From the IMG/VR virus record IMGVR_UViG_3300027897_000005, positions 1-37,521 of that record: a DNA stretch of 37,521 bases. One strand, given 5' to 3'. The notes beneath the pieces were generated by a model that did no database searches, had not been told where the DNA came from, and saw only the letters and a list, made by a program, of their open reading frames with translations. Shown piece by piece: positions 1 through 37,521 of this stretch. This DNA comes from a virus. Position 1 is the stretch's first letter, and every line of letters begins with the position of its first letter. Made by a program: the position numbers and the translations under genes.

Positions 1-99
1 CCAGGAACAATACAAAGATATGGATTTCACACTCGAACAAAGGATGCTTATGCTTTCATCCTTTGGACAATACAAGGAAGGTTTTTCATGGTTTGCGGG
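1..99. repeat. Terminal redundancy, left copy (contig is circular)
   Basis: These 99 bases are identical to the last 99 bases of the window. A coding frame continues through the joint without interruption. This is what an assembler leaves at the ends of a circular molecule, so the true length is about 37,422 bp. A real phage terminal repeat of exactly 99 bp cannot be excluded, but its position inside a partition gene makes that unlikely. Confidence 0.95.
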
Positions 100-616
100 A
101 GATATTATTCTTTTTTTTGAAAAGAAGATTTATGCCGGAGAAATTGAAGGAATTAAATCATTAAGTCAGTTTTTCGATATGAATGAACAAATAATTGGAA
201 TGTCAAGAACGAGCTTTTTCGACTCAAAAAATGTAAGAGAGAGATTTCCTGATTTTGATGAGTACCTTGATATTGGTATTGCAAAAGCCCGACATTTACT
301 ATCAATAGGAGAAGATGAAACATTTACAAAAATAGCAAAAGAAGTTGCAAAAAAAAATTTTACAGTTGATAAAGTTAAGGAAATGGTAGATGAATATAAA
401 TTTCAAAAACAAAGCGAAAAGGAAGAATTTAAAAACAAGGAAAACAAAAAAGCACAAAAAAAATATACTTATGATATTACCGAAAAAGGCGATAGTATCG
501 TTCTAACAGCAAAAAATTTTGATAAAATGTTATTACATAGGGCTTTAAATAAATACGAGCAAGCAATTAAAAACTATATCCGTAGTGAAGCTGATAAAAA
601 CCCGCAAGAGACATAA
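2..616 (+). CDS. parB: ParB-like partition partner, C-terminal part (gene spans the circular joint)
   Basis: This is the 3' part of a 247-residue protein that starts at 37295 and runs over the circular joint; the first ATG inside the window (base 20) is residue 50, not the start. The gene overlaps parA by four bases (ATGA). Residues about 136-172 resemble the helix-rich core of ParB proteins: a KARHLLSI stretch followed by TVDKVKEMV, like the 'HARALL ... SVRETEELV' pattern of the family. The C-terminal third is very Lys/Glu rich. No N-terminal ParB nucleotide-binding motif is visible, so it is a ParB-like centromere-binding protein by position and partial similarity only. It would bind the nearby palindrome and activate ParA for segregation. 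Confidence 0.7.
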   Translation, partial: QEQYKDMDFTLEQRMLMLSSFGQYKEGFSWFAGDIILFFEKKIYAGEIEGIKSLSQFFDMNEQIIGMSRTSFFDSKNVRERFPDFDEYLDIGIAKARHLLSIGEDETFTKIAKEVAKKNFTVDKVKEMVDEYKFQKQSEKEEFKNKENKKAQKKYTYDITEKGDSIVLTAKNFDKMLLHRALNKYEQAIKNYIRSEADKNPQET

Positions 617-624
617 AAAAAGTG

Positions 625-666
625 TTGACATTATTAATATAATTAATATTATTGTTTTTATTAATA
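625..666 (+). promoter_or_regulatory. Promoter with three ATTAATA repeats (putative RHH operator)
   Basis: A TTGACA box (625-630) is followed after 16 bases by TATTAT (647-652). ATTAATA occurs at 633, 642 and 660, that is at spacings of 9 and 18, over the core promoter. It lies between the parB-like gene and a small ribbon-helix-helix gene, so autoregulation by that protein is the natural guess. Seen: boxes and repeats. Inferred: operator role. Confidence 0.6.
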
Positions 667-689
667 ATTAAATAATCAAGGTGAATACT

Positions 690-863
690 ATGAATACTCA
701 AACTATGATAAAAGAAAAAGCTATAACCCAAACTTTCTCTTTTGATAAAGAAAAAAAGGTTTTATTGCTAAAATTAAAAGATAAAGCTAAAAACAACAGG
801 CGAACGCTATCTGAAGAATTATGCGTCTGGCTTGAAAATTCTTCAGAGAATGTTCAGGCTTAA
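690..863 (+). CDS. Small ribbon-helix-helix-like regulator (57 aa)
   Basis: A basic 57-residue protein with a short beta-like segment (TQTFSF) followed by two predicted helices (KVLLLKLKDKAK and RTLSEELCVWLEN), the layout of Arc/MetJ/CopG-type DNA-binding proteins. I chose ATG 690 because AAGGTG sits six bases upstream; the in-frame GTG at 681 has no ribosome site. It follows a promoter carrying three ATTAATA repeats and is two bases upstream of a GIY-YIG gene that itself ends in an RHH-like region. Its likely role is repression of its own operon or of plasmid maintenance genes; it could instead be an antitoxin or accessory partition protein. Confidence 0.6.
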   Translation: MNTQTMIKEKAITQTFSFDKEKKVLLLKLKDKAKNNRRTLSEELCVWLENSSENVQA

Positions 864-865
864 TT

Positions 866-1351
866 ATGATTTATATCTATCAAATAAAAAACAGAATCAA
901 TAATAAAGTTTATATTGGTCAGACTGTTAATTTAGAAAGTAGAATTGTAAGTCATTTTTATATGTTAAAAAATGTTGATGGAAGATACACTAATAATAAG
1001 CTATATACTGAAATGAGAAATTTTGATATAAATAATTTTGATTGTAAAATTTTAGATTTTTCTAACAATCAGCAAGATGCAAATACGAAAGAAAGATATT
1101 GGATAAATTTTTATGAAACTATAAACAAAGGTTTAAATTCAAGAAAAGGTGGAAGAAATTTTTTACCAAAACAAAATAAAAGTGCTTCTGATTTAGTTTT
1201 AATAACAATTATATTTTCTAAAGAACAAAAAGAGTATCTTGATAATTGTGTTAAAGAAACTGGAATAAATAGGTCTGAATTTTTTCGCAGATTTATAGAT
1301 TCAGAAATTGAAAATAAGAAAAAAGAACAAGGAATTAAAATGGCAATGTAA
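866..1351 (+). CDS. GIY-YIG nuclease domain fused to ribbon-helix-helix tail
   Basis: Residues 1-95 form a GIY-YIG domain: YIYQIKN at 3-9, VYIGQT at 15-20, Arg26, His30, catalytic Glu candidate at 76 (KERYW) and Asn91. Residues about 109-145 (LVLITIIFSKEQ, then two helices ending RSEFFRRFID) look like an RHH DNA-binding unit. GIY-YIG homing enzymes typically carry NUMOD or HTH binding modules, so this tail is unusual. The upstream gene is a free RHH-like protein two bases away, suggesting co-transcription. It may be a free-standing homing endonuclease or a nuclease addressed to specific operators. There is no intron nearby to mark it as intron-encoded. Confidence 0.8.
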   Translation: MIYIYQIKNRINNKVYIGQTVNLESRIVSHFYMLKNVDGRYTNNKLYTEMRNFDINNFDCKILDFSNNQQDANTKERYWINFYETINKGLNSRKGGRNFLPKQNKSASDLVLITIIFSKEQKEYLDNCVKETGINRSEFFRRFIDSEIENKKKEQGIKMAM

Positions 1352-1432
1352 AATAAAAAGCCCACTGCTTGAACAGTGGGCTTTGCGAAAATCTTGGTGA
1401 TTGGAACGTCACCCTAAGTCTATTTCATAACT
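1350..1432 (-). ncRNA. Short minus-strand RNA before the candidate initiator gene (putative antisense copy-control RNA)
   Basis: The minus strand carries TTGACA (1468-1463), an 18-base spacer and TATATT (1444-1439), with a start expected near 1432. About 80 bases later is an 11-bp hairpin (1357-1384) whose minus-strand 3' side runs into a T-rich tail (TTTTTATTTT). Between them lies a second small hairpin, GGTGA...TCACC. No reading frame of note is present. The RNA is exactly complementary to the region that would be the leader of the plus-strand gene at 1541, the arrangement of countertranscribed RNAs that limit plasmid initiator synthesis. Promoter and terminator are seen; function is inferred. 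Confidence 0.65.
1357..1384 (-). terminator. Rho-independent terminator of the minus-strand RNA
   Basis: Arms 1357-1367 and 1374-1384 are perfect 11-bp complements with a 6-base loop. On the minus strand the hairpin is followed by a T-rich run; on the plus strand only TTT then GCG follows, so plus-strand termination should be weak and read-through from the GIY-YIG gene into the gene at 1541 is possible. Confidence 0.8.
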
Positions 1433-1438
1433 GAATAG

Positions 1439-1468
1439 AATATACTCAGGATGACTTCCTATTGTCAA
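1439..1468 (-). promoter_or_regulatory. Promoter of the minus-strand RNA
   Basis: Read on the minus strand: TTGACA, 18 bases, TATATT. The -35 is consensus and the -10 differs from TATAAT at one position. The spacer contains a short AGGA/TCCT inverted repeat. Confidence 0.65.
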
Positions 1469-1515
1469 CTATTTTTTGAGGTTGAGGATGGAAAAGTCAA
1501 AAAAAATGTTTGACC

Positions 1516-1538
1516 TCCCACCTGCTTTAATGGTGGGA
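1516..1538 (+). promoter_or_regulatory. Hairpin over the ribosome site of the candidate initiator
   Basis: TCCCACC (1516-1522) and GGTGGGA (1532-1538) pair around a 9-base loop. The 3' arm ends two bases before the TTG at 1541 and is the only G-rich element available as ribosome site, so the hairpin could hide it. The 3' arm of the upstream hairpin (CAGTGGG, 1374-1380) can also pair with CCCACCTG here with one bulge, giving two mutually exclusive folds. Confidence 0.5.
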
Positions 1539-1540
1539 AC

Positions 1541-2410
1541 TTGTATCTGTTAAAATACAATAAGGCATTAGTGCAAAACCTATTTAAAACATCAAGGGAA
1601 TCCGTCTTGATGTATCGCTATTATTTGATAATTCAAAAACATTTTTATTTGAAATCCGGCAAATTTACAATTGATAAGCTTATGGATTTATTGTATGAGC
1701 ATTATGGAGATCGTACATTACATCATAAACCAGGCAATAACCGAAGCAACACCCGAAAGAAATTATTTAATCGATTGAAAAATTGTCATTTATTCAAATA
1801 TATCAAATATGATAATACCTTTAGAATAGTATCAGCTAAAAAATTGATGGATGCACGCTATACGCTCAAGCGTCCGGTTTTGGATGCAGACTTGAAATCC
1901 GAGCAAATATTTATTGATATAATGATTGGTGTGATCCTTGATGGCAATAACTTCAAATCATACGAAAACACAGCCAAGCAGACCGGATACACCGAAAGGC
2001 GTATTCAACAAGCGGTTAAGCGCAATAACGAGTCAGGCCGTTTCTATAAAATTAACAACTTCATTATAGATATATCAGATCCTCTCAGCAGGGATGCCGT
2101 AGAAGCTCATAGACGCATCCTATTATATAATCATGGCATTAGAACACCTGAGCCTGTTTTTATGGCCTACAAAGGGCAGAGAGCCTATTATTTAGCCTTA
2201 TATGCAGCCAATTCTTATTATCATAGCGATAGTGCGGGTACTAAAGGTCAGCGCTATTCAAAAAAGCTAACGAGAATTAAGCCAGTATCAGAAATATCTT
2301 CACATCATTTTAAAACATCCGCACGCCTTTGGGGATTTACGAACAAATATTCATACCTGGACTATTTATTCGACCATGAAACTAAGGGGAGTTTGTATAA
2401 TGTTGCTTAA
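1541..2410 (+). CDS. Candidate plasmid replication initiator (helix-turn-helix protein, 289 aa)
   Basis: I do not recognise the family with confidence. The protein is basic and Tyr-rich. A first region (about residues 20-100) looks like a winged-helix fold with many aromatic and basic residues; a second (about 135-175, SYENTAKQTGYTERRIQQAV then RFYKINNFII) reads as a helix-turn-helix plus wing. Two winged-helix units are the plan of many iteron-type Rep proteins, and the gene sits next to the partition module with an antisense RNA in its leader. The start is uncertain: TTG 1541 abuts the leader hairpin, while ATG 1610 has AAGGGA ten bases upstream and would give 266 residues. It could instead be a transcription regulator. 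Confidence 0.5.
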   Translation: MYLLKYNKALVQNLFKTSRESVLMYRYYLIIQKHFYLKSGKFTIDKLMDLLYEHYGDRTLHHKPGNNRSNTRKKLFNRLKNCHLFKYIKYDNTFRIVSAKKLMDARYTLKRPVLDADLKSEQIFIDIMIGVILDGNNFKSYENTAKQTGYTERRIQQAVKRNNESGRFYKINNFIIDISDPLSRDAVEAHRRILLYNHGIRTPEPVFMAYKGQRAYYLALYAANSYYHSDSAGTKGQRYSKKLTRIKPVSEISSHHFKTSARLWGFTNKYSYLDYLFDHETKGSLYNVA

Positions 2411-2515
2411 TACAAGACTTAGTATTATTGTTCGTGTTAAAGGTTTTTGGTCTTACCCTAATTAAGGCATTTAATATTTATTTTGTGCTTTACTTTTAGA
2501 AACTGTCAATATATT

Positions 2516-2594
2516 TAGGAGCGACTTTTGAATATAAAAAGGCATAATTGAAAAGGAGAAAAAATGAAAAAATTATTATTTGTGGTGGTATTAT
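2516..2594 (+). repeat. Duplicated leader, copy 1 (5' region plus signal-peptide start)
   Basis: This roughly 79-bp stretch matches 3028-3106 with only a few differences; both copies place the ATG 48 bases in and encode the same first residues (MKKLLFV). It starts at TAGGAGCGACTTTTGAAT. Confidence 0.9.
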
Positions 2595-3013
2595 TCTTTA
2601 TAGCCAGTTTTAATCTTTTTGCACAACAGTATGATTTTGATAAGATTACATGGGGAATGAGTAAAAATCAAGTAATGACTATTTACCAGGCAGAAAAAAT
2701 ATATGTTAATGAAACGGATAGCGAAGTTTTGGAAATTGCCAATAAAAAAATAGGGAATAATATTTTTGTTGTAAGGTTTTACTTTGAAAATAATTTATTA
2801 AACAGTGTTACTCTAATTTTAGATCAAGTTAAACCTTCAATGTTTCCAATAAAATATTCTGAATTACAATTAAATTTAATTCAACGGTACGGACAGCCCA
2901 TACAGAATGATCATACAGGTTCAACATGGTTTACGTATCGTTCAAAAATAGAATTAGTAAGCTCGATGGGAATTGTTTTATTTTATACAAAAAAAGAAGC
3001 TCCTGCATTTTAA
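2564..3013 (+). CDS. Secreted protein of unknown function (149 aa)
   Basis: Residues 1-20 are a signal peptide (two Lys, a hydrophobic core, then LFAQQ as probable cleavage point), so the product is exported. The mature part begins YDFDKITWGMSKNQV, a pattern seen in small periplasmic proteins that start with an 'I.WG.S..qv' motif, and is otherwise unrecognised. AAGGAG lies close before the ATG. It and the next gene share a duplicated leader and lie between replication and regulatory genes, as cargo ('moron') genes do. It may alter the host surface during lysogeny; this is inference. Confidence 0.75.
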   Translation: MKKLLFVVVLFFIASFNLFAQQYDFDKITWGMSKNQVMTIYQAEKIYVNETDSEVLEIANKKIGNNIFVVRFYFENNLLNSVTLILDQVKPSMFPIKYSELQLNLIQRYGQPIQNDHTGSTWFTYRSKIELVSSMGIVLFYTKKEAPAF

Positions 3014-3027
3014 ACTATTAATATAGA

Positions 3028-3106
3028 TAGGAGCGACTTTTGAATAAAGAAAGGCATGATTGAAAAGGAGAAAAAATGAAAAAATTATTATTTGTAGCGG
3101 TATTAT
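3028..3106 (+). repeat. Duplicated leader, copy 2
   Basis: The second copy of the 2516-2594 leader lies 512 bases downstream. Identity covers the ribosome site and the first codons, then ends as the two signal peptides diverge. Confidence 0.9.
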
Positions 3107-3528
3107 TTATTTTTATTGGTTGTGACATTAGAGAAGTTGCACCGCCAGAAGAATATTCAAGAGTCATTGAAATCAAAATGAGTCAAAAAGAAATTTATTC
3201 CAATGTAATAAACTGGGCAACATCTAATTTTGTGGGCAGCAATCAACAGATAATTTTGAATGATAAAGAAAATGGAATCATTTCATTATCGGGATATATA
3301 TCTAATTTGTGGGGTGGAATGATTTATGGAAAATTTATTTTAAAAATTCAGATTAAAGATAATAAATACAGATTGATTATTGTTGGTTCAAACGCCTATA
3401 CAATAAGTTACGGACGTGAAGTTTTAACTTATTACAATGAAGACGCACTTGAAGCACAGAACCTTTATTTTGAAAATTTGTTTTCTCAGATAGAGAAATC
3501 AATCAATAATAAAAAATCAGACTGGTAG
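3076..3528 (+). CDS. Lipoprotein of unknown function (150 aa)
   Basis: Begins MKKLLFVAVLFIFIGC: a lipoprotein signal with Cys16 as the lipidated residue. The mature part contains IEIKMSQKEIYSNVINW and ENGIISLSGYI, reminiscent of DUF4468-like beta/alpha domains found in exported proteins of diderm bacteria; this is a weak resemblance. It shares its leader with the preceding secreted protein and is followed by a terminator, so the two probably form one small cargo unit. A superinfection-exclusion or envelope role is possible but unproven. Confidence 0.75.
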   Translation: MKKLLFVAVLFIFIGCDIREVAPPEEYSRVIEIKMSQKEIYSNVINWATSNFVGSNQQIILNDKENGIISLSGYISNLWGGMIYGKFILKIQIKDNKYRLIIVGSNAYTISYGREVLTYYNEDALEAQNLYFENLFSQIEKSINNKKSDW

Positions 3529-3541
3529 TTTTCATCGCTCC

Positions 3542-3568
3542 AATAGCCCTGTTCCCCACAGGGCTATT
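3542..3568 (+). terminator. Hairpin terminator after the lipoprotein gene
   Basis: AATAGCCCTGT (3542-3552) pairs perfectly with ACAGGGCTATT (3558-3568) over a 5-base loop, followed by a T-rich stretch (TTCATTATTTCATTTT). Confidence 0.8.
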
Positions 3569-3759
3569 TCATTATTTCATTTTGTCCTTGCTATATTGCC
3601 ATAAAAAATATTAGTATTTCGTTTTAATTTTCCATGTCGAGATAGAGTTTTTTGCTTCCCTTTCTAAACAATCACTTCAAAAATGACCATAAAACGAGAT
3701 CAATAAGGATTAAAAAATATCATGGAGGGTAAAAAATGACAACTTATTGAAAAAAACAA
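3569..3759 (+). promoter_or_regulatory. Leader of the PAS/LuxR-like gene with a four-codon upstream frame
   Basis: No long coding frame is present. The best ribosome site (GGAGGG, 3724-3729) serves an ATG at 3736 that reads MTTY and stops at 3750, nine bases before the regulator's ATG at 3760, which lacks a ribosome site of its own. Translation of the regulator may therefore depend on reinitiation. I see no clearly consensus promoter. Confidence 0.45.
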
Positions 3760-4494
3760 ATGAACGATAAAGAAAATAAAACTGATGATTTGCTTCCAAT
3801 AAAAAAAGAACCCGCTTCAGAAAAAAATAGTATAAATAAAGATTCACTTACCACAGACCAGCAAAAAGAAGCTCACCTTTTAGACGTTATCATCAAACTA
3901 ACATTACCTAATCCCGAAAATATCACCTGGTTTATTGTAGGCGATAATGGATCAATAGAAAGATTCAGCGGAGATGTTAAAAAAATATTCAACGAAACTG
4001 CCGAAACCATAAAAGGGAAAAATATATTTTCATTGATTCAACCGAATATTATCAATCCAATGATCGTAGGGCTGAACTTTCCTTATGTCACCACCAAAAC
4101 AAATTACGGCGGAGAAAAAATTTCTATTTCGGTTAAGACTTCACGGGTATATCCTTCCGGATACATGGTTGTCGTTGACAACGTCATCCACCAAAAAAAG
4201 GAGGGCGGTTTATTTGAGCTAAATAATTTGGATTTGGTTTTTGCTCAATTGAATAGTGATGAAGTGAAACTTTTGAAATTACTCGCAGAAAGGAAAAAAA
4301 ATTCAGAAATTGCCCTTATACTGGATATAGAAAAAAACGCCCTGTCACAAAGAAAAAGAAGATTAAATTATAAATTAAAGCTTCAAAAAACTGACACATT
4401 AGCCATTTTAACAAAAATGTGGATCGCCAATGCGCCACAAGGTTATAACGAGAAAAAAGTGACAGAAAGTGACAATGAAAATGACGAAAAATGA
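3760..4494 (+). CDS. PAS-like sensor with LuxR-type helix-turn-helix (244 aa)
   Basis: Residues 1-35 are a charged linker. Residues about 45-140 (NITWFIVGDNGSIERFSG ... GYMVVVDNV) have the pattern of a PAS domain. Residues about 160-225 (LNSDEVKLLKLLAERKKNSEIALILD ... SQRKRRLNYKLKL) match the LuxR/GerE HTH plan: an 'L...E...L.LLA.g.s..EIA..L' first half and a recognition helix rich in Arg/Lys. The C-terminus reads through the first TGACA repeats. It is likely a regulator that feeds a host signal into the lysogeny switch next to the divergent XRE repressor. PAS assignment is moderate, HTH stronger. Confidence 0.65.
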   Translation: MNDKENKTDDLLPIKKEPASEKNSINKDSLTTDQQKEAHLLDVIIKLTLPNPENITWFIVGDNGSIERFSGDVKKIFNETAETIKGKNIFSLIQPNIINPMIVGLNFPYVTTKTNYGGEKISISVKTSRVYPSGYMVVVDNVIHQKKEGGLFELNNLDLVFAQLNSDEVKLLKLLAERKKNSEIALILDIEKNALSQRKRRLNYKLKLQKTDTLAILTKMWIANAPQGYNEKKVTESDNENDEK

Positions 4495-4553
4495 CAACGG
4501 AAGTGACAAGAAAAGTGACAAAATGAGTCACTTCGTTGTCACTTTCTGTCACT
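4458..4553. repeat. TGACA repeat cluster with inverted copies (candidate origin, operator or terminator)
   Basis: TGACA or TGACG occurs in direct orientation at 4460, 4470, 4482, 4492, 4504 and 4516 (spacing 10, 10-12 thereafter) and in inverted form at 4527-4531, 4538-4542 and 4548-4552. The first two copies with flanks (4458-4475) form an 18-bp perfect inverted repeat with 4536-4553, and other arms can pair as well. A T-run follows at 4554. Helical phasing suggests cooperative protein binding, as in iterons; the terminal hairpin plus T-run also suits transcription termination of the gene it overlaps. Confidence 0.7.
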
Positions 4554-4684
4554 CTTTTTTTTGTTAAAAAATGAAAAAACAATTGCTATTAATTTTAAAA
4601 AAAATAAATACCGTCTGGGTGGGATGTTTTTAAAAAAAAAGATATGGATGTCTTTTAAAAAAACAACAACGGAAGGTAAAAACA
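4554..4684. other. AT-rich spacer with A-tracts
   Basis: Apart from one doubtful small frame downstream, no gene is supported here. The stretch is strongly A/T with runs of T and A, including two similar units beginning GGATG followed by T-then-A tracts at 4622 and 4646 (24 bases apart). Next to the TGACA cluster this resembles an unwinding region, but no DnaA box was recognised. Confidence 0.4.
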
Positions 4685-4957
4685 ATGAGGAAGCACAAAC
4701 ATCAGGCAGGGAATAAATTTATAAGATGTATAAGAAAATTCATTCCCTGTTTATTTTGCACAAGCAACAAGAAAAAAACAATCAGAAAAAATGAAGAAAA
4801 TGAAGAAAAAATAATTAAATTTATGACTATACTAGTGACAAAACATGTTGAATTATACCTTGTAGCTCATTCAATATCTCCATCCGTTTCTGTCGAGGCA
4901 AATTGTTTATCAGTTGAAGCAACACAATTTGCTCTTGATAAACACCTGGCGGAATGA
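4685..4957 (+). CDS. Doubtful small basic protein (90 aa) overlapping the repressor gene
   Basis: It has a fair ribosome site (GGAAGG, eight bases before ATG) and a very basic Cys-containing first half (CIRKFIPCLFC), but its last 131 bases are antisense to the XRE repressor. I see no known domain. It may be a real small gene or a chance frame. Confidence 0.25.
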   Translation: MRKHKHQAGNKFIRCIRKFIPCLFCTSNKKKTIRKNEENEEKIIKFMTILVTKHVELYLVAHSISPSVSVEANCLSVEATQFALDKHLAE

Positions 4958-5201
4958 GTTTAGTTTTATCATCGTCATCTCTCATGAAGAAGGAAAACAA
5001 AGGAACTTCTAAATAATTTAAAACAGTTTCAATAAAAACTAAATCTGGTTTTGCATTATTGATATTGTTGTTGAATGTGCTTTTTGCGATTTTTAAATCC
5101 TCTGCAATTTGCTTTTGTTGAATTTTTTTTGCTTTGATGACTGTTCTCAACTTTTTATTCCAATCCGTTTCTTTTTTCCAACTTTTTTTTTCTTCTGCCA
5201 T
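4827..5201 (-). CDS. XRE-family repressor (probable lysogeny regulator, 124 aa)
   Basis: Residues about 15-75 form an XRE/Cro-CI helix-turn-helix: KLRTVIKAKKIQQKQIAEDL, then IAKSTFNNNINNAKPDLVFIETVLNYL split over the recognition and following helices, with the QKQIA/AKSTF spacing typical of the family. The C-terminal part (IPPGVYQEQIVLLQLINNLP ...) resembles the short tail of regulators lacking a LexA-like protease domain. The start ATG at 5201 has AAGGA seven bases upstream; GTG 5207 is too close to it. It is transcribed away from the replication operon and faces heptad operators, the classical place for the repressor keeping lytic genes off. Confidence 0.8.
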   Translation of the reverse strand: MAEEKKSWKKETDWNKKLRTVIKAKKIQQKQIAEDLKIAKSTFNNNINNAKPDLVFIETVLNYLEVPLFSFFMRDDDDKTKLIPPGVYQEQIVLLQLINNLPRQKRMEILNELQGIIQHVLSLV

Positions 5202-5296
5202 TTTCACATCCTTTTGCTCAATTTTTTATAATTTAAAAAATAATTATATATCTAATCGTCAATTAAAACAACAAAAAATCGGGATTTTTCACAAAT

Positions 5297-5377
5297 AATA
5301 TTCAATATTCAATATTCAATATTATGGTTTTTTAAAGGGAGAAAAAAAAATTCAAAATATTGAATATTTACTTGACA
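5297..5377 (+). promoter_or_regulatory. Heptad operator array and promoter of the early region
   Basis: AATATTC is repeated in tandem at 5297, 5304 and 5311, with a fourth near-copy (AATATTA) at 5318. Two inverted units (5356-5368, AATATT then GAATATT) sit just before a TTGACA box (5372-5377). The matching -10 is unclear: nothing good at 17 bases, TATTAT only at 5402. The layout suits cooperative binding by the XRE repressor or by the RHH protein at 5437. Confidence 0.6.
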
Positions 5378-5436
5378 TATTATTTAATAAATGGGAATGT
5401 GTATTATATTTAAAACATTCAAAAACAGGAAAGAAA

Positions 5437-5613
5437 ATGAAAAAATATAAATCAAATATAACGGTTAGCCTGGAATTAGAGAATATATCCAGACTCGATA
5501 ATGAATGCGTAAATTTAAAAAAAACAAGGGCTGGCTTGCTAAATATAATTTTAGAGAATCATTTTCAAAAAAAAAATAAATCCGAAAACCAGATGAAAAA
5601 AGTAAAAATTTAG
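5437..5613 (+). CDS. Ribbon-helix-helix regulator (58 aa)
   Basis: A 58-residue protein with the beta strand SNITVSLE, helix ENISRLDNECVNL, turn and helix TRAGLLNIILENHF, a good match to the CopG/Arc layout. AGGAAAG lies before the ATG. It is the first gene after the AATATTC heptads and may bind them, as the RHH omega protein of Gram-positive plasmids binds heptad repeats; alternatively it acts as a Cro-like switch protein opposite the XRE repressor. Confidence 0.75.
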   Translation: MKKYKSNITVSLELENISRLDNECVNLKKTRAGLLNIILENHFQKKNKSENQMKKVKI

Positions 5614-5662
5614 TTCTTTGATTTAAAAATATTTTTTTAAAATTTAAGATTAAGGCAGACTA

Positions 5663-5839
5663 ATGAGATTTTTCGGACAAATTAAATCCGGTCAGGTTAC
5701 TATTTTCAAAATCTTTTGTGATTGTTGCGACAAGTTGGCTGAACCTGCGGAATTTTCAGATCGTATTTATTGCTCCAATTGCGAGAAAATTTTTCAGAAA
5801 GCAGTTAGTCCGGTAATTACAGAAAGACAGGTACATTGA
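5663..5839 (+). CDS. Small zinc-ribbon protein (58 aa)
   Basis: Two Cys pairs (CDCC around residue 19 and CSNC around 42) form a probable zinc ribbon. The gene lies three bases before the replisome organiser. The start ATG has a weak GGCAG upstream. Function unknown; similar Cys-pair mini-genes recur through this element. Confidence 0.6.
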   Translation: MRFFGQIKSGQVTIFKIFCDCCDKLAEPAEFSDRIYCSNCEKIFQKAVSPVITERQVH

Positions 5840-5842
5840 GAG

Positions 5843-6661
5843 ATGTCAGACGATAAAAAATATTATTATTTAAAACTTAAAGATAATTTTTTCGATTCAG
5901 AAGAAATGATAATTTTGCAGAATATGCCAGATGGATATTTATATTCTGATATTCTTTTTAAAATGTATTTACGCAGTTTGAAAAATAATGGCAAGTTGAT
6001 GTTTAACGATTATATCCCTTACAATTCAATTATTCTTTCTCAAATAGTTAGACATTCTGTTGGTGTTGTAGAAAAATCCATTTCAATATTTAAAAATCTT
6101 AGTTTAATTGAGGTAATGGATAACGGTGCTATTTATATGTTAAATATTCAAAATTATATTGGTCATTCAAGCTCTGAGGCCGACAGGCAAAGGGAATATC
6201 AAAAAAAGATTAAATCTGAGAAAAAACAAATTGGCTATGAACCAAGTAAGGAATCTAACAGAAAAACTACACCAGAGAGAGAGAAAGAGAGAAAGAAAAA
6301 GATAAATAAAGAGAAAAAGAAAGAAGCTGCGGAAAAATCCGCTTCGTTTAAAATAAAAAAAATATTCGAGGATGGAAGTAAAATGCTGAATAATGGCACT
6401 GGTTATTACCATGACGGCAGGCAAGCCAAAGCGGTCAGCAACCTTGAGCCCCGATACAATGATGATTCAATTAAATTTGAGGAGCTTGCAAGGAAATTTT
6501 TCAAAATTATTAAATCGTCAAAAGAAGTGTTTTGGAATAGTGCCTCATTTGATCCGGCTACATTTGAAAGCCGATGGAATAGCATTGTATCATACAAACT
6601 GGATAAGGGGAAAGGATATAATGACCCTGATATTGTTAAGCAGCTGGATGCAATAATATGA
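5843..6661 (+). CDS. Phage replisome organiser-type replication protein (272 aa)
   Basis: The N-terminal 115 residues (YYYLKLKDNFFDSEEM ... MPDGYLYSDILFKMYLRSLKNNG) match the phage replisome organiser N-terminal domain (Phage_rep_org_N), a winged-helix origin-binding fold. A long Lys/Glu linker follows (residues about 125-170), then a C-terminal domain (about 200-272) probably for loader or helicase contact. It likely melts or marks the phage origin and recruits host DnaB helicase. It overlaps the next gene by four bases (ATGA), so a helicase-loader role for that product is plausible. Confidence 0.8.
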   Translation: MSDDKKYYYLKLKDNFFDSEEMIILQNMPDGYLYSDILFKMYLRSLKNNGKLMFNDYIPYNSIILSQIVRHSVGVVEKSISIFKNLSLIEVMDNGAIYMLNIQNYIGHSSSEADRQREYQKKIKSEKKQIGYEPSKESNRKTTPEREKERKKKINKEKKKEAAEKSASFKIKKIFEDGSKMLNNGTGYYHDGRQAKAVSNLEPRYNDDSIKFEELARKFFKIIKSSKEVFWNSASFDPATFESRWNSIVSYKLDKGKGYNDPDIVKQLDAII

Positions 6662-7269
6662 CGTATACTCAGGCAATAATGGAGATCGCTGCATATTATG
6701 ACCAGCCGATGTATTTACCGGAGTCAAAAGAAGTTCATCCAAAAATTGCAGCCCTAAAAAAATGGATGGTTGACAATATTAACGAGATAGATTTATATAA
6801 TTTTAGAGATCGTATTTTTTATGAGTTTAAATTTTTCCCAAAAATTGCAGAATTAATGAATACTATTAACCAGAACAACACTGCAAAGTTTGAAATTCAA
6901 GCAGAGGCATCATGGCAGTTGCTAATTAACAAGTCATCGTCCAATGATGTTTTTATCACAGATGAAGCGTCTGCGTATGTCGTGTCTGGTTATGGTTCAT
7001 GGCATGATTTTTGTCAAGAGAGAGATGGGAATAGGGAGTGGACGCATAAGAATTATATTACAAGGTATGTCTCATTCAAGGAATCAGGAATAACATTCAC
7101 ACCTTATGCTTTACAAGGCTCAATGAAACATCATTATGGATTAAGTTTTACTGGAGTATCTACAAACATTATCGGACACGACAGACAAAATGAAAACCTT
7201 TTAGAAAACAATTCTGAAAAAATTAAAATTGATAATTTGATTTCTGCAAGTTTTAAGAAGATTAATTAA
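6658..7269 (+). CDS. Replication-associated protein of unknown family (203 aa)
   Basis: The start overlaps the replisome organiser stop (ATGA). The N-terminal 80 residues are helical (ALKKWMVDNINEIDLYNFRDRIFYEF); the middle (EASWQLLINKSSSND, then YGSWHDFCQERDG) resembles small phage replication proteins that follow the organiser gene and serve as loader or primosome accessory. No Walker motif is present, so it is not a DnaC-type ATPase. Confidence is high for the gene, low for its role. Confidence 0.65.
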   Translation: MTYTQAIMEIAAYYDQPMYLPESKEVHPKIAALKKWMVDNINEIDLYNFRDRIFYEFKFFPKIAELMNTINQNNTAKFEIQAEASWQLLINKSSSNDVFITDEASAYVVSGYGSWHDFCQERDGNREWTHKNYITRYVSFKESGITFTPYALQGSMKHHYGLSFTGVSTNIIGHDRQNENLLENNSEKIKIDNLISASFKKIN

Positions 7270-7291
7270 AATTCACAAAAGGAGAACAGCT

Positions 7292-7948
7292 ATGGATGGA
7301 GAAACATTAGAAAGCAAGCCAGGTTTGATTTTTTCTAAACTGATTGAGGTTACAAGAGAAATAGAGGCGATTGGAAAAACAAAAAGCGGGGATAATATTA
7401 AATATAAATTCAGAGGTATTGACGATTTATATAATGCCCTGCACCCTTTATTTTCCAAACAAGGAATTTTTATTACTTCAACGGTCTTGGCAGATAAAAG
7501 AGAGGAAAGGCAAACCAAAAATGGCGGAAATTTAATTTATTCGATTTTGAATATACAATTTAATTTTTACGCCGAAGATGGTTCTTTTGTTTCGTCTGTC
7601 ATTCAAGGGGAAGGTATGGACTCAGGAGACAAGGCGAGCAACAAGGCAATGTCTGCCGGTTTAAAATATGCGTTAATGCAGATGTTTTTAATTCCTACTG
7701 AGGATTTAGAAGATGTAGACAAAACACAGCCGCCAGGTTCAACAAAAAAACCGGATCAAACAAAGCCGAGTCAGACTAAAAAAGAATCAGGAAATTTTAA
7801 AGTAGTAGAAAAAATTTTAAACAGTGCCGGTTCTATAACTGAAATTGAAAAAATTAAAAACTCACTTATTTTGAAAACTTGGACGGAAAAAGAGTTAGAG
7901 GATATAAATATGCTTATAATAAAAAATAAAGCGAGGTTTAAGGCGTGA
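7292..7948 (+). CDS. erf: ERF-family single-strand annealing protein (218 aa)
   Basis: Residues 10-140 match the ERF core: AIGKTKSGDNIKYKFRGIDD, ALHPLFSKQGIFI, then GSFVSSVIQGEGMDSGDKAS and NKAMSAGLKYALMQMFLIPTED. A Pro/Lys-rich linker and a C-terminal helical domain follow. Such proteins anneal complementary single strands in phage recombination, genome circularisation and repair, working with the SSB encoded downstream. AGGAG precedes the ATG. No exonuclease partner gene was identified nearby. Confidence 0.9.
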   Translation: MDGETLESKPGLIFSKLIEVTREIEAIGKTKSGDNIKYKFRGIDDLYNALHPLFSKQGIFITSTVLADKREERQTKNGGNLIYSILNIQFNFYAEDGSFVSSVIQGEGMDSGDKASNKAMSAGLKYALMQMFLIPTEDLEDVDKTQPPGSTKKPDQTKPSQTKKESGNFKVVEKILNSAGSITEIEKIKNSLILKTWTEKELEDINMLIIKNKARFKA

Positions 7949-8424
7949 ATATCTACGATGTAGCAGAGATAGAAAACCAAATAGACCAGATTGCTTTATT
8001 GAACGAAGGGGAAATAAGCGAAGACATGCTTCAAAAATTAGTTGAAGCTCAGACCGGATCAGTGCAACAAATCGAGAAGCTTGTTAAATATGTAAAATAT
8101 TTAGGTTATTTTCAGGAGACTGCAAAACTCGAAGAAAGCAGAATAAGTGAATTGAGAAAACGAGCTGAAAAAAGAGAAACAAGTATCAAGACTTATTTAA
8201 CCCCTTTTGTTGAGCTGAGAGGAAAATTTGACGCTGGGACTTTCAAACTTTCAACTCGCATGAGTGAACAGGTTGACGTTGCCGAAGGATTCAATATCAA
8301 AAAATATATGAAAAAGGTTGTAACTATAACAGTTGATAAAATGAAAATAAGAGAAGATTTAAAAGCAGGGAAAAAAATTCAGGGAGCGAGATTAAGACCT
8401 AAGACAAATCTTCAAATAAAATAA
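7945..8424 (+). CDS. Siphovirus Gp157-like protein (159 aa)
   Basis: Starts with GTG overlapping the ERF stop. Helical N-terminus (NQIDQIALLNEGEISEDML), a coiled segment with KLEESRISELRKRAEKRETS, then FKLSTRMSEQVDVAEGFNI and a short beta C-terminus: the plan of the Gp157 family found beside recombination genes in many siphoviruses. The role is unclear; it is often linked to phage recombination or to host interference. Translation is probably coupled to ERF. Confidence 0.75.
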   Translation: MNIYDVAEIENQIDQIALLNEGEISEDMLQKLVEAQTGSVQQIEKLVKYVKYLGYFQETAKLEESRISELRKRAEKRETSIKTYLTPFVELRGKFDAGTFKLSTRMSEQVDVAEGFNIKKYMKKVVTITVDKMKIREDLKAGKKIQGARLRPKTNLQIK

Positions 8425-8439
8425 ATATGGAGAAAAAAA

Positions 8440-8850
8440 TTGGCATCGGATATAAATAGAGTAATTATTATAGGGAGGCTTACACGCGATCCGGAACTTA
8501 AATATTTACAAAGTGGGACAGCAGTGACAAGATTTTCTATTGCGAACAACAAAACGTATAAGTCAAACAATGAGAAGAAAGAACAAGTTTCATTTTTTGA
8601 TTGTATAGCCTGGAGCAAACTCGCCGAAACAATTGTTGAATATTGCAATAAAGGTCAGAGAATCGGAATTGAGGGGCGATTACAGCAGAGGATGTGGGAA
8701 GATCAGGAAGGCAAAAAAAGAAGTGCGGTTGAAATCGTTGTTGATAGTATTCAGTTTCTAAGCACAGCCGGCGAGAAAAAAGAAAATTCAACAGAATCCG
8801 ACTCAGAATATACAGGAGAAATTTTCGGTGATGATGACGTCCCTTTTTAG
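8440..8850 (+). CDS. ssb: Single-stranded DNA-binding protein (136 aa)
   Basis: Residues 1-108 are a complete OB fold of bacterial SSB type: INRVIIIGRLTRDPELKY, FSIANN, SFFDCIAWSKLAE, GQRIGIEGRLQQR and VEIVVDSIQFL. A short acidic linker ends in DDDVPF, the tip that docks partner proteins. The start is TTG with TGGAG seven bases upstream. It protects single strands during replication and ERF-mediated annealing. Confidence 0.95.
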   Translation: MASDINRVIIIGRLTRDPELKYLQSGTAVTRFSIANNKTYKSNNEKKEQVSFFDCIAWSKLAETIVEYCNKGQRIGIEGRLQQRMWEDQEGKKRSAVEIVVDSIQFLSTAGEKKENSTESDSEYTGEIFGDDDVPF

Positions 8851-9100
8851 GATTTTTAATGCTGATGCGATTTTCAAATCAAAATGCGAAATATGCGGTG
8901 AGGAGATAACTTATGGATATTCAGAATCAGACAGGAACATCAAAAAAAACAAAATTAAAAAATTATGCTTTGAACATATCCCAAAAAGACCAAACTTTTC
9001 AGAATTTGAAAAACGTGGTACAGAAAAGCCTAATGAAAGCACAGCAAGAAAACGACCAAAGCGAAATTCAGAAATGCAACTTCCTTTTGGCGAGGTTTAG
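8828..9100 (+). CDS. Small zinc-finger protein (about 90 aa)
   Basis: The frame overlaps the ssb end by 23 bases; starts at GTG 8828 or ATG 8831/8834 are possible, with AGGAG at 8814-8818 favouring 8828. It contains CEICGEEI near residue 20 and CFEHI near residue 46, a CxxC...CxxH zinc site, then a basic tail. Probably nucleic-acid binding. Confidence 0.6.
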   Translation: MMMTSLFRIFNADAIFKSKCEICGEEITYGYSESDRNIKKNKIKKLCFEHIPKRPNFSEFEKRGTEKPNESTARKRPKRNSEMQLPFGEV

Positions 9101-9105
9101 GCGAA

Positions 9106-9534
9106 ATGGCGAATAAAAAATTATTTTTTATTAAAAAATCCCCAGGTAGCTTTACCCTGCTGGATGAATCGTCTAATGATATTTTGCAGAAGCTAAAAAC
9201 TAATGTTTGGTATTCGTGCAAACTTAAAGAGCCGAGAAATCCAGTATTTCATGCGAAGATTTTTGCTTTGATGAAAATTACTCTGAGCAATCTACCAGAA
9301 AGCAGCAATCTGAACAGGCTGGATGAATACGGACTTATCAAGGCGATTGAACATGAAATAGGGGAAACTGAAATTGAACAGAAGCTCGACGGCGAAATAA
9401 TTCTGAAGGCAAAAAGTATATCGTTTGAAAACATGGACAATATCGAGTTTGCAGAATTATATAAAAAAATTGTCGCTGTATGTGAAACTCTGGTCGGGGA
9501 GGTAATAGACCAGTTTCAGCCAGAATTAAATTGA
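9106..9534 (+). CDS. DUF1367-type phage protein (142 aa)
   Basis: Contains KLKEPRNPVFHAKIFALM at residues about 41-58, the hallmark 'RNp.FHrKffAL' of DUF1367, followed by a helical domain. Members lie in the replication/recombination block of many phages, near NinB- and NinG-type genes, and are thought to take part in recombination; none is well characterised. Located after ssb and the zinc-finger gene. Confidence 0.75.
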   Translation: MANKKLFFIKKSPGSFTLLDESSNDILQKLKTNVWYSCKLKEPRNPVFHAKIFALMKITLSNLPESSNLNRLDEYGLIKAIEHEIGETEIEQKLDGEIILKAKSISFENMDNIEFAELYKKIVAVCETLVGEVIDQFQPELN

Positions 9535-9689
9535 ACAATACGGATCGGCTGACTGCTTACGAGCAAAGTCTCGGCGGTGGTGATTATTCAGATATTGACG
9601 ATGATGAAGAATATATTAGTTTATCTCAAGCAATAAGGCAATACAAAAAAACGGTTAAAAATGGAACTATACAAAACAAGATTAAATAA
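9531..9689 (+). CDS. Small acidic protein (52 aa)
   Basis: Starts at TTG overlapping the DUF1367 stop (TTGA) and overlaps the next gene by 29 bases. It has a run of six acidic residues (DIDDDEE) and a basic C-terminus. No ribosome site is near, so it depends on coupling. No known domain. Confidence 0.45.
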   Translation: MNNTDRLTAYEQSLGGGDYSDIDDDEEYISLSQAIRQYKKTVKNGTIQNKIK

Positions 9690-9849
9690 CGGCTCAATAG
9701 CATTGATCGTAATTTTGATTATTGTGTTGCTGTGGGTGATTGTTGAAATAATTGCTTCGAGTAATCGGATGTCTGCAATATCAGACAGGTATTATTATCA
9801 GAATAAAAAAGTAAACAAATTGGATGAAATTTCGGAGAGGTTCAAGTAA
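9661..9849 (+). CDS. Small single-pass membrane protein (62 aa)
   Basis: Residues about 12-31 (SIALIVILIIVLLWVIVEII) form one transmembrane helix; the rest is a charged cytoplasmic or periplasmic tail. The stop overlaps the next start (TAATG). It is in the early region rather than with the lysis genes, so it is not an obvious holin; an exclusion or membrane-anchoring role is possible. Confidence 0.6.
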   Translation: MELYKTRLNNGSIALIVILIIVLLWVIVEIIASSNRMSAISDRYYYQNKKVNKLDEISERFK

Positions 9850-9938
9850 TGGACATATTTCTGGCAATTATATTTCTTCTTTTAGCTGCGTATCTCGGTT
9901 ATGTACTTAAAATAATGTTGTTCGGACGCAGAGGATGA
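9849..9938 (+). CDS. Tiny membrane peptide (29 aa)
   Basis: Almost the whole peptide (FLAIIFLLLAAYLGYVLKIM) is one membrane helix, ending in FGRRG. Both ends overlap neighbours by a few bases, which supports expression. Function unknown. Confidence 0.5.
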   Translation: MDIFLAIIFLLLAAYLGYVLKIMLFGRRG

Positions 9939-10261
9939 ATAAATATCGTAATTCAAAATGCGAGTATCAAGGTTTAAAATTTGACAGTCAGAAGGAAATG
10001 CAGCGATATATAGAACTGTCATATTTACAGAAAGCCGGAGATATAACCGGTCTGTCATGTCAGGTTAAATTTGAATTATTGCCGAAACAGGGAAACTTGC
10101 AAGCAATTTCATACGTAGCAGATTTTGTTTATTATGATGAATACGGCGATAAAATCATAGAGGATGTTAAAGGTTTTAAAAAAGGTCAAGCTTATGCAGT
10201 GTTTCAGATCAAGAGGAAATTATTAAAATATATTCATGGATTAAATATTAAGGAAGTATGA
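9935..10261 (+). CDS. DUF1064 nuclease-fold protein (108 aa)
   Basis: Typical DUF1064: NKYRNSKCEYQGLKFDS, KEMQRYIELSYLQKAGDI, LSCQVKFELLPKQ, YVADFVYYDEYGDKIIEDVKG. The Glu, Asp and ExxK-like pattern (ADF...EDVKG) places it in the PD-(D/E)XK nuclease-like group; phage members are proposed Holliday-junction or structure-specific endonucleases. It overlaps the tiny membrane peptide by four bases. Confidence 0.85.
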   Translation: MNKYRNSKCEYQGLKFDSQKEMQRYIELSYLQKAGDITGLSCQVKFELLPKQGNLQAISYVADFVYYDEYGDKIIEDVKGFKKGQAYAVFQIKRKLLKYIHGLNIKEV

Positions 10262-10303
10262 ATTATTTCGCATTCAGGTCAAAAATTGAAGTGGGAGGAT
10301 AGA

Positions 10304-10630
10304 ATGGATAAGATATTAAAATGTTCAGTTTGTGGAGCGAGATTTGAAACAGGCGTTGAATTGATTGCTCATAAGCATAATAAGATACAACTAACAGAAG
10401 AACAATTTGACGAATTATATAATACGTGTATATTAAATGTTAGATCAAAAATAGAAATATACAGGCAGTTTAAACAAGCAGGTTATATTAAGAAAGACAT
10501 AGTAGAAGAAGCGGAAGAGATGTATAATAAATATACCAAAAATTTAAGTATGGTTGACGATGAATATAATAAAGTAATTGAGAAACAACATGAAGTAATC
10601 CGGCTATTATTAAATGAGGGAATGAAATGA
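10304..10630 (+). CDS. C2H2 zinc-finger protein (108 aa)
   Basis: I start it at ATG 10304, which has GGGAGG five bases before it, rather than at an upstream TTG. Residues 6-25 hold one C2H2-like finger (CSVCGARFETGVELIAHKH). The rest is a long charged helix (VEEAEEMYNKYTKNLSM ...) likely to form a coiled coil. Probably DNA-binding; exact role unknown. Confidence 0.65.
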   Translation: MDKILKCSVCGARFETGVELIAHKHNKIQLTEEQFDELYNTCILNVRSKIEIYRQFKQAGYIKKDIVEEAEEMYNKYTKNLSMVDDEYNKVIEKQHEVIRLLLNEGMK

Positions 10631-10746
10631 TGCAACGATATGATAAAAACGAAATCAATAATCAAAATGAGACTTGGCAATGCAGACAATTCTCAGCCTT
10701 GAGAATGTGCATCAAGAAGGCAGAACTTGGAAAAATATTATTCTGA
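10627..10746 (+). CDS. Possible small protein between finger gene and methyltransferase (39 aa)
   Basis: ATG overlaps the preceding stop (ATGA) and the frame closes 20 bases inside the methyltransferase gene. It has two Cys and no known motif. The tight overlaps favour it, but its length and lack of a ribosome site do not. Confidence 0.35.
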   Translation: MMQRYDKNEINNQNETWQCRQFSALRMCIKKAELGKILF

Positions 10747-11389
10747 CAAGCATTGCGTAATTTATCACGGCGACTGCAGGGACATAATGCCCCAGCTGGT
10801 CTATGATACCATTATCACCGATCCGGTATGGCCAAACAACACGGTCAATGAATTTTATGATATTAATCCACAAAAATTATATGATGAATTTTGTGGATTA
10901 ATTAAAGCCAAAAGACTGGCCGTGCATATGGGATGTGATTCAAATCCTTCCTTCCTGCAGCGAACGCCACTTCCTTTCTTCAGGGTCATGTGGTTGAAAT
11001 ATGCTTTACCTGGATTCAAGGGGCGGTTACTGCAGGGGAGTGATGTAGCGTATTTATTCGGCGAGCCCCCAAAGAGCAGAAAAGGAAATCATTTGATCGC
11101 TGGAGAATGCGTATCAGCCAAAACGGGAAAATTCCCCGGACATCCGTGTCCGCGCAATATTGACCACGTATCTTTTTTGTGCGACAAGTGGTCTGACAAA
11201 GACGACGTAATATTAGATCCGTTTATGGGCGTCGGAACAACTTTGGCAGCAGCAAAATATGTCGGAAAACGAGCAATAGGAATAGAAAGGAATGAGCGTT
11301 TTTGCGAAGTTGCAGTTGGTCGCCTGCAGCAAGAATCGTTATTTCTGCCGGCACAGATGGAGGTTGTTTTTGATGAAGACGGTAATTAA
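10727..11389 (+). CDS. DNA adenine/cytosine-N4 methyltransferase (220 aa)
   Basis: Catalytic motif IV is DPVW at residues 32-35, in place of the usual DPPY or DPPW; the SAM-binding motif I, DPFMGVGTT, is at 164-172, followed by GKRAIGIERNERFCE. The order IV before I is that of the beta class of N6A/N4C enzymes. The protein is short and has only a small target-recognition region (about 75-140). TTG start, AAGAAGG six bases upstream. It probably protects phage DNA from host restriction; the Val in DPVW is unusual. Confidence 0.85.
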   Translation: MEKYYSDKHCVIYHGDCRDIMPQLVYDTIITDPVWPNNTVNEFYDINPQKLYDEFCGLIKAKRLAVHMGCDSNPSFLQRTPLPFFRVMWLKYALPGFKGRLLQGSDVAYLFGEPPKSRKGNHLIAGECVSAKTGKFPGHPCPRNIDHVSFLCDKWSDKDDVILDPFMGVGTTLAAAKYVGKRAIGIERNERFCEVAVGRLQQESLFLPAQMEVVFDEDGN

Positions 11390-11422
11390 TCTTGAGAATG
11401 TTCAGCTGGTGGGCAGGGAAAC

Positions 11423-11548
11423 ATGAACAAAAGATTTAATTATTGCTGTCTGGAATGTTGGAACACATGGAAAAGCGAAAAGAATTTCAAAGTATGCCCT
11501 AAATGTAAGTCTGATAAAATAGATATTAAAAGTGAGCCGATATTATGA
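11423..11548 (+). CDS. Small zinc-ribbon protein (41 aa)
   Basis: Forty-one residues with YCCLEC near the N-terminus and CPKC at 25-28, a complete four-Cys zinc ribbon. GCAGGGA precedes the ATG. It overlaps the next mini-gene (ATGA). Function unknown. Confidence 0.55.
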   Translation: MNKRFNYCCLECWNTWKSEKNFKVCPKCKSDKIDIKSEPIL

Positions 11549-11667
11549 ACCGAGTACACATCAAAACGCTTGAGGAATGTTTTCAGGAGTGGAACTCCAT
11601 TCAGCAGTATTGTCATTTCGGAATTTTCGTAGATTGGTTGAAAAAAGACGGTTGGATTATTTTTTAA
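11545..11667 (+). CDS. Small protein of unknown function (40 aa)
   Basis: A 40-residue frame starting ATGA over the previous stop. It is aromatic-rich (FQEWNSIQQYCHFGIFVDW) and looks like one or two helices. No known motif. Confidence 0.4.
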   Translation: MNRVHIKTLEECFQEWNSIQQYCHFGIFVDWLKKDGWIIF

Positions 11668-11682
11668 AATTTGGTAAATTAA

Positions 11683-11711
11683 TTGACAAACTATATCGGA
11701 AATAATATATT
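11683..11711 (+). promoter_or_regulatory. Promoter-like sequence before the HNH/ASCH block
   Basis: TTGACA (11683-11688), 17 bases, TATATT (11706-11711): an almost perfect promoter. The next ATG (11712) directly abuts the -10, so transcripts from it would begin inside that small gene and first serve the HNH gene at 11882. Confidence 0.5.
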
Positions 11712-11885
11712 ATGAATAACGAAACAAGAACAAGAAAAAAAGTTTTAACGGACGAACAAGAATATAATTTGAAACATAATTTTCATATTTTTTCAGTTAG
11801 CGAATGGTCGGAAGTTTTCAAAGTTCCAAGATCGGCAATATTGAAAGTGGCAAGAGAAAATAATTTGAATAATATAATAAAATGA
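11712..11885 (+). CDS. Small helix-turn-helix-like protein (57 aa)
   Basis: Basic N-terminus, then FSVSEWSEVFKVPRSAILKVARENN, which reads like a helix-turn-helix. It overlaps the HNH gene by four bases (ATGA) and only a weak ribosome site (CGGAAA) is present. Possibly a DNA-targeting partner for the HNH protein, as HNH homing enzymes often carry such an element; separate coding suggests a split or decayed form. Confidence 0.5.
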   Translation: MNNETRTRKKVLTDEQEYNLKHNFHIFSVSEWSEVFKVPRSAILKVARENNLNNIIK

Positions 11886-12091
11886 TTTGTCAACTATGCG
11901 GAGTCAATCAAGCAGAGCATAAGCATCATATTTTCAGTAATACGAAAAGAAATAGAAGAGTATATCCTGAATACATAAACAGGCCGGAAAACAAAAGATA
12001 TTATTGCAGCGTCTGTCATTTGAACAAGAGTGTTGAAAAAATGACAGAGCCGGAATTTTGCAAAAAATTTAATATAGAGGTTAGAAAGTGA
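11882..12091 (+). CDS. Small HNH-type nuclease (69 aa)
   Basis: Zinc Cys pairs CQLC (residues 3-6) and CSVC (42-45) flank HKHHIFS (13-19), with Asn48 in HLNKS: the compact HNH fold. Such small HNH proteins nick or cut DNA and assist packaging or recombination in phages. It is placed between a methyltransferase and an ASCH gene, and two genes before the IbrA/IbrB-like pair, not beside the terminase where packaging HNH proteins usually lie. Confidence 0.7.
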   Translation: MICQLCGVNQAEHKHHIFSNTKRNRRVYPEYINRPENKRYYCSVCHLNKSVEKMTEPEFCKKFNIEVRK

Positions 12092-12615
12092 ATGTTAAAT
12101 GCCTGTCAATTAAAAATCCGATTTCCTATTTGGTCTGTGCCGGAATAAAGGATGTAGAGAATCGAAGCTGGAAAACAGATTATCGAGGTACTCTTTATAT
12201 TCACAGCTCAGGCAATAAGGATTTTTATTATTTTTGGAAAAAGTTGTTTTCACCAGAATTTTTTAAAAAATATGAAATGGTATATGATGAAATAAACAAT
12301 TTAAATAAAAATTTTAAACATGATGAAATTTCAAAAAATATTATAAAATTTGATGAAAAAGTTGTTAAATTTTACAAGGCGGAAAATTATTCAGACTTTG
12401 CTGATAATCCGGAAATAAAGATAAAAGCAAAAAGTTTATTCTGTAAATCTGGTTGTATAATAGGAAAAGTTGATATTGTAGATGTTAAAGAGAATTATAA
12501 ATCAATATGGTCGGATGACTCACGGTATCAATGGATCATTGAAAATCCGGTATTGTTCGCCAAACCAATTGAAAATATAAAAGGTCTGTTAAGGTTTTTT
12601 AATATAAACATTTAA
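12088..12615 (+). CDS. ASCH-domain protein (175 aa)
   Basis: N-terminal CLSIKNPISYLVCAGIKDVENRSW and YRGTLYIHSS match the ASCH domain (PUA-like fold); the domain closes with GCIIGKVDIVDV and WIIENPVLFAKPIENIKGLL. A roughly 65-residue insert lies between. ASCH proteins bind RNA or modified nucleobases and some hydrolyse N4-acetylcytidine. GTG start four bases inside the HNH gene. Next to modification genes, it may read or edit a modified base. Confidence 0.8.
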   Translation: MNVKCLSIKNPISYLVCAGIKDVENRSWKTDYRGTLYIHSSGNKDFYYFWKKLFSPEFFKKYEMVYDEINNLNKNFKHDEISKNIIKFDEKVVKFYKAENYSDFADNPEIKIKAKSLFCKSGCIIGKVDIVDVKENYKSIWSDDSRYQWIIENPVLFAKPIENIKGLLRFFNINI

Positions 12616-12627
12616 AGGAGAGTAAAT

Positions 12628-12720
12628 ATGCGTACAGAAGAGAGATCGAGATATTTAGAAGGACAGAATTTTACCGGCACAGGTAAAATCAGCCAGGCTT
12701 CCGGTGGCGGTAGGGGATAA
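12628..12720 (+). CDS. Mini-gene (30 aa)
   Basis: A strong AAGGAG lies before the ATG. The peptide is basic, with a Gly-rich end (ASGGGRG). It stops eight bases before the IbrA-like gene, whose own ribosome site is poor, so translation may be coupled. Confidence 0.45.
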   Translation: MRTEERSRYLEGQNFTGTGKISQASGGGRG

Positions 12721-12728
12721 TTTTTAAC

Positions 12729-13364
12729 ATGATGGATTTAAAAGTCGTCAAAACTGCCGAGAATATGAAAATTGAATCGGCGGTTTTATTATTTTCTTGT
12801 GGCAAGGATTCTGTTGTCTCATACGACATAATCAGGTGTTATACAAATATTAAAATAATTCCGGTTCTGCTGTACTTCATTAAGGATTTATCAATAAGAA
12901 ATAATGTAATAAAGTTTTACGAAAAGAGATACAAAGAAAAGGTTTTATTTTATCCGCATCCCGACTTGTCAAAGATGATGAATAAGAAAAAACTTTATAT
13001 GAGGGACACCATTTCATATATCCGGAAAGAATTAAATCAGTCGTGGATTATTGAAGGAATTAAAAAGAATGATTCATTACATCGAAGGGGGATTCTGGCA
13101 CATATAGAAAATGGTATTGATGACAGAAACAAGAAGATTTATCCGATTATGAATTGGTCTGATAAAGATATAACCGCTTATATTAAAAAAGAAAAGTTAA
13201 TGATCCCTATTGATTATTCATACGGATTTAAGCATGAGCATAATACACCATCAGCGGAAATGCTGCTCTGGTTAAAAAATAATTTCGTTTCCGATTATAT
13301 GAAAGCATTAAAACAATTTCCGCAATTAGAAACTTTAGTCTGGAAGAAAGAAAATGGCTGCTAA
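12729..13364 (+). CDS. IbrA-like PAPS-reductase-fold protein (211 aa)
   Basis: The PP-loop SCGKDS at residues 23-28 is the pyrophosphate-binding loop of the PAPS-reductase/adenine-nucleotide alpha-hydrolase fold. Later features (YPHPDLSKMM, YPIMNWSDKDITAYIKKEKL) match the family's C-terminal part, in which the substrate arm is built. It lacks an obvious catalytic Cys tail of true sulfate assimilation enzymes. It overlaps the ParB-domain gene by 11 bases, the same pairing as IbrA/IbrB of E. coli prophages and many other phages. Expected: ATP-dependent chemistry on a nucleic acid or a regulatory role; substrate unknown. Confidence 0.8.
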   Translation: MMDLKVVKTAENMKIESAVLLFSCGKDSVVSYDIIRCYTNIKIIPVLLYFIKDLSIRNNVIKFYEKRYKEKVLFYPHPDLSKMMNKKKLYMRDTISYIRKELNQSWIIEGIKKNDSLHRRGILAHIENGIDDRNKKIYPIMNWSDKDITAYIKKEKLMIPIDYSYGFKHEHNTPSAEMLLWLKNNFVSDYMKALKQFPQLETLVWKKENGC

Positions 13365-14085
13365 TAAACTTGAAGCTTTTGAAATGGCTGTTATAAACAG
13401 AAAGGATATAATAGGTGCTGAATACAATCCAAGAAAAATCAGTGAGTCAGCAAAGAGTAAATTAAAGGCTTTTATAAAGAAAGAGGGTTTGTGGAGTCCT
13501 TTAGTTGTCAATAAAAGAACAAATACGCTCGTGTCAGGGCATCAAAGACTTAGCATTATGGATTCCATTTTACGCAATGACGATTATAATTTAACTGCCG
13601 CAATGGTTGACAAGGATATTCAAACTGAAGTTAAAGGCAATGTTTTTATGAATAATCAGTCTGCAATGGGTGAATGGGACGTTGATATACTTAAAGAGCT
13701 AAAAGAAATATTTCCGGATATAAATTATTCGGAAATAGGATTTGATGATTTTGACCTGGAGGTTATGTTCGGCAATGCAATGGAAAACCCTCTTGAGTAT
13801 TTCGGAGCAACACGGGATTCAAAGAAGGTCAAGACTGAATTTGAAAAGATGGAAGAAATAAACAATATAAAGAATATCAAAAAGGCAGAGAGAGAAAAGA
13901 ACAGGGGAGAGAACGAACAAGGCAACACGGTATATAATTTAAACATGGATTATTTGTTGACAATAGTATTTTTAAACAATGCTGAGAAAGTGAAATTTCT
14001 AAAGTCAATATCGAAACCAGCAAATGAAAAATATATTAAAAGCAGTGTATTAAATGATATTTCTGCAGGAAAGCTTAAAATATAG
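13354..14085 (+). CDS. IbrB-like ParB-domain protein (243 aa)
   Basis: Residues 10-75 form a ParB N-terminal domain: YNPRKISESAKSKLKAFI, LWSPLVVNKRTNTLVSGHQRL, with GHQR as the nucleotide-binding signature. The centre is acidic and helical; residues 160-195 are a Lys/Glu/Asn-rich linker and the C-terminus a small domain. No DNA-binding HTH of partition ParB is visible, so it is not the plasmid partition protein. The ParB fold binds and hydrolyses CTP or ATP in related proteins. The tight pairing with the IbrA-like gene argues for a joint function. Terminase genes follow 24 bases later. Confidence 0.8.
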   Translation: MAANKLEAFEMAVINRKDIIGAEYNPRKISESAKSKLKAFIKKEGLWSPLVVNKRTNTLVSGHQRLSIMDSILRNDDYNLTAAMVDKDIQTEVKGNVFMNNQSAMGEWDVDILKELKEIFPDINYSEIGFDDFDLEVMFGNAMENPLEYFGATRDSKKVKTEFEKMEEINNIKNIKKAEREKNRGENEQGNTVYNLNMDYLLTIVFLNNAEKVKFLKSISKPANEKYIKSSVLNDISAGKLKI

Positions 14086-14108
14086 GATAAGGGCAAAAAA
14101 CGGGCAAA

Positions 14109-14489
14109 ATGGGAAGAAAGAGGGAAGACTTAATAAAAATAGGAAAAGCAACACAGTTCCAGCCAGGTAAACATCCAAAAGGAGGACGACCTGTAAATAG
14201 ATTTAAGAAATTAAAAGGTCAATTTAAATTATCGGCTGACGATGTAAATAGTATAATTGAATATCTATTATCTTTAACGAAAGAAGAGCTGAAAAAAATA
14301 ATTGAGAATCCAAAATCACCAATGTTAATTATCAGTTATGCTTCAGCAGTAATGAACGGAATAAAAAGAGGGGACTTGCATAATTTAGAAATGATGTTAA
14401 ACAGGAAAATAGGAAAGCCGAAAGAGTCTTTGGAGGTTACTGGAGGTATTGATATAGTCTATTTAGACGCTCAAGATAAGGGTTTATGA
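14109..14489 (+). CDS. terS: Small terminase subunit-like protein (DUF5681-like, 126 aa)
   Basis: Contains FQPGKHPKGGRPVNRF at residues 18-33, the 'F.kG.sgNP.GRP' motif of DUF5681, then helical segments. Proteins of this type precede large terminase genes and act as DNA-recognition subunits in packaging; here it overlaps terL by four bases (ATGA). Confidence 0.75.
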   Translation: MGRKREDLIKIGKATQFQPGKHPKGGRPVNRFKKLKGQFKLSADDVNSIIEYLLSLTKEELKKIIENPKSPMLIISYASAVMNGIKRGDLHNLEMMLNRKIGKPKESLEVTGGIDIVYLDAQDKGL

Positions 14490-15769
14490 ACAAGAGAAAT
14501 TTTGATTTTGAAAAAACGCCTAAACAAGAACAAGCAATAGAAATATTTAGAAAACAAGTCGAAGTTTTATTGGAGGGAGGCAGTAGATCAGGAAAAACTT
14601 TTATTGAGATATATGCGACAATAGCAAGAGCAAGTATGTATCCTGAGTCAAAACATATAGTATTAAGAAAAGTTTTCAATCATGCAAAAATAACATTATG
14701 GTATCAGACAATACCGGCGGTTTTTAAAATAGCTTTTCCAGGTTTACGGTATAAAGAAAATAAATCTGATTGGTTCTTTGAATTACGGAATGGCTCTCAA
14801 ATATGGATAGGCGGAACAGATGACAAGGAGCGAATTGAAAAAATATTAGGTTCTGAATGGGCAACAATATTTTTAAACGAAATATCGCAACTTCCTTATT
14901 CAACTTATGAGATGTTGAAAACAAGATTAAATCCGCCTCAAGGGATGAAACCTTTATATCTCATGGATCAGAATCCGCCATCAAGATCGCATTGGTCACA
15001 TGTAAAGTTTCATCAATTATTAAATCCAGAGACAAGGCAGAAATTAAGCGAAACGGATATAGCCAGACAAACATTTTTTTTCATGAATCCCTATGATAAT
15101 AAAAAGAATTTATCAGATGGATATATTGAAACACTGGAGTCATTAAGTGAAACAAAAAAAAGACGTTTCCTTAATGGTGAATATACGGACGATTCAGAAA
15201 GAGCATTATGGAAAAGAGAATGGATTATAAAAAACAGAATAGAAAAACCGCCGGAGAAATTAGATAGAATAGTTGTAGCGGTCGATCCGGCCGTAACAGG
15301 AAACGAAACTTCAGACGATACCGGAATCATTGTAGTTGGAGAAAAAAGAATTTTGGAAGATTATCATTATTATGTATTAGCAGATAGAACATATCATGGG
15401 AATGTTTCGGGATGGGGACAAGAGGCCGTTAATGCCTATAGTGATTATAACGCAGACAAGGTGATAGGAGAGACAAATCAAGGCGGCGACCTCGTAGAGA
15501 TGAATATAAGAAATTATGACAGACAAATATCTTTTGATTCCGTTAGAGCAACACGAGGCAAGGCAGTAAGAGCAGAGCCTGTGGCTGATTTATATAGACG
15601 GGGATTCGTTCATCACGTAGGGGAGTTTGTGGAGCTGGAAGATCAATTATGCACATGGACGCCTGAAGTAAGTGTTTCACCAAATAATTTAGATGCCGTT
15701 GTGTGGGGAATTTCATATTTAGCAAAGATCGGAGATGTTGGAAGAACAATTAAAACGACAGGATGGTAA
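14486..15769 (+). CDS. terL: Large terminase subunit (427 aa)
   Basis: The packaging ATPase and headful or cohesive-end nuclease. Walker A is GGSRSGKT at 31-38, Walker B with catalytic Glu is ATIFLNE at 126-132, and a coupling region follows. The RNase H-like nuclease starts with VAVDPAVTG (Asp267), continues through GETNQGGD and ends near NNLDAVVWG. Length is normal. It pumps DNA into the prohead through the portal encoded next. Confidence 0.95.
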   Translation: MNKRNFDFEKTPKQEQAIEIFRKQVEVLLEGGSRSGKTFIEIYATIARASMYPESKHIVLRKVFNHAKITLWYQTIPAVFKIAFPGLRYKENKSDWFFELRNGSQIWIGGTDDKERIEKILGSEWATIFLNEISQLPYSTYEMLKTRLNPPQGMKPLYLMDQNPPSRSHWSHVKFHQLLNPETRQKLSETDIARQTFFFMNPYDNKKNLSDGYIETLESLSETKKRRFLNGEYTDDSERALWKREWIIKNRIEKPPEKLDRIVVAVDPAVTGNETSDDTGIIVVGEKRILEDYHYYVLADRTYHGNVSGWGQEAVNAYSDYNADKVIGETNQGGDLVEMNIRNYDRQISFDSVRATRGKAVRAEPVADLYRRGFVHHVGEFVELEDQLCTWTPEVSVSPNNLDAVVWGISYLAKIGDVGRTIKTTGW

Positions 15770-15772
15770 AAT

Positions 15773-17245
15773 ATGCCAGTAAACAGTAGGAATCCAGAAT
15801 ATAATAAATGGTCTGGAATATGGGAAAAAACGAGAGATGGAATAGCGGGGCAAGAAGCCGTCAAAGACAAGGGCAGTCGGTATCTGCCTAAACATGACGG
15901 TCAATCAGCTGAATCTTATGAAGCGTATAAAACCAGAGCGCAGTATATAAATTTTACAGGCCGGACTCTAAACGTATTTGTCGGTCAATTATTCAGGAAA
16001 AATCCTAAAGGTCTTGATAAATTAAAAGACTACACTGAAAATATAAATCTGTCAGGATCGTCATTCTATTATTTTTCCAGAGATATAGCAAGGGAAATGA
16101 TGACCACTAACAGAGTTGCAATTCTGGTTAATTATTCAGAGAAGCAAGGAAGACCTTATCTGACAATGTATCAGGCTGAATCAATAATAAACTGGCAGAC
16201 AAAAATAATTGATAATGTTGAAAAATTATCAATGGTTATGTTGGAAGGTACAGTCGATGTTGTCAATCCAGCAGATAAATATATGCCAAAACAGAAAACA
16301 ATCTGGAAAGAATTATATTTAGAAGGGGGGATATGCAAATCCAGAGAATGGGAAAAGTCAGATAAAGACAGCAATGTTGAATATAAGGAAATAGAAAATT
16401 CTCGATCAATTCCATTGATGAAAGACAAGCCCTTAACAGAGATTCCTGTCTATTTTATCACATCAAACGGAATAAACAATAAATTATCTAAAGCAATAAT
16501 GACTGACTTTGTAAATATGAATTTTGGTCATTATATAAATTCTGCTGACAATGAAAATAGACTGCATTATACAGGTGCAGCAACGGCAATATTAAGAGGA
16601 TGGTCAAAGGATAAGGCATTCCCTATCGGCGGAGCTGCTGAATTTAACGAAAATGGTGGAGCTGAATGGATGACTGTTAATTCAGACGGTGGCCTGAAAG
16701 AAGAAATGAGGCATAAAGAAGAACAGATCGCAGCTCTCGGCTCTTCTGTATTATCCGGTAAAGGCCGATATGTAGCATCAGCTGAAACGGCAAACATAAC
16801 GTCAGAGGGTGAATATGCGACACTTGGCGACATATCAAAGGCTTTATCTGATTGCATGACTGCTATAATGGCTTTCTTTATGGAGTGGGCGGGAAGTGAT
16901 GAAAAAATCAAGATTGAATACAACTCTGATTTTAAAGTCAACAAAATTGACCCTCAAATGCTGACTGTTTTAATGGGTGCTGTTGCTTCAGGGCGTATGA
17001 GTGAGGATGTGTTTTTTTATAATGTACAAGGCTTTGAAATGTATCCGGAAGGATGGACAATTGAGGAAGAACAAAAGAAAATTGAAGAGTCTCAGAAAAA
17101 GGAAGTCGCCAAACGAGATAGTAACGTAATAGACCTTTATAATAAAGCCAACAAGGATAAAACCAATATCGATAATAATTATTTGGAAAACAAAAATCCA
17201 GATAAAGCGGTTATAGATCAGCAAGTAGCAGGGAATAATAAATAA
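15773..17245 (+). CDS. Portal protein, DUF4055 family (490 aa)
   Basis: The start has NPEYNKWSGIWEKTRDGIAG and YLPKHDGQSAESYEAYKTRA, then FTGRTLNVFVGQLFRK, as in DUF4055 portals. The body holds the usual stem/wing alternation and the end is a charged Asn/Lys-rich tail. It forms the dodecameric ring for packaging and tail attachment. DUF4055 portals commonly occur with P22-type coat proteins, as here. Confidence 0.9.
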   Translation: MPVNSRNPEYNKWSGIWEKTRDGIAGQEAVKDKGSRYLPKHDGQSAESYEAYKTRAQYINFTGRTLNVFVGQLFRKNPKGLDKLKDYTENINLSGSSFYYFSRDIAREMMTTNRVAILVNYSEKQGRPYLTMYQAESIINWQTKIIDNVEKLSMVMLEGTVDVVNPADKYMPKQKTIWKELYLEGGICKSREWEKSDKDSNVEYKEIENSRSIPLMKDKPLTEIPVYFITSNGINNKLSKAIMTDFVNMNFGHYINSADNENRLHYTGAATAILRGWSKDKAFPIGGAAEFNENGGAEWMTVNSDGGLKEEMRHKEEQIAALGSSVLSGKGRYVASAETANITSEGEYATLGDISKALSDCMTAIMAFFMEWAGSDEKIKIEYNSDFKVNKIDPQMLTVLMGAVASGRMSEDVFFYNVQGFEMYPEGWTIEEEQKKIEESQKKEVAKRDSNVIDLYNKANKDKTNIDNNYLENKNPDKAVIDQQVAGNNK

Positions 17246-18282
17246 TGAATTATCGCACTGGACAGGAAATGACTTTTTTAGCAACGGAAAAAGAAATGAT
17301 TCCGTTAATGGAAAAAATGTCCGGTCATTATAAACAGGCAGCACAAGAAATAATTAGAGAATTACAGCGAATCTATGGAAAATACCTGACTACAACAGAC
17401 CCGCAGGATTATTATAATATTATGATTCAATCCGCGAGAAACAATAGGCTTCTTGAACAGGTACAGGGCATATATAGCGAATATTCAAAGGCGGCGGCTA
17501 AAGATTTAGGAGATATATCGAAGCTTGCAATGTCGAATACTTATTACAGGAATCAATATATGCTGACATGGTTTACCCCTGCTGAAATTAACCTGTCATT
17601 CTCTATTCTTGACCCTAAACTAATTGAATTAACAGTATCGGGAACGGATGTGGCGTGGAGCGCAATTAAAAAAGCGATGGATGAAGTCACAGCAAGGCAA
17701 TATATGCCTGCATACGGAACTTTGAAGAATTTATTAAAAAGAAATGAAGTAAATGACCTGGTTAAAATTCAGCAGACTATTACGCAGGCTTTTATTAACG
17801 GTCACTCAATAGACGATTTAAGCAGCAATATTAAAGGCGTGTTTGACACAGCACAATATCAGGCTGAACGGATTGCACAGACTGAATTTACCCGATGTAG
17901 TAATGCCGGAGACTTCGCAGCAACACAGGACGCAGCAGATCAAGGCTTAAATGTCCAAAAAATGTGGTGTGCAACTTTGGACGATAAGACGCGAGAATCA
18001 CACCAAGAGCTTGACGGTCAAATAGTTGGGATTGATGAACCTTTTGTAACTTCCGATGGACAAGAAGCCCTTTTTCCTGGTGATTTTGTTGATGCGGCCG
18101 AGACCTGTAATTGTAGATGCACGACCATAACGCTTGTGGATGGAGATATGCCGGAGTTAAGGCGTGGTCGTGATCCTGAGAGCGGCGAAAATGAAGTCTT
18201 CAGTTACCAGAAATATGATGACTGGATGTACTCAAAGGGTTTTGATAAGGATGAGTCGGGGAAGTGGGTAAAAGCGAATTAA
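17245..18282 (+). CDS. Minor head protein, Mu gpF/SPP1 gp7 type (345 aa)
   Basis: The C-terminal half is the phage head morphogenesis domain: RIAQTEFTRCSNAGDFAA, WCATLDDKTRESHQELDGQ and CNCRCTTITLV, with the conserved Cys-Arg-Cys site. The N-terminal half is helical. It starts at the last base of the portal stop (TAATG). Such proteins sit at the portal and enter or stabilise the head. Confidence 0.9.
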   Translation: MNYRTGQEMTFLATEKEMIPLMEKMSGHYKQAAQEIIRELQRIYGKYLTTTDPQDYYNIMIQSARNNRLLEQVQGIYSEYSKAAAKDLGDISKLAMSNTYYRNQYMLTWFTPAEINLSFSILDPKLIELTVSGTDVAWSAIKKAMDEVTARQYMPAYGTLKNLLKRNEVNDLVKIQQTITQAFINGHSIDDLSSNIKGVFDTAQYQAERIAQTEFTRCSNAGDFAATQDAADQGLNVQKMWCATLDDKTRESHQELDGQIVGIDEPFVTSDGQEALFPGDFVDAAETCNCRCTTITLVDGDMPELRRGRDPESGENEVFSYQKYDDWMYSKGFDKDESGKWVKAN

Positions 18283-18321
18283 CGGCATAGCCGGAATAAA
18301 ATAATATCAAGGAGTAGCAAT

Positions 18322-18708
18322 ATGAATGAGAACGCCATAAACGAAGAAGAAGAAAGAATCAAAAATTTAGGATTCGAGAGTAGGAATGAATTTCTTGAAT
18401 TAACCGCCAGTGCTTATTCAGAAATAGATTTAGAATCTTTTGAAGAATGGGAAAAAAAAGATGGGACAAAAGAAGGATTATTAAAATTACTTTCAAACAA
18501 AAATGAAAGTAAAAATTCCGAAGGAGAACGCCAGAAACAAGCCGAAATAGAAATTTCCAGAGAGAAAATTGATTCTTTTTTTCAAAGCAACTCAAACCGG
18601 ATTGCTTATAAAAGCTTAGTCGAATCAATAGGCTGGAAGCTCGATCAGGTGCCAGATTCTCAAAAAGAAGCAGTGATTAAAACTATCTTGCAAGGACAAA
18701 AAATTTAA
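18322..18708 (+). CDS. Head-region protein of unknown function (128 aa)
   Basis: Very acidic and helical, with CAAGGAG before the ATG. It lies between the minor head and scaffold genes. The N-terminal half is Glu-rich; the second (FFQSNSNRIAYKSLVESIGW) may be a small globular unit. It could be a second scaffold or decoration factor. Confidence 0.6.
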   Translation: MNENAINEEEERIKNLGFESRNEFLELTASAYSEIDLESFEEWEKKDGTKEGLLKLLSNKNESKNSEGERQKQAEIEISREKIDSFFQSNSNRIAYKSLVESIGWKLDQVPDSQKEAVIKTILQGQKI

Positions 18709-18729
18709 AAAAATATAAGGAGAAAAGGA

Positions 18730-19443
18730 ATGGAAAATCTCAAGGAGATTGATGATTTCATCAAAGATGAAAAAAACGCAGCAGCATTTAAAGAATTTAT
18801 GAAGACGGCTGGCTATGAATTACCCGAGGAAATTGAGGGCTTAAAAAGTAAAAACAGAGATTTAATTCAAAAAGAAAAAACATGGAAAGAAAAGTTTGCT
18901 GAAGCTCAAAAAACGCTTGACGGCATTGACATTGATGAGTATAATATACTCAAGAATAAAAATTCAGGAAAAGATAAATCCGGCGATGATGTAGCCAAGT
19001 TACAGAGGGATTTTAAAAAACTAACAGACGATTTTCAAAAGTTGTCAGAAGAAAAGAAAACCACTGATACGAAGTATCAAACTTCTTTTAAGATGACAGA
19101 GCTTAATAAAGCATTAGACACAAACGGATTTGATACAAAGCACAAAGAATTATTATTATCTGCTTTTCAAGGAAAAGCTGTAATTGAAAATGAGAATAAC
19201 GAAGATGTACTTCTTATTGACGGTGGCAGTTTAGGACAACTACCCGCAAACGAATTTTTCAAGAAATATGCACAGACAGAAATTGGAAAATCTTATTTAA
19301 AAGTTCCGGTTAATACCGGAGTTGGAGAATCGAGAATGACCGGCGGTGCAAGCGGTAAAACCATGACAAGGGCAGCTTTTGACGTATTAGGGGAATCGGA
19401 TAGAAGGACAGCAGTAAAAGAAAAGACTCAAATAATAGATTAA
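18730..19443 (+). CDS. Scaffolding protein (237 aa)
   Basis: A Lys/Glu-rich coiled-coil protein (residues about 35-130) with a Gly-rich C-terminal part (GVGESRMTGGASGKTMTRA), directly before the coat gene: the composition and place of phage scaffolds that guide coat assembly and leave the prohead. AAGGAG precedes the ATG. Assigned by position and composition rather than by a strong family match. Confidence 0.75.
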   Translation: MENLKEIDDFIKDEKNAAAFKEFMKTAGYELPEEIEGLKSKNRDLIQKEKTWKEKFAEAQKTLDGIDIDEYNILKNKNSGKDKSGDDVAKLQRDFKKLTDDFQKLSEEKKTTDTKYQTSFKMTELNKALDTNGFDTKHKELLLSAFQGKAVIENENNEDVLLIDGGSLGQLPANEFFKKYAQTEIGKSYLKVPVNTGVGESRMTGGASGKTMTRAAFDVLGESDRRTAVKEKTQIID

Positions 19444-19456
19444 AGAATTAACCTCA

Positions 19457-19491
19457 CCCTTTTTAGGAAAGGGCGATTAAGATAAAATCGC
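19457..19491 (+). promoter_or_regulatory. Two adjacent hairpins before the coat gene
   Basis: CCCTTT/AAAGGG (19457-19462 with 19468-19473) and GCGATT/AATCGC (19473-19478 with 19486-19491) share a base at the join. They lack a T-run. They are probably mRNA processing or stability elements ahead of the highly expressed coat gene. Confidence 0.5.
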
Positions 19492-19542
19492 TGATAGTTC
19501 AGGACTGAAGCAAAACTATATTTCTAAAAAGGAGATTCACAA

Positions 19543-20688
19543 ATGGCAAATACTTTAACAGGTTTAATTTCAACTATTTACGAAGCAGTGGACATTATAG
19601 GAAGGGAAATGGTCGGGGCTATTCCGGCGGTTTCTATTGATGCTGCCGCTGAAAGTGCAGCTAAAGATCAGGTGATTACATTCCCAATAGTTCCTGCTGT
19701 TGCAAACTCAACCCCAATAACTCCTGGCGTGTTTGCTCCCGATAGTGGAGATCAGGCGATCGGATATGATTCAATGTCAATAACGAAGGAACAAATGGTT
19801 CCTGTACGTTGGAGTGCTAATGAACAAAAGGCATTGAATAAGGGTGGAGTCAGGGCAAACATCGAACGTGACAGATTTGTTCAGGCAATGAGAACTCTTG
19901 TCAATGAAATGGAATCTGACATTCTGCTTGCTGCTAAAAACGGAGCTTCAAGAGCATACGGAACGGCGGGAACAGCCCCTTTTGCTTCGGCTATTGCTGA
20001 CGCTGCACAATTGGCAAAGATTCTTGATGATAACGGCTGTCCACAGGATAATCAAAGATCGCTTATTATAAACAGTGCAGCTGCTGTTAATTTAAGGTCG
20101 TTAACCAATTTAACTTCTGTTTATGCTGCCGGAACGGATCAAACTTTAAGACAAGGAACTATATTGCCTCTTGTTGGATTCGACATCAAACAATCGGCTA
20201 AAATTGCGAATCATATTAAGGGTACTGGTTCCGCTTACGTGACTTCTGGCATAACAGGTTCCGGCGTTTCCGACATTGCTCTTGTAAGCGGTGCAAACCC
20301 TGTTCTTGCTGGTGATATAGTGACTTTTGCTGCTGATGCTAATAATAAATATGTTGTTAAAACAGGGGTGGCAGCCGCAGGAACTATTTCACTTCAAAAA
20401 CCTGGTGCTATTGTGACAATTGCAACAGGAAACGCTATGACAATTGGCAACTCATACGCAGCAAACATTGGCTTTCACAAAGGGGCTATATATCTATTAA
20501 CAAGAACTCCTGCAATGCCGGATGAAGGTGATGCAGCAGACGATGTTATATCAATAACAGACCCTTTAACTGGAATAGTTTTTCAGGTGGCAATGTATAA
20601 ACAATACAAACAGATCCATTATGAAGTTGGTCTGGCTTGGGGTGTTAAAGTTGTTAAGCCTGAATTTGTTGCAACTTTGCTTGGATAA
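19543..20688 (+). CDS. Major capsid protein, P22 coat type (381 aa)
   Basis: Begins ANTLTGLISTIYEAVDIIGREMVGAI, with later ITFPIVPAV, DSMSITKEQMVPVRWSANEQ and the C-terminal ITDPLTGIVFQVAMYKQYKQ, as in P22 gp5-type HK97-fold coats. A Gly/Ala/Val-rich beta section at about 230-310 corresponds to the inserted domain region of that family. AAAAAGGAG lies before the ATG. Builds the icosahedral shell with the scaffold encoded upstream. Confidence 0.9.
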   Translation: MANTLTGLISTIYEAVDIIGREMVGAIPAVSIDAAAESAAKDQVITFPIVPAVANSTPITPGVFAPDSGDQAIGYDSMSITKEQMVPVRWSANEQKALNKGGVRANIERDRFVQAMRTLVNEMESDILLAAKNGASRAYGTAGTAPFASAIADAAQLAKILDDNGCPQDNQRSLIINSAAAVNLRSLTNLTSVYAAGTDQTLRQGTILPLVGFDIKQSAKIANHIKGTGSAYVTSGITGSGVSDIALVSGANPVLAGDIVTFAADANNKYVVKTGVAAAGTISLQKPGAIVTIATGNAMTIGNSYAANIGFHKGAIYLLTRTPAMPDEGDAADDVISITDPLTGIVFQVAMYKQYKQIHYEVGLAWGVKVVKPEFVATLLG

Positions 20689-20698
20689 AATTCTAATC

Positions 20699-20732
20699 TT
20701 TACGGTTAGGCTTTACGGAGCCTTTCCGTAAA
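20699..20732 (+). terminator. Nested hairpin after the coat gene (partial terminator or stabiliser)
   Basis: Outer arms TTTACGG/CCGTAAA (20699-20705 with 20726-20732) enclose inner arms AGGCT/AGCCT (20708-20712 with 20719-20723). The unit TTACGG occurs three times counting its complement, so an alternative fold exists. There is no T-run: likely attenuation or 3'-end protection that raises coat mRNA over downstream genes. Confidence 0.6.
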
Positions 20733-20750
20733 TATTGGAGTTGATTGATT

Positions 20751-21230
20751 ATGATAAATTTTATTCAAGAAACCGGAACAGCAGCGAATAATTCCACTTC
20801 TTATGCTTCTATTTTTCAATTTAAACAGTATTGGGAAGATAGGGGAGTGGTTATTTCCGATGCTGACACGTTGATACAAGGCTGGTTAAATCAGGCTACT
20901 GAATTTATTGATAATAAATATCAATTCATGGGTTGTGTAGTTAAGACAGATCAAGCGTTGTCATGGCCTCGATCGTTTATGATTAAGAGAAATTTTGTTT
21001 ATGTTGATTCGGATATTATTCCGGTAGAGTTAATTAACGCCGTTTGTTATTTAGCAGCAGAGGCAAAGAAGGGAAATCTAAACAGAGTTGATGAGGGAAT
21101 TTCCTCTTATTCTTATGGGGTGGTATCTAAGACGTTCAAAGATAGTTCTGACAGTATAGATTACCCTGCGGTAGAAAAATATTTAAAATCATTTATTATC
21201 TCAGGCGTTCAAATGGTAAGGGTTAACTAA
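20751..21230 (+). CDS. Head-tail connector (DnaT-like fold, about 159 aa)
   Basis: I start at ATG 20751 (GGAG ten bases upstream). Features such as YASIFQFKQYWEDRG, LIQGWLNQATEFID and ALSWPRSF, then a helical region and a C-terminal YGVVSKTFKD, fit the connector proteins often labelled DnaT-like or gp6-like. It probably forms the ring beneath the portal. Confidence 0.75.
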   Translation: MINFIQETGTAANNSTSYASIFQFKQYWEDRGVVISDADTLIQGWLNQATEFIDNKYQFMGCVVKTDQALSWPRSFMIKRNFVYVDSDIIPVELINAVCYLAAEAKKGNLNRVDEGISSYSYGVVSKTFKDSSDSIDYPAVEKYLKSFIISGVQMVRVN

Positions 21231-21838
21231 TGGATATTTTAGATAGTTTATTCCGATCTGAAAAAACATATTTGGCATCAATTCAGCCGTTGGTTCAACC
21301 GACAGTTAACGGTGTTCTTGGCGTGAAAACATATCCAGTCACAAACAAAACAATACCTTGTTTATTTTGGCGAGGGGGGATAAGTAAGTCGATGATAAGT
21401 GACAAAAACAAAGCTGACATTTCAGCAGCAATTCTTCTGAGGCCGTCTGACATATCAGTACAAGAAATTCCAACAACGTGCAGAATTTGTATTAAAGATA
21501 ATTCATTTAATAAATATATAAATAAAGTAACAAATTATTCAGCGGGTGCTTTAACAATAGAAATAGACGGTTTTGACGACAGCAGAAAACCGATTAAAAA
21601 AGGTGATACATTCACAATTGCAACAGAGACAGGATCACCAGAACATACAATATCAGCCGTGATATTAGTTAATGGGATAACAGGAAGTATTACATTTACG
21701 CCGGCTTTAGCTTCAACAGTGCTGAATAACGCTCCGGTGACTATAACTCCGGTACTCGGATATTATTCTATAATATATCCTGACAATATTGCAAATCAGG
21801 ATCAGGTAATTATGCTGCCTGTTAAGGAATTTATTTGA
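21230..21838 (+). CDS. Head-completion/joining protein (202 aa)
   Basis: Starts on the last base of the previous stop (TAATG). Mostly beta structure with LFWRGGISKSMISD near residue 46 and several Thr/Ile-rich strands. No named family recognised; by order, between connector and gp10-like protein, it should be a head-closure or adaptor protein. Confidence 0.6.
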   Translation: MDILDSLFRSEKTYLASIQPLVQPTVNGVLGVKTYPVTNKTIPCLFWRGGISKSMISDKNKADISAAILLRPSDISVQEIPTTCRICIKDNSFNKYINKVTNYSAGALTIEIDGFDDSRKPIKKGDTFTIATETGSPEHTISAVILVNGITGSITFTPALASTVLNNAPVTITPVLGYYSIIYPDNIANQDQVIMLPVKEFI

Positions 21839-21839
21839 A

Positions 21840-22295
21840 ATGGTTGAATGGACACACACAAAGACAGAAACGGTTAATAAGGTATTTGATGAGATAAGCC
21901 ATGATATAACCCTTAAAATTGCAATGATGATTACAGCAAAGGCAAAGGCTCTCGCTCCGTTGAATAAAAATAAAAATGCGGGCAGACTCCGTAATTCTAT
22001 CATGTGGAAAGTCGGATCAAAACAGGGCGGGTTTAACGAGGATGGCGGCCAGGCCGCAGACAAAGAATTAACTGTCCAGCCTGAAAAGGATTCAGATGGA
22101 TATGTCGGATTAAATCTTGATTATGGTGTCTATCAGGAATTTGGTACAAGGTATATGTCGCCACAACCGTATTTAAGACCAGCGATTGCCCTTGTAATAA
22201 CAGATAAGACAAAAGATGAAATAAAGAACATGATAGATGCAGAACATAAATTAGGGAAGTTGGAAGAAAATCAGGTAAGAGAGGCGTTCTATTGA
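21840..22295 (+). CDS. HK97 gp10-like tail/neck protein (151 aa)
   Basis: Contains KAKALAPLNKNKNAGRLRNSI and LDYGVYQEFGTRYMSPQPYLRPAI, the signature of the HK97 gp10 family (head-tail joining/tail completion). It follows the closure gene and precedes a tail-terminator candidate, the normal order. Confidence 0.9.
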   Translation: MVEWTHTKTETVNKVFDEISHDITLKIAMMITAKAKALAPLNKNKNAGRLRNSIMWKVGSKQGGFNEDGGQAADKELTVQPEKDSDGYVGLNLDYGVYQEFGTRYMSPQPYLRPAIALVITDKTKDEIKNMIDAEHKLGKLEENQVREAFY

Positions 22296-22414
22296 CGTTA
22301 TATATCTGCGACAATTGCTGTGAAATTTTGACACTTAAAACAAAACTTGAACAGATGAAATATAAATTTGAAATATATATTTGTAATAGCTGCAAAGAAA
22401 ACAAGGTTAAATAA
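22292..22414 (+). CDS. Small four-Cys protein inside the tail operon (40 aa)
   Basis: TTG start overlapping the gp10-like stop, with AGAGG eight bases upstream; the stop abuts the next ATG at 22415. CDNCC near residue 6 and CNSC at 31-34 form a zinc-ribbon. The perfect fit between two virion genes supports expression. Confidence 0.55.
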   Translation: MTLYICDNCCEILTLKTKLEQMKYKFEIYICNSCKENKVK

Positions 22415-22795
22415 ATGTTGGGTCAGGAAGAATTATTTACAGCGTTAAACATAGAATCAATCAAGGCTGTTGTTGATCCTTATAATGACGGTTGTGCTAT
22501 ATGGATGGATAGAATTATTCCGGCTGATTTTTCAGGATTGAAATCAATCAATTGCTATATAACAGCCGAATATAATCCCAATTTGGAAATTGATTATTAC
22601 AGATATTCAGCATCATGCAGAGCGCAGACAAGCAACGAGTCATTAACAATTGCAAAAGCTGTAATTGATGGGATTAACAGAGTTTGGTATTCACCAGGAT
22701 ATTTCATAAGTTGTAAATTATTACCAGTAATTCCGCCGATGGATGAGCGAGACAATTATAATTCACCAGTGGAAATTTTAATTAAAAAAAGATAA
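22415..22795 (+). CDS. Tail terminator/completion protein candidate (126 aa)
   Basis: Short alpha/beta protein with KAVVDPYNDGCAIWMDRIIP and a C-terminal VEILIKK strand. By order (after gp10-like, before the tail tube) it corresponds to the tail terminator (DUF3168-like position). Sequence match is weak. Confidence 0.6.
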   Translation: MLGQEELFTALNIESIKAVVDPYNDGCAIWMDRIIPADFSGLKSINCYITAEYNPNLEIDYYRYSASCRAQTSNESLTIAKAVIDGINRVWYSPGYFISCKLLPVIPPMDERDNYNSPVEILIKKR

Positions 22796-22810
22796 TAGGA
22801 GAGTACAAAA

Positions 22811-23689
22811 ATGCCTTCTCAAACGACACACAAAGAATATGTTTTTATCCCCGATGGGTGTGCAGTCTTAGCCAAAAAAGCCAATGAGAGTTCATTCACT
22901 GATCTCGGTGTTGTAATGGGTAACTGTGAAGCAGCTCTTTCATGGGCTGAAACAAAAAGAGAATATGCGAATGCCGAAGCCGACATGGGAGTTAAGGATA
23001 TGATTATAGAGGGTTCTTTTGAACTCGGTAACCTCAACCCTGATAATATAGATCGTATTGGCATGGGTATATTCACCAAAGAGACAATTGCAGCAGCTCC
23101 GAACACTGCAATACCAGTACAAGACATTTCTGCCGGTTGGGAAGATAATGTAAAATATGAGCTTGTGATGTATAACTCAGCAACAGGGAATGTTAAAATT
23201 CACATGGCAACAAAGCCGATAATTACAACCGTTAAACTCGCTCCGGCAGGAGTGGACGAAACTCTTACAGAGATAGGGGCAGCCGCATCCGGCGATTACA
23301 TGATAGTTAAAGATTCCAACTCATATTCCGGTTGGTCGATAATTTTTAATTCCGCTGGAATGTCTGTTGGATCTCCAAAAACTTTACCTATCCGTATTAC
23401 TTACGGAACAAATATTCCAATAGCCTCAACAACTCTTTTTGCAGGGTCAAATTCTGTAACGCTTGACGGATATTTATTGCAGTTCAAGCACACAGACAGC
23501 GCAGCGCTTAACAGGATTCTGGATTTGTTTAATGTTTATACAAAATCAGGCGGGTTTAAATTTTCTTTTAAACCTGTTACGGATACAGGTATCGAAACAA
23601 TGCCTATATCATTTACAGCAAAATTAGACACCACCCGCATAGACGGAAAGCAGCTAATGGCTTGGACATACGAAACAGGCGCAGCTTAA
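22811..23689 (+). CDS. Major tail tube protein (292 aa)
   Basis: AGGAG before ATG. The N-terminal EYVFIPDGCAVLAKKANES and MGNCEAALSWAETKREY, then repeated beta-strand segments, match the plan of a siphovirus tube protein; the gene order (terminator, tube, chaperones, tape measure) supports it. It stacks as hexameric rings around the tape measure protein. Confidence 0.8.
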   Translation: MPSQTTHKEYVFIPDGCAVLAKKANESSFTDLGVVMGNCEAALSWAETKREYANAEADMGVKDMIIEGSFELGNLNPDNIDRIGMGIFTKETIAAAPNTAIPVQDISAGWEDNVKYELVMYNSATGNVKIHMATKPIITTVKLAPAGVDETLTEIGAAASGDYMIVKDSNSYSGWSIIFNSAGMSVGSPKTLPIRITYGTNIPIASTTLFAGSNSVTLDGYLLQFKHTDSAALNRILDLFNVYTKSGGFKFSFKPVTDTGIETMPISFTAKLDTTRIDGKQLMAWTYETGAA

Positions 23690-23696
23690 TATATAA

Positions 23697-23726
23697 AGGC
23701 GGTATGTCTATTGACCTCTGCCGCCT
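23697..23726 (+). terminator. Hairpin after the tail tube gene
   Basis: AGGCGG (23697-23702) pairs with CCGCCT (23721-23726); a loop of 18 bases separates them and ATTTATAAT follows. A weak or partial terminator that could reduce transcription into the chaperone and tape measure genes. Confidence 0.5.
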
Positions 23727-23748
23727 ATTTATAATACAGGATTAAATT

Positions 23749-24222
23749 ATGAAAGAAGCAAGAAAAGAAATAACTTATATTTTAGATTATAGAGAAAAAG
23801 GCGACAAAAAAACGACTTCATTTAAGATCGATTTTGTTTCAATAGATATAATTGATGCAGTGGAATATGTCTTAACTATATCACAGAAAGCACAAAAAAT
23901 GTCGGATGATATGGGTAAAAAGTTTTTTCAAATGGAAAAGCTGAAAGAAGAAAAGCCAGTAGGCTATGAATTACAAACGAATCAACTCCGTGAAGAAATA
24001 AAAGAAATTGGAGCGGAAGTAATGAAATTGGATCAAAGCGATATAATAGATAGGCAATTAAAAGCGGTGATTCAACTATTAGAAGATAATGGAATCAAAG
24101 AAGAAAAACTTCTAACGGAATCATTCTGGAAAAAGCACGTTGATATAACTGAAATTATGAAATTTCTGGCTTTTGTTATTTATAAAGATGTCGATAAAAA
24201 AAAAATAATTCCGATCTTATAG
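23749..24222 (+). CDS. Tail assembly chaperone, short form (157 aa)
   Basis: A helical, charged protein directly between tail tube and tape measure, the place of the lambda gpG-type chaperone. The last codons run through ten A bases (24196-24205); staying in frame gives KKKIIPIL and a stop at 24222, slipping back gives a longer fusion with the next frame. The chaperone binds the tape measure protein during tail assembly. Confidence 0.8.
   Translation: MKEARKEITYILDYREKGDKKTTSFKIDFVSIDIIDAVEYVLTISQKAQKMSDDMGKKFFQMEKLKEEKPVGYELQTNQLREEIKEIGAEVMKLDQSDIIDRQLKAVIQLLEDNGIKEEKLLTESFWKKHVDITEIMKFLAFVIYKDVDKKKIIPIL
24196..24205 (+). other. Slippery A10 site for programmed -1 frameshift
   Basis: In the zero frame the run reads GAT AAA AAA AAA ATA, giving an A-AAA-AAA heptamer at which two Lys tRNAs can re-pair one base back. 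The -1 frame then stays open to a stop at 24405-24407, just before the tape measure gene. Confidence 0.8.
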
Positions 24223-24407
24223 TTCATTACGACAGGTTATATTGGGCGTTAAGAAAAGTTTATCCGACTCTTACAGAAAATGACTTTTGGAAAACTTTAG
24301 ATATTCCAACTTTAAATAATGCAATTGCAAACGCACAATTCCCGAAAGAGATTGAAAATTTTATTTTTGAAAAAAAGAGGAAACCTTTTGAAGTTTATAA
24401 AAAATAA
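24205..24407 (+). CDS. Tail assembly chaperone, frameshift extension (about 67 aa, gpT-like)
   Basis: This frame has no start codon of its own; it is reached by a -1 slip at the A10 run and adds SDLIVHYDRLYWALRKVYP, then TENDFWKTLDIP and a basic end to the short chaperone, giving a fusion of roughly 219 residues. The 'hYdRlY.al...yP.lte.dF...dip' pattern is typical of GT-type extensions in siphoviruses. The stop is 11 bases before the tape measure start. Confidence 0.8.
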
Positions 24408-24418
24408 AAGAGAAAACA

Positions 24419-26902
24419 ATGTCTGAGACTACGCTCGGAAATTTTGTTTACCATATAAAAGGCGATGCCTCCGGCCTCAAGTCTGCTGTTAAGGACTCCG
24501 AAACTTCCGTAAAAGGACTTTTTGATAAAGTTAAGGGATTTGGCAAACTTGCTATTTTCGGTTTCGCAATTTCAGAAATATTTGCTTTTGGGAAAGAACT
24601 TGTCAATGCTGCTGCTGATGCTGCGCGGGTAGAAAAAAAGTTTAATGCAACATTTTCAGGCATACAAAAAGAAGCTCATGCGATGGCTCTCGGTATGGCT
24701 GAATCTTTTGGATTTACAGAAGACGCGGTAATGGAAGTGGTGCAAAAAACTGGCTACATGCTTCAGTCTATGGGACTTTCTGAAAAGGCATCGTTAGATT
24801 TATCTGCCAGCGTTTATAGACTCGCCGTAGATATGAAAGCTTTTGCAGGTGGTGAAGCTACAATTGCGGGGGCTGCTGAAGCTCTTACGCGTGCGCTTGC
24901 AGGTCAGACAAGAGGACTCCGAGAATACGGAATAATGTTAAGCCCTGAAAGATTAAAACAATTTGCAGAACAAATGGGAGTCAATCTTGAATACGCATCT
25001 GCTGAAAGGAAAGCAGCTATAACTTTAATGGCAATACAAGAGTCAGCTATAACAGTCAACGGCGCATACGCAAAAAGTATGTATGGATATGGGAATCAAA
25101 TGATGATTTCAAAAATGCTTACAAATGAACTGCATGAGACTATGGGTAAAAATCTTTTACCTATAGCGGGGCTTTTAGCAAGGGCTTTTAATAATATACA
25201 ATTGGAAGCTATTCATAGTGCAAAAGCAATAAGTGATTGGATAGGACAAGCTGAAAATATAGCGAATCTTGCCGGATGGGTTGGTAATTTAGCGGGTGCT
25301 TGGGCAGTGCTTTCATCAGGAGTGAAAGCAAGTTTTTCAGAAATAAATATAATATTTTTATCTCTCGGCAGGGGTATTTACAGCGTGGGTTCTGCTATCA
25401 GCAGAACTCTTATTGAATTAGATAACTGGGGTAAATCGGCAGACGATATGTCAGGCAAGACAGACAAACTCGAAGGTTCAATCTCACCTCTCGGTGTTGC
25501 TTTTACAATTCTTTTAATGCCTATACAATTATTAAAAGCATCGTTTAGAACAGTAGCCGCGACAATAGATTTAATTGTAAATAGTATCATCGGACTTGGA
25601 GGTGTTTTAAAAGCAACGGCCATAGTTTTATATGAATGGTTTAAGGCGGTCAAATCTGGAAATTTTGATGAGTATAATAAAAGTTTAACTAAATTAGGTG
25701 AAACTACATGGGCTTACGGACAAACACTTTCAAAGTCAATGGGAAACCTAACAGATACGGCATGGAATAATGTAGCAAATTTTAAAAAAGAATCTGAACA
25801 AATGGCTTTAAGCATAATGAGTCTTTTCGGCAAGAGTAAAGCCGAAGCTGAAGAAATGGTCAATAAAGCTTTCAAAGCTAAAAATCAGGACGCTTTGAAA
25901 AAAATTATATCCGATGCTGCGAAAGTTAATGAAGATGCTAAAAAGGCAGAAATAGCATTAGAATTATTATTAGCTAAAGCTTCTGGAGATGCAACAACGC
26001 AGATAGTGGCAGATTATAAAGAAAAATTGAGAGCTTGGGAAGAAACAGCAAAAAAAGGCGGGTTAGCTCCTGAAAAATTAAAACAGGGTCTTAAAGCGCT
26101 TGAGCAAATGCAAACCTTTGAAATTCTTAAAGAAAAAGTGACATCTTTTAATAATACCATTCAGTCTGTTGGTGGAGCTGTGTCAGGCTTAATGTCAGGC
26201 ATTGCAGCAATGGGAGCAGCAACGCTTAAAGCCGCCATCGACTCGTTGGAAGGTCAGAAGCAAGCGGCGTACGCAGCAGCGGGAGTCTCAGAGGAAACGG
26301 CGGTGCAAACAGCACAAAAGGAATACGACGAAGCCGTCAAAGGAAAAGATAAAATTTTAATACATGATAAAAAAATGGCTCTTGATAAAGCGAAAATTGA
26401 TGAAAACTATGCAAAGAAAAAAGCACAATTAGAATATAAAGCCGCAATGCAAGCCTACGAATGGAATATTGCTATTGTAACGATGCAAAGCATAATGGCA
26501 ATAATGTCGGCTGTATCTGCTGGTATGCAGTGGGGTGGTTATGCGGCTATTGCGGGAGTTGCAATATTGGGCGGTATGGCAACAGCAGCAGCAGCGGTTA
26601 ATATTGCTAATGCGGTCGCTGCGAAACCGCAACCTCCAGCTTTGGCATCCGGTGGTATTATACCTGGCTCAATGCAGGGAACAACAATTATAGCGGGAGA
26701 GGGTGGTCAAACTGAAGCAGTTTTAAACCAACGGCAGTTAAAACGTGCAATGGATATATTCGATGGGAAGGAATCCGGTTCAGGTGGTGGGAATCAATTT
26801 TATCAACTCCCGCCGATGTCTGCTGATAGCCTTTGGAATATGATATTCAAAGCGTCACAGGATGGCTTATTGTTTATATCCAAAAGGGCAGTAATGGCAT
26901 GA
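24419..26902 (+). CDS. Tape measure protein (827 aa)
   Basis: The largest gene. Residues about 60-190 carry the phage tape-measure domain (MALGMAESFGFTED, LSASVYRLAVDMKAF, ALTRALAGQTRGLREYGIML). Hydrophobic helices lie near 43-57, 280-400 and 685-730, with a long charged helix region between, and SGGIIPGSMQG near the C-terminus is the usual end-piece. At about 0.15 nm per residue it predicts a tail of roughly 120 nm. It sets tail length and may help DNA cross the envelope. Confidence 0.95.
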   Translation: MSETTLGNFVYHIKGDASGLKSAVKDSETSVKGLFDKVKGFGKLAIFGFAISEIFAFGKELVNAAADAARVEKKFNATFSGIQKEAHAMALGMAESFGFTEDAVMEVVQKTGYMLQSMGLSEKASLDLSASVYRLAVDMKAFAGGEATIAGAAEALTRALAGQTRGLREYGIMLSPERLKQFAEQMGVNLEYASAERKAAITLMAIQESAITVNGAYAKSMYGYGNQMMISKMLTNELHETMGKNLLPIAGLLARAFNNIQLEAIHSAKAISDWIGQAENIANLAGWVGNLAGAWAVLSSGVKASFSEINIIFLSLGRGIYSVGSAISRTLIELDNWGKSADDMSGKTDKLEGSISPLGVAFTILLMPIQLLKASFRTVAATIDLIVNSIIGLGGVLKATAIVLYEWFKAVKSGNFDEYNKSLTKLGETTWAYGQTLSKSMGNLTDTAWNNVANFKKESEQMALSIMSLFGKSKAEAEEMVNKAFKAKNQDALKKIISDAAKVNEDAKKAEIALELLLAKASGDATTQIVADYKEKLRAWEETAKKGGLAPEKLKQGLKALEQMQTFEILKEKVTSFNNTIQSVGGAVSGLMSGIAAMGAATLKAAIDSLEGQKQAAYAAAGVSEETAVQTAQKEYDEAVKGKDKILIHDKKMALDKAKIDENYAKKKAQLEYKAAMQAYEWNIAIVTMQSIMAIMSAVSAGMQWGGYAAIAGVAILGGMATAAAAVNIANAVAAKPQPPALASGGIIPGSMQGTTIIAGEGGQTEAVLNQRQLKRAMDIFDGKESGSGGGNQFYQLPPMSADSLWNMIFKASQDGLLFISKRAVMA

Positions 26903-27642
26903 AAATAAATTATGAAAATTACGCTCAAACAACACTGATTACCGTATCAAGCGAATTAACCGGATTTCTGTTTGTTGATGCTATGAATGATTCAAGATTG
27001 TCAAGGGTAGCAAGAACGTCAGGCAAGGCTAATGAGTGGGTATTATTCAATTTAGGGACTCCAAAAGCGATTACTGATATAAATATCATTGGCCATAATC
27101 TATCAGCAACAGCAACGGTTACGCTTGAAGGAAACGCAACGGCTGACTTTACAACACCGAACTTTGAAAAGGTTTGTACTGTAATAAAATCAATTTGGGA
27201 AACATTCGCAGTTCAAACATATCAATACTGGAGAATATCAATTCAGGACACAGCTAACGTGTCAGCATTTATTCAAATTGCGTATATATTTTTAGGATCG
27301 GGCTTGGATGGGATAGGGATGTCACCAGATCAGATAATAACTCCTAAATCTATGTCAAAATATACAAATTCGGTTTCGATGCAATTATACGGCGATATTG
27401 GCGTTAAGTATAAGGGAATAAAAATAAATTTACCCGATATGACTCAGGATGATGTTGAATTGATCGACGCTTTTGTTGAGTATGTTGATATAGTCTATCC
27501 GTTTGTTTTAATTATGTGGGAAGATGACGTAGATAAATATCCACCCTTATATTGTCACCTCGTTAAACTGCCCGATAAGCCAAGAGCGCAAGGGTCTGGA
27601 TTGCTCTGGACTCAAAGTTTAGAAATTGATGAAGTGAGGTAA
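26899..27642 (+). CDS. Distal tail-region protein (247 aa)
   Basis: I start at ATG 26899, which overlaps the tape measure stop (ATGA), rather than at an upstream in-frame start inside that gene. It contains a beta-sandwich-like part (VLFNLGTPKAITDINIIGHNL, a discoidin-like pattern, and YQYWRISIQDTANVS) and a C-terminal domain with tail-fold strands. Likely a distal tail or baseplate component, by order. Confidence 0.65.
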   Translation: MKINYENYAQTTLITVSSELTGFLFVDAMNDSRLSRVARTSGKANEWVLFNLGTPKAITDINIIGHNLSATATVTLEGNATADFTTPNFEKVCTVIKSIWETFAVQTYQYWRISIQDTANVSAFIQIAYIFLGSGLDGIGMSPDQIITPKSMSKYTNSVSMQLYGDIGVKYKGIKINLPDMTQDDVELIDAFVEYVDIVYPFVLIMWEDDVDKYPPLYCHLVKLPDKPRAQGSGLLWTQSLEIDEVR

Positions 27643-27648
27643 CAAAAA

Positions 27649-28473
27649 TTGAGCTTAAATAAATTAAATGTTTATGCAGTCGGGAATGTTCTTATCGATA
27701 GTTTAATGAATACAGTGAACAAACTTTCTAAAGGTTTTCATCAGTGCAGTTTAACTGAATGGGGGACAACAGGATGTCCGTTAATAGCTGCTGGTTCAGT
27801 GGTCGGCTTAGATGGAGCGGTTTTTGAAGCACTTGCTGACGAAAGTGTAGGTGGAACGGCGGCTGACGGTGTTAATTATATTAAGATGATCCCAACAGGT
27901 GAGATAGCGGTGGCAGAATGGACACAGAATCCTCCAGTTTGGTCTATTAGCAAACAGGGATGGTACTCTTCAGAAATTGGGCATGAGAATGAAAGATATT
28001 TGAATTTTTTTATTACAAAAGCCTCAGCGTTGTATTATAAAAATTATTTTAATAATTATCAAATTATCCAAGCGTTTGCACATGGTTTTGTCATTTTTTA
28101 TTCATCAGGATTAAATAAAGTATATGGAAGATATACTGAAGAATTTTATATTAAAAAACCATGTGTGTTCAGGATCGAGGGAAATGACCAAAATTTATGG
28201 AGTTCAAATCAGTATAAATGGGTAAATGGAGAGTATGTTCGATCAGATCCTTTTGCGTCTCCTCCTATTCCTAATCATTTTAAAAGTATAAATGGGGATA
28301 CTTTTATTCTTCCTGGACGCTATAAGATAGAATTAACTTTTTCAAATAATTCAGCCGCTAATTATTATCAATTTAATTGTTATTATGTTGAAGGATTGCC
28401 TCTATTAGCAGACGCTATTAGAGGTGATATATATGAATTTATTGCAAGGTCATTCGTTCCGGCTAATTGGTAA
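27649..28473 (+). CDS. Tail tip protein of unknown function (274 aa)
   Basis: TTG start with GAGGT eight bases upstream. It is aromatic-rich, beta-type, with no family I can name; the end TAATG couples it to the next gene. Tyr/Asn/Phe richness suggests a surface-exposed or carbohydrate-contact domain. Confidence 0.6.
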   Translation: MSLNKLNVYAVGNVLIDSLMNTVNKLSKGFHQCSLTEWGTTGCPLIAAGSVVGLDGAVFEALADESVGGTAADGVNYIKMIPTGEIAVAEWTQNPPVWSISKQGWYSSEIGHENERYLNFFITKASALYYKNYFNNYQIIQAFAHGFVIFYSSGLNKVYGRYTEEFYIKKPCVFRIEGNDQNLWSSNQYKWVNGEYVRSDPFASPPIPNHFKSINGDTFILPGRYKIELTFSNNSAANYYQFNCYYVEGLPLLADAIRGDIYEFIARSFVPANW

Positions 28474-30698
28474 TGACATTCACGCAATTTAAAAATCTGC
28501 CCATATCATCAAAAATCACACTCTGTGAGTTTTCTGTCCCTGCTTTCCCTGCCAACTTCGACATCTTTTTGAATTACGAAGCGGGCATTTGGGTTTGTGC
28601 AATTACTCCAGGCGTGGTTATTGTCAGAGGAATTGACGACAGCGGTTTTTATAAAAATCAGAATATTAAAATTTTTAATGATATTACTGGCTTTATTGTA
28701 GATTCGGTAAACGAGTATTCAAAAACATTTTCCATCTCTGAACTGAGATTGCAAAATAAAGGTTATTGGTATGATAAGGCAGGGGTATCAATAGGATGCC
28801 CTGCCGTTTTAGTTCATTTTGACAAATTCGGCGAGCCTTTAAATAAAACTATTCAGCTTAAACAGGTTTATGGTTTTTGTACGAAGTCGGATAGTGATCC
28901 TTTGATCGGTGCTTATTTTAATGGAACATATTATGAGCCGTTAATTAAGAACATCCCTACTATATCAAAAAGCAAAGACCCGCTTTATTATGGGATAATG
29001 ACATTTCAAGGTGGCTCTGTTTCTTTTGACAATGAGCCGAAAGATGGAAAAGGAAAAGGGTTCTTTGACGATTTTAAAGAATTAAATTTATATAGAACTC
29101 CGGTAAAATTAAAATTTGGTTTTGATGGACTCCCTTATGATGAATTTTATCAGGTATTTACTGGATATGTTGAAAATTATGATAGTAACTTTTCTGGATT
29201 TACTGTAAAATTACAAGACAAGCGAAAAGGCTTAACTGAAAAAATTCCGAAAAATGTTTTTACACTTACGGAGTTTCCTTTTATTGATGAGAATAATATT
29301 AATACTCCAAAACCAATTGGCTTTGGGAACGTCCTTGATGCTCCTCTGATTTGTATAAACGAGAAGGAAGAAAATCCTATTAGATGGTTGTATTATCTAT
29401 CGGATACGGAGTTTTCTCATATTTATTCTGTTACAGCGGTTCGATGTGCTGATGAAATAATTGCTTCATCTTATTATACGATAAATTATTCAACAGGGAT
29501 TTTATCAATCAATCCCGAAGCTGTAATAGACAAAGAAACCGAAATTTCCTGCGATTTTTGTCCGAGAAACATTCATAATAGCCACGAGCTTGCCAAAACT
29601 TTGCTTTTGGATTTTGGGGATATTGTTTTTAACAACAACTATTTCAACGTATCTGAATGGGATGAAGCACAGGCAATTGCAAGAACGGTTCAAATATATA
29701 TAACAGAGCCTACCGACATTAAAGCTATTTTGGAAAAATGCGCTGATGCTTCGGACTCTGTTATTTTTCCTATGGATGATGGTAGATACACATCAAGGGT
29801 GTATAGAGAAGATAGAGCTATACGGCGAACGATTTCAAATGATGAATGGATTAATGACCCAACTATTGCTAATGATCCGAATCAATTTTTATCGAGTGTT
29901 GCTGTTAAATATAATCCGAAATGGAAAGATAAAAGTTATACAACATTCTTAAATAAAAGGTATGAAGCTGATGCGAGAGTCAAATACAAAGGTGAAAACT
30001 TTAAAGAATTTGAAACAATAATAGCAACCGAGGCCGGAGCTATTGCAAAAAGTGAGAGCGTCATGTTGTTTTCAAAAAACATTCCTGACATAGTTAAACG
30101 CAAAACAAAGTCACAGAATATTGATCTTGAGGTTATGGACTTTGTTGCGTGTTTGCCATCAAGAAGATATAATGAAGATGAAGAAATTATTAACGAAATT
30201 TGGGAAGTTCTCGCTCCAATTAAAAATCTAAGTACAGCAGAAACAGAGCTGACCTTGAGGTTTGTAAAAGACTTTATTCCTTTTCCAGATAAACAGTACA
30301 GGGCAAATGGCGATCTCTGGACTGGCGTTTATTTTGATGTAAATAATAAGAATACCTATCCTTCATCCATAGGTTTGTCTAATTATAATCAAAAATACTC
30401 AAACGTAAGCACTTATGGTTATACAGGGTTTTATTTAACTCAGATTTTTTGTTCTTCAGAAGCCAACAAAATTTACACATTCAAGTCAAACAATGGACAG
30501 GCTGTAATTTTCTCTCGAATTTACAATCATAAAAATGGTTCATATACAAACTGGAAAAAAGAAGCATCAGGGCAGGGGAATCATTCGATTACAGTTAACC
30601 CCGCAAAAAACAATCAGTTTGTGATCTGTTTTGATGCAAACGATTGGAACAACATTGATACAGGAAAAATCTTTATTAAAAATATTATTAAAGGATAA
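28473..30698 (+). CDS. Large baseplate/tail hub protein (741 aa)
   Basis: I use ATG 28473, overlapping the previous stop. Residues 1-190 look like a repeated beta domain; about 190-260 (GGSVSFDNEPKDG, FTGYVENYDSNFSGFTVKLQDKRK) matches the pattern of siphovirus baseplate proteins with a 'F.G.ve....' strand pair; about 400-590 (TEPTDIKAILEKCADASDS ... IDLEVMDFVACLP) is hub-like. The last 130 residues look like a separate carbohydrate-binding-type beta-sandwich. Likely the tail-tip hub. Confidence 0.7.
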   Translation: MTFTQFKNLPISSKITLCEFSVPAFPANFDIFLNYEAGIWVCAITPGVVIVRGIDDSGFYKNQNIKIFNDITGFIVDSVNEYSKTFSISELRLQNKGYWYDKAGVSIGCPAVLVHFDKFGEPLNKTIQLKQVYGFCTKSDSDPLIGAYFNGTYYEPLIKNIPTISKSKDPLYYGIMTFQGGSVSFDNEPKDGKGKGFFDDFKELNLYRTPVKLKFGFDGLPYDEFYQVFTGYVENYDSNFSGFTVKLQDKRKGLTEKIPKNVFTLTEFPFIDENNINTPKPIGFGNVLDAPLICINEKEENPIRWLYYLSDTEFSHIYSVTAVRCADEIIASSYYTINYSTGILSINPEAVIDKETEISCDFCPRNIHNSHELAKTLLLDFGDIVFNNNYFNVSEWDEAQAIARTVQIYITEPTDIKAILEKCADASDSVIFPMDDGRYTSRVYREDRAIRRTISNDEWINDPTIANDPNQFLSSVAVKYNPKWKDKSYTTFLNKRYEADARVKYKGENFKEFETIIATEAGAIAKSESVMLFSKNIPDIVKRKTKSQNIDLEVMDFVACLPSRRYNEDEEIINEIWEVLAPIKNLSTAETELTLRFVKDFIPFPDKQYRANGDLWTGVYFDVNNKNTYPSSIGLSNYNQKYSNVSTYGYTGFYLTQIFCSSEANKIYTFKSNNGQAVIFSRIYNHKNGSYTNWKKEASGQGNHSITVNPAKNNQFVICFDANDWNNIDTGKIFIKNIIKG

Positions 30699-30703
30699 AT
30701 AAA

Positions 30704-32260
30704 ATGGCATATAATAAATTACCAGTTAGAACTTCTCAGGATGCTAATAGTCCGGCGGATATCAATTTACTCCAGAGTAATTTGGATGCTGTGGTGGGTG
30801 GAGACATACCGCTTGAATCGATAAACGGGTTAGCAGGAAAAATAGTTACTCTTGAAACAGGATTAGGAGATAATTCATTTACAGTCTCAACCGGAGAAAC
30901 CGTAACAGTCGATGATATAGTAGAGATGATAAATGACGGAACTATTAGGACAAAGAAACCGGAACTCTCTGCAAAACTACCAGTAGTATTTGAATCAGCA
31001 TTTACGCAATACATTTCGGCAGTAGCATTATCAGATAGTAATGTCTTGGTTGCTTATCAAGATGGTGGTAATTCTAATTTTGGTACTGCAAGAGTTTTAT
31101 CAATAACAAATACAGTAATTACTTTTGGTACAGAGGTAATATTTGAATCAGCAGGTACAGCTTACATTTCAGCAACAGCATTGTCAGGCAGTAAAGTTCT
31201 TGTTGCTTATCAAGATATTGGTAATTCCAATGCTGGTACTGCAAGAGTTTTAACAATTACAGGAGCGGCAATTACTTTTGCTGCAGAGGCAGTATTTGAA
31301 TCAGCAAACACGCAATACATTTCAGCAGTTGCATTATCAAGCAGCAAAGTTTTGGTTGCTTATGCTGGTACTGCAAGAGTTTTAACAATTACAGGAGCGG
31401 CAATTTCAACTCCAAGTCCAGCAGTTTCATTTGACTCGGGCGTTACTAGTGTTTCAGCATCAATATTGCCACAGAATAATGTCTTGGTTGCTTATGCAAG
31501 GTCTGGTAGTTTCAGTTATGCAAGAGTTTTAACAATTACAGGAACGGTAATTTCAACTCCAAGTCCAGCAGTTTCATTTGACTCGGGCGTTACTAATGTT
31601 TCGGTAATAACATTATCAGATTATACAAGTTTGGTAGTATATTATAAAGACTCTAGCTCTTCAATATGCGCAAGAGTTTTATCAATTACAGGAACGGTAA
31701 TTACAACTCCAAGTCCAGCAATAGTAGTTGGTTTTTCTAATTATTCTTCAATAGTAGCGTTATCAGATACTATGGTGGTTGTTTTTTATATAAGTACCGT
31801 AAGCAAAGCTGTATTATTGACAATTACAGATACAGAAATAAATTTAAGTATGGTAATTACTTTTAAGCAATCAGCTGTGGGAGCTGTTTCAGCAGTTGCG
31901 TTATCAGACAATAAAGTCATATTTGCTTATAGAGATGATGGTAATGCCAATTATGGTACTGCAAATATTGTTGAATTAAAACAATATCCTGTAATAGGGA
32001 TTGCAAAAGAAACCAAAACTGCCGGACAGCAATGTATCGTTGCCGATTTGAAAAAAAAACCTCATATAACAATGGTTCAGGATATATCTTCGGGATCAAG
32101 ATACTATGAGATGAATGGAGTAATAAGTCTCAATAAAAAAAATCAAGCGTTGAGTCCTTATATCAACAGGGTATTCACCCCAAAGAATTTAATCGTTGGT
32201 GTTGCAATAGACACTCATAAAATAAGCATAGATAATATAATCTATGGTGGGTCTGTATGA
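30704..32260 (+). CDS. Tail fibre/receptor-binding protein with seven-repeat propeller (518 aa)
   Basis: Residues 1-90 are a tail-attachment region (SPADINLLQSNLDAV, then a GETVTVDDIVEMI segment). Residues about 94-425 are seven repeats of 42-51 residues with the pattern 'V.F.S....YISAVALSDSKVLVAY.D.GN.N.GTARVLTITG..I', as expected for a seven-bladed beta-propeller; repeat 3 lacks about seven residues of the hairpin. Residues 430-518 form a C-terminal domain. It probably binds the host surface. Confidence 0.75.
   Translation: MAYNKLPVRTSQDANSPADINLLQSNLDAVVGGDIPLESINGLAGKIVTLETGLGDNSFTVSTGETVTVDDIVEMINDGTIRTKKPELSAKLPVVFESAFTQYISAVALSDSNVLVAYQDGGNSNFGTARVLSITNTVITFGTEVIFESAGTAYISATALSGSKVLVAYQDIGNSNAGTARVLTITGAAITFAAEAVFESANTQYISAVALSSSKVLVAYAGTARVLTITGAAISTPSPAVSFDSGVTSVSASILPQNNVLVAYARSGSFSYARVLTITGTVISTPSPAVSFDSGVTNVSVITLSDYTSLVVYYKDSSSSICARVLSITGTVITTPSPAIVVGFSNYSSIVALSDTMVVVFYISTVSKAVLLTITDTEINLSMVITFKQSAVGAVSAVALSDNKVIFAYRDDGNANYGTANIVELKQYPVIGIAKETKTAGQQCIVADLKKKPHITMVQDISSGSRYYEMNGVISLNKKNQALSPYINRVFTPKNLIVGVAIDTHKISIDNIIYGGSV
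30983..31978 (+). repeat. Seven tandem propeller repeats in the fibre gene
   Basis: The repeats are also alike at the DNA level; for example about 85 bases beginning at GCAAGAGTTTT near 31373 recur at 31520 (offset 147) with few changes. This points to recent duplication inside the gene. Confidence 0.85.
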
Positions 32261-32294
32261 TGGGAGAAATTAAAAACGGAAGGCAGGAAATGAA

Positions 32295-32522
32295 ATGCAG
32301 AATGAAGCTATATTATCGATTATTGGGTATATCCTGGCTGGTGTCGGTAGTTTGTTTATATTTATCGGCGGCCTTATTGCTTATATATTCCGGCAACATA
32401 TCAAAGACAATGGAAATATGTTTCAAAATAATAGGGAAGATCATATAAGAATCCATGAGAGAATTGATGAGCTGAAAGGAAAAAAAAGGGGCTTTAATTA
32501 TGAAGCTGATAAAAGAAACTAA
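32295..32522 (+). CDS. Small membrane protein of the lysis region (75 aa; holin candidate)
   Basis: ATG with AGGA six bases upstream. One long membrane segment (AILSIIGYILAGVGSLFIFIGGLIAYIF) is followed by a charged helix (NNREDHIRIHERIDELK) as in phage-encoded small holin-like or haemolysin-XhlA-like proteins. It overlaps the amidase start, supporting a lysis role. An overlapping +1 frame from 32257 is also open with its own hydrophobic stretch. Confidence 0.6.
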   Translation: MQNEAILSIIGYILAGVGSLFIFIGGLIAYIFRQHIKDNGNMFQNNREDHIRIHERIDELKGKKRGFNYEADKRN

Positions 32523-33036
32523 AATCAGATTAAAATATATGAATGGATTCGACCGGCAAACAAAAGATGTTTCCGAAATAGTTATACACGGCACAGGGGG
32601 CGGACAGTCAGCACAGGCAATAATTGACTGGATGCTCGGCGGAGAGCGCAAGGATCTATATAATGCTGGTATTGGTCTATTTCATTATTTAATAGATTTT
32701 AATGGTGATGTGCACGAGATAATCAATCCTGATAAATGGGTGTATCACAGCGAAGCGGGAAACCACGATAAAAATACAATCGGTATTGAATTGATGAATC
32801 CGATTGCGGGTAATGGGGGAGGTTATAGATTGGAACAATACACAGCATTGAAAGAGCTAATAATAGACCTTTTACATCAATATTCAGAAATAAATTCTAT
32901 TGTCAGTCATGATGCGAACAGAAACAAATACAGCAATTTGAAACCAAAGCCGTGTCCAGGCGGGTTATTCGATTGGACACAGATTGAGGAAGTGGCCACA
33001 AACAGCGGGAAAAAAATTACAATAGAGCGGGGTTAA
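32500..33036 (+). CDS. N-acetylmuramoyl-L-alanine amidase endolysin (178 aa)
   Basis: Amidase_2/T7 lysozyme type. Zinc ligand candidates: His30 (IVIHGTGG), His137 (SHDANR) and Cys152 (PCPGG); FHYLIDFNGDVHEI, GNHDKNTIGIELMNP and the final DWTQIEE are family features. No signal peptide, so it needs the membrane proteins upstream or downstream for release. It cuts the amide bond between muramic acid and the peptide stem at lysis. Confidence 0.9.
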   Translation: MKLIKETKIRLKYMNGFDRQTKDVSEIVIHGTGGGQSAQAIIDWMLGGERKDLYNAGIGLFHYLIDFNGDVHEIINPDKWVYHSEAGNHDKNTIGIELMNPIAGNGGGYRLEQYTALKELIIDLLHQYSEINSIVSHDANRNKYSNLKPKPCPGGLFDWTQIEEVATNSGKKITIERG

Positions 33037-33038
33037 GA

Positions 33039-33254
33039 ATGAATAAAGAAGAAAAAGAAAAACTTGAAAGGAAATATTTTAAAGATGTTGGTTTGATACC
33101 AGGTTTAATAAAATATTACTGGATGAGAATTATAGCCGCCCTCATAATAATACTAACTGCTTATATTATAGCATCTAATATTTCATGGGTTGATGGGAAA
33201 TTACAATGGACACCAAGTATTAAGACTAATTTAAATATCGAGGTAAAAAAATGA
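33039..33254 (+). CDS. Small membrane protein of the lysis region (71 aa)
   Basis: Charged N-terminus (NKEEKEKLERKYF) followed by one membrane helix (RIIAALIIILTAYIIASNI) and a short tail. Two bases after the amidase. It could be a second holin or the inner-membrane part of a spanin, paired with the lipoprotein gene that overlaps its end; the short periplasmic part argues against a classical i-spanin. Confidence 0.6.
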   Translation: MNKEEKEKLERKYFKDVGLIPGLIKYYWMRIIAALIIILTAYIIASNISWVDGKLQWTPSIKTNLNIEVKK

Positions 33255-33565
33255 TAGCATCAACAAAAATAGAAATTAAATTAACTCTGGTACTCGTGGT
33301 TATTTTGGCAATTGCGTTATTTTTTCTGTCGGGTTGCCAGTCTGCGCCGGATCGCAAGTGTTTTAACACGGAAGAATGTTATTCATTCGCTGACTGCCTG
33401 TATCGTAATCAGAAAAGTGATAAATCAGTCTGTGCTGTTCTCGGTGAAGCGTGCAGAGATTCGCTGAAAGAAAAACGGATATATGATCGGGTTAAATATT
33501 GCGGGGAGTTTAAACCTAAAGACATGACTGAGAATGAATGTAGGTTGTTTTTAAATCAAAAATAA
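33251..33565 (+). CDS. Phage lipoprotein of the lysis region (104 aa; o-spanin candidate)
   Basis: Signal with lipobox FLSGC (Cys28). The mature part carries eight Cys residues, which is unusual and suggests disulfides in an oxidising compartment. It overlaps the preceding membrane gene by four bases, the layout of spanin pairs that destroy the outer membrane, but no family match supports this. A superinfection-exclusion lipoprotein is the alternative. Confidence 0.65.
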   Translation: MIASTKIEIKLTLVLVVILAIALFFLSGCQSAPDRKCFNTEECYSFADCLYRNQKSDKSVCAVLGEACRDSLKEKRIYDRVKYCGEFKPKDMTENECRLFLNQK

Positions 33566-33577
33566 AAAATGACATAA

Positions 33578-33606
33578 AATAGTCTGGTTGCTAATACCAG
33601 GCTATT
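33578..33606 (+). terminator. Terminator at the end of the lysis operon
   Basis: AATAGTCTGGT (33578-33588) pairs with ACCAGGCTATT (33596-33606), with one G-T pair, over a 7-base loop; T-rich bases follow (TATTAAC). Ends the plus-strand late operon ahead of the minus-strand genes. Confidence 0.75.
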
Positions 33607-33618
33607 TATTAACTGAAA

Positions 33619-33674
33619 AAATGTAAGTGCTGATTCTATGAACATTTACATTTATCGGTAATTGCAAATCAGCA
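33619..33674 (+). promoter_or_regulatory. Two interleaved inverted repeats (pseudoknot-type arrangement)
   Basis: AAATGTAA (33619-33626) pairs with TTACATTT (33646-33653) while TGCTGATT (33628-33635) pairs with AATCAGCA (33667-33674). The arms alternate A-B-A'-B', which in RNA would be a pseudoknot. No gene is supported between 33566 and 33811. Confidence 0.4.
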
Positions 33675-33811
33675 GTTATTGGGACTGCCCTTATATCTGT
33701 TTGTTATTTCATGCAAGCTCGGCTGATGATTGATGGTTTTTTTTGATATTTTAGATAGAACTTTAGCTTCCAATAATTTAAAAGATTTCTTGCAGTCTTT
33801 TTCATGTGGCG

Positions 33812-34150
33812 TCATTTCGTCTGTCTCGTTTGATTATCTCCGGTTATTTTTTTTCCGCCTTTCGGCCTGCCTCCCAGCTTGCCGTTTATTGCGGATGACT
33901 TTTTTTTCTTGTCGGACTTTGATTTTCCTCCGATTCGTCCTCCGATTCGTCCAAGCTGGGAGGCAGCGAGGGACTTCAACGGCAGCCAATTCTTATCCGT
34001 GGAAATAAGGCTTATCGTCTCTATTATTTCCTTTTCTCCTCCTTCCCAATCGCTAATGATATTTTCTTTATGCATTAAGTTATGTTTGTCATCATATATT
34101 TCTATGACAATTTCTCCGTCACCGAGATCGTAGTAATCATAATAGTACAT
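33812..34150 (-). CDS. Small basic protein with AT-hook-like tail (112 aa)
   Basis: N-terminal half is acidic (GDGEIVIEIYDDKHNLM ... GGEKEIIETISLI). The C-terminal half is basic and Gly-rich: GRIGGRIGGKSKSDKKKKSS, then NGKLGGRPKGGKK, where GGRPKGGKK resembles AT-hook and the basic tails of phage and antitoxin DNA-binding proteins. AGGA precedes the ATG at 34150, and the start lies 14 bases inside the neighbouring gene. It is probably a DNA-binding partner of that product; a toxin-antitoxin role is possible. Confidence 0.6.
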   Translation of the reverse strand: MYYYDYYDLGDGEIVIEIYDDKHNLMHKENIISDWEGGEKEIIETISLISTDKNWLPLKSLAASQLGRIGGRIGGKSKSDKKKKSSAINGKLGGRPKGGKKITGDNQTRQTK

Positions 34151-34784
34151 TGTCTATTCCTACTTGATATTTAAAATTATTTCTTGCATATTCTTTAACT
34201 TCTGATTTTTCAATTTCCCCGATACTTGCAATTTCTCTTGCCTCTTCGAGTTTTTCTTCATAATTAGATTCATTATGTCTTTTACTTGCTTGTAATATTG
34301 CTCTTGCGTGTTCTTCATTCTTAATTCTTCTGAGTGGATTGTCTCTTTTCATTTTGTCTATCAATTTTTTTCTTTTGCTTGAGTAATTTTGATATTGTCT
34401 GTCGTTCATCATATCAATTTGATCTTGCTTGTATTCATTTTTTTCTTCTGCAATAATTGAGGCTTCCTCAATACTGATGCCGGAAAGTTTCGATAATCTC
34501 TTAATCCACGCCTCTGTTTTGTCAATTGGAGTTTTTTCTTTTTTTACTTTAACATCTTTAATTTTTTTAAGTTCATTTATTGCAGAAGAAAAATTTTTCG
34601 TCAATAGATGCTTTCCAAGTTTATTATAACCATAACCATTCCATGAGCCTATCATATCATGTGACCAATTCTTGTTGATATGCTTGATGATATTATTCTC
34701 TTTTAATGATAATTTCAAATTTGTTGTACTTTCTTCAATTCGCTTCATAAGGTTTTCAACAATTTCTTTTTCAAAGGTTTTCAT
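34137..34784 (-). CDS. Helical protein of unknown function on the minus strand (215 aa)
   Basis: Start set at the ATG at 34784, with GAGGAG upstream, not at a longer in-frame alternative. Rich in Lys/Glu, mostly helical; the middle (KTEAWIKRLSKLSGISIEEASIIAEE) and end (HARAILQASKRHNESNYEEK) show no family I can name. It is transcribed against the virion genes from its own promoter and overlaps the basic-tail gene, a typical accessory cassette (immunity, exclusion or anti-host function). Confidence 0.7.
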   Translation of the reverse strand: MKTFEKEIVENLMKRIEESTTNLKLSLKENNIIKHINKNWSHDMIGSWNGYGYNKLGKHLLTKNFSSAINELKKIKDVKVKKEKTPIDKTEAWIKRLSKLSGISIEEASIIAEEKNEYKQDQIDMMNDRQYQNYSSKRKKLIDKMKRDNPLRRIKNEEHARAILQASKRHNESNYEEKLEEAREIASIGEIEKSEVKEYARNNFKYQVGIDNVLL

Positions 34785-34806
34785 TTTTTTTCTCCTCAAC
34801 AAAAAT

Positions 34807-34835
34807 AATATACTAAAACGCTTTAGGTTTGTCAA
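34807..34835 (-). promoter_or_regulatory. Promoter of the minus-strand pair
   Basis: On the minus strand: TTGACA (34835-34830), exactly 17 bases, TATATT (34812-34807). A strong sigma70-like promoter 23 bases before the ATG. The rest of the gap up to 35090 (about 250 bases) is AT-rich and holds the plus-strand promoter below; no gene is seen. Confidence 0.75.
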
Positions 34836-35007
34836 GTATATTTATAAAAAAAATAAAAAAATTTGTATCTTTAACATAATTCAAAAAAACTCTATTAAAG
34901 AGACATAAATTATCTTATCGGAAGCTGCATTATGACTCCTGTTATACGTGAAAAACATAGCCTGTTAAAAAATATCTTCACTTTTTTTAATATTTTTATT
35001 TTTTCGC

Positions 35008-35036
35008 TTGACTTAATTGTCATTTATGACAATTAT
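35008..35036 (+). promoter_or_regulatory. Promoter with embedded palindromic operator
   Basis: TTGACT (35008-35013) with AATTAT at 17 bases (35031-35036). TAATTGTCAT (35014-35023) and ATGACAATTA (35026-35035) are perfect 10-bp arms around TT, lying in the spacer and over the -10. A repressor bound there would block RNA polymerase. Drives the accessory genes at 35091-36274. Confidence 0.7.
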
Positions 35037-35090
35037 ATAAATATAGCAAATAACAAATAGTCGAGCGGACATTAAACGCAGGAGATCACC

Positions 35091-35606
35091 ATGAGAGCAA
35101 ACAGAACGATTACAAAAGAAACAGCAAAAGGAAAAATTGAAATAATCATTGAAGTAAGAAAATCAGTAACAGAATTAGATAAAAATTTTGACGGATATAT
35201 TATAGGCAAAGAAACTATATATATCAACACTCAGCATTTTACCGTAAAATTAAACGGAAAAGAAGTACAGAATAGTCAATCCTTAACAAGGATGGGAACA
35301 TACCCAGGAATAGAAAAAAACCCGCAATTTAACGACATCAGAAAAGCGAACTCATACGGATATCTTACACCTAATTTTGGATTAACCGAAGCAACATACA
35401 ATGAGATAAAAAAAGCTCTCGAAGATTGTATCGTAGAAGTTACAACGGAAGAAACTATGAAACAGGATGCAATAATCGAAGAAAAGAAAGCGGCCGAAAA
35501 AAAAGCAATTGAAGAAGACAGAAAAGAATACAAAAGACTTATAGACTCCGGTATGTGTCCGAAATGCGGAACATGGTGTTATGGAGACTGTGAAGCAAAT
35601 AAATAA
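35091..35606 (+). CDS. Accessory protein with C-terminal zinc site (171 aa)
   Basis: GCAGGAG precedes the ATG. Beta-rich N-terminal region (IEIIIEVRKS ... ETIYINTQHFTVKLNG), a Lys/Glu helix (EEKKAAEKKAIEEDRKEYKR) and a terminal CPKCGTWCYGDC zinc cluster. No family recognised. First gene after an operator-controlled promoter, so possibly lysogeny- or induction-regulated. Confidence 0.65.
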   Translation: MRANRTITKETAKGKIEIIIEVRKSVTELDKNFDGYIIGKETIYINTQHFTVKLNGKEVQNSQSLTRMGTYPGIEKNPQFNDIRKANSYGYLTPNFGLTEATYNEIKKALEDCIVEVTTEETMKQDAIIEEKKAAEKKAIEEDRKEYKRLIDSGMCPKCGTWCYGDCEANK

Positions 35607-35613
35607 GCAATTA

Positions 35614-35635
35614 AGCCGGTCGAAATATACCGGCT
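35614..35635 (+). promoter_or_regulatory. Hairpin between two accessory genes
   Basis: AGCCGGT (35614-35620) pairs with ACCGGCT (35629-35635) over an 8-base loop. No T-run follows on either strand, so a stability or processing element is more likely than a terminator. Confidence 0.5.
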
Positions 35636-35656
35636 AAAAAATAAAAGGAAAAAACC

Positions 35657-35974
35657 ATGCAAACTTTACAAGAATTAACCGGATGTGAAAGCGGAATAGT
35701 AATTTACACAGGCGGAGACACTCAGGCGGAAGCGGTTGTGTGCAACTGGACATCCGTACAAGGTTTTCCGCGAATAGACCCGCTTGGATTAAAGGTTCTC
35801 GGATTTGGTGAAGAAATTCCGGAGGTTGATCCGGAAACAACAGACGATATCCCCTCGATGCTTAAAAATGTTGAGATTGTTTTTGCGAACGATGAGGATA
35901 TGCCGCAATCCGGAAGCGTTTACAGATTTGAAGATTTAGATATAATTGTTATAACTCCAGAAGGATGGTGTTGA
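35657..35974 (+). CDS. Small acidic accessory protein (105 aa)
   Basis: AAAGGAAAA before the ATG. Strongly acidic, especially EEIPEVDPETTDDIPS and FANDEDMPQSG. No known domain; small acidic phage proteins of this kind include anti-restriction and anti-CRISPR DNA mimics, but nothing here proves that. The stop overlaps the next mini-gene (TGATG). Confidence 0.6.
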   Translation: MQTLQELTGCESGIVIYTGGDTQAEAVVCNWTSVQGFPRIDPLGLKVLGFGEEIPEVDPETTDDIPSMLKNVEIVFANDEDMPQSGSVYRFEDLDIIVITPEGWC

Positions 35975-36063
35975 TGGAAATTTTGGAAGTAGGAAAATTG
36001 TATGCCTCCGGCAAAACATCTTGGCCGGAGGTGAGTAGTGAAGATAAACGTCACGCGAGATAA
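35974..36063 (+). CDS. Short frame that translates through a hairpin (29 aa, possible leader)
   Basis: Starts at TGATG with the previous stop and ends 26 bases inside the next gene. Its codons cross the hairpin at 36005-36031, so ribosomes here would open it. It may be a coupling leader more than a functional protein. Confidence 0.4.
   Translation: MEILEVGKLYASGKTSWPEVSSEDKRHAR
36005..36031 (+). promoter_or_regulatory. GC-rich hairpin sequestering the ribosome site of the next gene
   Basis: CCTCCGGC (36005-36012) and GCCGGAGG (36024-36031) pair perfectly around 11 bases. The GGAGG in the 3' arm is the ribosome site for the GTG at 36038. In an otherwise AT-rich element this stem stands out. 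Confidence 0.75.
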
Positions 36064-36274
36064 TTTCGACGAGATAAAGGGATTTCTACGGGAATTTCTG
36101 GTTGAGGAGATTGAATCTTATATTAAAAAAGCAGGCGGAAAACAGGCTTTATCGCTTGCACTCGGAAAAGAGGAGGCGTATGTTCATATCAAATTTAAAC
36201 GAGCGCTGCGGGGAAATTTCTCAAGCCTGGAGAGGCTATGGAAAGAATGCCAAAAATTACTGTTTAAAAACTAA
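36038..36274 (+). CDS. Small helical regulator-like protein (78 aa)
   Basis: GTG start with GGAGG seven bases upstream, inside a hairpin. Residues 25-55 (IESYIKKAGGKQALSLALGKEEAYVHIKFKRAL) look like a helix-turn-helix: 'A.g.kqALA..lG....yV...r'. Probably DNA-binding. Possible regulator of the accessory or partition operon. Confidence 0.55.
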   Translation: MKINVTRDNFDEIKGFLREFLVEEIESYIKKAGGKQALSLALGKEEAYVHIKFKRALRGNFSSLERLWKECQKLLFKN

Positions 36275-36476
36275 AAATAAATTTATCTTGACACGCGACA
36301 TAATCCCTGATAGCTTCCCTATTGCCCACCAGACAGCATAGGATTGATTAATAAGCAGGGCGAAAAATGATTTTTCAACAGGTTATAAAAAATAAACAAA
36401 AACATATTCTACGGTGTGGACTGGAGGAAAAACAAATGGAAATAATCACAAATATTTAAAATAAGCAAAAATTAAA
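36275..36476. other. Intergenic region before the partition module
   Basis: No supported gene. A 30-residue frame at 36367-36459 lacks a good ribosome site. A TTGACA occurs at 36288 but its 17-base partner (TAGCTT) is poor. GGAGGAAAA near 36423 leads only to a seven-codon frame. Confidence 0.4.
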
Positions 36477-36517
36477 TTTTGTTCAATCTGTCCCATCATG
36501 GGATAGATTGAACAAAA
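36477..36517. promoter_or_regulatory. parS: 41-bp palindrome upstream of parA (putative centromere/operator)
   Basis: Arms of 19 bases (36477-36495 and 36499-36517) match with a single G/T mismatch around TCA. It begins TTTTGTTCAATCT. It lies 34 bases before parA. Such palindromes bind the ParB-like protein for segregation and may repress parA; a bidirectional terminator is the alternative, though no clear T-run follows either arm. Confidence 0.65.
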
Positions 36518-36551
36518 GTACAACAATGTATATTTTGGGGGTTTAGTTAAC

Positions 36552-37298
36552 ATGAATAAAAACATAGTAATTTCAAATAGTAAAGGTGGCGCAGGGAAAA
36601 GCACCGTCAGTGCGTTTCTTGCAATGATTTCTTCAAATTCAGGTTTAAAAACTATAATGATTGATTCTGGTTGGCAACGTCATAGCACTAAGGTGTTTTT
36701 ACATGATGAACAAATTAGCAAAAACTTGCTTGATGGGTTGAAAAACAAAAAAATATTGAAGGAATGTGTCTACACAATAAATGAGAAACTTGATATTATT
36801 CCGGCAACAATCAACATGAACAATTTTTCTGATGAGTTTTCAAATATTACAGGGGATAAAAAAAATTTAATATTTAAAACGGTTTTAGACCCTACCCTTT
36901 CTAATTATGATATTTGCGTTTTTGACACTGAGTCCAGCTTGGGGGCGTTGACTAGAAATGCCTTAGTTTTGGCTGATATAATTATAATTCCTATCCGTGA
37001 TGGAGATTGTATTGTCGAAGCTGAAAAATTGTTGCAAACTATTGATGATATGCAACAATTATATCCTAATCACATGTTTGTTTCTAAAATATTTATTTTT
37101 CCAGTAATTAAACCTTTTTTATCAAGAGATTATAATCAAATTTTAAATGAAGCAAAAAGAACATTAAAACATGATTTTTTAATGCCTGTAAAATATCATT
37201 CAGCATTATACACAAGCAATAGTAAAAAAGCATTTAATAGAGAAGGGAAAGCGTATAAAGATTATGAAAAAAGTTTGCAAGGAGCTTGGATAATATGA
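36552..37298 (+). CDS. parA: ParA-family partition ATPase (248 aa)
   Basis: Deviant Walker A KGGAGKST at residues 11-18, then TIMIDSGWQRHST where most ParA proteins have a 'D.DpQ.s' switch, and Walker B-like ICVFDTESS (Asp125) in place of DTPP. Later ADIIIIPIRDGD and the C-terminal helices fit the small ParA type without an N-terminal HTH (type Ib/II-like). It spreads on the nucleoid and moves plasmid copies apart when stimulated by the ParB-like protein from the overlapping gene. Confidence 0.9.
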   Translation: MNKNIVISNSKGGAGKSTVSAFLAMISSNSGLKTIMIDSGWQRHSTKVFLHDEQISKNLLDGLKNKKILKECVYTINEKLDIIPATINMNNFSDEFSNITGDKKNLIFKTVLDPTLSNYDICVFDTESSLGALTRNALVLADIIIIPIRDGDCIVEAEKLLQTIDDMQQLYPNHMFVSKIFIFPVIKPFLSRDYNQILNEAKRTLKHDFLMPVKYHSALYTSNSKKAFNREGKAYKDYEKSLQGAWII

Positions 37299-37521
37299 GC
37301 GAAAAATTAGACCTAACACCACATCAAGGGAAGCAATCTTCGTATGACCTCGTGTATGAGATGTTTAACATCAATTTAAACGCTGGAGAAGAAAAAATTA
37401 AAAAGCAGTTTAAAAAAGTTTACCAGGAACAATACAAAGATATGGATTTCACACTCGAACAAAGGATGCTTATGCTTTCATCCTTTGGACAATACAAGGA
37501 AGGTTTTTCATGGTTTGCGGG
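37295..37521 (+). CDS. parB: ParB-like partition partner, N-terminal part (continues at base 2)
   Basis: ATG overlaps the parA stop (ATGA). The frame is open to the end of the window and continues at base 2 through the circular overlap, giving 247 residues in total. The N-terminal 60 residues (LDLTPHQGKQSSYDLVYEMF, then charged helix) have no recognised domain; short disordered N-termini of ParB partners usually touch ParA. Confidence 0.7.
   Translation, partial: MSEKLDLTPHQGKQSSYDLVYEMFNINLNAGEEKIKKQFKKVYQEQYKDMDFTLEQRMLMLSSFGQYKEGFSWFA
37423..37521. repeat. Terminal redundancy, right copy
   Basis: Identical to bases 1-99; see the left copy. Count it once when building the circular map. 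Confidence 0.95.

Follow-up and report, generated by a model that had tools for sequence, protein, structure and literature searches.

A predicted antisense RNA opposite the leader of a rep-like gene in an apparent phage-plasmid

The low-copy maintenance of phage-plasmids is understood for only a few systems, and the locus described here raises the question of whether a temperate phage could set the copy number of its plasmid prophage by means of a small antisense RNA. The window, by which we mean the whole stretch of 37,521 nucleotides analysed (IMG/VR record IMGVR_UViG_3300027897_000005), contains a gap of 190 bp between ORF 866-1351 and a rep-like ORF (~1541/1571-2410), and this gap holds both a promoter-like and a terminator-like signal on the minus strand. 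These signals are real, ordinary in kind and unusual in place. A cis-acting antisense RNA that limits the neighbouring rep-like gene, and hence copy number, is in our view the best explanation, with about an even chance of being correct.

Identical stretches of 99 bases were found at both ends of the window (1-99 and 37423-37521), and this direct terminal repeat indicates a circular genome of ~37.4 kb. The circle was opened within the partition gene after parA; that gene is split across the record ends and runs on to 616. It is probably parB, with a weak match to the ParB HTH that falls below the cut-off (E 6e-4). Close relatives of ParA and ParB were sought in order to reach sister replicons, and none were close. 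A terminase is present among the phage structural genes, and ERF, SSB and a DNA methylase are also encoded. Judging by its domain match, the Phage_rep_org_N gene is the likely lytic initiator, separate from the gene at 1541, and the minus-strand HTH repressor gene is likely to confer immunity. This temperate phage appears to persist inside its host in the form of a circular plasmid. The terminase has its closest named relative in a Spirochaetia MAG (63% identity), and the host of this phage-plasmid is probably a spirochaete. Directly 5' of parA, at 36458-36536, there is a long palindrome with the core TTTTGTTCAATCTGTCCCATCATGGGATAGATTGAACAAAA, a candidate parS site or operator.

Two ORFs stand between parB and the gap (Table 1). 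The first, of 60 aa, has no family match in the databases, and from its ribbon-helix-helix-like appearance by eye it is perhaps a small repressor. The second, ORF 866-1351, lies between par and rep and has a very low GC content (22%). Its C-terminal part is ribbon-helix-helix-like, with an RHH_1 match below the cut-off, and its stop codon abuts the predicted 3' end of the antisense RNA. It is perhaps a homing gene that has entered the replication module.

Table 1. Features of the locus and of its genome setting, with positions in the window
Feature	Position	Strand	Basis and remarks
Promoter TTGACA-16-TATTAT, best upstream on the plus strand	625..652	+	11/12; overlaps inverted repeat 630-668
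60-aa ORF between parB and endonuclease	681..863	+	ORF list
GIY-YIG endonuclease-like ORF	866..1351	+	Pfam GIY-YIG E 1.1e-10
Predicted antisense RNA, ~83 nt, non-coding	~1350..~1432	-	Promoter and terminator spacing; fold
Intrinsic terminator, hairpin and T-tract, loop UUCAAG	1357..1384	-	Terminator scan
Upstream stem-loop GGTGAC GTTCCA ATCACC	1396..1413	-	Folding; z -0.35, within chance by itself
Predicted antisense-RNA promoter, TTGACA 1468-1463, 18 bp, TATATT 1444-1439	1439..1468	-	11/12 consensus match
Hairpin B (TCCCACCTGCTTTAATGGTGGGA), just before rep-like ORF	1516..1538	+	Direct repeat D1; hairpin list
Possible extended -10 promoter TGTTAAAAT	1548..1556	+	-35 match only 3/6
Rep-like orphan ORF	1571..2410	+	Start GTG 1571 or ATG 1610; listed from TTG 1541
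Hairpin ACATCAAG...CTTGATGT	1589..1613	+	9 predicted pairs; hides AAGGG and ATG 1610 in mRNA
HTH repressor	4827-5207	-	Domain matches
Phage_rep_org_N replisome organiser	5843-6661		Domain match
ParA partition ATPase	36552..37298	+	AAA_31 E 3.9e-30; PHROG ParA-like E 7e-34

The sequence-only reading had proposed a near-consensus minus-strand promoter, a strong minus-strand terminator and, between them, an RNA of about 80 bases; both signals and the predicted length were recovered. Sites that score at least 11/12 number 10 in the window, this promoter included, where shuffled sequences gave a mean of 2.0. The terminator reads AAAGCCCACTGTTCAAGCAGTGGGCTTT followed by TTATTTTA on the minus strand, and under stricter thresholds the window has no other strong terminator on either strand. 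When a pair was defined as a promoter followed by a terminator within 200 nt, the 37.5-kb window yielded one such pair, as did 253 kb of other loci, and 60 dinucleotide-shuffled genomes yielded none. No minus-strand ORF of at least 60 aa, which the terminator might otherwise serve, was found between 1365 and 4316.

The predicted transcript (1432..1350) has no reading frame of note, its sole AUG start reading AUG AAA UAG. It folds at -26.3 kcal/mol with z = -4.3, a value that is due to the terminator, since folding the 5' part by itself yields z = -0.35. Hence, the extra hairpin that had been claimed for this RNA is present in the predicted fold but does not go beyond chance. No match to the antisense RNA families of Rfam 15 was obtained at the gathering score, and a relaxed threshold returned noise-level matches only (sar at 14.8 bits, against a gathering score of 43). 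A search of IMG/VR for the hairpin motifs of the antisense region found none, and no relatives of the antisense RNA were found in the collections searched.

The geometry of a countertranscribed RNA, also part of the original proposal, matches known RNAs of this type in anatomy and placement, namely pSK41 RNAI, whose layout is nearly the same, and pMV158 RNAII. RNAI of pSK41 is ~83 nt long, with an 18-nt 5' tail and two stem-loops separated by an 8-nt spacer, and it is countertranscribed to the leader of rep, ~100 nt ahead of the start (PMC5703833). The RNA predicted here likewise has ~83 nt, an 18-nt 5' tail and two stem-loops, all with predicted ends, whereas its spacer is 11 nt; like RNAI of pSK41 and pSK1 it would be countertranscribed to the leader at some 100-150 nt from the rep start, in this case ~130 nt before GTG 1571. 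However, pSK41 encodes a RepA_N initiator, whereas no RepA_N match was obtained for the rep protein of this locus, and the carrier is a phage with a Spirochaetia MAG as its nearest named host relative. Furthermore, RNAI binding induces a stem-loop that hides the rep ribosome-binding site, whereas folding showed no such RNA-induced hiding in the present leader. In pMV158, RNAII occupies the intergenic region between copG and repB (PMC4485353), and the antisense gene here similarly fills the gap between a ribbon-helix-helix-like ORF and the rep gene. RNAII nevertheless is only 48 nt long and has one hairpin, in contrast to the ~83 nt and two stem-loops predicted here; in place of copG the upstream gene is GIY-YIG endonuclease-like, and the rep protein shows no relation.

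Among phages, noncoding RNA in prophage replication was found in the open-access literature only for mycobacteriophages. In RedRock and Alma, which belong to cluster A, RNA-based prophage replication is described beside parABS, and the RNA is a component of the origin (PMC7157519). The present phage resembles them as a temperate phage with a par cassette and an adjoining predicted noncoding RNA, but RedRock and Alma require their RNA for replication and lack repA, whereas here a rep-like ORF follows the RNA.

The top-ranked plasmid BLAST match of the region, which is not significant (E = 2), lies before repA of Staphylococcus epidermidis plasmids in the same orientation; the remaining plasmid matches, in other genera, were shorter or had an unrelated setting. 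The S. epidermidis site consists of AAGGCAACTGTTCCAGCAGTTGCCTT followed by TTTATTTT, a minus-strand terminator, with a minus-strand promoter further in. Its terminator hairpin and that of the phage agree in the inner four pairs and in five of the six loop bases, and differ in several outer pairs on both sides; the T-tracts are also nearly alike. Since the Rep proteins and the hosts differ, convergence is likelier than descent as the source of this likeness. The S. epidermidis stretch (2001-2160 of locus L020) is in itself an unannotated RNAI-like combination of minus-strand promoter and terminator before repA, and it is common to a handful of Staphylococcus plasmid records. Two phage matches of the region were taken as chance, one in a Schiekvirus, where it falls inside a coding gene, and one in Bacillus phage vB_BcoS-136, where it falls in a gap between genes; neither adjoins a recognisable rep gene.

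The gene downstream had been read as starting at 1541, with the RNA just before it. The position of the RNA in the gap stands, but TTG 1541 is a poor start that lacks a good Shine-Dalgarno sequence, and GTG 1571 has AAGG at 5-nt spacing. GTG 1571 or ATG 1610 is the likelier start, so the true leader would be 30-70 bases longer than one counted from TTG 1541. No recognised initiator domain was detected in ORF 1541 by Pfam or PHROG, and the helix-turn-helix signal is weak (E 0.013, below the cut-off). No homologue was found in IMG/VR with the whole protein and its helix-turn-helix part as queries, in phages and plasmids by tblastn, or in GTDB contigs and 12 related phage contigs, and NCBIfam and PDB gave no match; the collection scans were seeded by exact 8-residue words of one sequence, which distant relatives could escape. 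No homologue was credited in 395 Spirochaetia genomes, where the match obtained (E 0.005 over 46 residues) is interrupted by four stops. Two weak matches in the related MAG were also discarded, one being adenylate kinase-like by eye and the other stop-interrupted. An AlphaFold2 model from the single sequence was unusable (pLDDT 35.6). Its position by parA/parB, the separate lytic initiator and the weak helix-turn-helix signal suggest that the 1541 gene is the probable initiator of lysogenic replication.

A sense transcript across the antisense region and into rep could arise from the promoter at 625, and no strong plus-strand terminator was found between that promoter and rep in the scan of the window. 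From the weak candidate promoter at 1548-1556, a rep mRNA would begin past the antisense target and so evade the RNA, which is the most serious challenge to the antisense-control model. Even with the terminator hairpin left out, the plus-strand leader is unusually structured (z -3.35). Occupying 1350-1432 in silico did not lower the predicted accessibility of the rep starts and did not raise the predicted formation of the hairpin that hides AAGGG and ATG 1610, so that folding revealed no RNA-induced switch at the rep start. The mode of action of pairing could therefore be hindrance, duplex cleavage or colliding transcription. As to the earlier proposal of antisense copy-number control, the geometry and the plasmid-type maintenance genes are in its favour; the orphan target gene, the possible rep promoter past the RNA, an upstream stem-loop that is within chance and the lack of an RNA-dependent change at the rep start by folding weigh against it.

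Hairpin B has 13 of 16 nt in common with the antisense terminator hairpin (hairpin A, 1357-1384), including CCCAC...GTGGG and the TGCTTnAA loop, which makes the antisense RNA partly complementary to hairpin B. In a ranking by pairing energy of 3735 plus-strand windows off the perfect target, the windows over hairpin B came 3rd and 11th, and relative to shuffled versions of B the pairing stood out only at the 3% level. Based on this complementarity, hairpin B may be a second contact site of the antisense RNA. To our knowledge, contact at two sites of a leader, here the perfect target and hairpin B, is undescribed for plasmid antisense RNAs. An attenuator of the pT181/pIP501 type was considered and rejected, as hairpin B has no T-tract and an arm of A could pair with B over 5 bp only.

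Another possible source of the two hairpins is a mobile element, whose two ends they would mark. IS605-type elements typically carry such a pair, and the extent of identity between A and B would suit a remnant or miniature IS200/IS605-type element filling the gap, with both hairpins subterminal and the promoter and terminator signals as by-products. However, neither hairpin has a copy in IMG/VR, the 395 Spirochaetia genomes (which may not include the true host) gave no match covering the hairpins, and no transposase was recognised among the ORFs examined; we therefore regard such an origin of the gap as very unlikely. A role for the RNA within an RNA-based origin, as a primer or its inhibitor in the manner of ColE1 or of the proposed RedRock/Alma type, instead of in the regulation of rep translation, seems to us barely credible. 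The RNA does sit in a par-rep module, and prophage RNA-based replication beside parABS has a precedent (PMC7157519), but a rep-sized ORF follows directly, and the RNA is short, antisense and stops at a terminator instead of entering an origin.

Two further readings carry more weight. The hairpin may be an ordinary terminator next to an incidental promoter match, either for leftward transcription out of the repressor region or as a one-sided terminator after the endonuclease gene. It follows the ORF 866-1351 stop codon by 6 nt, no other strong terminator is available to any leftward transcript, including that of the repressor gene, and promoter matches of 11/12 number 10 in the window. On the other hand, a T-tract follows the hairpin on the minus strand alone (the plus side reads TTTGCG), 3.4 kb with several plus-strand genes separate it from the repressor gene, and the shuffles yielded 2 such promoters per window with none paired to a terminator. 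The absence of any regulatory RNA is thus unlikely, though it deserves serious consideration. Alternatively, the antisense RNA could be real and have another role, acting in lysogeny or immunity as C4, sar or OOP do in other temperate phages, on the endonuclease gene or on a target in trans. Small antisense RNAs of temperate phages commonly serve immunity, as exemplified by C4 of P1/P7, sar of P22 and OOP of lambda; moreover, ORF 1541 is assigned to rep only indirectly, and leaky termination would take the RNA antisense into ORF 866-1351. Against such a role, the rep leader is the sole perfect complement of the RNA, the likely immunity gene is elsewhere (the HTH repressor) and Rfam scores the resemblance to sar as noise. 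We consider it a minority prospect that has to be reckoned with.

In the antisense-control model, the minus strand from 1468 to 1350 would encode a constitutive non-coding RNA, and the sense mRNA would run into the rep-like gene from the promoter at 625 or from one inside ORF 866. The antisense RNA would pair with the untranslated leader of this mRNA, probably through its two hairpin loops, and the resulting drop in expression of the probable lysogenic initiator would scale with gene dosage; the plasmid prophage would thereby be held at low copy number. Control could be exerted by translation block, RNase cleavage or transcriptional interference. The sequence itself shows the promoter- and terminator-like signals, how rare they are, the predicted fold of the RNA and the setting in a circular phage-plasmid. 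We infer the transcription of both strands, the identity of the 1541 gene as initiator, the sign and level of control and the copy-number effect from the arrangement of the locus. The more specific proposal, in which a pSK41-like countertranscribed RNA, an entirely unknown class of initiator and a two-hairpin contact together set the lysogenic copy number of a tailed phage, probably of a spirochaete, is quite unlikely to hold in full. If antisense control is true, plasmid-style RNA copy control would extend to another phage lineage, one with an orphan initiator, and the locus would represent a compact replicon with an antisense dosage sensor, for which a promoter knock-out offers a ready-made copy-number test.

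Other repeats were observed in the genome. Between a LuxR-HTH-like ORF and the HTH repressor, GTGACA/TGACA repeats spaced ~12 bp apart, some of them inverted, form an array at 4452-4558 and are candidate iterons or operators. A perfect 7-base tandem repeat (AATATTC, 3.9 copies) is located at 5297-5323, in the stretch that separates the repressor from the genes for lytic replication, and a 153-bp repeat of 2.5 copies lies at 30983-31363, within ORF 30704-32260 near the tail genes.
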